Assembly (NCBI RefSeq): GCF_001428075.1
Contig: NZ_LMSI01000022.1
Coordinates: 186,001 to 250,000 of the forward strand
From: Arthrobacter sp. Soil764
Lineage (GTDB): Bacteria > Actinomycetota > Actinomycetes > Actinomycetales > Micrococcaceae
Length of the DNA: 64,000 nucleotides
Direction: 5' to 3'
Shown: positions 1 through 64,000 of the stretch, piece by piece
How the letters are laid out: each line of letters begins with the position of its first letter
Numbering within the stretch: position 1 is the first letter of the stretch
Translations under genes and position numbers: made by a program
Notes under the pieces: generated by a model
Database searches by the model: none
What the model saw: the letters and a program-made list of their open reading frames with translations, nothing else
Told to the model about the DNA's origin: nothing

Positions 1-1
1 G

Positions 2-100
2 TTTGGCCGCGACGGAATCGGTCTCACGTCCACCGTCCTGCACGACCGGCAGGGCCCGTTCGGGCGGACTGAACAGATCCTGACGCTGCGCAGGTCCTGA
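2..100 (+). CDS. C-terminal fragment of a probable thioesterase-family protein (partial)
   Basis: An open frame enters from the left edge and stops with TGA at 98-100, giving 32 residues ending ...GPFGRTEQILTLRRS. The motif GLTSTVLHDRQGPFGR resembles the last beta strand of hot-dog acyl-CoA thioesterases (TesB-like), in which the final strands carry a short substrate-facing sequence. Only the tail is present, so the family call is tentative. Codon choice is normal for the region. The last seven codons overlap the start of a 17-bp degenerate tandem repeat. Confidence 0.4.
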   Translation, partial: FGRDGIGLTSTVLHDRQGPFGRTEQILTLRRS

Positions 101-144
101 CGCTGCATCACTCCCGACGCTGCGCAGATCCTGCCACTGCCGCC
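78..144. repeat. degenerate 17-bp tandem repeat, about four units
   Basis: Units begin at 78, 95, 112 and 129 and follow the pattern TCCTGACGCTGCgcagg. The first two share TCCTGACGCTGC exactly, the third has one change (TCCCGACGCTGC), and the fourth has decayed to TCCTGCCACTGCC. The array starts inside the last codons of the preceding partial gene and runs into the gap before the PadR gene. Confidence 0.6.
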
Positions 145-181
145 GCCTGTGCCGTTGTCCCAGGCTATGGCGCGCGGCATA

Positions 182-211
182 TATCGCTGAGTATCGTTGT
201 ATATCGTTCGC
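182..211 (+). promoter_or_regulatory. three 10-bp-spaced TATCG repeats, likely PadR operator/promoter
   Basis: TATCG occurs at 182-186, 192-196 and 202-206, exactly one helical turn apart (TATCGCTGAG, TATCGTTGTA, TATCGTTCGC). It is AT-rich against a GC-rich background and lies about 25 bp upstream of the PadR start. PadR proteins usually bind ATAT-flanked sites in their own promoters, so autoregulation is the natural reading. The operator role is inferred. Confidence 0.5.
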
Positions 212-232
212 GATCGGCAAAGGAGTTCAATC

Positions 233-775
233 ATGCGTGCTTCACACCCTGTGGGGGGATTCGGCGGGAACAACCTCGATGGCATGTGGCAGGCCGTTGA
301 GGAGCTGCGCTCCCGGTTTGAAAAGCGGGTTGGAACCCGTGCCGGGAAAGGCGAGGTGCGGGCAGCGGTGCTGGCCCTCCTTGCGGAACGGCCGATGCAT
401 GGCTACCAGATCATCCGGGAGATCGAGGAGCGCAGCGGCGGCAGCTGGAAGCCGAGCGCAGGTTCCGTCTATCCCACGCTGCAGCTGCTGGCCGATGAAG
501 GATCCATCAGCGCCGAGGAATCCAACGGGCGGAAGATCTATTCGTTGACCGAAGCCGGCCGCGAGGAGGTGGCGGCCCAGCATGGATCTGCGCCTTGGGA
601 CCCCGCGGCTGGCATGGGCAGCGGCGGAATCGGTTCCCTCCCCAAGGCCGGGATTGAACTGGCACAGGCGGCTGCGCAGGTAGGTCGGACAGGCTCACCC
701 GAACAGGTGCAGCAGGCAGTGGCGGTATTGGACGAGGCCCGCCGCCGGCTCTACTCCATCCTCGCCCAGGACTGA
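233..775 (+). CDS. PadR-family winged-helix transcriptional regulator
   Basis: This 180-residue protein carries a PadR winged helix at about residues 40-115: an N-terminal helix (EVRAAVLALLAERPMHGYQI), then GSVYPTLQLLADEG and the wing GRKIYSLTEAG. PadR proteins are dimeric repressors that respond to small molecules or stress. The tail is glycine/alanine-rich and ends in a helix (VQQAVAVLDEARRRLYSILA) that could complete the dimer interface. The ATG at 233 is chosen because AAAGGAG lies 7 bp upstream; an in-frame start at 197 falls inside the proposed operator. Four bases separate it from the kinase-like gene downstream, so the two are probably cotranscribed. Confidence 0.85.
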   Translation: MRASHPVGGFGGNNLDGMWQAVEELRSRFEKRVGTRAGKGEVRAAVLALLAERPMHGYQIIREIEERSGGSWKPSAGSVYPTLQLLADEGSISAEESNGRKIYSLTEAGREEVAAQHGSAPWDPAAGMGSGGIGSLPKAGIELAQAAAQVGRTGSPEQVQQAVAVLDEARRRLYSILAQD

Positions 776-779
776 CCGG

Positions 780-2492
780 GTGTCCCCGGTCGTCCATGCC
801 AGGGCAAACCCGCCATCCGCAGTGCGGGAGCACCGCGGGCGCTACCGGCGGATCCTGCGCTTCGCCGCCGCGAACCTTGCTGCCACGTGGTGGTTCGAGC
901 TGTTCCTGCCGCGGATCGGTCTTGGCGGGGTCGCCGCCCGGACGCGTTCGCGGCGGATGCAACGCTTTGCGCGGCGGTTCCATGACCTGGCCGTGGAGCT
1001 CGGCGGCCTGATGATCAAGGTGGGCCAGTTCCTGTCCTCCAGGCTTGACGTCCTGCCTCCGGAGATCACGAAGGAGCTCGAAGGGCTGCAGGATGAAGTG
1101 CCGCCGGTAGCCTTCCCGGGAATCGCTGCCCTGGCTGCAGGGGAACTGGGCGCGCCCCCGGATCGGGTGTTCGCCTCGGTGGACGAGTCGCCGATTGCAG
1201 CCGCTTCGCTGGGCCAGGCCCACCGGGCGCGCTTGAACGCCCTGGACGCCGGGGACACGGGCCTGGACGCCGTGGTCCTGAAGGTGCAGCGTCCGGGCAT
1301 CGGTGCCATTGTCGACGTCGACCTGGCCGCACTGCGGAAGGTGGCCGGCTGGCTAAGCCACATCCGGCTGGTCTCCCGCCGCGCCGACATGCGCGCGCTG
1401 GTGGAGGAATTCGCGCAGATCAGCCTGCAGGAGATTGATTACCTGCACGAGGCCGTCAACGCCGAGCGCTTCGCGGCCGATTTTGCCGGGGATGAGCGGG
1501 TGGCTGTACCTGAAGTTGTCTGGGAACGGACAACCCGCCGCGTGCTGACACTCGAGGACGTTACGGCCATCAAAATCACCGATGTCCGCGCACTCCGCGC
1601 TGCCGGCATCGATCCCGCCGCGGTTGCCCCGGTGTTTGCCGCCATTATGTTTGACCAGCTGTTCACCAACGGCTTCTTCCATGCCGACCCGCACCCGGGG
1701 AACATTTTCGTCACCCCGGCCCCTGCGGGCGCAGGCGGACTTCCCTGGAAACTGACGTTCATCGACTTCGGCATGATGGGGGAGGTTACTGCCTCCACAC
1801 GCAGCGGCCTGCGGAAGCTCCTGATCGCCGCAGCCGCCCGCGACGGCAAGGGACTGGTGGCGGCGATCAACGACGTGGGCGTCCTGATGCCCTCAGCGGA
1901 CAGCGTGGGCCTGGAACGCGCCATGACCCAGCTTTTTGCCCGCTTCGGCGGGATGGGCTTTGCCGAGCTCCGCGAAGTTGACCCCCGGGAGTTCCGCGAT
2001 TTCGCGGTGGAGTTCGGTGATGTGGTCCGCTCGCTGCCGTTCCAGCTGCCGGAGAATTTCCTGCTGATCATCCGTGCCATGTCCCTGACATCCGGGGTGT
2101 GCAGCGCCCTGGACGAACGCTTCAACCTTTGGGACTCGGTGGAACCCTATGCGGCGCAGTTGCTGCGCACCGAGCGCGGCAACCTTGTCCAGGACGTGGC
2201 CAGGCAGGCGGTGGACGCCGCCGGTGTGGCTCTCCGCCTGCCAGGCCGGCTGGATGCCCTGGCCGGCCGGCTTGAGGAGGGTTCGCTGCAGGTGGCTGTT
2301 CCGCGGCTGGAGCGGCAGGCAGCGCGGCTGGAACGGGCGGGAAGGCGGATCGGCTCCGCCGTGGTTTTCGGTGGCCTGCTGGTGGCCGGCGCCATCGTGC
2401 GCGCCGACGACCTGGCGTTTGGTAACGTGCTGATGGCCACGTCATCCCTTCCCCTGCTGCACGCCCTGTGGGCGGGGCGCCGGGGGCGTTAA
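780..2492 (+). CDS. ABC1/AarF (UbiB-like) atypical kinase family protein
   Basis: The 570-residue protein has the hallmarks of the UbiB/ABC1 atypical kinases: KxGQ (KVGQFLSSR, residue 80 onward), the alanine-rich nucleotide loop (AAASLGQAHRA), the lysine strand VVLKVQRPGI, the catalytic HADPHPGN and the metal-binding FIDFG. A hydrophobic C-terminus (VVFGGLLVAGAIVR) suggests membrane anchoring, as in UbiB. The family acts in isoprenoid-quinone or lipid homeostasis; the exact substrate is unknown. It starts with GTG four bases after the PadR stop, so PadR probably controls it. Confidence 0.85.
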   Translation: MSPVVHARANPPSAVREHRGRYRRILRFAAANLAATWWFELFLPRIGLGGVAARTRSRRMQRFARRFHDLAVELGGLMIKVGQFLSSRLDVLPPEITKELEGLQDEVPPVAFPGIAALAAGELGAPPDRVFASVDESPIAAASLGQAHRARLNALDAGDTGLDAVVLKVQRPGIGAIVDVDLAALRKVAGWLSHIRLVSRRADMRALVEEFAQISLQEIDYLHEAVNAERFAADFAGDERVAVPEVVWERTTRRVLTLEDVTAIKITDVRALRAAGIDPAAVAPVFAAIMFDQLFTNGFFHADPHPGNIFVTPAPAGAGGLPWKLTFIDFGMMGEVTASTRSGLRKLLIAAAARDGKGLVAAINDVGVLMPSADSVGLERAMTQLFARFGGMGFAELREVDPREFRDFAVEFGDVVRSLPFQLPENFLLIIRAMSLTSGVCSALDERFNLWDSVEPYAAQLLRTERGNLVQDVARQAVDAAGVALRLPGRLDALAGRLEEGSLQVAVPRLERQAARLERAGRRIGSAVVFGGLLVAGAIVRADDLAFGNVLMATSSLPLLHALWAGRRGR

Positions 2493-2560
2493 GGCCGCTG
2501 CCGCCGTCGGGCGTAACCTAAGGAAGGCCCGTCCGCCCTCAACCCAGGAGCCTTCCAACA

Positions 2561-3310
2561 ATGCACCCCACCGGTACTGGACTCCGCACGCTCACCGTGG
2601 TGCGCCAGGACGTGTCCCTTGGCGCGGGCCGCGACCTCGAATTCGGCCTGGAACTGTTGGCCCGGGCCAGGAACGGCGGCATCGGCCCCACCCTGCGGCT
2701 GTACCGCCCCGCTCCCACCGTTGCGTTCGGGCAGCGGGACACCCGCCTGCCAGGCTTCGACGCGGCAGCCCGGGCCTGCCGGGACAACGGCTTCGAACCC
2801 CTGGTCCGGCGGGCAGGCGGACGCGCTGCCGCGTACCACCAGGGCACCCTGGTGGTGGACCACATCGAACCGGACGCCGACGCCGTCGCCGGTTCCAAAA
2901 CCCGGTTCGGCCACTTCGGCGAGCTGTTCGCGGAGGCGCTGCGGAGCGTCGGGGTGCAGGCGGCGGTGGGGGAAATCCCGGGGGAGTACTGCCCCGGTGA
3001 ATACAGCGTGCATGGAACGGACCCTGCGGACAACTCCCGGCGGGTGAAACTGGTGGGTACAGCGCAGCGGGTGGTCTCCGGCGGCTGGCTCTTCAGCTCA
3101 GTCATTGTGGTGGAGGATTCCGCCCCGATCCGCAAGGTGCTTACCGACACCTATGCTGCACTCGGCCTGGACTGGGATCCTGCCACCGCCGGAGCCGCCA
3201 ACGACCTGGTCCCCGGCCTGGACGTGGCAGCCGTGGAGCAGGCCCTGCTGGAAACATATGCGGGCCATGCCACCCTAAAAACTGCTTCGTTCAGCAGCCT
3301 GGGGGCATGA
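2561..3310 (+). CDS. lipoate-protein ligase A family protein
   Basis: This 249-residue protein has the BPL/LplA/LipB fold signatures: RRAGGRAA (83-90), the lipoyl-AMP loop, GEYCPGEYSV (141-150) and KLVGTAQRVV (163-170), whose lysine matches the catalytic lysine of LplA. These enzymes attach lipoate or octanoate to E2 and GcvH domains. It lacks the separate C-terminal accessory domain of E. coli LplA, so it could instead be an octanoyltransferase or lipoyl-relay (LipM/LipL-like) enzyme. ATG 2561 follows an AGGAG-type site (CCAGGAG). It is convergent with the mycoredoxin gene. Confidence 0.75.
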   Translation: MHPTGTGLRTLTVVRQDVSLGAGRDLEFGLELLARARNGGIGPTLRLYRPAPTVAFGQRDTRLPGFDAAARACRDNGFEPLVRRAGGRAAAYHQGTLVVDHIEPDADAVAGSKTRFGHFGELFAEALRSVGVQAAVGEIPGEYCPGEYSVHGTDPADNSRRVKLVGTAQRVVSGGWLFSSVIVVEDSAPIRKVLTDTYAALGLDWDPATAGAANDLVPGLDVAAVEQALLETYAGHATLKTASFSSLGA

Positions 3311-3351
3311 CCCGCACTGGGTTGCGGCGACGCCGCGGGTTAATGTGGCCG

Positions 3352-3609
3352 TTAGGCAGCCAGGCGGCTCTTGACCTCGGCGGCCGACGGGTTGGTGGCC
3401 GCGGAACCGTCAGGGAACAGCACCGTGGGAACCGTGCGGTTGCCGCCGTTCAGCTGCTCCACGAGGTCGGCCGTACCTTCCACCTCTTCGATGTTGATTT
3501 CCGTGTAGCCGATGCCCTGCGCGTCCAGCTGCTTCTTCAGCCGGTTGCAGTAGCCGCACCAGGTGGTGGAGAACATGGTGATGGTGCCGGATTCGGGAGT
3601 GAAGTCCAC
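3352..3609 (-). CDS. mrx1: mycoredoxin (glutaredoxin-like, CGYC active site)
   Basis: This 85-residue single-domain thioredoxin-fold protein has the active site TTWCGYCNRLKKQL, with Cys18 and Cys21. CGYC is the mycoredoxin-1 signature; these reduce mycothiol mixed disulfides in Actinobacteria, which lack glutathione. The cis-proline region reads NGGNRTVPTVLF followed by GSAATNPS, fitting the mycothiol-binding site. Length and motifs are typical. A conventional glutaredoxin role is less likely in this lineage. Confidence 0.88.
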   Translation of the reverse strand: MDFTPESGTITMFSTTWCGYCNRLKKQLDAQGIGYTEINIEEVEGTADLVEQLNGGNRTVPTVLFPDGSAATNPSAAEVKSRLAA

Positions 3610-3706
3610 AGGGATCTCCTAAACGTCGTTTGAAAGGTTTCCTTCCCGTCAACCGTAGCGCGGCCGGCGGTATTCCCCGGTGTTGGCGGCCCGCGGTGGC
3701 GTGTGG

Positions 3707-3742
3707 ATGACAGTACGTGGCGGGCGGTGGCAAGCTGGTTCC
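3707..3742 (+). promoter_or_regulatory. predicted promoter for a leaderless HMCES transcript
   Basis: ATGACA at 3707-3712 (5/6 to TTGACA) is followed after 18 bp by CAAGCT at 3731-3736. This -10-like hexamer ends six bases before the ATG at 3743, so transcription would begin at or within one base of the start codon. No Shine-Dalgarno sequence is present. Confidence 0.4.
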
Positions 3743-4504
3743 ATGTGTGGACGCTACGTAATGGCACGTGCCGTGGGGGACCTCCTGGCCGAATTCGATG
3801 CCGAGCTGGAGAACGAGGTCACCATTCCGCCGTCGTGGAATGTGGCCCCGACCGACGCCGTGCCGATCGTGCTGGAACGCCTGGTGGAAGACACTGCCGC
3901 GCCCCGGCAGGTACGACAGCTGCACGTGGCACGCTGGGGCCTTGTCCCGTCCTGGGCCAAGGATCCCGGCATCGGCTCCCGCATGATCAACGCCCGGAGC
4001 GAATCGGTGCTTGAAAAGCCGGCGTTCCGGAAGGCGGTCCAGTCCCGGCGCTGCGCGGTCCCGGCTGATGGCTATTACGAATGGAAGCAGGGTCCGGGAA
4101 AGTCCAAGCAGCCCTACTACGTGCACCCGGGCAAGGACCACGGGGTGGTCTTCGCGGGTCTTTACGAGTGGTGGAAGGATCCGTCCGTTCCCGAAGGGGA
4201 GCCGGGCCGCTGGCTGCTCTCAACTTCCATCCTCACGGCAGACACACCGCCGCCGGGCTCGGAGTCCACCATCTTTGGGAAGCTGACGGAGCTGCACGAC
4301 CGTGTCCCCCTTCCCATGGACAGGGACACGATGGAAGCCTGGCTGGACCCGCAGGCGGATGACGCCGCCGGGCTCGTGGACCTGGTGCGGTCCGGGGTCA
4401 AGAATGCGGCCGCCGACTGGACGGTGGATTCCGTCGGCAAGGAAGTGGGCAATGTCCGGAACAACGGCCCGGAACTGATCCGCCCGGTGGAAGCCCTGTT
4501 CTAG
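3743..4504 (+). CDS. SOS response-associated peptidase / HMCES-YedK abasic-site crosslinker
   Basis: The 253-residue protein begins MCGRY, so after Met removal Cys2 becomes the N-terminal nucleophile that forms a thiazolidine crosslink with abasic sites in single-stranded DNA. Other conserved active-site segments are SWNVAPT (31-37), INARSE (82-87), YYEWK with Glu113, and LHDRVP with His185. The start is fixed by the need for Cys2, which overrides an upstream ATG at 3680. The family shields ssDNA abasic sites during replication. Confidence 0.93.
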   Translation: MCGRYVMARAVGDLLAEFDAELENEVTIPPSWNVAPTDAVPIVLERLVEDTAAPRQVRQLHVARWGLVPSWAKDPGIGSRMINARSESVLEKPAFRKAVQSRRCAVPADGYYEWKQGPGKSKQPYYVHPGKDHGVVFAGLYEWWKDPSVPEGEPGRWLLSTSILTADTPPPGSESTIFGKLTELHDRVPLPMDRDTMEAWLDPQADDAAGLVDLVRSGVKNAAADWTVDSVGKEVGNVRNNGPELIRPVEALF

Positions 4505-4531
4505 CAGCCGCCGCCCATGGTGCGGCAGGCG

Positions 4532-4954
4532 TCACACGGTGACCCGGCCGGCGTCGTCCACTCCCCAAGTGGGGTTGTACGCCACCTCCCAGCGGAATCC
4601 GTCGGGGTCGGCGAAGTAGCCCGTGTAGCCGCCCCACGGCTTGGTGACCGGCTCGGCAATGATGGCGGCGCCTGCCTCCGCCGCCTCTGCCATGATCCTG
4701 TCCACTTCCCCGGGGCTTCCGACGTTGTGGCTGAGCGTGATGGAGGGGACGCCGACGGGCGGGCCGGTGATAGCTTCGGCCTGCATCTGGCGTACGTCCC
4801 AGAGGGAGAGCACCAGGCCGTTATTCACCTGGATGAACAGCACCTCCCCGGCAACCTCCCGGTGCACCGGCCAGCCGAGGCCGTCAACGTAGAAGGCGCG
4901 CGACTCCGGAACATTGCGGACTCCGAGGGAGATAAAGTCGACTCTGGGCTCCAT
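4532..4954 (-). CDS. VOC (glyoxalase/bleomycin-resistance-like) family protein
   Basis: This 140-residue protein is a single vicinal-oxygen-chelate unit with two beta-alpha-beta-beta-beta modules: RVDFISLGVRNVPESRAFYV at the N-terminus and GYTGYFADPDGFRWEVAYNP at the C-terminus. The second half carries the typical DPDGFRWE metal-site motif. VOC proteins range from isomerases and dioxygenases to antibiotic-binding proteins, and no substrate can be assigned. It is divergent from chorismate mutase, with 16 bp between the two start codons. Confidence 0.85.
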   Translation of the reverse strand: MEPRVDFISLGVRNVPESRAFYVDGLGWPVHREVAGEVLFIQVNNGLVLSLWDVRQMQAEAITGPPVGVPSITLSHNVGSPGEVDRIMAEAAEAGAAIIAEPVTKPWGGYTGYFADPDGFRWEVAYNPTWGVDDAGRVTV

Positions 4955-4970
4955 GCTTCGATACTGTCAG
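4938..4970 (+). promoter_or_regulatory. predicted promoter for leaderless chorismate mutase
   Basis: TCGACT (4938-4943), a 16-bp spacer and GATACT (4960-4965) end five bases before ATG 4971 and eight before the second ATG at 4974. There is no room for a Shine-Dalgarno site. The -35 half lies inside the first codons of the divergent VOC gene. Confidence 0.35.
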
Positions 4971-5294
4971 ATGATGGCGACAATTCAAGGAAACGATAGG
5001 GATGCCCGGGCCGACAAGGAACAGCTCGCTGCCGTTCGGGTTGCCGTTGACGAGGTGGATGAACAGATTGTCACCCTGATCGCCCGCCGCGAACGGCTGA
5101 TCAGGATCGCCGGGACGCTCAAGGGCGACGACGCCGAGGTGCGCGCCCCGGGCCGGGTGGAGCGGATCATTGAACATGTCCGGTCCGCCGCGGAGAAAAA
5201 GGACATCGATCCGGACATCGTCGAATCAACCTACCGGGCGATGATCTCCGCGTTCATTGAACTTGAACTGCGGATCCACAACAAAAACAGCTGA
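4971..5294 (+). CDS. chorismate mutase, AroQ type
   Basis: The 107-residue all-helical protein has the AroQ pattern: helix 1 AVDEVDEQIVTLIARRERLI with the active-site arginine, a middle lysine/arginine stretch (GTLKGDDAEVRAPGRVERI) and a final helix YRAMISAFIELELR. It converts chorismate to prephenate for Phe/Tyr synthesis. It stands alone, not fused to DAHP synthase or prephenate dehydratase. Two tandem ATGs (4971, 4974) are equally possible starts. It has no operon partner and is convergent with the next gene. Confidence 0.87.
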   Translation: MMATIQGNDRDARADKEQLAAVRVAVDEVDEQIVTLIARRERLIRIAGTLKGDDAEVRAPGRVERIIEHVRSAAEKKDIDPDIVESTYRAMISAFIELELRIHNKNS

Positions 5295-5305
5295 TGTACA
5301 GGATG

Positions 5306-5340
5306 CGGTGGAGGGAGCCCCTAAAGGGTTTCCTCCACCG
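5306..5340. terminator. bidirectional terminator hairpin between convergent genes
   Basis: CGGTGGAGG (5306-5314) pairs with CCTCCACCG (5332-5340), with an inner CCC/GGG pair and a TAAA loop. It serves the chorismate mutase gene on + and overlaps the last codons of the minus-strand gene that ends at 5321. Confidence 0.6.
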
Positions 5341-5710
5341 GCACCCCGTGCTGGAACTCCCGTCCGTCTGCCTCGCTGAAGGCTGACAGGACATGCCCCT
5401 GCCCGAGCCCGTTCAGGGCGGTGAGGGGAAAGCTTCCGGTGATGCTGTTTTCCGAGTGGGACACTCCGGACAGGTCGTAGTCTTCCTCGATTCCCTGGTC
5501 CCGGTTGAACGAGTAGCAGGCAATTGCCTCCCCGTTCATGAATTCAATGCACAGCCGGCGTTGCATTGAATAGTCCGGCGAGGCTCCCATCAGGCCCACC
5601 ACGTAGGCGCCGGAATCCGGAATGGCGCCGTCGATATCGAACCTTGCAACGAGGGTGGAGTCCTGCGTCTTGATGCTTGCCTGCTTCAGGAGTGCGTCAT
5701 CGGTACTCAT
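5321..5710 (-). CDS. conserved hypothetical protein, 129 residues
   Basis: No family was recognised. The protein is acidic and soluble, with no signal peptide or membrane segment. Predicted beta-rich stretches include STLVARFDIDG, AYVVGLMGAS, RRLCIEFMNGEAIACYSF and NSITGSFPLTAL, suggesting a small beta-sandwich. The 130-bp space to the divergent DUF6504 gene holds a LexA box, so this gene could also respond to DNA damage, but that is only inferred from position. The frame has typical GC-rich third positions, which supports it being coding. Confidence 0.65.
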   Translation of the reverse strand: MSTDDALLKQASIKTQDSTLVARFDIDGAIPDSGAYVVGLMGASPDYSMQRRLCIEFMNGEAIACYSFNRDQGIEEDYDLSGVSHSENSITGSFPLTALNGLGQGHVLSAFSEADGREFQHGVPVEETL

Positions 5711-5776
5711 GCCATCATCCTGCTACCTGCCGCACGCTCCGTCCACCCCCGCCTATGTTTTGCCGGCCTCCCGGCG

Positions 5777-5806
5777 TAGACTGGATTTATTCGAATACAT
5801 ATTCGA
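5777..5806 (+). promoter_or_regulatory. promoter and LexA (SOS) box of the DUF6504-dnaE2 operon
   Basis: TCGAATACATATTCGA (5791-5806) matches the actinobacterial SOS box TCGAAC-N4-GTTCGA at 10 of 12 defined bases; the two differences are the paired inner bases, so the dyad is perfect. It is embedded in a 12-bp direct repeat (TATTCGAATACA at 5788-5799 and 5800-5811). A TAGACT -10 box at 5777-5782 would place transcription start near 5789, immediately before the box, so bound LexA would block the promoter. Confidence 0.8.
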
Positions 5807-5840
5807 ATACATGTCAGGGAGTACGGTCAGGGAGGCGCGC

Positions 5841-6191
5841 ATGGGCATGTTCAGCGAGTCCGTTGACGTGGTGTGTTCTGCTGCCGGACAGCCTGAATCC
5901 TTGACCTGGTCAGGAAAGGCGTACCTCGTCTGTGCCGAACCCGTCCGGTGGTATGAACGCCGGCAATGGTGGGCGGAGGACAGCCGGGCTCCGCTGGGAA
6001 GCGGACCAGGCGTAGTGGACCACGAAATCTGGCGGGTCCAGGTGCAGCCTGCCCCGGTGGCATCACGTTTCGCAGGACAGGGGGAACCTGGCGGCTCGGA
6101 TCCCCTCACCCTTGACCTGACCCGCCATATCCGCAGTGGCCGTTGGCGGCTGCTGCGGATCCATGACGCTCTTCGCCCTAAAACAGCATGA
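5841..6191 (+). CDS. DUF6504 family protein, partner of error-prone polymerase
   Basis: This 116-residue protein has the DUF6504 pattern: FSESVDVVC, a tryptophan-rich middle (LTWSGKAYLV, WYERRQWWAED), then HEIWRVQVQP, LDLTRHIRSGRWRLLRIHD. The family is commonly encoded next to dnaE2 and Y-family polymerase genes in Actinobacteria, but its role is unknown. ATG 5841 is preferred because GGAGG (5831-5835) lies five bases upstream; the in-frame ATG at 5811 touches the LexA box and has no ribosome site. Its TGA overlaps an ATG (ATGA at 6188-6191) that opens an 11-codon frame leading into dnaE2. Confidence 0.72.
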   Translation: MGMFSESVDVVCSAAGQPESLTWSGKAYLVCAEPVRWYERRQWWAEDSRAPLGSGPGVVDHEIWRVQVQPAPVASRFAGQGEPGGSDPLTLDLTRHIRSGRWRLLRIHDALRPKTA

Positions 6192-6219
6192 CCATAGAAC
6201 AGTCTGAACCTCGAACAGC

Positions 6220-9200
6220 ATGAGCTTTACCCACCTCCACGTTTCCACGGCATTCAGCGCCCACTACGGCGTCTCCTGGCCTGAAGAGCTGGCAATGGCG
6301 GCCGCGGCAGACGGCGCTACTGCCCTTGCCTGCACCGACCGGGACGGACTGTACGGCACCATCAAGCACCTCAAGGCATGCATGGCGGCGGGCATCGACC
6401 CCATTGTGGGGGTGGACCTTGCGGTTTTTGACGACGACGGCGATCACCGCACGCAGGTAGCCGGCAGGGTAGTGGTGCTTGCGCGCGGCAACAATCATGG
6501 TGCCGGGTACCGTGCGCTGTGCCGGCTGGTGTCCGATGCCCACGCCAGGACCTCAGGCAAAGCCGGAGGCGCCGTGCCGGCCGCCGTCACCCGGGCCGAA
6601 CTCGCTTCCCGCACCCTTGACCCCCAAACCCTCAAGCCGGTGCTGACCGTCCTGATTGGACCGGATTCCGACGTCGGACGGGCCATGGGAGGCCGGCGCT
6701 ACCTTCGTCCCCGGACCCTGTTCAAGCAATGGCTCGATGCCATGCCCGAAGGAACTGTGGTGGCGGAGATCGTCTCCCAGCTCAGCGCTCCGGGGACTCC
6801 GTTCAGCACCGCTCATGCGGTCCGCATGCTCAGGCTCGCCGAGGAACACCATGTACCCGCAATCCTCACCAACGCGGTCAGGTACTGCGCCGCGGACGGC
6901 GCACCAACCGCCGATGTCCTGGACTCTGCCCGGACGCTGAAGTCCCTTCCCGAACTGGCAGGCGAACCGCTTCTGCAGCCAACCGGGCAGGGATGGCTGA
7001 AATCCCCGGAACAGATGCTGGGGCTGGGAAAGGAGATCATTTCCGCTGCCGGGTATGGTGCCGCAGACCTCAAGCAGCTGATGGCGCAGACAGAAGCGCT
7101 CGCCGACCTCTGCCGGATAGACCCCACCACTGATATGGGGTGGAAGCAACCCGTGGTTCCTGAAGCCTCTGTGATTGGCATCAGCCAGGATCCACACTCT
7201 GAACTGATCCAGCGCTGCCATGCAGGGATCAGCAGGCGTTTCCCGGGAATCACCGGCAAGCGGGAACAGGAGATGCTGTCCCGGCTGGAGCATGAGCTTG
7301 GCATCATCAACAACCTCGGTTTTTCCTCCTATTTCCTGACGGTGGCGGAGGTGTCCCGGATGATCCAGGACATGGGGGTCAGGGCGGCAGCCAGGGGATC
7401 CGGTGCCTCCAGCCTGGTCAACTACCTGATCGAGGTCAGCCATGTGAATCCCCTCCAGCACGACCTGATTTTTGAACGGTTCCTGTCCAACGACCGTGCC
7501 ACGCTGCCGGACATCGACATTGATGTTGAGAGCGCCGAACGCCACAACGTGTACCGCAGGATTTTTGACCGGTTCGGTTCAGAGCGGGTCACCCTGATGA
7601 GCATGCAAAACGGATACCGGGCGCGGGGGGCGGTCCGCGACGCCGGGCTGGCGCTGGGCATGGACGATGGCGAGGTGGGGGAGATCGCCAAGCAGTTGTG
7701 GCGCTTTTCCGCCCGGAAGTTCCGTGAAGCCCTGCAGGAAAAACCCGAACTCCGTGAGTTCGCCGGCAGGGTGGAGCAGCGCGACACTGACGGGAACCAG
7801 CAGCTTGACCTGCTGGTGGACCTCACCGAACGCCTGGACCGGCTGCCCCGTCACATCTCCATGCACCCGTGCGGGGTGATCCTGGGCGATGCCACGCTCC
7901 TGGACCGCACCCCGGTCCAGCCAAGCGGCCTCGGGCTGCCCATGAGCCAGTTCGACAAACACGACATGGACCCCATGGGCATGCTCAAACTCGATGTCCT
8001 GGGCGTGCGCATGCAAAGCGCCATGGCCTTCGCGGTCCGTGAGATCATCCGCATCCATCCCAGCAAGGAAGAGGTGGTGGCAGCGGGAAAGCATCCGGCA
8101 GGGCCTGACGGCACAGGCCCTGACTACATCGCCGGGGACGGCCGGATCGACCTCAACGCCGTCCCCCTCGATGACGAACCCACTTATGAACTGATCAGAA
8201 GCACACATACCCTTGGCTGCTTCCAGATTGAATCCCCGGGGCAGCGGGAACTGATTGGGAAGATGGCGCCCCGGGAGTTCAACGACCTCATCATCGATAT
8301 TTCGCTGTTCCGTCCCGGACCCATGAAATCCGACATGGTGCGGCCCTTCCTGGAACACCGGCACGGGTTCGCCCCCGAGGTCTATCCCCACCCGGACCTT
8401 AAACCGGTGCTGCAGGAAACCCATGGCGTCACGGTGTTCCACGAACAGATCCTGAAGACCCTCGACATCATGACCGGCTGCGGGCTGGCCAAGGCCGACG
8501 AGTTCCGCAGGGCGTTGAGCAACGAGACCGGTGAAGCGCAGGTGGAGGAGTACTTTAGGCGGAACGCCAAGGCCAGGGGGTACACCCCTGAGGTGGTAGA
8601 CAAGGTCTGGGGGACTTTGAAGTCCTTTGCCAGTTTCGGTTTCTGCAAAGCCCACGGGGCAGCATTCGCCGTCCCCACCTACCAGTCCGCATGGCTGAAG
8701 ACACACCACCCTGAAGCGTTCCTTGCCGGCTTGTGGGAGCACGATCCCGGGATGTATCCCAAGAGGCTGCTGGTGGCCGAAGCCCGCCGGCTGGGCATTC
8801 CCATCCTTCCCCTGGACATCAACAGGAGCAAAGCCGAATACCGGGTGGAGCGGATCGGGTCCGGCCGGGACGCCGGCAGGCTCGGGATCCGGCTCAGCCT
8901 GAACGGGATCTACGGGCTGTCGGCTGCCGAATTGAAGCGGACAGTGGCCGGCCAGCCGTATGACTCACTGGCGGACCTCCGCGCGCGCTCGCGGCTCAGC
9001 AAGCCAAGCATCCGGCGGCTCGCGCAGCTTGGAGCCTTTGATGCCCTGCACAAGGAAGCAGGGGGAGTGGCAAACCGGGCTGACCTGGTTCACCACCTGC
9101 AGCAGCTCCAGTCGGCCAACGGCGCCCGTAAAGGGGTGGACGTGCTGGAAGGGCAATTGTCCCTTCCCCTGGGCGATATTGAACTGCGCAACATCAAGCC

Positions 9201-9711
9201 CGGGCTCCCAGCCCCGACGCTGGTGGAAAACGTCCGGGCAGAACTTGACCTCATGGCCGTGGATGTCAGCACGCACTTGATGGACAGCCACCGGCCCCTG
9301 CTGGGCAGGCTGGGCGTCACCACTGCCGACAAACTCCTCAGCCTGCGCAACGGGACAGAAGTGCTGGTGGCAGGAGTACGGGTTGCCACCCAGACCCCGC
9401 CCATGCGTGGTGGCAGGAGGGTGGTGTTCATCAGCATCGACGACGGCACGGGCTGCGTCGATTCCGTCTTCTTCCATGAAGCCCAGGAAAGTGCCGGGCC
9501 GCTCCTGTTCGGAACCCGCCTGTTGTTGATCCGCGGCACCACCCGAAGGACCGGCCCCCGGGGGATCAGCCTGAGTGCAAGCATGGCCTGGGACCTGAGC
9601 CGGACGGAGACATTGCCCTTCCCGGAAGCCACACCGGCCGCTGCCCAGGACGGCCCGCATCCCCTGGACGGCATCAGCAGGACACTGGCCATCACCGGTT
9701 TTAACGGCTAA
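6220..9711 (+). CDS. dnaE2: error-prone DNA polymerase DnaE2 (ImuC)
   Basis: The 1163-residue C-family polymerase starts with a PHP domain (FTHLHVST; residues 1-70) and has the catalytic PDIDID motif (Asp431, Asp433, Asp435), the fingers/beta-binding regions and an OB-fold near the C-terminus (VLVAGVRVATQTPPMRGGRRVVFISIDDGTG). Features such as HISMHPCGVILGD and the length separate DnaE2 from replicative DnaE1. DnaE2 carries out mutagenic translesion synthesis with ImuA' and ImuB, neither of which is encoded nearby. The start has no ribosome site; translation probably couples to the short upstream frame. It is SOS-controlled through the box at 5791. Confidence 0.88.
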   Translation: MSFTHLHVSTAFSAHYGVSWPEELAMAAAADGATALACTDRDGLYGTIKHLKACMAAGIDPIVGVDLAVFDDDGDHRTQVAGRVVVLARGNNHGAGYRALCRLVSDAHARTSGKAGGAVPAAVTRAELASRTLDPQTLKPVLTVLIGPDSDVGRAMGGRRYLRPRTLFKQWLDAMPEGTVVAEIVSQLSAPGTPFSTAHAVRMLRLAEEHHVPAILTNAVRYCAADGAPTADVLDSARTLKSLPELAGEPLLQPTGQGWLKSPEQMLGLGKEIISAAGYGAADLKQLMAQTEALADLCRIDPTTDMGWKQPVVPEASVIGISQDPHSELIQRCHAGISRRFPGITGKREQEMLSRLEHELGIINNLGFSSYFLTVAEVSRMIQDMGVRAAARGSGASSLVNYLIEVSHVNPLQHDLIFERFLSNDRATLPDIDIDVESAERHNVYRRIFDRFGSERVTLMSMQNGYRARGAVRDAGLALGMDDGEVGEIAKQLWRFSARKFREALQEKPELREFAGRVEQRDTDGNQQLDLLVDLTERLDRLPRHISMHPCGVILGDATLLDRTPVQPSGLGLPMSQFDKHDMDPMGMLKLDVLGVRMQSAMAFAVREIIRIHPSKEEVVAAGKHPAGPDGTGPDYIAGDGRIDLNAVPLDDEPTYELIRSTHTLGCFQIESPGQRELIGKMAPREFNDLIIDISLFRPGPMKSDMVRPFLEHRHGFAPEVYPHPDLKPVLQETHGVTVFHEQILKTLDIMTGCGLAKADEFRRALSNETGEAQVEEYFRRNAKARGYTPEVVDKVWGTLKSFASFGFCKAHGAAFAVPTYQSAWLKTHHPEAFLAGLWEHDPGMYPKRLLVAEARRLGIPILPLDINRSKAEYRVERIGSGRDAGRLGIRLSLNGIYGLSAAELKRTVAGQPYDSLADLRARSRLSKPSIRRLAQLGAFDALHKEAGGVANRADLVHHLQQLQSANGARKGVDVLEGQLSLPLGDIELRNIKPGLPAPTLVENVRAELDLMAVDVSTHLMDSHRPLLGRLGVTTADKLLSLRNGTEVLVAGVRVATQTPPMRGGRRVVFISIDDGTGCVDSVFFHEAQESAGPLLFGTRLLLIRGTTRRTGPRGISLSASMAWDLSRTETLPFPEATPAAAQDGPHPLDGISRTLAITGFNG

Positions 9712-9728
9712 TGGTGCTGTGTGCCGCG

Positions 9729-9758
9729 TTGGTCGGCCCTTACCTGAACCGATAGCAT
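9729..9758 (+). promoter_or_regulatory. predicted promoter for thrS operon
   Basis: TTGGTC (9729-9734), an 18-bp spacer and TAGCAT (9753-9758) give a start near 9765 and a leader of about 60 nt. No T-box stem or antiterminator is visible. Confidence 0.45.
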
Positions 9759-9827
9759 TGACGGTGGCTGGCTGTGGTCCCCGTATGCCACAAGCTATGA
9801 AGCCTTAACTTTGAATAGGAGACACCC

Positions 9828-11837
9828 GTGTCAGATGCCCAGCAGATCACCCTTCTCGTCGATGGCGAAGAGACCAAGGTGACTACCGGGACAACCGCTG
9901 CGGAACTCTTCTTTGAGCGCCGTGACGTCGTTGTGGCCCGCGTTAACGGTGAACTGAAGGACCTTGACCAGGAACTGCCCGAAGGCGCCGAGGTGGAAGG
10001 CGTCACCATTGATTCCCCCGATGGCCTGAACGTCCTCCGCCACTCCACCGCCCACGTCATGGCCCAGGCCGTGCAGCAGCTGCGTCCCGACGCCAAGCTT
10101 GGCATCGGCCCCTACATCACCGATGGTTTCTACTTCGACTTCGACGTTGCCGAGCCCTTCACTCCCGAGGACCTCAAGACCCTCGAAAAAATGATGCTCA
10201 AGATCGTCAACCAGAACCAGAAGTTCGTCCGCCGCGTCGTCTCGGAGGACGAGGCCCGCGAAGCCATGAAGAACGAGCCCTACAAGCTCGAACTGCTGGG
10301 AAAGAAGAACGACGCCGCCGAGGCCGGCGAGGGCGTCAACGTGGAGGTCGGCGCCGGCGACATCACCATCTACGACAACGTGGAGCGCAAGGAAGGCACC
10401 ACCGTCTGGTGCGACCTTTGCCGCGGCCCGCACCTGCCCAACACCAAGATGATCTCCAACGCCTTCGCGCTGACCCGGTCGTCGTCGGCCTACTGGCTGG
10501 GCAACCAGAAGAACCAGCAGCTGCAGCGCATCTACGGCACCGCCTGGCCCACCAAGGACGCCCTGAAGGCATACCAGGAGCGCATCGCCGAGGCCGAGCG
10601 GCGCGACCACCGCAAGCTCGGTTCGGAGCTGGACCTCTTCTCCTTCCCGGACGAGCTGGGCTCCGGCCTGCCCGTCTTCCACCCCAAGGGCGGCATCATC
10701 CGCAAGGAGATGGAGGACTACTCGCGCCAGCGGCACGTTGAGGCCGGCTACGAGTTCGTCTACACCCCGCACATCACCAAGGGCCACCTGTACGAGGTCT
10801 CCGGGCACCTGGACTGGTACAAGGACGGCATGTTCCCCGCCATGCACGTCGACGCCGAACTCAATGAGGACGGCACCGTGCGCAAACCCGGCCAGGATTA
10901 CTACCTGAAGCCGATGAACTGCCCCATGCACAACCTCATCTTCCGCTCCCGCGGCCGGTCCTACCGCGAACTGCCGCTGCGGCTGTTCGAATTCGGATCG
11001 GTCTACCGCTACGAGAAGTCCGGCGTGGTGCACGGCCTCACCCGCGTCCGTGGCATGACACAGGACGACGCCCACATCTACTGCACCCGCGAGCAGATGA
11101 AGGACGAGCTCACCAAGACCCTGACCTTCGTCCTGGACCTGCTCAAGGACTACGGGCTGAACGACTTCTACCTGGAGCTGTCCACCAAGGACCCGGAGAA
11201 GTACGTTGGCGACGACGCCACCTGGGAGGAAGCCACCAGGACCCTTTCCGAGGTGGCCCAGGAGTCCGGGCTGGAACTGGTGCCGGATCCGGGCGGAGCC
11301 GCTTTCTACGGTCCCAAGATTTCCGTGCAGGCCAAGGACGCGCTGGGCCGTACCTGGCAGATGTCCACCATCCAGCTGGACTTCAACCTGCCCGAGCGCT
11401 TCGAACTCGAATTCCAGGCCGCCGACGGCAGCCGGCAACGCCCCGTGATGATCCACCGTGCCCTCTTCGGCTCGGTGGAGCGGTTCATGGGCGTCCTCAC
11501 CGAGCACTACGCCGGGGCGTTCCCCGCGTGGCTGGCTCCGGTCCAGGTGGTGGGCATCCCCGTAGCGGAGGCGTTCAACGAGTACATGTTCGACGTCGTC
11601 GACCAGCTTAAGGCGGAGGGTATCCGCGCCGAGGTGGACACCACTTCGGACCGGTTCCCCAAGAAGATCCGCACCGCCAGCAAGGACAAGATCCCGTTCG
11701 TGCTGATCGCCGGCGGCGACGACGCGGAGGCGGGCGCAGTTTCATTCCGTTTCCGCGACGGCAGCCAGGACAACGGCGTGCCGGTTGCGGAAGCAGTCAA
11801 GCGGATCACCGACGCCGTCCGCAACCGGACCAGCTAG
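9828..11837 (+). CDS. thrS: threonyl-tRNA synthetase
   Basis: The 669-residue class II synthetase has, in order, an N-terminal TGS domain (about 5-65), the tRNA editing domain (SAD motif around 190-250, with [12 protein letters not shown]), the catalytic core with motif 2 ([10 protein letters not shown], ...[17 protein letters not shown]; a Cys/His zinc site) and motif 3 ([17 protein letters not shown]), and a C-terminal anticodon-binding domain. Size is standard. GTG 9828 follows AGGAG six bases upstream. It heads an operon with the HIT hydrolase and pgsA, the same order as thrS-HIT-pgsA1 in mycobacteria. Confidence 0.97.
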
Positions 11838-11855
11838 CCGAACGGAAGCAGCACA

Positions 11856-12443
11856 GTGCAGGAGAACACAGGCGCAGGATATCCAGGCGATGCCGGCGTT
11901 ACCGACGACTTTGCCCTCGCCGGTGTCCCCGACGCCTTCCAGCGCCTGTGGACTCCGCACCGCATGGCCTACATCAAAGGCGGGCAGCACCAGTTCAAGA
12001 ACGAAAACGACTGCCCGTTCTGTGTAGGCCCGAACAGGACTGACGAAGAGGCCCTCATCGTCTACCGCGGCCGGACCTGCTATGTGGTGCTGAACTTGTT
12101 TCCCTACAACCCTGGGCATCTTCTGGTCTGTCCGTACCGGCACATCCCGGACTACACGGACCTGACGGTTGAAGAGACAGCTGAATTCGCCGACCTGACC
12201 CAGACCGCCATGCGGGTCCTGCGCAAGGTGTCCAACCCCGGCGGGTTCAACCTGGGGATGAACCAGGGGGTGGTGGGGGGAGCCGGCATCTCCGCACACC
12301 TGCACCAGCACATCGTTCCCCGTTGGGGCGGTGACGGTAACTTCTTCCCCATCATCGCCCAGACCAAGGCCATCACCCAGACCCTTGATGAGGTCCGGCG
12401 GCAGGTGGCTGAAGCCTGGCCCGGGGAGTCGGATGCTGAATAG
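11856..12443 (+). CDS. HIT-family nucleotide hydrolase (Ap4A phosphorylase-like)
   Basis: This 195-residue protein contains the histidine triad HLHQHIV at about residues 147-153, preceded by GMNQGVVGGAGISAHLHQH, as in the Rv2613c family of mycobacterial Ap4A phosphorylases. NDCPFC and the PYNPGHLLVCPYRH strand are also typical. Substrates in the family are diadenosine polyphosphates, and its place beside thrS fits clearing of Ap4A made by aminoacyl-tRNA synthetases. It starts with GTG and overlaps pgsA by 11 bp. Confidence 0.87.
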   Translation: MQENTGAGYPGDAGVTDDFALAGVPDAFQRLWTPHRMAYIKGGQHQFKNENDCPFCVGPNRTDEEALIVYRGRTCYVVLNLFPYNPGHLLVCPYRHIPDYTDLTVEETAEFADLTQTAMRVLRKVSNPGGFNLGMNQGVVGGAGISAHLHQHIVPRWGGDGNFFPIIAQTKAITQTLDEVRRQVAEAWPGESDAE

Positions 12444-13056
12444 GCACGCCCGCGGATTCTTCACCGCGCTGTTTACCCCGCTGGCCCGCTGGCTCCTGAA
12501 GATCGGTGTCTCCCCGGACGCGGTGACCATCCTCGGCACCGCAGGGGTCGCTGCCGGGGCCCTGGTTTTCTACCCGCTGGGCCAGCTCTTCTGGGGCACC
12601 CTCTTCATCACGGCTTTCATCTTTTCCGACGTCCTGGACGGCATCATGGCGCGGATGCAGGGCGTGAAGAGCCGCTGGGGGAACTTCCTCGACTCAACCC
12701 TGGACCGGATTGCCGACGGTGCCCTGTTCGCGGGGGTGTCCATCTGGTTCTTTACCGGCGGCAACAACATGGCCATCGCCGTATCAGCCCTGCTCTGCCT
12801 TGTCCTGGGCATGGTGGTCTCCTACGCCCGGGCCAAAGCGGAGTCCCTGGGCTTCACGGCGAACGTGGGGGTCGCAGAGCGGGCCGAACGCCTGGTCTCC
12901 GTCCTGGTCATCACCGGGCTGACCGGCCTTGGGCTCCCGCCCGTGGTGCTCCTGGTCACCCTGGTCCTCCTGGCCGCAGCCAGCCTCATTACCGTGGTCC
13001 AGCGCGTCCTCTCGGTGCGCCGGCAGGCGCTGGCGGAACCGACGCCGGCTGATTAG
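12433..13056 (+). CDS. pgsA: phosphatidylinositol phosphate synthase (CDP-alcohol phosphatidyltransferase)
   Basis: The 207-residue integral membrane enzyme has a complete CDP-alcohol phosphotransferase motif, D66-x2-DG-x2-AR-x8-G83-x3-D87-x3-D91, and about six membrane helices. In Actinobacteria this thrS-HIT-linked paralog makes phosphatidylinositol phosphate from CDP-diacylglycerol and inositol phosphate, the first step to PI and PI mannosides. ATG 12433 lies inside the HIT gene, so translation is coupled. In mycobacteria the PIM acyltransferase and pimA follow; here pdxS follows directly. Confidence 0.88.
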   Translation: MLNRHARGFFTALFTPLARWLLKIGVSPDAVTILGTAGVAAGALVFYPLGQLFWGTLFITAFIFSDVLDGIMARMQGVKSRWGNFLDSTLDRIADGALFAGVSIWFFTGGNNMAIAVSALLCLVLGMVVSYARAKAESLGFTANVGVAERAERLVSVLVITGLTGLGLPPVVLLVTLVLLAAASLITVVQRVLSVRRQALAEPTPAD

Positions 13057-13193
13057 ACATGATTAAGCCGGCCGGGCGGCAGGGGACTAGGATATAAGTG
13101 CCCGGTCAATGGACCCGGCAATCCGTGCGTGCACGTCCGGCAGCTGCCGCCGCATGCCCGGCGAAGATCATCTAGCTACCCATAGGGGTTTTT

Positions 13194-13373
13194 GTGTCTA
13201 CACCTGATGTAAGCAACGAGGCCGGTTCGCCCGCGAACAGCGTCACGGGCAGCAGCCGCGTGAAGCGCGGCATGGCCGAGATGCTCAAGGGCGGCGTCAT
13301 CATGGACGTCGTCAACGTCGAGCAGGCCCGCATCGCCGAAGATGCCGGTGCCGTGGCAGTCATGGCGCTCTGA
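13194..13373 (+). pseudogene. pdxS: truncated 5' copy of pdxS (59 codons, frame-broken by duplication)
   Basis: GTG 13194, behind TAGGGG, is where an Arthrobacter PdxS would start: [15 protein letters not shown]... then [13 protein letters not shown]... The frame runs normally for 59 codons to VAVMAL and stops at TGA 13371-13373. The following second copy of the same 111 bases is displaced by 143 bp, which is not a multiple of three, so the authentic N-terminus is not in frame with the rest of the enzyme. A -10 candidate TAGGAT lies at 13088-13093. Confidence 0.75.
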
Positions 13374-13512
13374 AGACCAGCGGAATCCGGGCGCCGGGTG
13401 ACGTGAAGCGCGGCATGGCCGAGATGCTCAAGGGCGGCGTCATCATGGACGTCGTCAACGTCGAGCAGGCCCGCATCGCCGAAGATGCCGGTGCCGTGGC
13501 AGTCATGGCGCT
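13259..13512 (+). repeat. 111-bp perfect direct repeat inside pdxS (13259-13369 and 13402-13512)
   Basis: The two copies are identical base for base, including all third codon positions, and are separated by 32 bp of sequence not otherwise found in pdxS. The period is 143 bp. Identity means the event is recent, or an assembly artefact. Confidence 0.95.
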
Positions 13513-14263
13513 GGAGCGTGTCCCGGCCGATATCCGTGCCCAGGGCGGCGTGTCCCGCATGTCCGATCCCGACATGATCGACCAGATCATTGATGCCGTC
13601 TCCATCCCGGTCATGGCAAAGGCCCGCATCGGCCACTTCGTCGAAGCCCAGGTTCTGCAGTCCCTCGGCGTCGACTACATCGACGAGTCCGAGGTCCTGA
13701 CCCCGGCCGACTACGTCAACCACATCGACAAGTGGAACTTCAAGGTTCCCTTCGTCTGTGGCGCCACCAACCTCGGTGAGGCCCTGCGCCGCATCAACGA
13801 AGGTGCGGCCATGATCCGGTCCAAGGGCGAGGCCGGCACCGGCGATGTCTCCAACGCCACCGGGCACATGCGCAAGATCCGCTCCGAAATCGCCAAGCTC
13901 GCCGCCCTGCCCGAGGACGAGCTCTACGTCGCGGCCAAGGAACTGCAGGCCCCGTACGAACTGGTCAAGGAAGTCGCCGCCGCCGGCAAGCTTCCCGTGG
14001 TGCTCTTCACCGCCGGCGGCATCGCCACCCCCGCTGACGCTGCCATGATGATGCAGCTCGGCGCCGACGGCGTCTTCGTCGGCTCCGGCATCTTCAAGTC
14101 CGGCAACCCCGCCCAGCGCGCCGCCGCCGTCGTCAAGGCCACCACCTTCTTCGACGACCCCGACGTCATCGCCAAGGCCTCCCGCGGCCTGGGCGAAGCC
14201 ATGGTGGGCATCAATGTCGACGAGATCCCCCAGCCGCACCGTCTCGCCGAGCGCGGCTGGTAG
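13403..14263 (+). CDS. pdxS: pyridoxal 5'-phosphate synthase, PdxS subunit (N-terminally altered)
   Basis: The 286-residue frame holds the whole (beta/alpha)8 barrel of the ribose-5-phosphate-dependent PLP synthase, including [25 protein letters not shown] with a catalytic lysine, and [16 protein letters not shown]. It works with the glutaminase PdxT, encoded about 6 kb downstream on the same strand. GTG 13403 is the likely restart, giving MKRGMAEM...; it has only weak ribosome-site character. Family members usually have 8-25 more residues before KRGMAEM. Activity may survive because the barrel is complete, with expression depending on reinitiation after the upstream fragment. Confidence 0.85.
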
Positions 14264-14439
14264 CTCTCCGTTCTGGCGCGCCCTGGGTGGGCGCCGGGCG
14301 GCGCGATCCTCTGCGTGCTATTCCCCGCGCTTCGTTGGCAGCTTTCGTGGCTTGCTGGGGGCGCGGGGCCCCTTTTACGCACGCTGCCGGACCGCACCGT
14401 CCGGCGCCGGGTGCCCGCTCGTTTTGTTTAGGTAGTAAT
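14264..14439. other. noncoding stretch after pdxS
   Basis: Together with the next two elements this fills the 306-bp gap between the convergent pdxS and M3 peptidase genes. The first 175 bp are GC-rich with no motif I can name. A 77-codon open frame (14287-14520) crosses the gap, but it runs through the terminator and half of the palindrome and has no ribosome site, so it is not called. Confidence 0.5.
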
Positions 14440-14490
14440 GACGCCGGTTCCTCACCTTTTCCTGGTGGGGGACCGGCGTCGTCCGTTTTT
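14440..14490 (+). terminator. Rho-independent terminator after pdxS
   Basis: GACGCCGGT...CACC (14440-14456) pairs with GGTG...ACCGGCGTC (14463-14480) and is followed by GTCCG and five T residues (14486-14490). Confidence 0.8.
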
Positions 14491-14502
14491 AAGCTTTTGG
14501 AA

Positions 14503-14566
14503 CCATCGATTGCTCCGTAACTGCCGTTTTGGGGCCTGAAAACGGCAGTTACTCAGCAATCGATGG
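14503..14566. repeat. 64-nt near-perfect palindrome (28-nt arms, 8-nt loop)
   Basis: The left arm (14503-14530) starts CCATCGATTGC and ends GTAACTGCCGTTTT. The right arm (14539-14566) is its reverse complement except for two opposed bases. The loop is GGGGCCTG. It sits between convergent genes four bases from the M3 peptidase stop. It could act as that gene's terminator, but such size and perfection is more like a REP-type mobile palindrome. Confidence 0.85.
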
Positions 14567-14569
14567 GGG

Positions 14570-16582
14570 TTACTCCAGGCCGCGGCGCTTTAGCAGCGGC
14601 TCCAGGCGCGCGTCGCGGCCCCTCAGGATCCGGAACGAGTCCAAGGGGTCGCGGCTGTTGCCGCGGGAGAGCAGCTCCTGGCGGAACCGTTCGCCGTTGG
14701 CACGGGTCAGGCCGCCGTTCTCGCGGAACCAGTCCACGGTTTCGGCGTCCAGCACCTCGCTCCAGATATAGGAGTAGTAGCCCGCCGCGTATCCGGCCCC
14801 CGCGAAGATGTGCTGGAAGTATCCGGTCCGGTACCGCGGCGGAATCAAGGGGTGGGCAATTCCGGCGGAAGCCAGGGCCTTGGCCTCGAACTCCAACGCG
14901 TCCCCGGGAACGCCGCCCGGCTCCAGCACATGCCATGCCAGGTCAAGAAGGGCAGCTCCCAGGTACTCCGCGGTGGCAAAACCCTCACCCCAGAGCCGGG
15001 ACTCCTCCAGCCGGTCGACGATGTCCTGCGGAAGTGGCTGGCCGGTGAGATGGTGGCGTGCGTAGTTGGACAACACCTCCGGCCACATGATCCACATTTC
15101 GTTCACCTGCGAGGGATACTCCACGAAGTCCCGCGGCACGGCAGTCCCCGAGAAGCGAGGATAGGTAACGTTGGAGAACAGGCCGTGCAGCGCGTGGCCG
15201 AACTCGTGGAACAGGGTCCGCAGCTCGTCCAGGGTGAGAAGAGTCGGCTCGCCGGCGGGCGGCTTGGAAATGTTGAGGGTATTGACCACCACGGGCTGGG
15301 TGCCCAGCAGGTCCGACTGGTCAACGAGCGAGTTCATCCACGCGCCGCCCCGCTTCGATTCACGCGCGTAGTAGTCGCCCAGGAACAGCCCCAGTGCACT
15401 GCCGTCCTCATTGCGTACTTCCCAGATGCGCACGTCCGGGTGGTAGCCCTGGAGATCGGCCCGCTCGTGGAAAGTGATCCCATACAGCGACGTGGCTGCA
15501 AAGAAGACGCCGTCGGTGATGGTGCGGTTGAGTTCAAAGTAGGGCCTGAGTGCCTGTTCGTCGACGTCGTATTTTTCCCGCCGCACCTTCGCAGAGTAGT
15601 AGGCCCAGTCCCAGGCTTCCAGCGGGTGGCCGGCAACCTCGGCCAGCGCTGCCGCCTCGGCGTCGGCGTTGCGGATCGCGGCCGACGCCATCCGGTTCAG
15701 CATGGTCCGGACGGCTTCGAAATCCGGGGCGGTCTGGCGGTCCGCCACCAGCTCTGCATAGTTGTCGAATCCCAGCAAACTTGCCTTCTCCGCCCGCAGC
15801 TCCGCCATTGACCTGGCGAGGTCAAGGACATCCAGGCTGCCGCCGTCGCTGCCCCTCGCTACGGAAGCTTCAAACAGTCGACGGCGGATGTCCCGGTTCT
15901 CGAGGGCGGCCAGTGCAGGCTGGTTGCCGGGCTGGATCAGGGTGAGCAGGTATTTTCCGTCGTGACCGGCGGCGCGGGCTGCTTCTGCAGCACTGGCGAC
16001 GTCGTCGGCCGGCAGTCCGGCCAAGTCGCTTACATCGTCCAGCAGCAGTGCGGCGGACTTCATCCCTTCCTTGACCCGCTGGCCGAACTCGGTGCCCAGC
16101 CGGGCCAGTTCGGCGTTGATGGCGCGCAGCCGTTCCTGGCCCGGTGCTTCAAGCTGGATGCCTGATTGGCGGAACTCCTTGAGGTATTCCTCCACCAGGC
16201 GGGCGGACTCGGGATCGCAGTTTTCCGTACCAATGGCGGCAAAGCGCTCATAGAGACCCCTGTTGAGGTACACCTCGTCCTGGTGGGCGGAGAACCGCGG
16301 GGACAGCTCCGTTTCGAGCTCCCGGATCTGCTCTGTTGCGTCGGCAGACACCAGGGTGAAGAACGCCGCGGCCGCGCGGTTCAGCAGCTGCCCGGAGCGT
16401 TCCATGGCCAGGGCCGTGTTCTCGAACGTGGCTGGCTGGGCATTGCCGGTGATGGTCCTGATCTCGTCCAGGTGGGCAGACAATCCTGCCTCGATTGCTT
16501 CCCGGTACTCCTCCGCAGTGAGGGCCTCGAAGGGCGGCAGGCCGTAGGACAGGGGACTGGCGGCAAGAAGCGGGTTGGTCAT
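14570..16582 (-). CDS. M3-family zinc oligopeptidase (Dcp/oligopeptidase A-like)
   Basis: The 670-residue cytoplasmic metallopeptidase carries HEFGHALHG (His459, Glu460, His463) with the downstream glutamate region, and the typical M3 tail motif HIFAGAGYAAGYYSYIWSEVLDAE. The family clips peptides of up to about 20 residues. Length matches the dipeptidyl carboxypeptidase/oligopeptidase A subgroup. No signal peptide is visible. It is divergent from the flavoprotein gene and convergent with pdxS. Confidence 0.93.
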   Translation of the reverse strand: MTNPLLAASPLSYGLPPFEALTAEEYREAIEAGLSAHLDEIRTITGNAQPATFENTALAMERSGQLLNRAAAAFFTLVSADATEQIRELETELSPRFSAHQDEVYLNRGLYERFAAIGTENCDPESARLVEEYLKEFRQSGIQLEAPGQERLRAINAELARLGTEFGQRVKEGMKSAALLLDDVSDLAGLPADDVASAAEAARAAGHDGKYLLTLIQPGNQPALAALENRDIRRRLFEASVARGSDGGSLDVLDLARSMAELRAEKASLLGFDNYAELVADRQTAPDFEAVRTMLNRMASAAIRNADAEAAALAEVAGHPLEAWDWAYYSAKVRREKYDVDEQALRPYFELNRTITDGVFFAATSLYGITFHERADLQGYHPDVRIWEVRNEDGSALGLFLGDYYARESKRGGAWMNSLVDQSDLLGTQPVVVNTLNISKPPAGEPTLLTLDELRTLFHEFGHALHGLFSNVTYPRFSGTAVPRDFVEYPSQVNEMWIMWPEVLSNYARHHLTGQPLPQDIVDRLEESRLWGEGFATAEYLGAALLDLAWHVLEPGGVPGDALEFEAKALASAGIAHPLIPPRYRTGYFQHIFAGAGYAAGYYSYIWSEVLDAETVDWFRENGGLTRANGERFRQELLSRGNSRDPLDSFRILRGRDARLEPLLKRRGLE

Positions 16583-16652
16583 GGGCTAAACCTTTCACAG
16601 CGGGACAGGCTTCTCAATTGCGGGCTGGGCGCGTCCTCCCAGCTGGTAACCC

Positions 16653-16658
16653 TACAAT
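16653..16658 (+). promoter_or_regulatory. candidate -10 box for the ferric-reductase-like gene
   Basis: TACAAT in an otherwise GC-rich divergent intergenic region, about 90 bp upstream of ATG 16747. No convincing -35 element is visible. Confidence 0.3.
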
Positions 16659-16746
16659 GGCCGCTATACGGTCCGGCCCGGACCGCATTCACCGCGTCCT
16701 GCAGGGGACGCGCAACGGTTTGTCAATGATGAAAGGACCGTGGCCC

Positions 16747-18108
16747 ATGACCAAGGGTGGCACCGGGCAGGGGGCCTTCTTCCGGGGAATGCCGTTCCGG
16801 TGGGTCGGCCCGGGCGCAATCGTGGTGCTGGCGATGGCCTACGGCATCTTCTGGTTCCTTGCACGGCCGGCGGGCGAACCCGTCCTGGGGCATGTAGGGC
16901 AACTCTTCGGCGGCGAATCCGTCCTGCTGTATTCGATCGCGCTGGTCCTGGTCAGCACCCTGCCCCACGTTGAACCTGTTTTCGGCGGCATCGACCACGC
17001 AGCCATCTGGCACCGCAGGGCGGCGATGACGGCAACCATCCTCTTGCTGCCGCATATCGAACTTGCCGCCAATCCAGAGGCAACCAGCGTGGGCAAGACG
17101 TTGGCCGTGATTGCCATCAGCGGGCTCGCCGCGTTGGTTGTATGGGCAGTCCTGCCACGCTGGCGGACCATACTTCCCGCGCCTGTCCGCAGGCTGGTCC
17201 GCACCTCGTTGGAGACCAGGCCGGTCCAGCTGGCCGCCCGCCTGCTGGGTGGCTACGAGCGGTGGCGCGGCTTCCACCGGCTGACGGGCCTGTTCCTGGC
17301 CGCCGGATTCCTGCACGGCCTGCTCGATGCCAGTGCGTTCGAGGCTGTGCCCGCACTTCGCTGGAGCTACGTGGCCATCGGTGGAACCGGGTTGGGCTTC
17401 TATGCCTACCGCGAACTGCTGGCACGGCATTTCCTGCCCCACCACGACTACCAGGTGGCAGCGGTTCGGCCGGTTGCGCCGGACCTGGTGGAAGTAGCAC
17501 TGCGGCCCCTGGGCCGGCCGCTGGCCTTCAAGCCCGGGCAGTTCGCCATGGTCTACCTGGAAACAGCGGATGGCTGGCAGCGGCACCCCTTTTCCATTTC
17601 GGGGCCGGCGCTGGAAGGCGGAATCAGCATTACGGTCAAGGCGCTGGGCGACCATACGGCCAGGCTTCCGGACATGGTCCAGCCGGGTATGCCGGCCGTG
17701 GTTGGCGGACCCTACGGACGCTTTGACCGGCACCGCGGAACAGCGCATCAGGTCTGGATTGCCGGCGGTGTGGGAATCACGCCCTTCCTCAGCTGGCTGC
17801 GGTCCCTGGACGGCGGGCTCCAGGACGATGTCCATTTCTTCGTCACCTCAGCGGGCCCGTCCCCCTTTGCCGATGAGATCTTAGCCATCGCCCGGGACCA
17901 GCCACGGCTCACGGTCCACTTGGTGGACACCGTGAAGGATGGACGGCTGACCCCGGAGGCGGTACTGGCCGCCATAGGTACCGGACCCCGCGCGCTCTCG
18001 GTATTCATGGGCGGACCGGACGCCATGCTGCGGCAGTTCCGCAAAGCCTTCCGGGCCGCGGGGGTCCGCAGGGCCAACATCCACCGGGAGTATTTCCAGT
18101 GGCGGTGA
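16747..18108 (+). CDS. ferric reductase-like transmembrane flavoprotein (FNR-type oxidoreductase)
   Basis: The 453-residue protein has an N-terminal half of about six membrane helices (residues 15-215), with histidines that could bind heme, and a C-terminal ferredoxin-NADP reductase module. The FAD motif is RHPFSIS (about 279-285), and the NAD(P)-binding motif is GGVGITPFLSWLRSL (about 339-353); it ends in a typical reductase tail (REYFQW). The family moves electrons from NAD(P)H across the membrane to ferric iron or other acceptors. GAAAGGA lies nine bases before ATG 16747, so this start is preferred over ATG 16726. It appears monocistronic. Confidence 0.83.
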   Translation: MTKGGTGQGAFFRGMPFRWVGPGAIVVLAMAYGIFWFLARPAGEPVLGHVGQLFGGESVLLYSIALVLVSTLPHVEPVFGGIDHAAIWHRRAAMTATILLLPHIELAANPEATSVGKTLAVIAISGLAALVVWAVLPRWRTILPAPVRRLVRTSLETRPVQLAARLLGGYERWRGFHRLTGLFLAAGFLHGLLDASAFEAVPALRWSYVAIGGTGLGFYAYRELLARHFLPHHDYQVAAVRPVAPDLVEVALRPLGRPLAFKPGQFAMVYLETADGWQRHPFSISGPALEGGISITVKALGDHTARLPDMVQPGMPAVVGGPYGRFDRHRGTAHQVWIAGGVGITPFLSWLRSLDGGLQDDVHFFVTSAGPSPFADEILAIARDQPRLTVHLVDTVKDGRLTPEAVLAAIGTGPRALSVFMGGPDAMLRQFRKAFRAAGVRRANIHREYFQWR

Positions 18109-18172
18109 CCTGCGATACGGCAGTCCGGCAGGATTGCCGTTCAGCGGTGGTTAAGGTCAGGAATGTCCCACG

Positions 18173-18928
18173 TCAGCGGGGCCGCCGGGCAGCGTGCTCA
18201 CGGGCCAGGACGGCGTAGGTGTCGTCCGGGTTGCCCGGGGAGAAGCTGCCGAACTTCCGCTCCGCCGCGGTGCGGATCAGGAAGTCGGCAATGGCGGGGT
18301 TCTTGGGCAGCAGCGAGCCGTGAAGGTAGCTGGCAACGATGTTGCGGTACCGGGCCCCTTCATGGCCGTCGTTGCTGTTGTTTCCCGTTCCCTTGGCCAC
18401 GGTACCGAGAGGCCGCACACCGCTGCCCAGCGTGGTCTGGCCGCTGTGGTTTTCGTAGCCCAGGACTTCGCCGAACTCCGTGGTGGAGACCTTGACGTTG
18501 CCGATCAGGCGCTCATCGCTGCCGTGGGTTTCCACGTCCAGGATGCCGATGCCGGGAATGACGGCGCCGGTGCGGGTTTTGAAGTACCGGCCAAAGAGCT
18601 GGTAGAGACCGCAAATGACCAGCATCGGCGCACCGTCCTCGGCCAGTTCCTTGAGCTGGCCGGCCCGTGCCTGCAGATCGTCCTGGATCACCAGTTGCCC
18701 GCTGTCCTGGCCTCCGCCGCCGACAATGATGTCCACGTCCTCGGGGAAGGGGTCGCCCACGTTGTACTCCAGCAGTTCCGGGGTGTACCCGTGCCAGTCG
18801 ATCCGGCGCTTCAGGACCAGGGCGTTGCCCCAGTCGCCGTAAATGTTCATGTCTCGCGGGTAGAGCTGGACCACGCGGAGGATTCCCTTGGATTGGCCGC
18901 CGGCGGCCGCTGCTTCTGCCGGATTCAC
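18173..18928 (-). CDS. gatD: lipid II isoglutaminyl synthase glutaminase subunit GatD
   Basis: This 251-residue class I (CobB/CobQ-like) glutamine amidotransferase has the nucleophile Cys106 in MLVICGLYQ and the catalytic histidine His203 in YLHGSLLPKNP. It hydrolyses glutamine and passes ammonia to MurT for amidation of D-iso-glutamate in lipid II. GTG 18928 overlaps the MurT stop as GTGA, tightly coupling the pair; an in-frame ATG at 18997 lies inside murT and is rejected. The conserved N-terminus (LRVVQLYPRDMNIYGDWGN) supports this. Confidence 0.92.
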   Translation of the reverse strand: MNPAEAAAAGGQSKGILRVVQLYPRDMNIYGDWGNALVLKRRIDWHGYTPELLEYNVGDPFPEDVDIIVGGGGQDSGQLVIQDDLQARAGQLKELAEDGAPMLVICGLYQLFGRYFKTRTGAVIPGIGILDVETHGSDERLIGNVKVSTTEFGEVLGYENHSGQTTLGSGVRPLGTVAKGTGNNSNDGHEGARYRNIVASYLHGSLLPKNPAIADFLIRTAAERKFGSFSPGNPDDTYAVLAREHAARRPR

Positions 18929-20217
18929 GAGACAACCTCCACGGTGGTGATTTTGGCCAGCTCGCGGCGGATGGCCAGCATAGCGGTGTAGGTACAAAAG
19001 ATGCGTTTTGGCTTGTCCCGGCCTTCCCGGATAAAGGCCGCCAGTGCGGCGGAGATATCGGTCTGCACCGCTCCGACCCGGACGTCGTCGTACTGGAGCC
19101 GCAGCGCCATGTCGTAGGCGCGTGATCCGGTGAGCACGTCCACGCCGCCTTCGCGCAGGGAGTCGAATTCCACGTCCCAGAGCCAGGACATGTCCCGTCC
19201 ATCTGCGTAGTTGTCGTTGATGGCGATCATGGTGGCGTAGCCCTCGGCGGGGAAGGATTTCAGTCCAAGCCGGAAACCGCTGGGGTTCTTCACCAGCACA
19301 AGGTCCAGCGGACGGCCATCGACGGTAAGGCTTTCACCGCGGCCAAAGGCCGGCGCCACCTTGGACAGGGCTTCGAGCAAGGTGGCATGGTCTGCGGCGG
19401 CGGCACCTCCGCCGCAGATGCTGCGTGCCAGCGTCAGAGCCGCGGCAGCGTTGAAAATGTTGTACACACCGCGCAGCTTCATCGCCGTGGTGACCGTACC
19501 GCCGTCGTACTCAAACTCGGCGCTGTCCGCGCCCACTTTGCGGAGTACGACGTCGGCCGCGGGCTTTTCCGGCAGGCCCGCCGGGGCGGGGGAGCCTGGG
19601 GCGGCGCGCATGTCATCGTCGTTGGGAAAGGTGCCCAGCAGGGAGTCGTCAAGGCCGAAGTACTTGACCTCCTGTCCCGTGAGCGTGTCCGCGATCCTGG
19701 CAACCCTTGGGTCCTCGCGGTTCAGGACAACCGTTCCGGTGGTTTTGGCAGCGATGTGCTGCAGGAGCTGCGCCGTTTTGTCGATCTCGCCGAAGCGGTC
19801 CAGCTGGTCGCGCAGCACGTTGAGGAGCAGACAGTACCGGGGCGGGACGCTGTTCACGAAATGGACAGCATGGGCTTCGTCCAATTCCAGCACTGCGATG
19901 TCCGCGTCCAGCCGGCCGCGGAGGTCCACTTCGCCCAGCAGGGCCGCCGCCACACCCCGGGTGAAGTTGCTGCCGGTGCGGTTGGTGAAGACCTTCAGGC
20001 CCTGGCTTTCCAGCAGTTCAACCACCATTTTGGTGGTGGTGGTCTTGCCGTTGGTGCCGCTGACCACCGCCACGCCGTGGGGCAGCGTGGTGAGTGTCCG
20101 CCGCATGAAGCCGGGGTCGATTTTCTCAACCACGAGTCCTGGAAGGGCGGACCCGCCGCCCCGCAGCCGGGACACCCTGCGGACCAGCTTGCCGAGCGGA
20201 ACACTGAAGAAGACCAT
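18925..20217 (-). CDS. murT: lipid II isoglutaminyl synthase ligase subunit MurT
   Basis: The 430-residue Mur-ligase-like protein has the P-loop SGTNGKTTT (53-61), the central Mur ligase motifs LELDEAH and LLLNVLRDQLDRFGE, and a C-terminal DUF1727 domain (VKNPSGFRLGL onward). MurT-GatD converts D-Glu to D-isoGln on lipid II, a step needed for normal cross-linking. It has only three cysteines in the regions checked, none paired. Where staphylococcal MurT has its inserted four-cysteine zinc ribbon, there is an Ala/Pro/Gly linker (196-222). ATG 20217 gives the family-typical MVFFSVPLGKLVR start. Confidence 0.92.
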   Translation of the reverse strand: MVFFSVPLGKLVRRVSRLRGGGSALPGLVVEKIDPGFMRRTLTTLPHGVAVVSGTNGKTTTTKMVVELLESQGLKVFTNRTGSNFTRGVAAALLGEVDLRGRLDADIAVLELDEAHAVHFVNSVPPRYCLLLNVLRDQLDRFGEIDKTAQLLQHIAAKTTGTVVLNREDPRVARIADTLTGQEVKYFGLDDSLLGTFPNDDDMRAAPGSPAPAGLPEKPAADVVLRKVGADSAEFEYDGGTVTTAMKLRGVYNIFNAAAALTLARSICGGGAAAADHATLLEALSKVAPAFGRGESLTVDGRPLDLVLVKNPSGFRLGLKSFPAEGYATMIAINDNYADGRDMSWLWDVEFDSLREGGVDVLTGSRAYDMALRLQYDDVRVGAVQTDISAALAAFIREGRDKPKRIFCTYTAMLAIRRELAKITTVEVVS

Positions 20218-20296
20218 GTTTTGAATATATCCCAGCAGCGGCATGCAACCTTTGCCGGCCGCGTCCGCACGGCAGCAGCGAAGGGGTTGTGGCACG

Positions 20297-20308
20297 TATG
20301 CTGGAGGG
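20297..20308 (+). promoter_or_regulatory. -10 box for leaderless pdxT
   Basis: TATGCT (20297-20302) is followed by exactly six bases (GGAGGG) and then ATG 20309. The GGAGGG touches the ATG, too close to serve as a ribosome site, so a transcript starting at the A of ATG is the better explanation. Confidence 0.45.
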
Positions 20309-21019
20309 ATGACAAACCCCCCTTCTGCTGCTCCTGCGCGCGTGGGATCGGGCCTGCGGATTGGCGTCCTGGCCCTCCAGGGAGACTTCCGCGAGCACCT
20401 GCGCGCCGCCGAAGCCACCGGTGCCCGGGGTGTGGCTGTCCGCCGCCCCGGGGAGCTGGACGGCCTGGACGGCCTCATCATTCCCGGTGGCGAGTCCACC
20501 ACGATCGACAAGCTGGCGCGGGCTTTTGACCTTGCCGACCCGCTCCGCAAGTACATCGCCGAGGGCCTGCCTGTCTACGGCTCCTGCGCAGGGATGATCC
20601 TGCTGGCCTCTGATATCGCCGATCCCGCCACCGATCTTTCGGGTGCCCCCCAGCAGACGTTCGGCGGCCTGGACATCACTGTCCGCCGCAATGCCTTCGG
20701 CCGGCAGCGCGAGTCCTTTGAAACCGACCTGGACTTCAAGGGACTGGACTTCAGCGCCACCGAATCGGGCGTTGAACCCGTGCACGCCGTATTCATCCGC
20801 GGCCCCTGGGTGGAGCGGGTGGGCGCGGACGTGGAGGTCCTGGCCCAGGTGGAACCGGCGGACCCCGACCAGGCGTCCCACGCCGCATCGCTCCCGGGGA
20901 CGGCTAGAATTGTCGCAGTGCGTTCCGGCCAGCTGCTGGCCACCTCCTTCCATCCGGAAGTGACCGGCGAGAAACGCGTACACGAACTTTTTATCCGCAT
21001 GATCAGAGGAGAAGCGTAA
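20309..21019 (+). CDS. pdxT: pyridoxal 5'-phosphate synthase glutaminase subunit PdxT
   Basis: The 236-residue class I glutaminase has IPGGEST (58-64), the nucleophile Cys93 in [11 protein letters not shown] and the His/Glu pair in [10 protein letters not shown]. It feeds ammonia to PdxS for de novo PLP. It is slightly longer than usual (about 190-200) because of an Ala/Pro-rich N-terminal extension and a loop at [12 protein letters not shown]. It is separated from pdxS by murT-gatD and two other genes. Four bases separate it from yebC, which probably shares the transcript. Confidence 0.94.
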
Positions 21020-21022
21020 AGC

Positions 21023-21778
21023 ATGTCAGGCCACTCCAAATGGGCAACGACCAAGCACAAAAAGGCGATCATTGACAGCCGCCGCGCAAAGTCGTTCGCC
21101 AAGCTGATCAAGAACATCGAAGTTGCCGCCAGGATGGGCGGCCCGGACCTCGCCGGCAACCCCGGCCTGGAACTTGCCGTCACCAAGGCGAAGAAAACCT
21201 CCGTCCCCAATGACAACATCGACCGTGCCATCAAGCGCGGCGCCGGCCTCACCGGCGAAGTGGTGGACTACACCGAGATCATGTACGAAGCCCGCGGTCC
21301 CCAGGGCTCCGCGCTGCTGATCGAGTGCCTTACCGACAACAAGAACCGTGCAGCTTCCGAGGTACGCCTGGCCATTTCCCGCAATGGGGGGACCATCGCC
21401 GACCCCGGCTCCGTCAGTTATCTTTTCACCCGCAAGGGCGTCGTGAACCTGCCCAAGAACGGCCTCAGCGAGGACGATGTCCTGATGGCCGTCCTCGAGG
21501 CAGGCGCGGAGGAAGTCAAGGACAACGGCGAGACGTTCGAGATCCACTCGGAACCGGGTGATCTTCCCGCCATCCGCGAGGCCCTCAAGGAAGCCGGCAT
21601 CGAGTACGACACCGACGAAGTCGAGTTCGTGCCCTCCATGCAGGTGGAGCTGGATGTGGACGGCGCCCGCAAGTTCCTGAAGCTTGCCGATGCCCTCGAA
21701 GACCTCGACGACGTCCAGAACGTCTACAGCAACGCCGACCTCAGCGACGAAGTCCAGGCTGCCCTGGAATCCGAGTGA
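21023..21778 (+). CDS. yebC: YebC/PmpR/TACO1-family protein
   Basis: The 251-residue protein opens with the family signature [23 protein letters not shown] and contains NIDRAIKRG and the acidic C-terminal [12 protein letters not shown]. Members were named transcription regulators, and recent work also places YebC proteins at the ribosome, easing translation of proline-rich stretches. It is next to ruvC, as in many bacteria. Strong AGAGGAG upstream. Confidence 0.95.
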
Positions 21779-21810
21779 CGCCCGGCGGTGCCAGCTGAAA
21801 CTGCACGCCT

Positions 21811-22389
21811 GTGACGCTGCGCGTACTCGGGGTTGACCCGGGACTGACCCGTTGCGGCATTGGCGTGGTGGACGTCGAGCGGAACAGGCGTGCCACCATG
21901 GTGGCTGTTGGCGTGGTGGGCACCTCGCCCGAGGAGTCGCTGGACCAGCGGCTCCTGGTGATCGCCCTGGCCATCGACGAGTGGCTGGACCGCTACGAAC
22001 CCCAGGTGCTCGCCGTCGAACGCGTCTTTTCCCAGCTCAACGTCAGCACGGTCATGGGCGTGGCCCAGGCCTCCGGCGTGGTCATTGCCGCCGCCGCACG
22101 CCGCGGAATCCCCGTAGCGTTGCACACGCCGTCGGAAGTCAAAGCCGCGGTGACCGGAAGCGGATCCTCCAACAAGGACGCCGTGACCAAACTGGTCACC
22201 AAGATCCTGCGCCTTGACGCACCGCCGCGCCCGGCCGACGCAGCGGACGCCCTGGCGCTGGCCATCACGCACGCGTGGCGCGCGGGAAGCGGTGCGGCCG
22301 TAGCCACCACGGGTCCCGGCAGTTCATCACTGACGCCTGCCCAGCGGGCCTGGGCCGATGCTGAGGCCAAGGCGCGCCGTGCACGGTGA
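21811..22389 (+). CDS. ruvC: Holliday junction endodeoxyribonuclease RuvC
   Basis: The 192-residue protein has the RNase H-like active site: Asp9 in [21 protein letters not shown] with its glutamate, and the C-terminal acidic [12 protein letters not shown]. It cleaves Holliday junctions symmetrically in complex with RuvAB. The tail of about 30 residues after the fold is Ala/Ser-rich and probably disordered. Starts with GTG. Confidence 0.95.
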
Positions 22390-22413
22390 TGTCCCTGCCG
22401 CTTGCTAGGGTAT

Positions 22414-22429
22414 TCGTAGATATGTTCGG
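22414..22429 (+). promoter_or_regulatory. possible LexA box upstream of ruvA
   Basis: TCGTAGATATGTTCGG matches TCGAAC-N4-GTTCGA at 9 of 12 positions, with the right half nearly intact. It lies in the 88-bp ruvC-ruvA gap beside AT-rich sequence suited to a promoter. It is weaker than the perfect dyad before dnaE2. Confidence 0.45.
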
Positions 22430-22477
22430 ATAGCCGGGTCCTCACTGTGAGGCCGGCGGTACAACGGGAGCCCGGCC

Positions 22478-23122
22478 TTGATCAGTTTCCTCCGCGGAAC
22501 CGTAGCGCATGTTGGCCTGTCCACGGCCGTGATCGACCTCAACGGTGCGGGGATGAGCGTCAATGCCACGCCGCAGACGCTCAGCCGGCTGCATGTTGGC
22601 GAACAGGGCCAGCTGTTCACGTCCCTGATTGTCCGGGAAGATTCGCTGACGCTCTTTGGCTTCGACTCCGACGACGAACGTGAGGTTTTTGACATCCTGC
22701 TCAGTGTCAGCGGGGTGGGTCCAAGACTTGCCCTTGCAGTCCTGGCCGTCCACGATCCCGAAGCCATCAGGGTTGCAGCGCACACAGGGGACAGCAAGAC
22801 CTTCACGAAGGTGCCGGGGATCGGTCCCAAGGTGGCCGGCAGGATCGTGCTGGAGCTGGCCGGAAAGCTCGTCCCGCACGGAACTGCCACTGCCCCTGGG
22901 GCCGCTACCCCTGCAGAAGCCGCCTGGAAGCCCCAAGTGGTGGCGGCCATGACCAGCCTGGGCTGGTCCGAGAAGGATGCCTCCAGCAGCATCGACAAAG
23001 CGCTGGCCGAGGACCCCGAAGTGTCCTTCCGCGGCAACGTGCCTGAAATCCTGCGCACCACGCTCCGATGGCTGGGCCAGGACGGCGCACGGGCAGGCAA
23101 CCGCGTAGGCAGCCGTGGCTGA
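22478..23122 (+). CDS. ruvA: Holliday junction DNA helicase subunit RuvA
   Basis: The 214-residue protein has the OB-fold ([25 protein letters not shown]), two helix-hairpin-helix motifs ([16 protein letters not shown] and [19 protein letters not shown]) and the C-terminal RuvB-binding domain after a flexible Ala/Pro linker. It is a junction-binding tetramer. TTG 22478 is the start, fixed by the conserved MISF and by GGGAG seven bases upstream. It overlaps ruvB by 8 bp. Confidence 0.95.
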
Positions 23123-24200
23123 ACCGTCCCTGGTTGCAGCGGGGGAGGAGCCGGAGGAGCGTGCCATTGAGGCAGCCCTTAGGCCAAAGAACCTGGACGA
23201 CTTCGTTGGCCAGCACCGGGTGCGCAAGCAGCTGTCGCTGGTGCTCCAGGCTTCCCGGATGCGCGGACGGACCGCTGACCATGTGCTCTTCTCCGGCCCT
23301 CCCGGCCTCGGCAAGACCACCCTGGCCATGATCGTTGCCGCTGAGATGAATGCCCCGCTCCGGCTCAGCAGCGGACCTGCCATCCAGCACGCCGGGGACC
23401 TCGCAGCAATCCTGTCCTCGCTCTCCGAGGGTGAGGTCCTGTTCCTCGACGAGATCCACCGGATGTCCCGGCCTGCTGAAGAAATGCTCTACATGGCCAT
23501 GGAAGACTTCCGCGTTGACATCGTGGTGGGCAAAGGCGCCGGTGCCACGGCCATCCCACTGGAGCTTCCGCCATTCACGCTGGTGGGCGCCACCACCCGC
23601 GCCGGCCTGCTCCCGGGACCCCTGCGCGACAGGTTCGGCTTCACCGGCCACCTCGAGTTCTACTCGGTCCCGGAGCTGGAACTGGTGCTGCGCCGTTCTG
23701 CCGGCCTGCTGGACCTGAAGGTCAATTCGGCCGGATTCGCTGAAATCGCCGGCCGTTCCCGCGGCACACCCCGTATCGCCAACCGGCTGCTGCGGCGTGT
23801 CCGGGACTGGGCGCTGGTGCACGGCGTCGAACAAATCGACGCCAGGACCGCCTCCGCTGCCCTGGATATGTATGAAGTGGACAAAAAGGGCCTGGACCGG
23901 CTGGACCGCGCAGTCCTCGATGCCCTCATCACCAAGTTCGGCGGCGGGCCCGTCGGTCTGTCCACCCTTGCCATCGCCGTCGGGGAAGAAACCGAAACGG
24001 TTGAGACTGTTGCCGAGCCCTTCCTGGTCCGGGAGGGCCTGCTGGGCCGCACGCCGCGCGGCAGGATCGCCATGGCGCCGGCCTGGACGCATCTGGGCTA
24101 CGCCATCCCGTCCGGCGTGTTCGCACAGGAGCAGCTTGACCTTTTCGAACCCGAAGACGCCGCTTCAACCGCGGAGGACTGGGCCCCGGAGAGCCAATAG
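23115..24200 (+). CDS. ruvB: Holliday junction branch migration ATPase RuvB
   Basis: The 361-residue AAA+ motor has Walker [12 protein letters not shown] (about 60-70), Walker B LFLDEIHR, sensor 1 [10 protein letters not shown], the arginine finger GPLRDRFG and a winged-helix C-terminus ([10 protein letters not shown]). It drives branch migration on RuvA-bound junctions. GTG start inside ruvA implies coupled translation. The last 20 residues are acidic and nonconserved. Confidence 0.97.
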
Positions 24201-24224
24201 CAGGCTGCCTCCAGCTTTTCCCTT

Positions 24225-24403
24225 TAGACTGGTATGACGCCCGGCACGTTCGGGTCTTTGTTTCGCGGGTGGCCCTGACGCCCCCGTCGCTTGGGGAAGG
24301 AAAAGTCAGGCATTCTGCCTGCACCGCACATCCGCCCCGGCCGAAGCGAAGCCGACGTCGCCGGAGAAACCCGGCTACACCACGCTAAAGAACGGAAATC
24401 CCC
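24225..24403 (+). promoter_or_regulatory. TAGACT promoter and long structured leader of yajC-secDF
   Basis: TAGACT at 24225-24230 predicts a start near 24237 and a 5' leader of about 165 nt before TTG 24404. The leader holds CCTGAC...GTCAGG enclosing CCCC...GGGG, then the small hairpin AGGCATTCTGCCT. I cannot match it to a known riboswitch. Confidence 0.4.
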
Positions 24404-24820
24404 TTGGATCCAATGTCAATTCTCCTGTTCGTCATGCTCGGCGTCTTCATCTTCATGATGTTCCGCCGCAACAAGAAGACGCAGCAGCAGCAGGCAGAGC
24501 TCCAGTCGAAGTTTGCCCCGGGCGTGGAGGTCATGACCAGCTTTGGCCTTTTCGGCCGGATCGTGGACATCGACGAGGCCGAGAACAAGGTCATCCTTGA
24601 ACTTTCCCCCGGCAACCTGGCCACGGTGCACCGCCAGGCCGTGACGAAGGTCGTGGAGCCTGCCGCGGAAACCGCCGCAGAGCCGGCCGAGGCCTCCCCG
24701 GTGGTTCCCGACGATGCGTCATCCCTCACCACTACGGAGACCGGCAGCACCGCTGTCGGCACCGAGACTCCCGAAGAAACCCTGAAGCGCCTCAACGATG
24801 AGGGCAAAAAGGACAGCTAG
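24404..24820 (+). CDS. yajC: preprotein translocase accessory subunit YajC
   Basis: This 138-residue protein has one N-terminal membrane helix (SILLFVMLGVFIFMMF), the basic-polar stretch RRNKKTQQQQAELQ and the conserved FAPGVEVMTSFGLFGRIVDI domain. The C-terminal 50 residues are acidic and low-complexity. It joins SecD and SecF in the accessory translocase complex. The start is TTG 24404 or ATG 24413; both keep the membrane helix. Confidence 0.92.
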   Translation: MDPMSILLFVMLGVFIFMMFRRNKKTQQQQAELQSKFAPGVEVMTSFGLFGRIVDIDEAENKVILELSPGNLATVHRQAVTKVVEPAAETAAEPAEASPVVPDDASSLTTTETGSTAVGTETPEETLKRLNDEGKKDS

Positions 24821-24919
24821 GCCCGCTGGCCCCTTCCTCCCTCTACCGCTGCGGCTCGCCGCCGGCGCGGGCAACAGCCTGCTCCGGCGGTTTCTCCGCG
24901 AATAAGAGAAAGATCGACA

Positions 24920-26677
24920 ATGGCACGAACTGGCCGCAAGACACCAGGGCTCCGCGTCCTGGTCTGGCTCGGTGTAATCCTGGCAGCGCTGACCGCCGTC
25001 CTGGCCGGCGGCACCATCGCCGGACAGGCCAGCTGGGCACCCAAACTGGCGCTTGACCTTGAGGGCGGCACCCAGATGATCCTGGCGCCGAAGGTGGAGG
25101 GCGGTTCGGACATCAACGAACAGCAGCTCAACCAGGCCGTGGCGATCATCCGCCAGCGCGTTGACGGCTCCGGCGTCTCCGAAGCGGAAATCAGCACCCA
25201 GTCAGGGCGCAACGTGGTGGTCAGCCTTCCGGGCACACCCTCTGCCGAAACGCGCAACCTGATCCAGGCCTCCGCGGACATGAATTTCCGCCCCGTCCTC
25301 CTCAATGGCGACGGCGCACCAGTTCCCCCGGAGTCGCAGACCCCCGAGGACCAGCTGCCCAAGCCGACCGCCGAGCCGGCCAACAGCAGTGACACCAACT
25401 GGATCACCCCGGAGATCTACAAGCAGTTCGAGGCATTGGACTGCAACAGCGCCGCGGCTGAGAAATCCGAGCGGTCGGATCCGGCCAAGCCGCTGGTGAC
25501 CTGCGAACCGGCCACGGACAAGTCGCCTGCCATCAAGTACATCCTGGGTCCCGTGGAGGTGAAGGGCAGCAACATCGTCACCTCGTCCTTCCAGCTCCAG
25601 CAGGGCGCCCAGGGCGCTGTCACCAATGACTGGGCGGTCAACATCCAGTTCGACGCCGACGGCACGGCAAAGTTCAAAGAGGTCACCGAACGGCTGAACC
25701 AGTTCTACGTGGCTGCCGGCGGGGAGTCCGGCACCGACCCCAAGTCCCAGTTCGCCATTGTTCTGGACGACCAGGTCATCTCCGCGCCGCGTTCGCTGGC
25801 TGTCATCACCGATGGCCGTCCGCAGATCACCGGTGGTTTCACCGAGCAGACCGCCAAGGCGTTGTCGGACCAGTTGAAGTTCGGCGCCCTTCCGATCAGT
25901 TTCGACATCCAGAGCGAACAGCAGATCTCCGCCACGCTCGGTGGCGAACAGCTGCGCATGGGCCTGCTGGCCGGCCTGATCGGGCTGCTGCTCGTTGTGG
26001 TTTACTCGCTGTTCCAGTACCGTGCCCTGGGCTTCGTTACCATCGCATCGCTGGTGGTGGCCGGTGCCCTGACATACCTGGCCATCGCGATCCTGGGGTG
26101 GACGGAGAACTACCGGCTGTCCCTGGCAGGTGTGGCCGGCATCATCGTGGCCATCGGCCAGACTGCCGACTCCTTCATCGTCTACTTCGAGCGCATCAGG
26201 GACGAACTGCGTGAAGGACGCGGCCTGGTATCCGCCGTCGAAAACGGCTGGAAGCGTGCCAAGCGCACCGTCCTGGCCTCCAAGGCAGTCAACCTCCTGG
26301 CCGCACTGGTCCTGTACTTCGTGGCAGTGGGCAACGTCCGCGGGTTCGCCTTCACCCTGGGCCTGACCGCCATCGCCGACCTGATCGTGGTGTTCATGTT
26401 CACCCACCCCACGCTCCAGCTCCTGGCCCGCACGCGGTTCTTCGGTGAAGGCCACAAGTTCTCCGGGCTCGACCCCGAACGGCTTGGCGCCGTGCCGCTG
26501 TACCGCGGTGCCGGCCGCATCCGTACGCCGGAGGACCGGCCCGTCGCCGTCCGCAGCAAGAACGCCGGTGCTGCGGCCGAGGCCGAACGCCGCATGACCA
26601 TCGCCGAACGGCGCCTGGCAGAGAAGCAGGAACAGCTGGCCGGCTCGTCCAAGACCTCCGCGAAGGAGAACAAGTAA
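24920..26677 (+). CDS. secD: protein translocase subunit SecD
   Basis: The 585-residue RND-type membrane protein has TM1 (residues 12-32), the P1 periplasmic domain with GLDLxGG-like ALDLEGGTQMIL, and C-terminal helices with GLIGLLLVVVYSLFQYR and AIGQTADSFIVYFERIRDELREG. It uses the proton gradient to pull exported proteins out of the Sec channel. The second SecD motif usually reads GxTVDAxVLIFERIREE; here it is GQTADSFIVYFERIRDE. A Gln/Pro/Glu-rich insert (about 130-160) lies in the external domain. It overlaps secF by one base. Confidence 0.95.
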   Translation: MARTGRKTPGLRVLVWLGVILAALTAVLAGGTIAGQASWAPKLALDLEGGTQMILAPKVEGGSDINEQQLNQAVAIIRQRVDGSGVSEAEISTQSGRNVVVSLPGTPSAETRNLIQASADMNFRPVLLNGDGAPVPPESQTPEDQLPKPTAEPANSSDTNWITPEIYKQFEALDCNSAAAEKSERSDPAKPLVTCEPATDKSPAIKYILGPVEVKGSNIVTSSFQLQQGAQGAVTNDWAVNIQFDADGTAKFKEVTERLNQFYVAAGGESGTDPKSQFAIVLDDQVISAPRSLAVITDGRPQITGGFTEQTAKALSDQLKFGALPISFDIQSEQQISATLGGEQLRMGLLAGLIGLLLVVVYSLFQYRALGFVTIASLVVAGALTYLAIAILGWTENYRLSLAGVAGIIVAIGQTADSFIVYFERIRDELREGRGLVSAVENGWKRAKRTVLASKAVNLLAALVLYFVAVGNVRGFAFTLGLTAIADLIVVFMFTHPTLQLLARTRFFGEGHKFSGLDPERLGAVPLYRGAGRIRTPEDRPVAVRSKNAGAAAEAERRMTIAERRLAEKQEQLAGSSKTSAKENK

Positions 26678-27693
26678 TGTCAGGCTTCGCCACATTCGGC
26701 AACGAGCTCTACACCGGAAAGCGCTCCTACGACTTCGTGGGCGCCAAGAAAATCTGGTTCATCATCGCCGCGGTGGGCGTGGCCCTGTCCATCATCATCC
26801 CGGCGGCCAAGGGGGGCTTCAACCTCGGCATCGAGTTCCGCGGCGGCTCCGAATTTACGGTGTCCAACGTCAAGACCACCGATGCCGCCATCGGCGAGAA
26901 GGCAGTCACGGACGTGGTTTCCGGCAGTGTGCCTCGCGTGGCCAACGTGGCCGGCAACACCATGCGGATCCAGACCGACAAGCTGACCGATGACGAGACC
27001 CTCCGGATCAAGCAGGGCCTCACCAGCGCCTACGGCGTTACCGACAATGAGGTAACCTCCACGTTCGTTGGACCCACCTGGGGTGCAGACGTGACCAAGC
27101 AGGCACTGATCGGCCTGGTGGTGTTCGTGCTGCTCGCGGCCCTGCTGATGGCCCTGTACTTCCGCACCTGGAAGATGTCCCTCTCGGCGCTTGCCGGCAT
27201 GGCCGTGACCATGTTCATCACGGCCGGGGTGTACGCCCTCAGCGATTTCGAAGTCACCCCGTCGGCGATCATCGGATTCCTCACCGTCCTCAGCTACTCG
27301 CTGTATGACACTGTGGTGGTCTTCGACAAGATCCGGGAAAACACGAACGGAATCGACGCCTCCACCCGCCGGACCTTCGGCGAGGAGGTCAACCTCGCCG
27401 TCAACCAGACGCTGGTGCGCTCCATCAACACCATGATGGTGGCCATCCTCCCCGTGGGGGCCATCCTGTTCATCGGCGCCGGCCTCCTGGGCGCAGGCAC
27501 CCTCCGTGACCTGTCCCTGGCCCTGTTTGTTGGAATCCTCATCGGTACAGCGGCCACCATCTTCGTGGCTGCGCCCATGTATGCGTGGCTCCGCCAGGGT
27601 GAACCGGACCTCGTGAAGCAGGCAAGGCGTGTTGAGCAGCGCCGCGCCGGAGCAGCGGAACGGGCAGTTCCGGCATCGCCGGCCAAGGCCTGA
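26677..27693 (+). CDS. secF: protein translocase subunit SecF
   Basis: The 338-residue partner of SecD has TM1 (about 29-46), the external domain opening FNLGIEFRGGSEF, and five further helices with GFLTVLSYSLYDTVVVFDKIREN, the signature used for proton-coupled export. The cytoplasmic tail is basic and Ala/Arg-rich. Translation is coupled to secD by TAATG. Confidence 0.96.
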   Translation: MSGFATFGNELYTGKRSYDFVGAKKIWFIIAAVGVALSIIIPAAKGGFNLGIEFRGGSEFTVSNVKTTDAAIGEKAVTDVVSGSVPRVANVAGNTMRIQTDKLTDDETLRIKQGLTSAYGVTDNEVTSTFVGPTWGADVTKQALIGLVVFVLLAALLMALYFRTWKMSLSALAGMAVTMFITAGVYALSDFEVTPSAIIGFLTVLSYSLYDTVVVFDKIRENTNGIDASTRRTFGEEVNLAVNQTLVRSINTMMVAILPVGAILFIGAGLLGAGTLRDLSLALFVGILIGTAATIFVAAPMYAWLRQGEPDLVKQARRVEQRRAGAAERAVPASPAKA

Positions 27694-27723
27694 CAGGCCC
27701 CCAAATCCAGCCCTGATTCACCA

Positions 27724-27762
27724 AAAGGCCGGGCGGCGCACACTGTGCGCCGCCCGGCCTTT
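27724..27762 (+). terminator. terminator after secF
   Basis: Two perfectly complementary 19-nt arms (27724-27742 and 27744-27762) around a central C; the stem begins AAAGGCCGGG and ends CCCGGCCTTT. The arms being nearly contiguous, the loop must open several pairs. Confidence 0.8.
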
Positions 27763-27794
27763 GGCCTGTGCAGGCCCGGTTATAAAAGTCGCTG

Positions 27795-27800
27795 CCCGGA
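27795..27800 (+). promoter_or_regulatory. -10 box of rel
   Basis: TAGACT, in the same TAGACTGG context as the dnaE2 and yajC promoters, lies 49 bp before the chosen start. No good -35 element is visible. Confidence 0.4.
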
Positions 27801-27843
27801 GGAATAGACTGGGGTAATTAAGTCGGTGGTGAGGGGTACTTCA

Positions 27844-30234
27844 TTGGAAGAACGTTCGGCGTCAGCGCCAACGGCACAGGAGGAAAAGAATCCTGCCGGT
27901 ATGCAGACCGGTGCGGCGCCTTCCGCGCGCCCGGGCTCATTGGTTCCCGTCGATAACTCAGGATCACGCCCCACGTTTCCCGGCCGCCGGGAGCGCACCC
28001 GCTCCCGGCTTGCCCGTCTGACCGGCCGGGGACCTGCCACCTATTCGCCCATCCTCGAGCCCTTGCTGCGGACCGTACGCGCCAACAATCCAAAAGAGGA
28101 TTTCGACCTCATCCAGCGTGCGTTCGATGTCGCCGAGCGCTGCCACCGCGGGCAAAAGCGCAAGAGCGGGGATCCGTACATCACCCACCCGGTGGCAGTG
28201 GCCACCATCCTCGCCGAACTGGGCCTCAGCGGCACCACCCTGGCCGCGGCCCTGCTGCACGACACGGTTGAGGACACCTCCTACACCCTCGCTGACCTGA
28301 AGCGGGACTTCGGGCCTGAAGTGGCCATGCTGGTGGACGGCGTCACCAAACTGGACAAGGTCAGCTTTGGCGAGGCCGCGCAGTCCGAGACCGTCCGCAA
28401 GATGGTCGTGGCCATGGCCAAGGACATCCGGGTCCTGATGATCAAACTGGCGGACCGGCTTCACAATGCCCGGACCTGGCGCTTCGTATCGGCAGAGTCC
28501 TCCGCGCGAAAAGCCCGGGAAACCCTGGAGATCTTCGCGCCGCTGGCCCACCGCCTGGGCATGAACACCATCAAGTGGGAACTTGAGGACCTGTCCTTCG
28601 CTGCGCTGTACCCGAAGGTGTACGAAGAGATCGTCCGGATGGTGGGGGACAGGACACCGGAGCGGGAAAAGAGCCTTGGCGTCATCCGCGACCAGATCAC
28701 CGAGGACCTGCGTGCCGCCCGGATTAAGGCCACCATCACGGGCCGGCCCAAGCACTACTACTCCATCTACCAAAAGATGATCGTCCGTGACAAGGACTTC
28801 GACGACATCAACGACCTCATGGGCGTCCGTGTCCTGGTGGACTCCGTCCGGGACTGCTACGCCGCCCTGGGCACCATGCACTCGCGCTGGAACCCGCTGC
28901 CCGGCAGGTTCAAGGACTACATCGCGATGCCCAAGTTCAACATGTACCAGTCCCTGCACACCACGGTGATTGGCCCTGGCGGCAAGCCGGTGGAAATCCA
29001 GATCCGGACCCACGAAATGCACCGCCGCGCCGAGTATGGTGTCGCGGCGCACTGGAAGTACAAGGACCAGCCCAACCGTACAGCGGTGGGTCCCGGAAGC
29101 CCGCGTGATGGCGATATGGGATGGCTGCGTTCCCTGGTGGACTGGCAGCAGGAAACGTCCGATCCCGGTGAGTTCCTGGATTCGCTCCGCTTTGAGATCA
29201 ACGCCCGTGAAGTGTTCGTGTTTACGCCCAAGGGCGAAGTCATGGCGCTTCCCGCGGGATCGACGCCGGTGGACTTTGCGTACGCCGTGCACACCGAGGT
29301 GGGCCACCGCACCATCGGCGCCAGGGTCAACGGAAAACTGGTCCCGCTCAACAGCGAGCTGAACCACGGTGACTGGGTGGAAATCTTCACCTCCAAGGCC
29401 GAAGGGGCCGGGCCCAGCCAGGACTGGCAGCATTTCGTCAAGAGCGCCAGGGCGCGCAACAAGATCCGCCAGTGGTTCAGCAAGGAACGGCGCGAAGAAG
29501 CGATTGACCGGGGCAAGGAGCTGCTGACCCGCGCCATGCGAAAGCAGAACCTTCCGCTGCAGCGGTTGATGACGCACGAGGCACTGGCTGCCGTGGCCGA
29601 GGAATTCAAGTACGCTGACATCTCCGGCCTCTATGCCGGCGTGGGCGACGGGCACACTTCCGCCCAATCGGTCATGGAGAAGCTCATTGAGAGCCTCGGC
29701 GGCAACGAGAGCGCCGATGATGACGTCGAGGAAGTCAGCATCCCCACGCAGGTCAGCAAAGCCCGCTTCTCCGACTCCGGTGTTGTGGTCCGCGGCGTTG
29801 GTGATGTCTGGGTGAAGCTGGCGCGCTGCTGCACGCCGGTTCCGCCGGACCCGATCCTCGGTTTTGTGACCCGGGGATCCGGTGTGTCCGTGCACCGCAC
29901 CGACTGCACCAATATCTCGGACCTGAAGGACCAGCCGGACCGGATCGTGGACGTTGACTGGGCGCCCACGCAGTCCAGTGTGTTCCTGGTGGAAATCCAG
30001 GTTGAGGCCCTTGACCGGAAATCCCTGCTCTCGGACGTGACAAAGGTCCTGTCGGACAACCACGTCAACATCCTCGCTGCCAGCGTCCACACGTCCACGG
30101 ACCGGGTGGCCATCTCAAAGTTCGCTTTCGAGATGGGGGACCCCAAGTACCTCAGCCACGTCCTCAGTGCCGTCCGGCGGATCGACGGGGTGTTCGACGT
30201 CTACCGCACTACCGGGAACAAGCGCCGGAGCTAG
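27844..30234 (+). CDS. rel: bifunctional (p)ppGpp synthetase/hydrolase Rel
   Basis: This long RSH protein of 796 residues has an intact HD hydrolase domain ([15 protein letters not shown] motif), the synthetase domain ([34 protein letters not shown]), TGS ([22 protein letters not shown]), a zinc-finger region ([15 protein letters not shown]) and a C-terminal ACT domain. It makes and degrades the stringent alarmone. TTG 27844 is chosen because GAGGGG lies seven bases upstream; GTG 27826 is the alternative. Its last 120 bp overlap an opposing gene. Confidence 0.95.
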
Positions 30235-30885
30235 CAGGGCAAGCTTTTCCAAGGCAGCCCGCTTGTGCGGGACCCGTGGGGTAGCCTCGATGGCGCGCAC
30301 CAGAAAGCGGAGCCTGACATCCTGCTGCGGCCGGGCGAGCAACCCGGCCAGCGCGGGGACTGCGCGTTCGGCCTCCACGTGCAGGGCGATGTCAAGGGCG
30401 GTGCGTAAAGGGCTGGAGACCATCAGTCCGCCCAGGCTGATCACGTCGAACGGTCCCAGCTTCACCTCGTGCAGCGTGCAGCCGCGTGTATTCCGGAGGC
30501 TGGACACCCTCCGCTTCGCATCCACCAGCAGCGCCAGCCTGTCCGGTTCCCCGGCGCAGCCGTAGATCCATGCCGCCGTCAGCCGCCCGGCCACAACACG
30601 CTGCCGGATGGCCGGTGGCACAGCTCCAGCGGCGGCCCTGGCCCGCAGCTGCGGCGATGCCTGAATTCCGGGGAGGGTGTAGCCATGCTGGTGGAAGCGG
30701 GCCAGCAGCCCGTCGGCTGCCAGTGACTGCAGTTCAGGGCCGGCGAAAGGCGCGCCGGGTGCGTACAGGTCGGGAAAGCGCGGCGGCGCAGCCGGCTCCC
30801 CGCCGTTTGCCTGGCGGCCCGCCTGGAAACCGGTAGTTGAGGCTTCCCTGCCCGGTCCGGCGGAGGAAGCTGGAGGTGTTGCCAT
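30115..30885 (-). CDS. AbiEi-like (type IV antitoxin-family) protein, orphan
   Basis: The 256-residue protein resembles AbiEi-like proteins of Actinobacteria: a variable N-terminus, then [57 protein letters not shown] and a helical tail. AbiEi proteins are antitoxins/repressors of the nucleotidyltransferase AbiEii, but no AbiEii gene is nearby and no clear N-terminal winged helix is seen. The 3' end overlaps rel by 120 bp. ATG 30885 has GGATGGGGG just upstream; ATG 30909 is less supported. The family call is moderate. Confidence 0.55.
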
Positions 30886-30914
30886 ACCCCCATCCTGCCC
30901 GGACGCCATTAACA

Positions 30915-30964
30915 GGCACAGGCCCGGTCCGGATCATGTGGATAACCGGGACCGGGCCTGTGCC
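30915..30964 (-). terminator. terminator hairpin after the DUF349 gene
   Basis: GGCACAGGCCCGGTCC (30915-30930) and its exact complement (30949-30964) form a 16-bp stem with an 18-nt loop. It lies 21 bp beyond the DUF349 stop on the minus strand. The T tract is weak (TGTTAAT). Confidence 0.6.
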
Positions 30965-30985
30965 CATCAGTTCAGGACAGGAACG

Positions 30986-32605
30986 TCAGGCAAGCTCGCT
31001 GGCTGAACGCTGGATCTGGTCGAGCCAGGCCTGGCGGGCCTCGAGTGCTTCCTGGGCAGCCTTGATCTTGCGCTGGTCGCCGCTCTTCTCAGCCTTGGCA
31101 AGGTCGTCCTGGAGTCCGGCGATGGCGGATTCCAGCTGCGAGAGTGCGCTGTTGGTACGAGCCTTGCGCTCGGGGTTTGACCGCTGCCACTGCTCTTCCT
31201 CCGCATGGCGCACGGCGTCTTCAACCTTCCGCAACCCGGCTTCGATCCGGCCCATGTCTGCGCGGGGAACCTTGCCGGCTTCCTCCCACCGGTCACGGAC
31301 GGACTGGAGCGCCTTCTTGGCTGCTGCCAGGTCCTTCACCGGCAGGATGGCGTTGGCCTCGGCCAGCAGGGCCTCCTTCACCGTGAGGTTGGCGGCGTAT
31401 TCCTGGTCGATCTCCTCGTTGGCGGCCTGGCGGGACGTGAAGAAGACATCCTGGGCGGCGCGGAACCGCGCCCAGAGGGCGTCGTCGTCCTTACGGCTTG
31501 CCCGCGGCGAGGCCTTCCACTGGTCCATCAGCCGGCGGTATTCACCGGCAGCATAGCCCCAGTCGGTAGACGTGGAGAGTGCCTCGGCCTCGGCAATCAG
31601 TTTCTCCTTGGCGGCCTTTGCGGCGGAGTTGTTGCTGTCCAGCTGGGAGAAGTAGGCCCGGCGGTGCCGGTCGAAGACGGTGCGGGCGGCGCGGAAGCGC
31701 TTCCACAGGGCGTCTTCGTTGCTGCGGCCCAGGCGGACGCCGCTCTTCTGGGCTGCCTTCCAGTTCTCGAAGAGCTCATTCATCCGCGCGCTGGAGGTCT
31801 TCCACTGTGTCTGGGCGGGATCCTGGCCGGAGATTTCCTCTGCTTCCGCCACGATGGCTTCACGGGCTGCTAGCTCAGATGCGCGCACGGCGTCGTGCTC
31901 GGCCTTTTCAGCCTTCTCCAGTTCGGTGATCTGGCCTGCCAGCTTGTCCAGGCGCGCCTCGGCTGAGCGGAGGTCACCCACCATGTTCCGTTCGGCAAGC
32001 TGCTCGCGCAGGTGCGTTACGGTCTTCTGCATGTCGGTGCTGGGGGCCTTGGAGCTGACGCGCTGCTCCAGGAGCACGATCTGGGCCACAACGTCATCGT
32101 ATTTCCGCGCGAAGTAGAGCAGCGCTTCGTCGTCGCTGACACCCGGGTACTGGCCCACGGAGTGTTCCTCGCCATCGATGGTCAGGTAGACGTGGCCGTC
32201 CCCCTCCACCCTGCCCCATTTGGAGGCCTCGGCAACAGACGTGCCGGGCGCAGCAGGAACCGTGGTTGCGGCGGGAGCGGCGGCAGCAGGCTTGGGGCGC
32301 GATGCGAATGCTGCAGGCGACGGAGCGGAAGGCCGCGGTCCGGGAGCCGGGGCGTTGGCAGCGGCCGCGGCAGGCGCGGACTCTTCAACGGCGGTCCCGT
32401 TGTCCCGGTCCCCAGCGCTCTGGTCCTCGCCCTGGTTCTCAACGCTCTGGTTTTCGGCTTCCTGCCCTGCACCCTCGTCGGAAGCCGCGGCTTCAGGGGT
32501 TACGGGGGACTGCCCGGCATCGGCACCAGTGCCGCCAACCTCGGCCGGAGCCGCTGTTTCGGTCACGTCTGTTGCTGTTTCGTCGGATTTCTGACTGTCT
32601 GTCAC
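30986..32605 (-). CDS. DUF349 domain-containing protein
   Basis: The 539-residue protein has an acidic Ala/Glu/Pro-rich first 150 residues, then a small folded segment (VEGDGHVYLTIDGEEHSVGQYPG), and from about 200 on a series of charged helical repeats of the DUF349 type (e.g. WGYAAGEYRRLMDQWKASPRASRKDDDALWARFRAAQDVFF). Such proteins form long coiled helices; the E. coli relative YicC/DUF349 functions are not settled and none is assigned here. GTG start at 32605. Confidence 0.8.
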   Translation of the reverse strand: MTDSQKSDETATDVTETAAPAEVGGTGADAGQSPVTPEAAASDEGAGQEAENQSVENQGEDQSAGDRDNGTAVEESAPAAAAANAPAPGPRPSAPSPAAFASRPKPAAAAPAATTVPAAPGTSVAEASKWGRVEGDGHVYLTIDGEEHSVGQYPGVSDDEALLYFARKYDDVVAQIVLLEQRVSSKAPSTDMQKTVTHLREQLAERNMVGDLRSAEARLDKLAGQITELEKAEKAEHDAVRASELAAREAIVAEAEEISGQDPAQTQWKTSSARMNELFENWKAAQKSGVRLGRSNEDALWKRFRAARTVFDRHRRAYFSQLDSNNSAAKAAKEKLIAEAEALSTSTDWGYAAGEYRRLMDQWKASPRASRKDDDALWARFRAAQDVFFTSRQAANEEIDQEYAANLTVKEALLAEANAILPVKDLAAAKKALQSVRDRWEEAGKVPRADMGRIEAGLRKVEDAVRHAEEEQWQRSNPERKARTNSALSQLESAIAGLQDDLAKAEKSGDQRKIKAAQEALEARQAWLDQIQRSASELA

Positions 32606-32672
32606 CGCTAAAAGTCTTTCGCTTGGAGGGAAATACTCACGTGCTGCACCGTGGCCTGTCCGGCCCGGCTTC

Positions 32673-33491
32673 CTACTTCAGAGAGAACGAGTCTATCGTG
32701 ACTGGTTGTTTTGGCGCGCCGTCCGTGTCGCCGGCCGCGGGGGTGATGCCTGCGGCGGCGATCTTGGACACGACATCAAGCCCCGACGTCACCTTCCCCA
32801 CCACGGTATAGCCGCCTGCCGTGTCTGCAGGAATGACGGTGTCCTTGTAAACAATGAAGAACTGCGTTCCATTGCCGTATGCGTTGTTCCCCGTACGGGC
32901 CACGGCGATGGTGCCTGCCGGATAAGTGTTGTCGGCGGGCGTGTTTTCCAGCGGACCCCACGTGTAGTTCGGGTCGCCCTGCCCGTCGCCGTTGGGGGAG
33001 CCGCACTGCAGCACGCCGAACTGGTCCGCGGTGGTGAGCCGGTGGCATGACTTGCCATTGAAGTAGCCCTCGTCGCTGAGCGACTTGAAGACGGCGGCCG
33101 CCTGCGGAGCCTTGGTCCCGTCCACTTCCACGCCCAGCGGGCTGCCGTTCAGCAGCAACTCGCCAGTGAACGTTTTGCCCGCTGCCGTGTCCGCGGACGG
33201 AATGTTGGGTCCGTTGGTCGGCGGTGCCGAGGGTGTGGCCGGGGCGCTTGCAGATGCCGACGGATCCGTCAGCCCTGCCTGCGCGGCGGCATATTCGTCC
33301 TCGGTGGGGTTTCCAGCGAACGCCGTCAGTTGGAGGACGACGGCGAGCAGCACGGCGGCGGTTCCGGCGCCGGCGGCTACGAGGTTGTCGCGCTTCCGGC
33401 GCTTCTCCTGGGTGCGCCGGAGCTCACGCTTGGCCTCCATCTGCTGGATGCGCCGCTTTATCTCGCGTGCGCTGCGTGAACTGGCCGCCAA
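32673..33491 (-). CDS. membrane-anchored cyclophilin-type peptidyl-prolyl isomerase
   Basis: This 272-residue protein has a basic, helical cytoplasmic N-terminus (IKRRIQQMEAKRELRRTQEKRRKRD), one membrane helix (about 37-60), an Ala/Ser/Pro linker and an extracytoplasmic cyclophilin domain (FNGKSCHRLTTADQFGVLQCGSP; GTQFFIVYKDT; GYTVVGKVTSGLDVV). The QGGDP motif of canonical cyclophilins reads LQCGSP, and an extra Cys pair (SCH...LQCG) is seen, as in actinobacterial PpiB. It should fold exported proteins. Start is TTG 33491. Confidence 0.85.
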   Translation of the reverse strand: MAASSRSAREIKRRIQQMEAKRELRRTQEKRRKRDNLVAAGAGTAAVLLAVVLQLTAFAGNPTEDEYAAAQAGLTDPSASASAPATPSAPPTNGPNIPSADTAAGKTFTGELLLNGSPLGVEVDGTKAPQAAAVFKSLSDEGYFNGKSCHRLTTADQFGVLQCGSPNGDGQGDPNYTWGPLENTPADNTYPAGTIAVARTGNNAYGNGTQFFIVYKDTVIPADTAGGYTVVGKVTSGLDVVSKIAAAGITPAAGDTDGAPKQPVTIDSFSLK

Positions 33492-33598
33492 GGGTCCTCC
33501 TCGTCGTCGGGCTGCTGGTGCCCGGCGGGTGGCCGCGGGGCGCAGGTATCAGGGCCAGGCTTTGCGCGTCCGCCGCATTAGAGATGCACACAGATGAC

Positions 33599-33629
33599 GC
33601 ATAAACTGGCTGCCGCACATAGTTTATGC
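33599..33629. promoter_or_regulatory. 9-bp inverted repeat in the ppi-hisS intergenic region
   Basis: GCATAAACT (33599-33607) and AGTTTATGC (33621-33629) are perfect complements, centred 22 bp apart, two helical turns. They lie in the divergent region between the cyclophilin and hisS, and TAGTTT (33620-33625) could be the hisS -10 box. An operator for a dimeric regulator is more likely than a hairpin because there is no T tract. Confidence 0.45.
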
Positions 33630-33721
33630 ATGGCTGGCTGTTCTGCCGCCGTATACCCGCCGTTGCGCGGGCCGGGCCGGCAGCTCCGGCGCACCTTCCA
33701 TTCCTAAGGAGAACCTTCCCC

Positions 33722-35089
33722 ATGGCACGCACCGCCTCCCTGTCCGGATTCCCCGAGTGGCTTCCCGAGGAGCGGCTGGTGGAGCTGCATGTGCTCGATA
33801 CCCTGCGCCGGGTCTTTGAACTGCATGGGTTCTCCTCGATCGAAACCCGCGCCGTGGAAACGGTGGGGCAGCTGCTGCGCAAAGGCGAGATCGACAAGGA
33901 AGTGTACGGACTGAGCCGGCTCCAGGAGGACGAGAGCGATAACCCCGTCAAGGGCGGCAAAGCCGACCCCCACGCGCTTGCCCTGCATTTCGACCTGACG
34001 GTGCCCTTCGCCCGATACGTGGTGGAAAACGCCGGCTACCTGGCCTTTCCCTTCCGCCGCTACCAGATCCAAAAAGTGTGGCGCGGCGAGCGGCCCCAGG
34101 AAGGCCGCGCACGCGAGTTCACCCAGGCGGACATCGACGTGGTGGGCGACGGCGAGCTTCCGTTCCGTTACGACGTCGAGATCGCGCTGGTGATCGCCGA
34201 GGCACTCAGCGCCCTGCCCATCCCCGATTTCCGCCTCAGGATCAACAACCGCAAACTCGCTGAAGGTTTCTACCGGGGCATCGGCCTCGACGACACCGCA
34301 GGCGTCCTGCGCAGCATCGACAAGCTCGAAAAAATCGGCCCCGCAAAGGTGGCCGGGCTGCTGAAGGAAGAACTCGGCGCCACCGACGAACAGGCGCAGA
34401 AAGCCTTGCAGCTTGCCGCCATCCGCACCGAAGACACGTCCTTTGTGGCCCAGGTCCGCGCGCTGGGCGTCACCAACGAACTCCTTGATGAAGGCCTGGA
34501 CGAGCTGGAGCAGGTCATCGACGCCGCCGTGCAGCGCGCTCCCGGAAAGGTGCTGGCGGACCTCAGCATCGCCCGCGGCCTTGACTACTACACCGGCACA
34601 GTGGTGGAGACCGTGCTGGTGGGCCACGAACAGCTGGGATCCATTTGTTCCGGCGGCCGGTACGATGCCCTGGCGTCGAAGGGGAACCGGAAGTTCCCGG
34701 GGGTTGGACTTTCCATCGGCGTCACCCGCCTGGTGTCCCGGATCCTGAGCCAGGACCTCGCCAAAGCCTCCCGCTCCGTTCCCACCGCAGTGCTGGTGGC
34801 CCTGAACCATGACAACAGCTGGGGTACAGCCCAGGACGTTGCCGCACTGCTGCGCAGCCGGGGCATTCCCACCGAAGTTGCGGCCAAGGCGGAGAAGTTC
34901 GGCAAGCAGATCAAGTTCGCAGACCGCAGGGGAATCCCGTATGTGTGGTTCACGGACGAGGACGGCACCCACCAGGTGAAGGACATCCGCACCGGCGAGC
35001 AGGTGCTGGCGGCGCCTGAGACCTGGATGCCACCCCTGGAGGACCTGGCGGTTCAGGTGGAGACAACCGCGGCCGCAGCCTCGGTCTAG
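33722..35089 (+). CDS. hisS: histidyl-tRNA synthetase
   Basis: The 455-residue class II enzyme has motif 1 (residues 20-50), motif 2 region (FPFRRYQIQKVWRGERPQEGRAREFTQADID), the histidine-specific ARGLDYYTGTVVE and GGRYDAL sequences, and a C-terminal anticodon domain (VLVALNHDNSWGTAQDVAALL). It belongs to the long HisRS group seen in Actinobacteria. ATG 33722 follows AAGGAGAA. No T-box leader is seen. Confidence 0.96.
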   Translation: MARTASLSGFPEWLPEERLVELHVLDTLRRVFELHGFSSIETRAVETVGQLLRKGEIDKEVYGLSRLQEDESDNPVKGGKADPHALALHFDLTVPFARYVVENAGYLAFPFRRYQIQKVWRGERPQEGRAREFTQADIDVVGDGELPFRYDVEIALVIAEALSALPIPDFRLRINNRKLAEGFYRGIGLDDTAGVLRSIDKLEKIGPAKVAGLLKEELGATDEQAQKALQLAAIRTEDTSFVAQVRALGVTNELLDEGLDELEQVIDAAVQRAPGKVLADLSIARGLDYYTGTVVETVLVGHEQLGSICSGGRYDALASKGNRKFPGVGLSIGVTRLVSRILSQDLAKASRSVPTAVLVALNHDNSWGTAQDVAALLRSRGIPTEVAAKAEKFGKQIKFADRRGIPYVWFTDEDGTHQVKDIRTGEQVLAAPETWMPPLEDLAVQVETTAAAASV

Positions 35090-35097
35090 GCGGACGT

Positions 35098-36351
35098 TTA
35101 CGGCGCTGGCTGGTGCTGCCGGAACCGCAGCACCAGCCAGCGCCCGGCCACCCCGGCGGCAAGGACCGCCGCCATGGTCAGGACCGACGCGGGCGGCAAA
35201 GTGAAGGCAAGCACCACGCACCCCAGGAAGCCCAGCGCGTTCAGCCAGCGGGGCGCATAACCGGGGTGGGCGGCAAGGGTAAAGGCGGACGCGTTGGCGA
35301 TTGCGTAGTAGACCAGTACGCCGAAGCTTGAAAAGCCCACGACGGTTATCACGTTGGTGGTCAGGAGCAGCAGGATGACGACGGCGGCCACGGCCAGTTC
35401 GGCGACGAACGGAACGGTGTGGGCGCCGCCCACCTTGGCCAGCAGTCCCGGGAGATCGCGTTCCCTCGCCATGGCCAGGGTTGTCCTGCCCACGCCCGTG
35501 ATCAGTGCCAGGAGGGCGCCGAGACACGCCGCGGCAGCTCCTGCCTGCACCAGCGGTGCCGCCGCCGCCAGCCGGCTTTCCAGCACTGCGTCCAGCAGGG
35601 GAGTGCCGGTGGACCCGAGCCGGGCTCCGAGGTGCGCCTGCAGGAGCAGGGCCAGCAGCAGGTAGATGGCGAAGGCGGCCGCCAGGGCCGCGAGGATGGC
35701 ACGCGGGATGGCACGTGCGGGATTCCTGACCTCTTCGCCGAGCGTGGCAATCCGCGCATACCCCGCAAAGGCGAAGAACATCAGGCCGGCGGCAGGGAGG
35801 ACACCCGCCGCACCCCCGGAGGGCAAGCCTGCAGGCTCCGCCGCCGGGTGTGGACCCAGCACGGCCGCGGTGCCAACGAACACCAGTGTCGCCAGGACCA
35901 TGCACAGCAGGATCCGGGTCAGCAGGGCTGTCCGGGTGATGCCCAACAAGTTAACGCCGGTCAGGGCCACGACGGCGGCCACGGCGACCGGGACCGCGTA
36001 GTCATGCGCCACATAGCTGCCGAACGTCAACGCCATGGCTGCACAGGACGCGGTCTTGCCGGTCACGAAACCCCAGCCGGCCAGGAAACCCGGCCATTCG
36101 CCGAGCTGTTTCCGGCCGTACACGTAGGTTCCACCGCTGGTGGGGTACTTCGCCGCCAGGGCTGCGGAGGCCACGGCGTTGCAGTACGCCACAATTCCGG
36201 CAACGGCCACGGACAGGACCAGGAGATTCCCGGCAAGCGCTGCGGCCGGGGAGAACACCACAAACACTCCGGCGCCCAGCATGGAACCCAGGCCGATGGC
36301 GGTGGCGTCAAAGGTTCCCAGCCTGCGTTGCAGTTGCTGCGGTTCGCTCAT
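35098..36351 (-). CDS. APC-superfamily amino acid/amine permease
   Basis: This 417-residue protein has about 12 membrane helices. The first includes the APC signature [20 protein letters not shown] (unwound GxG substrate site). Helix 6/7 [27 protein letters not shown] is the family's conserved cytoplasmic loop. The substrate is not predictable; cationic or small neutral amino acids are most common. The open frame extends far upstream, but [17 protein letters not shown] (ATG at 36351) is the natural start. It is divergent from aspS. Confidence 0.87.
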
Positions 36352-36447
36352 GCGGCGGCAGTCCCTTTCCAACGGGTAAACTCGGACGGGATCGTTCCCG
36401 CAACGATCATATTGACTTCCCACTGTTTTCCCGCAGAAAGGCGTGCT

Positions 36448-38244
36448 GTGCTGCGCACACATGACCTCGGATCCCTTCGTTCCGAGCACATTGGACAAAC
36501 CGTAACCCTGGCCGGCTGGGTGGGCCGCCGCCGTGATCACGGTGGTGTGGCTTTCGTGGACCTGCGCGATGCTTCCGGCGTGGCCCAGGTGGTGGTCCGC
36601 GAGGAAGAAGTGTTCCACGGACTGCGCAACGAGTACGTCCTGCAGGTCAAGGGCACCGTGTCCAGGCGCCCGGAAGGCAACGAGAACCCCGCGCTGGCCA
36701 CGGGCGACATCGAGGTCATCGCCGAGGACGTCACCATCCTCAACACCTCGGACCCGCTGCCGTTCCAGATCGATGAGCACGTGGAAGTCGGCGAGGAAGC
36801 CCGGCTTAAGCACCGCTACCTGGACCTCCGCCGTCCCGGCCCCAGCCGCAACCTGCGCCTCCGTTCCGAGGCGAACCGGGTGGCGCGCGAGCTGCTCCAC
36901 CATGAGGGCTACGTGGAGATCGAGACGCCCACACTGACGCGTTCGACGCCGGAAGGCGCCCGTGACTTCCTGGTTCCGGCACGCCTGGCCCCGGGTTCCT
37001 GGTACGCGCTGCCGCAGTCCCCGCAGCTGTTCAAGCAGCTGCTGCAGGTGGGCGGCTTCGAAAAGTACTACCAGATTGCCCGCTGCTACCGGGACGAGGA
37101 CTTCCGTGCGGACCGGCAGCCGGAGTTCACGCAGCTGGACATCGAGGCGAGCTTCGTGGACCAGGACGACATCATCCGGCTGGGCGAAAACATCGTCAAA
37201 GCGGTGTGGCAGCTCATCGGCGCCGACATCCCCACGCCCATCCAGCGCATCACCTACGCCGATGCCATGGCGCGCTACGGCTCGGACAAGCCCGACCTGC
37301 GCTTCGGCCAGGAACTGACCGAGCTCACCGACTTCTTCAAGGACACCAACTTCGGCGTCTTCAAGGCGCCCTACGTCGGCGCCGTCGTCATGCCTGGTGG
37401 TGCCTCGCAGGCACGCCGCGCCCTGGATGCCTGGCAGGAATGGGCCAAGCAGCGCGGCGCCAAGGGGCTGGCTTACGTCCTCTACAAGGAGGACGGCGAG
37501 CTCGCCGGACCGGTGGCCAAGAACCTGACGGAAATCGAGCGCGCCGGCCTGGCTGACGCCGTTGGTGCCAAGCCCGGCGACTGCATCTTCTTTGCCGCAG
37601 GCGAGAAGACGCCGTCGCGTGCCCTGCTGGGTGCTGCACGCGTCGAGATCGGCCACCGCACTGGCCTGATCGATCCCACCGCCTGGGCCTTCTGCTGGGT
37701 TGTGGACGCGCCGATGTTCGAGCCTGCCGCAGCCGCTGTTGCCTCTGGCGATGTCGCCGTCGGCGGAGGACAGTGGACCGCTGTCCACCACGCCTTCACC
37801 TCACCCAAGCCGGAGTTCCTTGACACTTTTGACAAGGATCCCGAGTCGGCGCTTTCCTACGCCTACGACATTGTCTGCAACGGCAACGAAATCGGCGGCG
37901 GCTCCATCCGTATCCACCAGCGCGACGTGCAGGAGCGGGTGTTCGAGCTGATGGGCCTGGACAAGGACGACGCCCAGACCAAGTTCGGCTTCCTGCTGGA
38001 GGGCTTCAAGTACGGCGCCCCGCCGCACGGCGGCATTGCCTTCGGCTGGGACCGCGTGGTGTCGCTGCTGGCGGGCGTTGAATCCATCCGCGATGTCATC
38101 GCCTTCCCGAAGTCCGGCGGCGGCCACGACCCCCTCACGGATGCTCCGGCCCCCATCACGCCGCAGCAGCGCAAGGAGGCAGGCGTGGACTTCAAGCCTG
38201 AGGCCAGAAAGCCGGAAGAGAAGAAGCCCGAAGAGAAGCTGTAG
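36448..38244 (+). CDS. aspS: aspartyl-tRNA synthetase
   Basis: The 598-residue class IIb synthetase has an OB-fold anticodon domain ([28 protein letters not shown]), motif 2 ([25 protein letters not shown]), the bacterial GAD insertion (about 290-420) and motif 3 ([13 protein letters not shown]). GTG 36448 is preceded by AGAAAGG. The last 12 residues are a charged repeat (KPEEK twice) of unknown role. Whether it also charges tRNA-Asn is not clear from sequence. Confidence 0.96.
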
Positions 38245-38277
38245 CAGCACGGACGCTGCCGTAAGGCGGCGGCCAAC

Positions 38278-38313
38278 GGAGGCTCCCCGGATCACCGGGG
38301 AGCCTCCGCTTTT
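38278..38313 (+). terminator. Rho-independent terminator after aspS
   Basis: GGAGGCTCCCCGG (38278-38290), ATCA loop, CCGGGGAGCCTCC (38295-38307), GC, then four T residues. Confidence 0.9.
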
Positions 38314-38330
38314 AACAAAGGAGCTGTCCG

Positions 38331-39161
38331 TTGTCCGCTTTGGGCACCATCGAACCCGCACCCCTGGACCTCGAAGCCGCCATGGATGCCGCCTGGCCTG
38401 CCCTGGAACGGCATGACGCCGGCGGCTGGGTCCTTCGCGCAGCCGGCGGCGTGACCCAGCGTGCCAACTCCATCTGGCCGCGCGCCCTCACGGCCGGCCA
38501 GTCCGGTGTCGACCTCCCCGGCCTGCTCCGCGAAGCCCGGTCCTGGTACCGCGGGCGGCGGCTGCCTGTCATCTTCCAGTTGTTCGACAACCGTGCTGCC
38601 TCGGCGCTCCACGATCTTCTCGACGCCGAAGGCTTCACCCGCCAGTCCGAGACCCTGGTCATGACCCTCAGCGCCTCGGCGGATCCAGTTCCGGAAGCCA
38701 TCACGGGTACCCCCAAAACAGAACTTTCGCCAATCGAACTGTCCACGGAGCCGTCCCCGGACTGGCTGCGGGTCTGGTGGGAGGTGGACGGCCGTGGAGG
38801 GGAGGATGCCCTGGCAACTGCACAGGCAATTCTCGAAGGATGCCCGTCAGTGTACGCGCTGCTTCGCGATGGCGATGGCCGGGCCGCCGCCGTCGGACGC
38901 CTTGCCCTTCCCGGCGGCACCGGGCATGGCGGCCTCTACTGCATGGCCACCCTGCCGGACGCCCGCCGCCGTGGCTTCGGGACAGCCATCATGCGGGCCC
39001 TGCTGCAGGCCGGTGCCGCTCAGGGGCTCCAAGGCTACTGGCTGCTCGTTACGGCGGCGAACCAGGGAGCCCAGGAGCTGTACGCCAGCACCGGATTCCG
39101 GGAGGCGGGCCGCTACCTGTACCGGCAGGAACGGCCCCGCCGGGCCCTGACTGGTTGTTAA
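38331..39161 (+). CDS. GNAT-family N-acetyltransferase
   Basis: The 276-residue protein has a degenerate N-terminal half (about 1-110) and a canonical C-terminal GNAT fold. The acetyl-CoA loop is MATLPDARRRGFGTAIMRALL (about 205-225), and LLVTAANQGAQELYASTGFREAGRYLYR closes the fold. Substrate unknown. TTG 38331 is supported by AAAGGAG seven bases upstream. It is convergent with the next gene. Confidence 0.85.
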   Translation: MSALGTIEPAPLDLEAAMDAAWPALERHDAGGWVLRAAGGVTQRANSIWPRALTAGQSGVDLPGLLREARSWYRGRRLPVIFQLFDNRAASALHDLLDAEGFTRQSETLVMTLSASADPVPEAITGTPKTELSPIELSTEPSPDWLRVWWEVDGRGGEDALATAQAILEGCPSVYALLRDGDGRAAAVGRLALPGGTGHGGLYCMATLPDARRRGFGTAIMRALLQAGAAQGLQGYWLLVTAANQGAQELYASTGFREAGRYLYRQERPRRALTGC

Positions 39162-39177
39162 GCCTCCGCTGGCTGCG

Positions 39178-39846
39178 CTAGCCATGTGGGTCGGTCACCG
39201 TGACCCGGACCGAGCAGGCGTCCGCCGCTGCTTTCTTCAGGACGGCGGCCCGGGGTTCGGCGACATCTAGGTAGGCGAGGCGCGGCAGGCGGGCGTAATC
39301 ACGGAGGGCTGGTTCCGCCAGGACCTGGTCCGCCAGGGTCCGGTCGCCGCCCGGCACCAGGTACTCGAAGGCCGCTGCAGCAAAGACTTCAGCCGCCTGC
39401 TGTGCCACTGCCGACACCAACGCATCCGCCTGGTTGGAACGGCGGCGCGCGAACCGCTGCTGGGACTGGCCGCCTGCAGCGGTGCGTGACTGGACGTACC
39501 TGGTGCCTGCCTTGGACGCCAGCAGCGACCCCTCGCTGGCCACCCCGATGCCGTAGCCGCCCCGCCGCACCAGCAGCAGTCCCAACCGGCGCGGCTGGGA
39601 CGCCAGGGCGGCGAGCCGCTCCAGGGGCCCGCTGCCGCGTCCCGGCCGTCCGTCCGCCGGCCACGGCCCCTGCAGCAGCGCCTCGGCGCCGTCGGCCGCC
39701 ACAAGGCGGAGGCCGTCGTCGTCATCCTGCAGCGTGTACCCTCTGTGTGAGGCGCCGAACCTTTCCGCCCAGCCGGGCAGCCGGGTGCCGGGCACGAACG
39801 CAGTCCGGACGGAGGGCGGACCGCCGGCGGCTGCGGGGGCAGGCAT
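39178..39846 (-). CDS. acVLRF1-like peptidyl-tRNA hydrolase (Vms1/ANKZF1 release-factor fold)
   Basis: This 222-residue protein carries the VLRF1 catalytic loop RTAAGGQSQQRFARRR (Gly125, Gly126, Gln127), the actinobacterial counterpart of the eRF1 GGQ loop used by yeast Vms1 and human ANKZF1. These enzymes release nascent chains from stalled or split 50S subunits. The flanking strands (LGLLLVRRGGYGIGVASEG; AFEYLVPGGDR; YLDVAEPRAAVLKKA) fit the fold. ATG 39846 has GAAGGAA upstream; the longer frame from 39891 lacks a site. It is divergent from rarA by 64 bp. Confidence 0.78.
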   Translation of the reverse strand: MPAPAAAGGPPSVRTAFVPGTRLPGWAERFGASHRGYTLQDDDDGLRLVAADGAEALLQGPWPADGRPGRGSGPLERLAALASQPRRLGLLLVRRGGYGIGVASEGSLLASKAGTRYVQSRTAAGGQSQQRFARRRSNQADALVSAVAQQAAEVFAAAAFEYLVPGGDRTLADQVLAEPALRDYARLPRLAYLDVAEPRAAVLKKAAADACSVRVTVTDPHG

Positions 39847-39898
39847 GGGGGTTCCTTCGGTGTCAGGGCCCCGACGAAAAGGACGGGTCAACTGGAAG

Positions 39899-39910
39899 TA
39901 GCCTATCTAC
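39899..39910 (+). promoter_or_regulatory. -10 box for leaderless rarA
   Basis: TAGCCT (39899-39904) is followed by exactly six bases before GTG 39911. No Shine-Dalgarno sequence is present. Confidence 0.45.
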
Positions 39911-41380
39911 GTGGATGATCTCTTCGGGCACGGGCCGGAAAACGACGACGATGACGGTCCGGCCGCCGGGGTAAGCGCCGGTTCCCGGGGCCAGGGTTCG
40001 CGGGGCAAGGGTTCGCCACGCAGCCCGCTGGCCGTCAGGATGCGCCCGCGCACCCTGGATGAAGTGGTGGGCCAGCAGCACCTGCTGGGCCAGGGGTCCC
40101 CGCTGCGGCAGCTGGCGGCAGGCGCCGGGGCGGATGCCGCCGGCCCTGCCGGTCCCACCTCCCTCATCCTGTGGGGACCGCCCGGCACGGGCAAGACAAC
40201 GCTGGCGCATGTCATTGCCCGCGGTCCCGGCCGGAAGTTCGTTGAGCTGTCCGCCATCACCGCAGGCGTCAAGGATGTCCGCCGCGTGATGGACGACGCC
40301 CTGACCGCCAGGGACCTGTACAAGACCACTACGGTGCTGTTCCTTGACGAGATCCACCGCTTCAACAAAGCCCAGCAGGACGCGCTGCTGCCCGGCGTCG
40401 AAAACAGGTGGGTGGTCCTGGTCGCTGCCACCACGGAAAATCCCTCCTTTTCGGTGGTCTCGCCCCTGCTGTCCCGCTCCCTGCTCCTCACGCTCAAACC
40501 CCTCACCGACGCCGATATCGAGGGCCTCCTGGTGCGCGCCGTGGAGGACCCGCGCGGGCTGGGCGGCAAGGTCCGGCTCAGCGACGACGCTTTGGATCAC
40601 CTGGTCCGGCTGTCCGGCGGGGACGCGCGGAGGGCGCTTACCGCGCTGGAGGCCGCGGCCGGCGTGGCTTTCGGTGACGCGGACGACGTCGAACGTTCCG
40701 TGGGGGAGGACAGCGCAGCTGAGGTGCCGGTCACCGCGGAGCCGGTCATCGTTGAGCTTCGCCACACCGAGCGCGCCCTGGACGCCGCCGCCGTCCGCTA
40801 TGACCGTGCCGGCGACCAGCACTACGACGTCATCAGCGCCTTCATCAAGTCCATCAGGGGCTCGGACGTTGACGCCGCCCTGCATTACCTCGCCCGGATG
40901 CTGGAAGCGGGGGAGGATCCGCGGTTCGTGGCCCGGCGGATCGTCATTTCCGCGGCAGAGGACGTGGGCATGGCTGACCCCACCGCGCTGCAGACCGCCG
41001 TGGCCGCGGCGCAGGCAGTGCAGCTGATCGGGATGCCGGAGGGGCGGATCATCCTGGCGGAGGCCGTGGTCCACCTGGCCACCGCACCAAAATCGAACGC
41101 GGCCTACATGGGCATCAACAAGGCCATCGCGGACGTGCGGGCGGGCCTCGGCGTCGGAATTCCGGCGCACCTGCGGGATGCGCACTACCCCGGATCCAAG
41201 CAGCTGGGACACGGCGTGGGCTACAAGTACGCCCACGACGCCCCGCATGCAGTGGCCACCCAGCAGTACCCGCCGGACGACCTGGTGGGCCGGGACTACT
41301 ACCAGCCCACCGGCAACGGCGCGGAAAGGGACATCGCCCAGCGGTTGGAGCGCCTGCGGAAGATTGTGCGGGGCAAGTAG
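39911..41380 (+). CDS. rarA: replication-associated recombination protein A (MgsA/RarA AAA+ ATPase)
   Basis: This 489-residue clamp-loader-like ATPase has Walker [10 protein letters not shown] (89-97), Walker [10 protein letters not shown], sensor 1 [10 protein letters not shown] and the RarA tetramerisation domain ([40 protein letters not shown]). It acts at stalled forks. Before the AAA domain is a disordered Gly/Ser/Arg stretch (residues 10-38), and it opens MDDLFGHG, possibly a tip for protein contact. GTG start with no leader. Confidence 0.95.
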
Positions 41381-41389
41381 CTGCCGTGG

Positions 41390-41549
41390 TAGGCTGGATG
41401 TTTGTCTGGCAAGGCACGGACGCAAAATCTCCCCAATTCACGTTGGGAAGGCTATGCCCTGGGCCCAGTAGCAAAAGGCGGCGGTTGGCCGATGCTCTCC
41501 ATCCTGGAGGCCAGTAACACTGACAACCGCAGATATTGGAAGGACACCA
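41390..41549 (+). promoter_or_regulatory. structured leader of rpsD, possible S4 autoregulatory site
   Basis: TAGGCT at 41390-41395 predicts a leader of about 150 nt. It contains CCCAA/TTGGG (about 41429-41449), an outer stem GCGGTTG/CAACCGC (41481-41487 with 41524-41530) and an inner CTCCA/TGGAG (41497-41501 with 41505-41509). The outer stem ends 20 nt before the GTG start. In other bacteria S4 represses its own mRNA through such leaders; here this is inferred. Confidence 0.4.
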
Positions 41550-42176
41550 GTGGCTAACAACACTCGTGCTCGCCGTCAGGCCCGCCTCTCGCGGTCCCTC
41601 GGCATCGCCCTGACCCCCAAGGCCGCCAAGTACATGGAGCGCCGCCCGTACGGCCCCGGTGAGCATGGCCGTGCCCGCAAGAAGCAGGACTCCGACTACG
41701 CCGTACGTCTGCGCGAAAAGCAGCGCCTGCGCGCCCAGTACGGCATCCGCGAAGCACAGATGACCCGTGCTTTCGAGGAAGCCCGCCGCACCAAGGGCCT
41801 GACCGGTGAAAACCTCATCGAACTGCTCGAAATGCGCCTCGACGCCCTGGTCCTGCGTGCCGGTTTCGCCCGCACCATCGCCCAGGCCCGCCAGCTGGTT
41901 GTGCACCGTCACATCATGGTTGACGGCATCCGCGTTGACCGCCCGTCGTTCCGCGTCGGCGAAGGCCAGCTGGTCCACGTCCACAGCCGCAGCGAGACCA
42001 TGGTTCCGCTCCAGGTTGCCGCAGCCGGTGCACACCGCGATGTCCTGCCTGCCGTTCCGGCCTACCTGGACGTCAAGCTGGAAGCCCTGCAGGCACGCCT
42101 CGTGCGCCGCCCCAAGCGCTCTGAAATCCCGGTGACCTGCGAAGAGCAGCTCGTCGTCGAATTCTACGCACGCTAA
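41550..42176 (+). CDS. rpsD: 30S ribosomal protein S4
   Basis: The 208-residue protein binds 16S rRNA early in 30S assembly. The N-terminus (NTRARRQARLSRSLGIAL...PYGPGEHG) has no zinc-binding cysteines, so it is the C-minus type of S4. The S4 RNA-binding domain (MRLDALVLRAGFARTIAQARQLVVHRHIMVDG) is intact. It is away from the alpha operon, standing alone with its own leader and terminator. GTG start, GGAAGGA upstream. Confidence 0.97.
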   Translation: MANNTRARRQARLSRSLGIALTPKAAKYMERRPYGPGEHGRARKKQDSDYAVRLREKQRLRAQYGIREAQMTRAFEEARRTKGLTGENLIELLEMRLDALVLRAGFARTIAQARQLVVHRHIMVDGIRVDRPSFRVGEGQLVHVHSRSETMVPLQVAAAGAHRDVLPAVPAYLDVKLEALQARLVRRPKRSEIPVTCEEQLVVEFYAR

Positions 42177-42193
42177 ATCCCAGCAGCGTATCC

Positions 42194-42227
42194 AAAGAAG
42201 CCCGTGGCAAGCGCCGCGGGCTTCTTT
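42194..42227 (+). terminator. Rho-independent terminator after rpsD
   Basis: AAAGAAGCCCG (42194-42204) pairs with CGGGCTTCTTT (42217-42227), with an additional GGC/GCC pair inside. Confidence 0.85.
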
Positions 42228-42321
42228 GTATGTAAGGTACTTGGGGGACATCTGCGCAACGGGCCTTCCGTGCATGCGGCGGATGTGGCTCAACCACAGA
42301 ATTTCAAGGAGATGAACGTCT

Positions 42322-42696
42322 ATGTCTGGTGGCGATATTGCCGGCCTGATCGCTGCCGGGGTGTTTGCACTCCTGGTGCTGCTGCTCGCGGTCCCTATCC
42401 TGAAACTGGGTAAAGTCTTCGACGAGGTGCGGACCGCCATCAGGTCCATCAGCGACGGCGCCACGCCCCTGATGGACGAGGTCACAGCTACCGTCTCCAC
42501 CACCAACCAGCAGCTGAAGAAGGTGGACGGTATCTCGTCCAACGTCTCAGATGCGTCCGCCAACATTTCGGCCCTGTCCTCGCTGGTAGCCGCCACCGTC
42601 GGTTCGCCGCTGATCAAGGTCGCGGCGTTCAGCTACGGCGTGCGCAGCGCCTTCGCCAACCGCCGGAAGCCCGCTGCCGGCCGCCGCAGCCGCTAG
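42322..42696 (+). CDS. DUF948 domain-containing membrane protein
   Basis: The 124-residue protein has one N-terminal membrane helix (IAGLIAAGVFALLVLLLAVPIL), then an amphipathic helical region with heptad-like spacing (VFDEVRTAIRSISDGATPLMDEVTATVSTTNQQLKKVDGI) typical of DUF948. The C-terminus is basic (RRKPAAGRRSR). Function unknown. This gene and the next regularly precede alaS in Actinobacteria. A TAAGGT -10 candidate lies at 42233-42238; AGGAGA precedes the ATG. Confidence 0.85.
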   Translation: MSGGDIAGLIAAGVFALLVLLLAVPILKLGKVFDEVRTAIRSISDGATPLMDEVTATVSTTNQQLKKVDGISSNVSDASANISALSSLVAATVGSPLIKVAAFSYGVRSAFANRRKPAAGRRSR

Positions 42697-42713
42697 ATTC
42701 GAAGAGAACGAAC

Positions 42714-42944
42714 ATGAAAAGAATTGTTTGGATGGGAATCGGCGTGGCCATCGGGGTCATTGCCTTCCGCAAAGTGAGCCAGGCCCAGTCCGCGCTGGGG
42801 CCGGAAGGCCTCAACCGCGCTGTGGGGCAGCTCGCCGACGGGGTGTACGACTTCGCCGACGCCGTCCGCGCAGGAATGCGTGAACGGGAAACCGACCTGC
42901 GGACCGCCCTGGGTGTGGAGTCCGCGGAACTGGTCCGCCGCTGA
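42714..42944 (+). CDS. small DUF6167-like protein, 76 residues
   Basis: The protein begins with a membrane helix (IVWMGIGVAIGVIAF) and continues as one charged helix (GLNRAVGQLADGVYDFADAVRAGMRERETDLRTALG). It is 17 bp after the DUF948 gene, suggesting a paired membrane-surface function; I know of no assigned role. The DUF6167 name is from pattern and context. Confidence 0.75.
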   Translation: MKRIVWMGIGVAIGVIAFRKVSQAQSALGPEGLNRAVGQLADGVYDFADAVRAGMRERETDLRTALGVESAELVRR

Positions 42945-43068
42945 CCCCGCGGGGACTGCACCGGCATCAGCCAACAACCGGCAGGAACCCGTTCCGGGAA
43001 CCGTGCCACCTGAACGAAATTTTCGCGCCGCCCGGCGGTGCGGACCAAGAAGGGTAAGAAAACAGCTC

Positions 43069-45747
<2,679 letters not shown>

Positions 45748-45754
45748 TCCAGTC

Positions 45755-46354
45755 ATGACCAATCCTGTTGCTGCCGGCGGCTACCCCCTGGGCGTCAAAC
45801 TGGGGGTGGACGTCGGCACCGTCCGGGTGGGGGTGGCGGTCTGCGACCGCGACTCCATCCTGGCCACGCCGTACAAGACCCTTGACCGGAACGCGAAGAA
45901 GAACTCGGACGTGCGCGTCATCGCCGGCCTGGCGGAGGAACTTGGCGCGGTGCAGGTCATTGTCGGCCTGCCCAGGACCATGAAGGGCGAGGAACATGCC
46001 TCCGCAAGGATGGCCACGGACTATGCGCTGCTCCTCGCGGCCGAGTTTTCACGACGCGGGCTTGCCGTCCCGGTGAACCTCGTGGACGAACGCCTCAGCA
46101 GTGTCACGGCCCACCGGAACCTGCATGAAGCTGGCATGAGCAGCAGGGACCACCGTAAAGTAGTTGATCAGGTCGCGGCGGCAGGTATTCTTCAGCACGC
46201 CATCGACATGCAAAAAGCCAGGGGAGCGGATGTCGGCTCACGCGTGACAGCGCCATCCCCGTCCGTGGCCCAGGGGACCGGTGGGGTGGACGAATCCGTC
46301 CGCGCCACCCCCGCAGACACGGCACAATCTTCAGATAATGGAAGGCAACAGTGA
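45755..46354 (+). CDS. ruvX: YqgF/RuvX-family Holliday junction resolvase-like nuclease
   Basis: This 199-residue RNase H-fold protein has LGVDVGTVRVGVAVCD with the first catalytic Asp, VGLPRTMKGEEHASA, the acidic VDERLSSVTA, and DHRKVVDQVAAAGILQHAID. The family acts in 16S rRNA 5'-end processing or junction resolution. The C-terminal 45 residues are a Ser/Thr/Ala-rich extension. It overlaps mltG by GTGA and follows alaS by 7 bp. Confidence 0.92.
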   Translation: MTNPVAAGGYPLGVKLGVDVGTVRVGVAVCDRDSILATPYKTLDRNAKKNSDVRVIAGLAEELGAVQVIVGLPRTMKGEEHASARMATDYALLLAAEFSRRGLAVPVNLVDERLSSVTAHRNLHEAGMSSRDHRKVVDQVAAAGILQHAIDMQKARGADVGSRVTAPSPSVAQGTGGVDESVRATPADTAQSSDNGRQQ

Positions 46355-48003
46355 GCCCTGCCAACATTGACGACACCTCCGGCCCGCTGGATACCGGGGG
46401 CGGGAGGCCGTTGACCCGCAAGGAACTGCGGGCACGGGAGAAGACCCACACCGGTGGGCAGGACACCGTGCCCGAGCACGCCTACGAAACCGGCGACGTC
46501 CCGCCGCCCCCCGCCGCGCCGCCGGCCGCCGCGTCTCCCGCAGCGGAGCCGTCGTTTGCCCCGCTGGCCCGCACCGGCGACGTTCCGGCGGCTCCGGTTA
46601 CGCCGCCGTCCATCCAGGATGAACAGCCTGCCGGGCCTCCCCATGGACACGATGCAGCCGCCGATAGACCTGCCGCGCTTGACCACCACGACGACGTGGC
46701 GCACCAGGACGACGTCCCGCACGACGACAACGTGGCGTACCAGGAGGCGGAAGTCCAGTACGCCGGCGTACACCACGAAGCGGACCTCCACCACGGAGCC
46801 GGCGCGCACGACTACCGGGAAGTGCACGACGACCATGGCCACCACGCCGCTGCATACGACGAATACCACCACGACGAACACCACCAGGACGCGGACCACG
46901 GACTGCTTCCCGGCTCATCGGCAGCCCAGGTAGTGCCGCGCCCATCGAAGAAGGTCCGGCGCCGCCGCAGGCTGCTGGCCCTGTTCCTGACGCTCATCGT
47001 CTTCGTGGCCGCCGTGGCCGTGGGAGCCCAGTTCCTCAAGCCCCTTCTCGGTAACGGCAAGCCGTCAGACTTCCCTGGTCCCGGCACGGGTGAGGTCCAA
47101 GTAACGGTGGAAAGCGGCGAGGGAACCCGTTCAGTAGCCACCGACCTGGAAAACAAGCGTGTTGTTGCCAACGCCGACACCTTCATGCAGGCGTTCCATG
47201 CATCCGGTGCCACCCTTGCGCCGGGCGACTACATCTTCAAGACCGAGATGAAGAATGCGGATGCGGTGAATGTGCTGGCGGGCAAGGACAGGACGAAAGT
47301 CATCTACTTCGCCCTCAGCGCGGGCCTGAGGATCAGTGAATCCCTGCAGTCGATCTCGGAGGGATCCGGAATCTCCGTACAGCAGCTGCAGGCCCTCAGC
47401 AACCAGCCGGCTCAGTTTGGCCTTCCCGCCAACGCCAAGAACCTCGAAGGCTACCTGGCACCCGGGGAATACCGTTTCCCGCTGGGAACCCAGGCCAAGG
47501 ACATCCTGCAGGCGCTGGTGAAGGCCACCACGGATGAACTCGTGTCCCAGGGCATTACGGACCCGGCCAAGCAGTACCAGGCCGTCATCGTGGCCAGCAT
47601 CGTCCAGGCCGAGGGCGGCCAGGCCGACTACGGCGACGTAGCCGGTGCCATTTACAACCGGCTCAAGCCCAATGACCAGACAGGCGGCTTCCTCCAGGTT
47701 GACTCCGCTGTCACCTACGGCCTTGGTACCCGCAGCTTCAACTTCACGGATGAACAGCGCCAGGACAAGTCCAACCCCTACAACACGTACGCTAATCCGG
47801 GGCTGCCCCCGGGCCCCATCGGTTCCCCCGGCAAGACCGCCATCGATGCAGCCGCCCGGCCCAAGTCCAATGATTACCTGTACTGGGTGACCATCAACTT
47901 GGACACCAAGGAAACCAAGTTCGCCAAGACCCTGGCTGAGCACAACGCATACGTGGAGCAGTACAACGCCTGGTGCCAGGCCAACGCTGGCCGCTGCACA
48001 TGA
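46351..48003 (+). CDS. mltG: endolytic peptidoglycan transglycosylase MltG with His-rich tail
   Basis: The 550-residue protein has a cytoplasmic N-terminus of about 205 residues, one membrane helix (LLALFLTLIVFVAAVAV, 208-224) and an extracellular YceG/MltG domain with the catalytic glutamate in VASIVQAEGGQADY and VDSAVTYGLG. MltG ends nascent glycan strands. The N-terminus contains 20 histidines in residues 98-183, mixed with Asp/Glu (HHDDVAHQDD, YHHDEHHQD), an unusual metal-binding or low-complexity segment. GTG 46351 overlaps the ruvX stop; ATGA joins it to aroE. Confidence 0.93.
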   Translation: MSPANIDDTSGPLDTGGGRPLTRKELRAREKTHTGGQDTVPEHAYETGDVPPPPAAPPAAASPAAEPSFAPLARTGDVPAAPVTPPSIQDEQPAGPPHGHDAAADRPAALDHHDDVAHQDDVPHDDNVAYQEAEVQYAGVHHEADLHHGAGAHDYREVHDDHGHHAAAYDEYHHDEHHQDADHGLLPGSSAAQVVPRPSKKVRRRRRLLALFLTLIVFVAAVAVGAQFLKPLLGNGKPSDFPGPGTGEVQVTVESGEGTRSVATDLENKRVVANADTFMQAFHASGATLAPGDYIFKTEMKNADAVNVLAGKDRTKVIYFALSAGLRISESLQSISEGSGISVQQLQALSNQPAQFGLPANAKNLEGYLAPGEYRFPLGTQAKDILQALVKATTDELVSQGITDPAKQYQAVIVASIVQAEGGQADYGDVAGAIYNRLKPNDQTGGFLQVDSAVTYGLGTRSFNFTDEQRQDKSNPYNTYANPGLPPGPIGSPGKTAIDAAARPKSNDYLYWVTINLDTKETKFAKTLAEHNAYVEQYNAWCQANAGRCT

Positions 48004-48860
48004 GCCTGCGGGCTGCCGTCCTGGGCCACCCGATCAGCCACTCGAAATCCCCGGCGCTGCATCTGTCGGCGTACGGACAACTGGGTGCAGGGATCAGCTA
48101 TACGGCCATCGACGTCACCGAGGAGTTGCTGCCGTCTTTCATGCGCCAGATCCGGCACCAGCCTGGCTGGCGCGGGCTCTCGGTCACGATGCCGCTGAAG
48201 ACGGCAATGCTCGGCTTGGTGGACGAGGTGCGGGGAGTTGCCCGGACCCTGGGTGTGGTGAACACCGTTACCTTCGAGGAGTCAGCCGGCGGAACCAGGC
48301 TGGTGGGCTCCAATACGGACGTCACCGGCATCGTCAACGCCCTTTGCCACGCCGGGACCCCGGCGGCACCTTCGGCAGTCATCCTGGGAGGCGGAGGGAC
48401 GGCTGCGTCGGCGGTTGCTGCCCTGAAGGAACTCGGAACCGGAACCGTACAGCTGTTCGTCCGCGATGCCTCGCGGACAGCGGACGTCCGCGCGGCCGCG
48501 GACAGCCTGGGGGTTGCCCTGGAGGTCCATTCCCTGACGGAAGCCGCCCGCCCCACCTCGGAAGCCGACGTCGTGATTTCCACCCTGCCGCCCCATGCGG
48601 CAGACGGACTCGCAGCGGAACTCGCCGCCCTGAAGACAACCACGCCGGGCGTGCTGCTGGATGTTGCCTACGATCCCTGGCCCAGCCTGATTGCCTCGGT
48701 ATGGCAGGCCGGCGGCGGCCGTGTGGTGCCTGGCCTGGAGATGCTGCTGTACCAGGCCGTGGAGCAGGTGCGGCTCTTCACCCGTCGCGGGGAAGACGTT
48801 AACGCAGCTGTCATAGATGTGATGTGTGACGCAGTCGGCCTTGCCCGGCGGGCGTTCTGA
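48000..48860 (+). CDS. aroE: shikimate dehydrogenase
   Basis: The 286-residue enzyme has the substrate motif [17 protein letters not shown], the catalytic Lys67 in VTMPLK, NTDVTG, and the nucleotide-binding [13 protein letters not shown]. It reduces 3-dehydroshikimate to shikimate with NADPH. Cofactor loop residues after GGGGTA ([10 protein letters not shown]) are compatible with NADPH. It opens the shikimate segment of the operon. Confidence 0.94.
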
Positions 48861-48886
48861 CCGCCCTACGTGGCAGGATGGAAATT

Positions 48887-50082
48887 ATGCGTTGGTTGAC
48901 TGCCGGTGAATCCCATGGCCCGGCTCTGATGGGAATTATTGAGGGCGTCCCCGCCGGTGTGGAAATCACCAGCGGGCACATCGCAGACTCCCTGGCCCGC
49001 CGCCGTCTTGGCTACGGCCGCGGTGCGCGGATGAAATTCGAACAGGACGTCGTGACGATCCTCGGCGGAGTCCGGCACGGCATCACCCAGGGCGGCCCCG
49101 TTGCCATCCAGGTGGGCAACACCGAATGGCCCAAGTGGGAGCAGATCATGTCCGCCGACCCCGTGGCCGCCGAACTCCTCGCCGACCAGGCCCGCAACGC
49201 GCCCCTGACGCGGCCCCGCCCAGGACACGCGGACTTCACCGGCATGCAGAAGTACGGCTTCGACGAAGCCCGTCCGGTGCTTGAACGCGCCAGCGCCAGG
49301 GAAACGGCCACCCGCGTGGCGCTGGGCACCGTGGCGGCACAGTTCCTCCGGCACCTCGGCATTGAACTGGTCAGCCACACCGTATCCATCGCCAGCGTGA
49401 CGGTCCCGGAAGGCCGCCCCCTGCCCGTACCCGGCGATGTCATTGCCCTGGATGCCGACCCCCTGCGCTGCTTCGACCGCGAAACCTCGGACGCCATGGT
49501 GGCCGAGGTGGACGCCGCGCACAAGGAAGGCGAAACCCTGGGCGGCGTCGTGGAGGTCCTGGCCTACGGCCTCCCGCCGGGACTTGGCAGCTACGTGCAC
49601 TGGGACCGCCGGCTGGACGCCAGGCTCGCAGCCGCCCTGATGGGCATCCAGGCCATCAAGGGCGTGGAGGTCGGCGACGGCTTCCTCACCGCTGCCCGCC
49701 GCGGTTCCGCCGCGCATGATGAAATCGTCCGCGACGGCGAGGGCACGATTGTCCGTGCCAGCAACCGCGCCGGCGGCATTGAAGGCGGCATGAGCATCGG
49801 GGACGTCCTGCGCGTCCGCGCGGCCATGAAACCCATCGCCACCGTACCGCGCGCCCTGCGGACCATCGACGTCAGCACCGGCGAACCGGCCAAAGCCCAC
49901 CACCAGCGTTCGGACGTTTGTGCAGTTCCGGCCGCCGGCGTGGTGGCCGAGGCCATGGTGGCCCTGGTCCTCGCCGAAGCTGTCATCGAAAAGTTCGGCG
50001 GTGACTCAGTGGCGGAAACCGCACGCAACATCAAGGGTTACCTGGACAACATCCCGGCATCCCTGGACTCGATCGGCCAGTA

Positions 50083-50083
<1 letters not shown>
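48887..50083 (+). CDS. aroC: chorismate synthase
   Basis: The 398-residue FMN-dependent enzyme begins [20 protein letters not shown] and includes [24 protein letters not shown] and the C-terminal [19 protein letters not shown]. It makes chorismate from EPSP. ATG 48887 gives the family start and has AGGATGG upstream; ATG 48878 is three codons earlier. It overlaps aroK by one base. Confidence 0.96.
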
Positions 50084-51739
<1,656 letters not shown>

Positions 51740-51740
<1 letters not shown>

Positions 51741-52258
51741 TGCAGGGAGACATGAGCGGCACCTCCGACTGGCCCGAGGCAGGGTTCCCGGGAATCCGGA
51801 TCAACCCCGATACCCTGCTGCCCCAGATCGTCAACGAGGATGTGGTGGGGGAGACCTTGGCTGCCTCAACGGACCCCGCCGACCATATCTTCGTGCTCCT
51901 CGTCCAGGGCCACGCCTCCGAGGCCGCCGAATTGCTGGCCGAGGCACGCTTCAAGGACCCCGAATCGTTCCTGCTTCGCGTGTTCGAAGCCGAGGTGCTC
52001 AGCGTCACGCACCGCATGGACCGGGCCATTGGGCTGTTCCGCCAGCTCCTGGCTGAAGCGCACGGCACGCCGCGTGAAGCACTCGCCCTGCAATACCTGG
52101 GCCGGACACAGTACGCCGCCGGCCAAACCTCGGCTGCGGTTGAATCCTTCACCCGGGCGCTTGACCTGCGCGTTGCGCAATCGGCCGATGCCGCGCAGAT
52201 TTACTCGTCCACGGTGGCGCTCCAGCGGGCCAGGGACGTCCTGGACCTGGCCTGCTAG
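51740..52258 (+). CDS. TPR-like helical protein of the aro operon
   Basis: The 172-residue protein starts with an acidic segment and continues as helical hairpins resembling tetratricopeptide repeats (GHASEAAELLAEARFKDPESFLLRVFEAEVL, MDRAIGLFRQLLAEA, GQTSAAVESFTRALDLR). No catalytic motif is seen. It is translationally linked to aroB (one-base overlap). It may be a scaffold, but that is a guess. ATG 51752 is an alternative start. Confidence 0.78.
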
Positions 52259-52301
52259 GGCGCAGGCATCGGCCACGGAAAGGCCGGGCCGGATTTACCG
52301 G

Positions 52302-52429
52302 TAGAATGGTTGTGGAATTTTTGCATCCACGCGATTTTTGACAAACACGTGCAGGCGGGCCGTTACGGCGTGCCCGCCCGGCATACAGCATCTGACCACG
52401 CGGCCAGACAAAGAAACCAGAGGAAACCA
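52302..52429 (+). promoter_or_regulatory. promoter and leader of efp
   Basis: TAGAAT (52302-52307) would give a 115-nt leader. A perfect TTGACA also occurs at 52338-52343 but has no good -10 behind it. The leader contains the stem GGCGGGC/GCCCGCC (52354-52360 with 52372-52378). AGGAAA precedes the GTG start. Confidence 0.35.
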
Positions 52430-52993
52430 GTGGCAACCACTAACGACATTAAGAACGGAACGGTCCTGAAGCTTGAGGGCCAGCTCTGGAACGTCATCGA
52501 ATTCCAGCACGTCAAGCCCGGCAAGGGCGGCGCCTTTGTGCGGACCAAGATGCGCAACGTGATGTCCGGCAAGGTTGTTGACAAGACCTTCAACGCCGGC
52601 CTCAAGATCGAGACCGCCACCGTTGACCGCCGCGACTACCAGTACCTGTACCAGGACGGCGCCGACTTCGTCTTCATGGACACCTCCGACTACGACCAGA
52701 TCACCGTCTCCGGTGCCACGGTTGGCGACGCCACCAACTTCATGCTCGAAAACCAGATGGTCAACATCGCCATCCACGACGGCAACCCGCTCTACATCGA
52801 ACTGCCGCCGAGCGTCGTCCTCGAAATCACCTACACCGAGCCGGGCCTGCAGGGCGACCGCTCCTCCGCAGGCACCAAGCCTGCCACGCTGGAAACCGGC
52901 TACGAGATCCAGGTTCCGCTGTTCATCGAGAACAACACCAAGGTCAAGGTGGACACCCGCGACGGCAGCTACCTGGGCCGGGTCACCGAGTAG
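52430..52993 (+). CDS. efp: translation elongation factor P
   Basis: This 187-residue three-domain protein carries the loop [12 protein letters not shown] (29-40), where Lys32 takes the place of the modified lysine of other species; no EpmA/EarP-type modification gene is in the window. Domain III ends [15 protein letters not shown] relieves stalling at polyproline. The start GTG 52430 yields the conserved [10 protein letters not shown]; its stop overlaps nusB by one base. Confidence 0.97.
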
Positions 52994-53403
52994 TGAGCGC
53001 CCGCGGTAAAGCCCGCAACAGGGCACTGGATGTTCTGTTCGAGGCGGAGCAGCGCTCTGTTTCGGCGTTCGACGTGCTTCGCGCACGCCGGGAAAAGACT
53101 GACCAGGTGGTCAACCCCTACACCTTGGAGATCGTCGAAGGCGTCGTGTCCCAGCAGGCAGCCATCGACGAGTTCCTGGAGACGTACTCGCAGGGCTGGA
53201 GCCTGGAGCGGATGCCGTCGGTGGACCGCATCATCCTGCGGATCGGCACTTGGGAGCTTCTTTACAGCGACGACGTCCCGGACGGTGTGGCGGTCAGCGA
53301 GGCGGTAGCGCTGGCCAAGACACTGTCGACGGACGAGTCCCCGCAGTTCATCAACGGTCTGCTGGGCCGGCTGCAGCAGCTGAAGCCTTCGCTGCTCGCG
53401 TAG
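52993..53403 (+). CDS. nusB: transcription antitermination factor NusB
   Basis: The 136-residue all-helical protein starts ARGKARNRALDVLFEAEQR and contains SVDRIILRIGTWELLYSDDVPDGVAVSEAVALAK and FINGLLGRL, all conserved. NusB with S10 binds BoxA in rRNA leaders. efp-nusB is a common pair. GTG start. Confidence 0.96.
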   Translation: MSARGKARNRALDVLFEAEQRSVSAFDVLRARREKTDQVVNPYTLEIVEGVVSQQAAIDEFLETYSQGWSLERMPSVDRIILRIGTWELLYSDDVPDGVAVSEAVALAKTLSTDESPQFINGLLGRLQQLKPSLLA

Positions 53404-53418
53404 CCTTTCCACCACGCA

Positions 53419-53449
53419 ACAGGGCCCCGCCATTTCGGCGGGGCCCTGT
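53419..53449. terminator. terminator after nusB, shared by convergent genes
   Basis: ACAGGGCCCCGCC (53419-53431), ATTTC loop, GGCGGGGCCCTGT (53437-53449). It is symmetric enough to serve the minus-strand PrsW gene ending at 53471 as well. Confidence 0.88.
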
Positions 53450-53470
53450 TTGCGTCCCAGCCGGTGCGGC

Positions 53471-54748
53471 TCAGCCCGCTACGGCCGCCCGCAGGGATAC
53501 GATGCGCTGGAGCTGCTGCCTTTCCTCGGCCTGGTGCAGCGCAACGTCCCGTCCGCTCAGGATCCGCTGGCGGGTATTGGCGAGCTGGGTGGCCGCCTTC
53601 ACGAACTGTTTCATCTGGTGCTTCCTGCCCGAACCCGCAGCCCATGCCAGAACCGTTCGCCTGCCGCCCCGGGTGGCCAGCAACTGGACTTCGGCCGGCG
53701 TGAACCAGCCGGCTGCGGAGTACTCCATCAGCCGCTGGCGGGTCAGGCGGTTCTCGGCTACCCGCAGGAAGATGATGCCGCCCACTGCCAGGAGGAAGAT
53801 GGGCACCTGGACCAGGATGTAGTCCAGCAGGAATCCCTGGCCCATGCTGTTCCACCTGTTGTGCAGGAACATGGCCGGCAGCAGCCCCACGAAAAAGGCG
53901 CCCATCGAAGCGCCGGTGTGCCAGCGCCTGGCAGCGAAGCCCATGATCAGGCCGGTGGTCCCGGTGAAAATCGCATGGGCGAACGGGGACATGACCCCGC
54001 GGAGGAAGAAGACCTGCGCAAAGTCGCTTGCCGGAGATGCCGATTCCGCGATGGCCCTGCCGAAATAGAGGATGTTTTCGGTGAAGGCGAATCCGCCGGC
54101 GATGGTGAAGGCGAACACCACGCCGTCTACCGGTCCGTCGAATTGCCGGCGTGCCGCCAGGAGGAGGATGAGCAGGCCAAGCGACTTGGCGAATTCCTCG
54201 ACGATGGGTGCCTGCACGGTGGCCATGTAAGTCTGCAGGTCGGGCTCGTCGGTGAACTGGAAAGCGATCACAAAGAATGGCTGGATGAGCAGCGTCACGG
54301 CAACGGACACTGCAGCACCCCATGTGAAGGCAAAGAACAGCAGCCGCTTAGGTTCAGGTTCCCACCTGTCGATGATGTGCACCGCGGCCAGGACCACCGA
54401 CAGCGGGATCAGCGACGCCACGAAACCAATCAGGAAACCGCCGGCGCCGGTGTTGGAGAGCAGGAACGGCACCACCAGGAAAAGGCTCATGAAAGCCAGG
54501 ACGGCGCCGGCAACCGTCAACCCCACCAGCCCGCTGCGGGTCCGCGACGCCTGAAGGGCCGCGCCCTGCGCGCCCGGCGGCACCAACACCGCCATCGGCC
54601 CGCCCTGGTGTCCCGGCGCCGCGCGGTAGTTTTCGGGCTGCACATGCCCCATCCAGCTGGGGTTGGCCTGCTGCGGCAGGGGACCGGTGGCACCACGGTA
54701 GGGATCGTCGGGGAGTCCGGAGGAAGGCTGCTGCGGATACATCGGCAT
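53471..54748 (-). CDS. PrsW-family intramembrane metalloprotease
   Basis: The 425-residue protein begins with a Pro/Gln/Gly-rich tail of about 65 residues and then has eight or so membrane helices with the PrsW motifs: EEFAKSLG (EExxK), FAFTENILYF (FxxxE) and HAIFTGTTG. In Bacillus PrsW starts release of a sigma factor by cutting its anti-sigma factor; the target here is unknown. A long soluble C-terminus ends in helical residues. The start is ATG 54748 or 54742; the frame opens as far as 54781. Confidence 0.85.
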   Translation of the reverse strand: MPMYPQQPSSGLPDDPYRGATGPLPQQANPSWMGHVQPENYRAAPGHQGGPMAVLVPPGAQGAALQASRTRSGLVGLTVAGAVLAFMSLFLVVPFLLSNTGAGGFLIGFVASLIPLSVVLAAVHIIDRWEPEPKRLLFFAFTWGAAVSVAVTLLIQPFFVIAFQFTDEPDLQTYMATVQAPIVEEFAKSLGLLILLLAARRQFDGPVDGVVFAFTIAGGFAFTENILYFGRAIAESASPASDFAQVFFLRGVMSPFAHAIFTGTTGLIMGFAARRWHTGASMGAFFVGLLPAMFLHNRWNSMGQGFLLDYILVQVPIFLLAVGGIIFLRVAENRLTRQRLMEYSAAGWFTPAEVQLLATRGGRRTVLAWAAGSGRKHQMKQFVKAATQLANTRQRILSGRDVALHQAEERQQLQRIVSLRAAVAG

Positions 54749-54926
54749 ACCCGAAAGCCTAAGCGGGGGCCACCGCAGCACAAAGGACCCGGGCCTTCCG
54801 GCCGTCGGGGTGTGACCATCACCGCTTCCCCAAGGGCCGGCCAGGCAGGGACCGTGTGGTAATTTTGAACAGCAAACATTCCTTTTTTAATTCCGTCCTG
54901 TGAGGCGGGGAAAGGGGAGACGAGCG

Positions 54927-55514
54927 TTGACTTCTGTCACCAGCGCACCGGTTCCAGCCAGGGTTGTCCTCAGCCAGGCGGACATTGACCGGGCCCTCAC
55001 TCGTATCGCCCACGAGATCCTCGAAGCCAACAAGGGATCCCGCGACCTTGTCCTGTTGGGAATTCCCCGCCGCGGCTATCCGCTGGCTGTCCGTTTGGCC
55101 GAAAAAATTGCCGCCGCAGACTCCACCGTTGATGCCGCTGCCATAGTGGGCCAGCTTGATGTCACCATGTTCCGCGACGACCTCTCCCACCAGGGGACAC
55201 GGCCGCCGTACCCCACCAGGCTGCCCCGCACGGGCATCGACAACAAAGTGGTGGTCCTGATCGACGACGTCCTGTACTCCGGCCGCACCATCCGTGCCGC
55301 CCTGGACGCGCTGGTGGATCTTGGCCGCCCCCGCATCGTCCGGCTGGCAGTCCTGATCGACAGGGGCCACCGTGAACTTCCCATCCGTGCTGACCACGTG
55401 GGCAAGAACCTGCCCACATCCTCCGCCGAAAAGGTCCGGGTCCGGCTCGAAGAAACAGACACCTCCGATGCCGGAACCCCGGTCAACGAAGTCGTGATCG
55501 AGGGCGGCGCATGA
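54927..55514 (+). CDS. pyrR: bifunctional PyrR: pyr operon regulator / uracil phosphoribosyltransferase
   Basis: The 195-residue protein has the PRPP-binding motif [18 protein letters not shown] and the PyrR signatures [28 protein letters not shown] and [21 protein letters not shown]. PyrR binds pyr mRNA when UMP is high. TTG 54927 is chosen because AAAGGGGAG lies seven bases upstream. The 145-bp leader has a T-rich run (54881-54889) but no obvious PyrR attenuator. A possible -10 is TAATTT (54860-54865). It overlaps pyrB by ATGA. Confidence 0.94.
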
Positions 55515-56536
55515 AGCATCTCCTGTCCACCGAGGACCTCAGCCTTTCGAACGCCATCCGCATCCTGGACACCGCCGAGGAAATGTCGGCCGTGGGGGAG
55601 CGGGAAGTGAAGAAGCTTCCGGCCCTGCGCGGACGCACAGTGGTCAACCTCTTCTTCGAGGACTCCACCCGCACCCGGATCTCCTTCGAGGCCGCCGCCA
55701 AACGCTTGTCTGCGGACGTCATCAACTTCGCCGCCAAGGGATCCTCGGTATCCAAGGGCGAGTCCCTCAAGGACACCGCCCAGACCCTGTCGGCCATGGG
55801 CGCCGATGCCGTGGTCATCCGGCACTGGGCCTCCGGAGCTCCACACCGGCTGGCCGCAACCGACTGGATCGACGCCGCCGTGATCAATGCCGGCGACGGC
55901 ACCCATGAACACCCCACCCAGGCCCTGCTCGACGCCTTCACCATGCGCCGGCACTGGGCCCGCCTCGCCGGCACCGGTTCCGAAGGGACAGACCTCAAGG
56001 GCATGCGGGTAGCCATCGCCGGCGACGTCCTGCACTCCCGCGTGGCGCGGTCCAACGTGTGGCTGCTCCGGACCCTGGGAGCCGAAGTCACTTTGGTGGC
56101 GCCGCCCACTCTGCTGCCGGTCGGCGTCGACAAATGGCCCTGCAGCGTCAGCTACGACCTGGACCAAACCCTGGCAAACGGCGTGGACGCCATGATGATG
56201 CTCCGCGTCCAGGGTGAACGCATGAACGCGTCGTTCTTCCCCAGCACCCGTGAGTACTCGCGCCGGTGGGGCTTCGATGACAACCGCCTCCGCGCCCTGG
56301 ACGACCTGGGCATGACGGACACCATCATCATGCACCCCGGACCCATGAACAGGGGCCTGGAAATCAGCGCCGCCGCCGCGGATTCGCCCCGCTCCACCGT
56401 CCTGGCCCAGGTCCGCAACGGCGTGTCCGTGCGGATGGCCGCACTGTACCTGCTGCTCTCCGGGGATACCCGGGAACCAGCCCCCCACCGCGTCCCGGCT
56501 TATGCCGCCGCCCCGTCCACCAAGGAGAGCAACTGA
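55511..56536 (+). CDS. pyrB: aspartate carbamoyltransferase catalytic subunit
   Basis: The 341-residue enzyme has the carbamoyl-phosphate motif [16 protein letters not shown], the loop [26 protein letters not shown] and [12 protein letters not shown]. It forms carbamoyl aspartate, the first committed step. No pyrI regulatory chain is present. It overlaps pyrC by one base. Confidence 0.97.
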
Positions 56537-57876
56537 TGGCAGGCAACACCGGAACCTACCTGATCCAAGGCGCGGCCATCCTGGGCGGTGACCCTGCGGA
56601 CCTCCTGGTCCGTGACGGCATCATCGCCGAGATCGGCACCGGCCTGGGCGCCGACGGGGCCACAGTCATCGACGCTGCCGGCCTGGTGGTCCTGCCCGGC
56701 ATGGTGGACGTGCACACGCACCTCCGCGAACCGGGCCGCGAAGACGCCGAGACCGTGGAGACCGGAACGCGGGCAGCGGCCCTGGGCGGCTACACGGCCG
56801 TGCACGCCATGGCCAACAGCACCCCCGTCGCGGACACCGCGGGCGTCGTGGAGCAGGTTTACACGCTGGGCCGGGCCGCCGGTTGGGTGGACGTCCGCCC
56901 CGTCGGCGCCGTTACGGTCGGCCTGGCAGGAGAGCAGCTGGCCGAGCTGGGCGCCATGGCGGATTCCCGCGCCAGGGTGCGGATGTTCTCCGACGACGGC
57001 ATCTGCGTCCACGATCCCGTGCTGATGCGCCGCGCGCTGGAATACGTCAAGGCGTTCGACGGCGTGGTGGCCCAGCACGCGCAGGAACCGCGCCTCACCG
57101 CCGGCGCCCAGATGAACGAGGGCGACGTTTCCGCGGTCCTGGGCCTCACCGGCTGGCCCGCGGTGGCCGAAGAGAGCATCATCGCCCGCGACGTCCTGCT
57201 GGCCCAGCACGTGGGGTCCCGCCTCCACGTGTGCCATGTGTCCACCGCCGGCTCGGTGGAAATCATCCGCTGGGCCAAGGAACGCGGCATTGACGTTACG
57301 GCCGAGGTCACCCCGCACCACCTGCTGTTGACCGATGACCTGGTGCGCAGCTACGACCCTGTGTTCAAGGTCAACCCGCCGCTGCGCACCGATGCCGACG
57401 TCCAGGCATTGCGCGCCGGCCTGGCAGACGGGACGATCGACGTTGTGGGCACGGACCACGCACCGCACCCCAGCGAACACAAGGAATGCGAATGGGCGCA
57501 GGCAGCCATGGGCATGACCGGGCTTGAAACCGCCCTGTCCGTGGTCCAGCACGCCATGATCGAGACCGGCCTGATGACCTGGGCGGACTTCGCCAGGGTC
57601 ACCTCCACCGCAGCCGCGAAGATCGGCCGGCTGGACGACCAGGGCCGGCCCATCGAAGCCGGGGAACCCGCCAACATCATCCTCGTGGACCCGGCGGCAC
57701 GCTGGACGGTGGACCCCTTCCAGATGGCCACGATGGGCCGCAACTCGCCGTTCAAGGGCAGGGAACTCCCCGGCAAGGTGGTGGCCACCTTCTTCAGGGG
57801 GCACCCCACCGTCCTGGACGGCGCACTCAACACGCCCCACCCGGATGCCGCCGCAACCCCAGCAGGCGCTGCCTGA
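56536..57876 (+). CDS. pyrC: dihydroorotase
   Basis: This 446-residue class I amidohydrolase has the metal site DVHTHLREPGRED, HMCHVSTAGS-like VCHVSTAGSVE, TPHHLLLTDD and GTDHAPH. It cyclises carbamoyl aspartate to dihydroorotate. pyrB and pyrC overlap by one base, and in this class the two proteins often associate. Confidence 0.97.
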   Translation: MAGNTGTYLIQGAAILGGDPADLLVRDGIIAEIGTGLGADGATVIDAAGLVVLPGMVDVHTHLREPGREDAETVETGTRAAALGGYTAVHAMANSTPVADTAGVVEQVYTLGRAAGWVDVRPVGAVTVGLAGEQLAELGAMADSRARVRMFSDDGICVHDPVLMRRALEYVKAFDGVVAQHAQEPRLTAGAQMNEGDVSAVLGLTGWPAVAEESIIARDVLLAQHVGSRLHVCHVSTAGSVEIIRWAKERGIDVTAEVTPHHLLLTDDLVRSYDPVFKVNPPLRTDADVQALRAGLADGTIDVVGTDHAPHPSEHKECEWAQAAMGMTGLETALSVVQHAMIETGLMTWADFARVTSTAAAKIGRLDDQGRPIEAGEPANIILVDPAARWTVDPFQMATMGRNSPFKGRELPGKVVATFFRGHPTVLDGALNTPHPDAAATPAGAA

Positions 57877-58394
57877 TGGACAAGATCCTTCCCGGACTTG
57901 CCATGCTGGCGGTGGTCGCCGTCGTGTTCGTCCTCCTCGCCGTCGGCTGGCGCAACCGCCTGAAGCGCCAGTCCGACGTCGAACAGTTGCCCCAGGTGCC
58001 CGCCGCACCCGGTGAGCCGATCGCCACCGCCGAAGGACAGTACGTGGCCACCACCACGGCCGGCGACTGGCTGGACCGGATCGCCGTGCACGGGCTGGGC
58101 ATCCGCACCAACGCCACCCTCGCGGTGTACCCGCACGGCGTCCTCTACGAACGGTCGGGCGCGCCTGCCCTGTACATCCCCGCATCCGCCCTCACAGGTG
58201 TCCGCCAGGACAGCGGCATGGCAGGGAAGTTCGTGGAAAAGGACGGCCTGCTGGTTCTCGGATGGACGCTTGGCGCGCACGGACTGGACACCGGCTTCCG
58301 GACCCGCCGTGCCGCCGACAAAGACGTGCTTTACCAGGCCCTTCAGGATTTGATTTCGTCAGCCCCAGCGGCTGGTGCCACCAGTGGAAAGTAA
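57876..58394 (+). CDS. membrane-anchored PH-like protein of the pyr operon
   Basis: The 172-residue protein has one N-terminal membrane helix ([20 protein letters not shown]) and a beta-rich domain ([47 protein letters not shown]) resembling the bacterial PH_transporter fold. A gene of this kind sits between pyrC and carA in many Actinobacteria, including mycobacteria; its role is unknown. It overlaps pyrC by one base. Confidence 0.82.
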
Positions 58395-58398
58395 GACA

Positions 58399-59675
58399 GT
58401 GAAAGCGAATACATTGACAGCAACCACCTCCGCTCCGGCAACGCTGGTCCTCGAAGACGGGCGCATTTTCCGCGGCACCAGCTACGGCGCCACCGGTACC
58501 GCCCTGGGCGAAGCCGTCTTCGCCACCGGAATGACCGGCTACCAGGAAACCATCACCGACCCGTCCTACGCCCGCCAGCTGGTGGTCCAGACGGCCCCGC
58601 ACATCGGCAACACCGGCGTGAACGATGACGACGCCGAGTCCCGGCGCATCTGGGTGGCCGGCTACATCGTCCGCGACGCAGCCCGCCGGCCCTCCAACTG
58701 GCGCTCCGAACGGTCGCTTGACGAAGAGCTTGTGGCCCAGGGCATCGTGGGCATCCAGGGCGTGGACACCCGTGCCATCACCCGCCACCTGCGCGAGCAC
58801 AAGACCATGCGCGCCGGCATCTTCTCCGGCGAGGCAGCCCAGGCTACGGACAAGGAACTGGTCGACGCCGTCCTGGCCAGCGCGCCCATGGAAGGTTCGC
58901 GCCTGGCCGAGGAAGTCAGCGTGGACGAAGCCTACGTGGTGGAGCCGAAGGACCACGGCTGGGAGGGTGAACCCCGCTTCACCATCGCGGCGATCGACCT
59001 CGGGATCAAGGCCATGACCCCGGTCCGGTTCGCCGAGCGCGGTGTCCGCGTCCACGTGCTTCCCGCCACCGCCACCCTCGAGGACGTCAAGGCCGTCAAC
59101 CCGGACGGTTTCTTTATGTCCAACGGCCCCGGCGACCCCGCCACCGCCGACACCCAGGTCAAGCTCCTCCGCTCCGTCCTGGACGAAAAGCTGCCGTACT
59201 TCGGCATCTGCTTCGGCAACCAGATCCTGGGCCGCGCCCTGGGCTTTGGCACCTACAAGCTCCGCTACGGCCACCGCGGCATCAACCAGCCTGTGATGGA
59301 CCGCCGCACCGGCAAAGTGGAGATCACCTCCCAGAACCACGGCTTTGCCGTGGACGCACCGCTCGACGGCGCCACGCAGGCCCCGGAGGCACGCTACGGC
59401 CGGGTGGAAGTGAGCCACATCAGCCTGAACGACGACGTCGTGGAAGGCCTGGCCTGCCTGGACATCCCGGCGTTCTCCGTGCAGTACCACCCTGAAGCCG
59501 CGGCCGGACCGCACGACGCGGCCTACCTGTTCGACCGCTTCATCGAGCTCATGGAAGGCACGCGGGACGGCAGGAACGCCAACCTTTCAAAGGAGCCCGT
59601 GGACGCCGCCCACCCGGCAGGCGCTGAATCGGCAATGCCGAAGAATTCCGACAACAAGACTGAGGACAAGAAGTA

Positions 59676-59676
<1 letters not shown>
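58399..59676 (+). CDS. carA: carbamoyl-phosphate synthase small subunit
   Basis: The 425-residue glutaminase subunit has the N-terminal CarA domain ([33 protein letters not shown]) and a class I amidotransferase domain with the nucleophile in [12 protein letters not shown] and the histidine in [10 protein letters not shown]. The start is GTG 58399, with GGAAAG eight bases upstream; a frame-open GTG at 58375 would overlap the preceding gene by 20 bp. The C-terminus has a polar tail. Confidence 0.95.
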
Positions 59677-62982
<3,306 letters not shown>

Positions 62983-62990
<8 letters not shown>

Positions 62991-63861
62991 GCAGGCCTCA
63001 GCCAACAGCCCCGCATCCGCCGCCGGCCGGGAGTCCTTCGGCTCCCGGCTCGGCGCGGCCATGGCCGCCCGCGGTCCGCTCTGTGTGGGCATTGACCCGC
63101 ACCCGGCGCTGCTGAAGAGCTGGGGACTGGACGACGACGCCGCCGGGCTTCGGCGCTTTTCCCTGACGGTCCTGGAGGCGGTGGCTCCGCTCGCTGCCGC
63201 GGTAAAGCCGCAGGTGGCACTTTACGAACGCCACGGGTCAGCCGGCATGGCGGTGCTGGAGGAAATCCTGGCCACGGCCCGGGACGAGTCTGTCCTCAGC
63301 ATCGCCGACGCCAAGCGCGGCGACATCGGTTCCACCATGGCCGCCTATGCCGACGCCTGGCTGCGGGACGAGTCCCCGCTGGCGGCGGACTCCGTCACGC
63401 TGAGCCCCTACCTTGGCTTCGAGTCGCTGCGCCCTGCGCTGGACCTCGCGGCCGAAACCGGGCGCGGTGTCTTCGTGCTGGCACTGACCTCCAACCCTGA
63501 AGGAGCTTCGGTCCAGCACGTTGGCGGAAGGGATTCGGTGGCGCGCAGGATCACGGCAGCGGCAGCTGCGGAAAACTCCCGGTACGGGGGCAACCTGGGG
63601 TCCGTGGGCCTGGTGGTCGGCGCCACCGTGGGGTCGGCATTGACGGATCTGGATATGGATCTCGCTGCCGTCCGCGGCCCCATCCTGGCGCCCGGCCTGG
63701 GAGCGCAGGGGGCCACGCCGGCGGACCTTCGGGCCACGTTCGGCGACGCCTACCCGCTGGTCCTGGGAACCTCCAGCCGCGACATCCTGTCGGCAGGTCC
63801 GCAGGTCGGCGGACTGCGGGAGGCGGCCCTGCGCACGCTGGACGGGCTGCGCGGACAATAG
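62983..63861 (+). CDS. pyrF: orotidine 5'-phosphate decarboxylase (type 2)
   Basis: This 292-residue barrel has the catalytic [19 protein letters not shown] segment (Lys/Asp tetrad) and [11 protein letters not shown], as in the longer type 2 OMPDC group of Actinobacteria. It makes UMP from OMP. ATG 62983 lies inside carB (8-bp overlap). The first 18 residues are Ala/Ser-rich and nonconserved. pyrD and pyrE are not in the window. Confidence 0.95.
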
Positions 63862-63881
63862 GGTGCAATTGCCTGGATGCA

Positions 63882-63941
63882 TTGATTCGGGCTGCACCAA
63901 AGGGTAGTTTCAGGACAGGTCCAAGGGCGGCCGCCCTTGGA
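63882..63941 (+). promoter_or_regulatory. promoter with a 22-bp palindrome ahead of mihF
   Basis: TTGATT (63882-63887), 17-bp spacer, TAGTTT (63905-63910) form the best sigma-A-type promoter in the window, with a start near 63917. A perfect 22-bp palindrome with core AAGGGCGGCCGCCCTT spans 63920-63941, at about +4 to +25. It could be an operator or an RNA stem. Confidence 0.55.
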
Positions 63942-63968
63942 TGAAATCCGCCGAATCCGGGGGTGTCC

Positions 63969-64000
63969 GTGATGGTCCTGCGACCTCTATCCGCATCTGA
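63969..64000 (+). CDS. mihF: start of probable mIHF (actinobacterial integration host factor), partial
   Basis: GTG 63969 (or ATG 63972) opens VMVLRPLSAS, which matches the N-terminus of actinobacterial IHF (VLRPL followed by Ser/Thr). mihF usually follows pyrF in Actinobacteria and precedes gmk. Only ten codons are visible before the window edge, so the call rests mainly on the motif and gene order. Confidence 0.55.
   Translation, partial: MMVLRPLSAS

Follow-up and report, generated by a model that had tools for sequence, protein, structure and literature searches.

The 143-bp extra unit in pdxS of an Arthrobacter draft genome is most probably an assembly artefact

The pdxS locus as assembled

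The window (the whole 64-kb stretch of DNA that was analysed) lies on contig C22 of a draft genome of Arthrobacter sp. Soil764. It contains pdxS, the gene for the lyase subunit of the ribose-5-phosphate-dependent PLP synthase (PdxS; SNZ/Pdx1), and pdxT, the gene for its partner subunit. In the assembled sequence the 5' end of pdxS is interrupted by a direct repeat with a short spacer, and the features of the locus are as follows.

13194-13373, forward strand: pdxS start and 59-codon frame, running in the assembled sequence from GTG 13194 to TGA 13371-13373
13259-13369, forward strand: repeat copy 1, taken as the putative 3' end of a left contig; its length is within the range of this assembly's contig-end overlaps
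13370-13401, forward strand: 32-bp spacer, an exact copy of C25:202396 onward, taken as a putative false tail or filler where the contigs were joined
13402-13512, forward strand: repeat copy 2, taken as the putative 5' end of a right contig
13403-14263, forward strand: pdxS barrel frame as assembled (286 aa), start GTG 13403, PdxS by NCBIfam
20357-20995, forward strand: pdxT (C22:206357-206995), TIGR03800 at 205.9 bits, with no internal stop in the match

The repeat had been reported in a preliminary description of the window, and it was reproduced letter for letter: two copies of 111 bp that are identical at 111 of 111 bases, with a 32-bp spacer and 143 bp from start to start. The frames were reproduced likewise, with GTG 13194 leading to 59 codons and the TGA at 13371, and the barrel running from GTG 13403 in another frame. 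This is the sole exact direct repeat of at least 24 bp in the window, and it far exceeds what chance would give. No ATG, GTG or TTG was found upstream of GTG 13403 in the frame of the barrel.

The barrel frame scored 480.2 bits against TIGR00343, above the NCBI cut-off of 438.45 that defines membership of PdxS, and 520.2 bits against NF003215 (cut-off 395). From GTG 13403 the whole TIGR00343 domain is kept (profile positions 1-287). The locus agrees with single-copy pdxS in relatives except at the 5' end as assembled, a discrepancy that is judged to be false. An inverted repeat lies 3' of pdxS (14503-14566, with 28-bp arms that are 93% complementary and 8 bp between them) and is perhaps a terminator between convergent genes. 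A search of the literature on PdxS, PdxT, Lys81 and the helix found no paper. The repeat and the frame break are thus confirmed in the assembly, but not in the chromosome.

Relatives, the spacer and a second pdxS

The two-copy pdxS pattern (143 bp apart, +/-15) was found in one of 206 genomes of the genus, that of the window itself, and in none of the 205 others. This search needs certain codons and was therefore supplemented by direct reading of the loci. A comparison with the pdxS of close relatives had been proposed in the preliminary description, and it was informative: in all 28 main-locus pdxS loci (L007-L034, representing 28 of 36 relatives searched within the genus) the 5' end is single and one frame passes straight through the join point. 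Among these loci, L017 (relative G030) has a frame break further downstream, and L026 (G028) aligns over only 266 of 308 residues.

It had also been suggested that the duplication is switchable, i.e., that pdxS is phase-variable and toggled by recombination between the 111-bp repeats. The geometry, and only the geometry, is in keeping with this: the direct repeats are close and perfect, and they break a frame. However, a switch presupposes a real duplication, and the pattern is confined to this one genome among the 206 of the genus. Excision would moreover be one-way; because it could not recreate the foreign spacer, a reversible switch would be unlikely even if the duplication were real. Such a switch is unsupported and can be regarded as scarcely credible.

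The description of the spacer as unrelated to pdxS stands, and was refined by matching the spacer to the rest of the genome. Positions 13370-13402 (33 bp, the last base of which belongs to repeat copy 2) exactly match C25:202396-202428. The C25 site is within an unrelated gene, antisense to its 234-aa frame, and no NCBIfam family matched that frame. The whole 33 bp is present in 12 relatives at 88-100% identity, and in the two of these that were fetched (G006 and G029) the stretch around it codes for the same 234-aa protein at 99% and 98% identity, and 31 of 33 and 33 of 33 bases are conserved, respectively. Because the relatives' copies sit in a stretch encoding the same protein, C25 is the native place of the 33 bp. 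The left junction shows no microhomology, and the right junction a single base (C 13402). A string spanning the junction had no match in a collection of genome contigs from which this genome's own record may be missing.

A spacer that exactly copies one other place in the genome could also have been left by a real and recent mutation, in which a replication fork switched template to C25, took about 32 bp from it and went back to a point 111 bp upstream, producing both the duplication and a templated spacer. The internal start at GTG 13403 would then preserve the entire TIGR00343 domain. If the duplication were real, pdxS would be expressed, if at all, from GTG 13403, PLP synthase would depend on re-initiation there, and reversion by recombination would be possible.

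The genome holds a second pdxS at C24:201488-202369 (L002:1457-2338), which beyond the 3' end of the repeat is identical to that of the window at 665 of 712 bases (93%). Positions 13268-13366 of the window, a stretch of 99 bp, are exactly common to both genes. The repeat has different borders, reaching 9 bp further left and 3 bp further right, and the leftward excess spans a site at which the C24 paralogue differs. The C24 gene lacks 45 bp, equivalent to 15 conserved residues and in frame, and this gap starts no more than 3 bp from the position where the window repeat ends. Both pdxS copies are therefore abnormal at one point, at the end of their shared stretch. The gap junction was found in this genome alone among the 206 of the genus, and the gap is probably another faulty join at the same repeat. 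The C24 gene lies upstream of a frame with a sub-cut-off match to the Rid family (TIGR00004, 51.5 bits, cut-off 106.25), and in 4 of 16 relatives' loci two adjacent frames of its neighbourhood were weakly matched (40-43% identity) besides pdxS.

A conserved short PdxS lineage without the 15 residues was considered and rejected, as the gap junction is restricted to this genome among the 206 of the genus. The 15 residues are unchanged in 14 of 16 further relatives' pdxS loci (L043-L058), including L045, which is cut further on by a contig end. In L057 (G031), a decayed copy, they are present but altered; the broken pdxS-like stretch of that locus (L057:4536-4818) consists of two pieces at 57% and 74% identity and is apparently a pseudogene. 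A broken pdxS copy in G030 (L058:4696-5121) has a different, larger internal gap of 37 residues, and the main pdxS of G030 (L017) is the frame-broken gene mentioned above; sequence errors are a possible cause of the faults in G030.

The two paralogues of this genome are identical at 106 of 108 bases in the shared stretch and at 659 of 705 bases downstream. Gene conversion or consensus collapse, as might be read from this identity, was rejected because eight pdxS pairs from six relatives are equally high (101-108 of 108 bases identical in the same stretch); high paralogue identity is normal in relatives and hence not in itself a sign of collapse. The same eight pairs carry the codons for the 15 residues, with 42-45 of 45 bases identical. 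As the paralogues are near-identical in this stretch, in the relatives too, a repeat impassable to short reads is to be expected here.

Were both lesions real, both pdxS copies would be truly inactivated, by the duplication in the window and by the 45-bp deletion in C24, and B6 auxotrophy would follow. The loss of 15 conserved residues at a junction peculiar to this genome is consistent with this reading. However, a single unresolved repeat accounts more readily for two lesions that lie within 3 bp of the same position in the paralogues, pdxT is uninterrupted, and a like paired fault is found in a pair of galE genes (see below). Double inactivation is accordingly held to be exceedingly improbable.

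Contig overlaps and other duplications in the assembly

The draft genome consists of 25 contigs (4.35 Mb) and is rated 100% complete. Of its 50 contig ends, 46 were compared, i.e., all but the far ends of C21 and C23 and the two ends of C18, which is N throughout. This gave 14 exact overlaps, with lengths of 97, 97, 98, 98, 100, 100, 101, 107, 107, 124 and 124 bp and shorter ones of 50, 50 and 20 bp. Eleven of the 14 are thus 97-124 bp long, and the 111-bp pdxS repeat falls within that range. Seven further pairs of contig ends have a common terminal stretch of 100-124 bp, and single N and N runs occur near several contig ends.

Perfect direct repeats no more than 2 kb apart were sought in 1,303,835 bases, a non-random sample of about 30% of the genome with the window included. 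Sixteen pairs of at least 90 bp were found, that of pdxS among them, and in nine of these (94-108 bp) exactly one N lies between the copies. The pairs are listed here by contig and start.

N-joined pairs on C24, C25 and C12: C24:180575 (108 bp), C25:219362 (101 bp), C12:5397 (101 bp)
N-joined pairs on C20: C20:243362 (99 bp), C20:391396 (101 bp), C20:392059 (94 bp)
N-joined pairs on C1: C1:840 (99 bp), C1:2729 (98 bp), C1:32417 (98 bp)
Remaining pairs: window (111 bp, spacer 32 bp), C21:1274 (120 bp, one base between), C1:1553 (137 bp, spacer 47 bp)
Remaining pairs, continued: C12:5772 (99 bp, spacer 32 bp), C12:6520 (158 bp, spacer 14 bp)
Remaining pairs, last two: 94 bp each, in an N-rich cluster at C20:391-392 kb

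There may be real repeats among the seven pairs outside the bare-N group. A contig end is less than 6 kb away from four N-joined pairs (C1:840, C1:2729, C12:5397 and C25:219362), and the other five are inside contigs, as is the pdxS join. A control scan of two single-contig relatives (200,000 bases each) gave one pair, of 59 bp, and no pair of at least 60 bp in the 400,000 bases. At C23:917-1072 (L110) a 78-bp unit is perfectly duplicated in tandem without a spacer; this may be real, or may be another unmerged overlap.

Two of the N-joined pairs fall in galE, the gene for UDP-glucose 4-epimerase (TIGR01179, 437.7 bits, scored on the copy of relative G006). The galE copies on C1 and C20 are identical at 430 of 441 bases, and both are interrupted at one corresponding position, where a unit of 98 or 99 bp is duplicated around a single N (C1:32417-32613, L141; C20:243362-243560, L176). 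The duplicated unit is single in all three relatives' loci that were fetched. This paired fault resembles that of the two pdxS copies, which are abnormal at one spot.

The pair at C12:5772-6001 (L192) comprises an identical 99 bp at 5772-5870 and 5903-6001, between which lie 31 bp (C12:5871-5901) copied exactly from C4, and then an N. The match on C4 is 34 bp long (C4:63109-63142), 3 bp of which come from the end of the repeat copy. The anatomy of the pdxS join, namely an overlap, about 31 foreign bases and the overlap again, therefore recurs at C12 with the N still in place.

The pdxS join is like a templated insertion with tandem duplication in that a short piece copied exactly from a distant locus is flanked by direct repeats. 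However, the pattern recurs once in the same assembly at an N-bearing join, which template switching would not produce, and nine more duplications carry a bare N. The length of the repeat fits the contig overlaps, and none of the other 205 genomes of the genus has the pattern. A real template-switching event is considered very unlikely.

Origin and significance of the extra unit

The overlap lengths, the recurring pattern, the foreign spacer with its parallel at C12, and the relatives without the two-copy form all argue that the 143-bp extra unit in pdxS is an assembly artefact, and this is held with near certainty. Misassembly was one of the options in the preliminary description, and it is borne out by the contig-end overlaps, the nine N-joined duplications, the foreign 31-bp spacer of C12 and the absence of the pattern from 205 genomes. 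The chromosome most likely has one copy and an ordinary, intact pdxS.

An artefact of this kind would most simply have arisen if assembly halted in the 99-bp stretch common to the pdxS genes of the window and C24, leaving two contigs with ends that overlapped by 111 bp. The contigs would then have been set end to end with the overlap unmerged, and about 32 bp of foreign C25 sequence would have remained, or been inserted as filler, between them, as at C12:5772-6001. The length of the foreign piece might suggest a short k-mer tip or a chimeric read, though this is a guess. Perfect identity of the copies had been read as a sign of recency; it would be expected if both are copies of one contig overlap.

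Several observations count against an artefact. The pdxS join has no N, unlike ten other pairs, and its spacer is real genome sequence, which true template switching could leave as well. The borders of the repeat do not coincide with the paralogue-shared stretch (13268-13366). The sample of the genome was non-random, the pdxS join lies inside a contig, and some of the end overlaps are shorter (50, 50 and 20 bp).

Mis-assembly at repeat sites, including tandem expansion in bacterial genomes, is described in PMC2397507; repeat expansion is counted among the main kinds of mis-assembly, and tallies of tandem insertions exist for bacterial assemblies (PMC2397507, PMC2864568, PMC9516828). The pdxS case is like such false duplication in having an extra, perfectly identical copy at a repeat which stopped the assembler. 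Five characteristics of false duplication were found: identical copies, a length in the overlap range, N-marked sister joins, a shared repeat and absence from relatives. The pdxS join differs in its 32 foreign bp and in the absence of an N, so that there is no gap mark to reveal it.

Translational restart after the first stop and impaired PLP synthesis had also been put forward; both would require a real duplication, and both are unsupported. The restart, auxotrophy and switch readings all need a true template-switching event, and each is without support of its own.

The pdxS duplication has no significance as biology, and its value is as a caution. A genome rated 100% complete contains a class of false tandem duplications by which ordinary genes are disrupted (galE twice, and pdxS), and at least the pdxS join has no N and resembles a mutation for which a donor locus exists. 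When the copies are perfectly identical, this, together with a length equal to the contig overlap of the assembly, offers a quick test for such cases.
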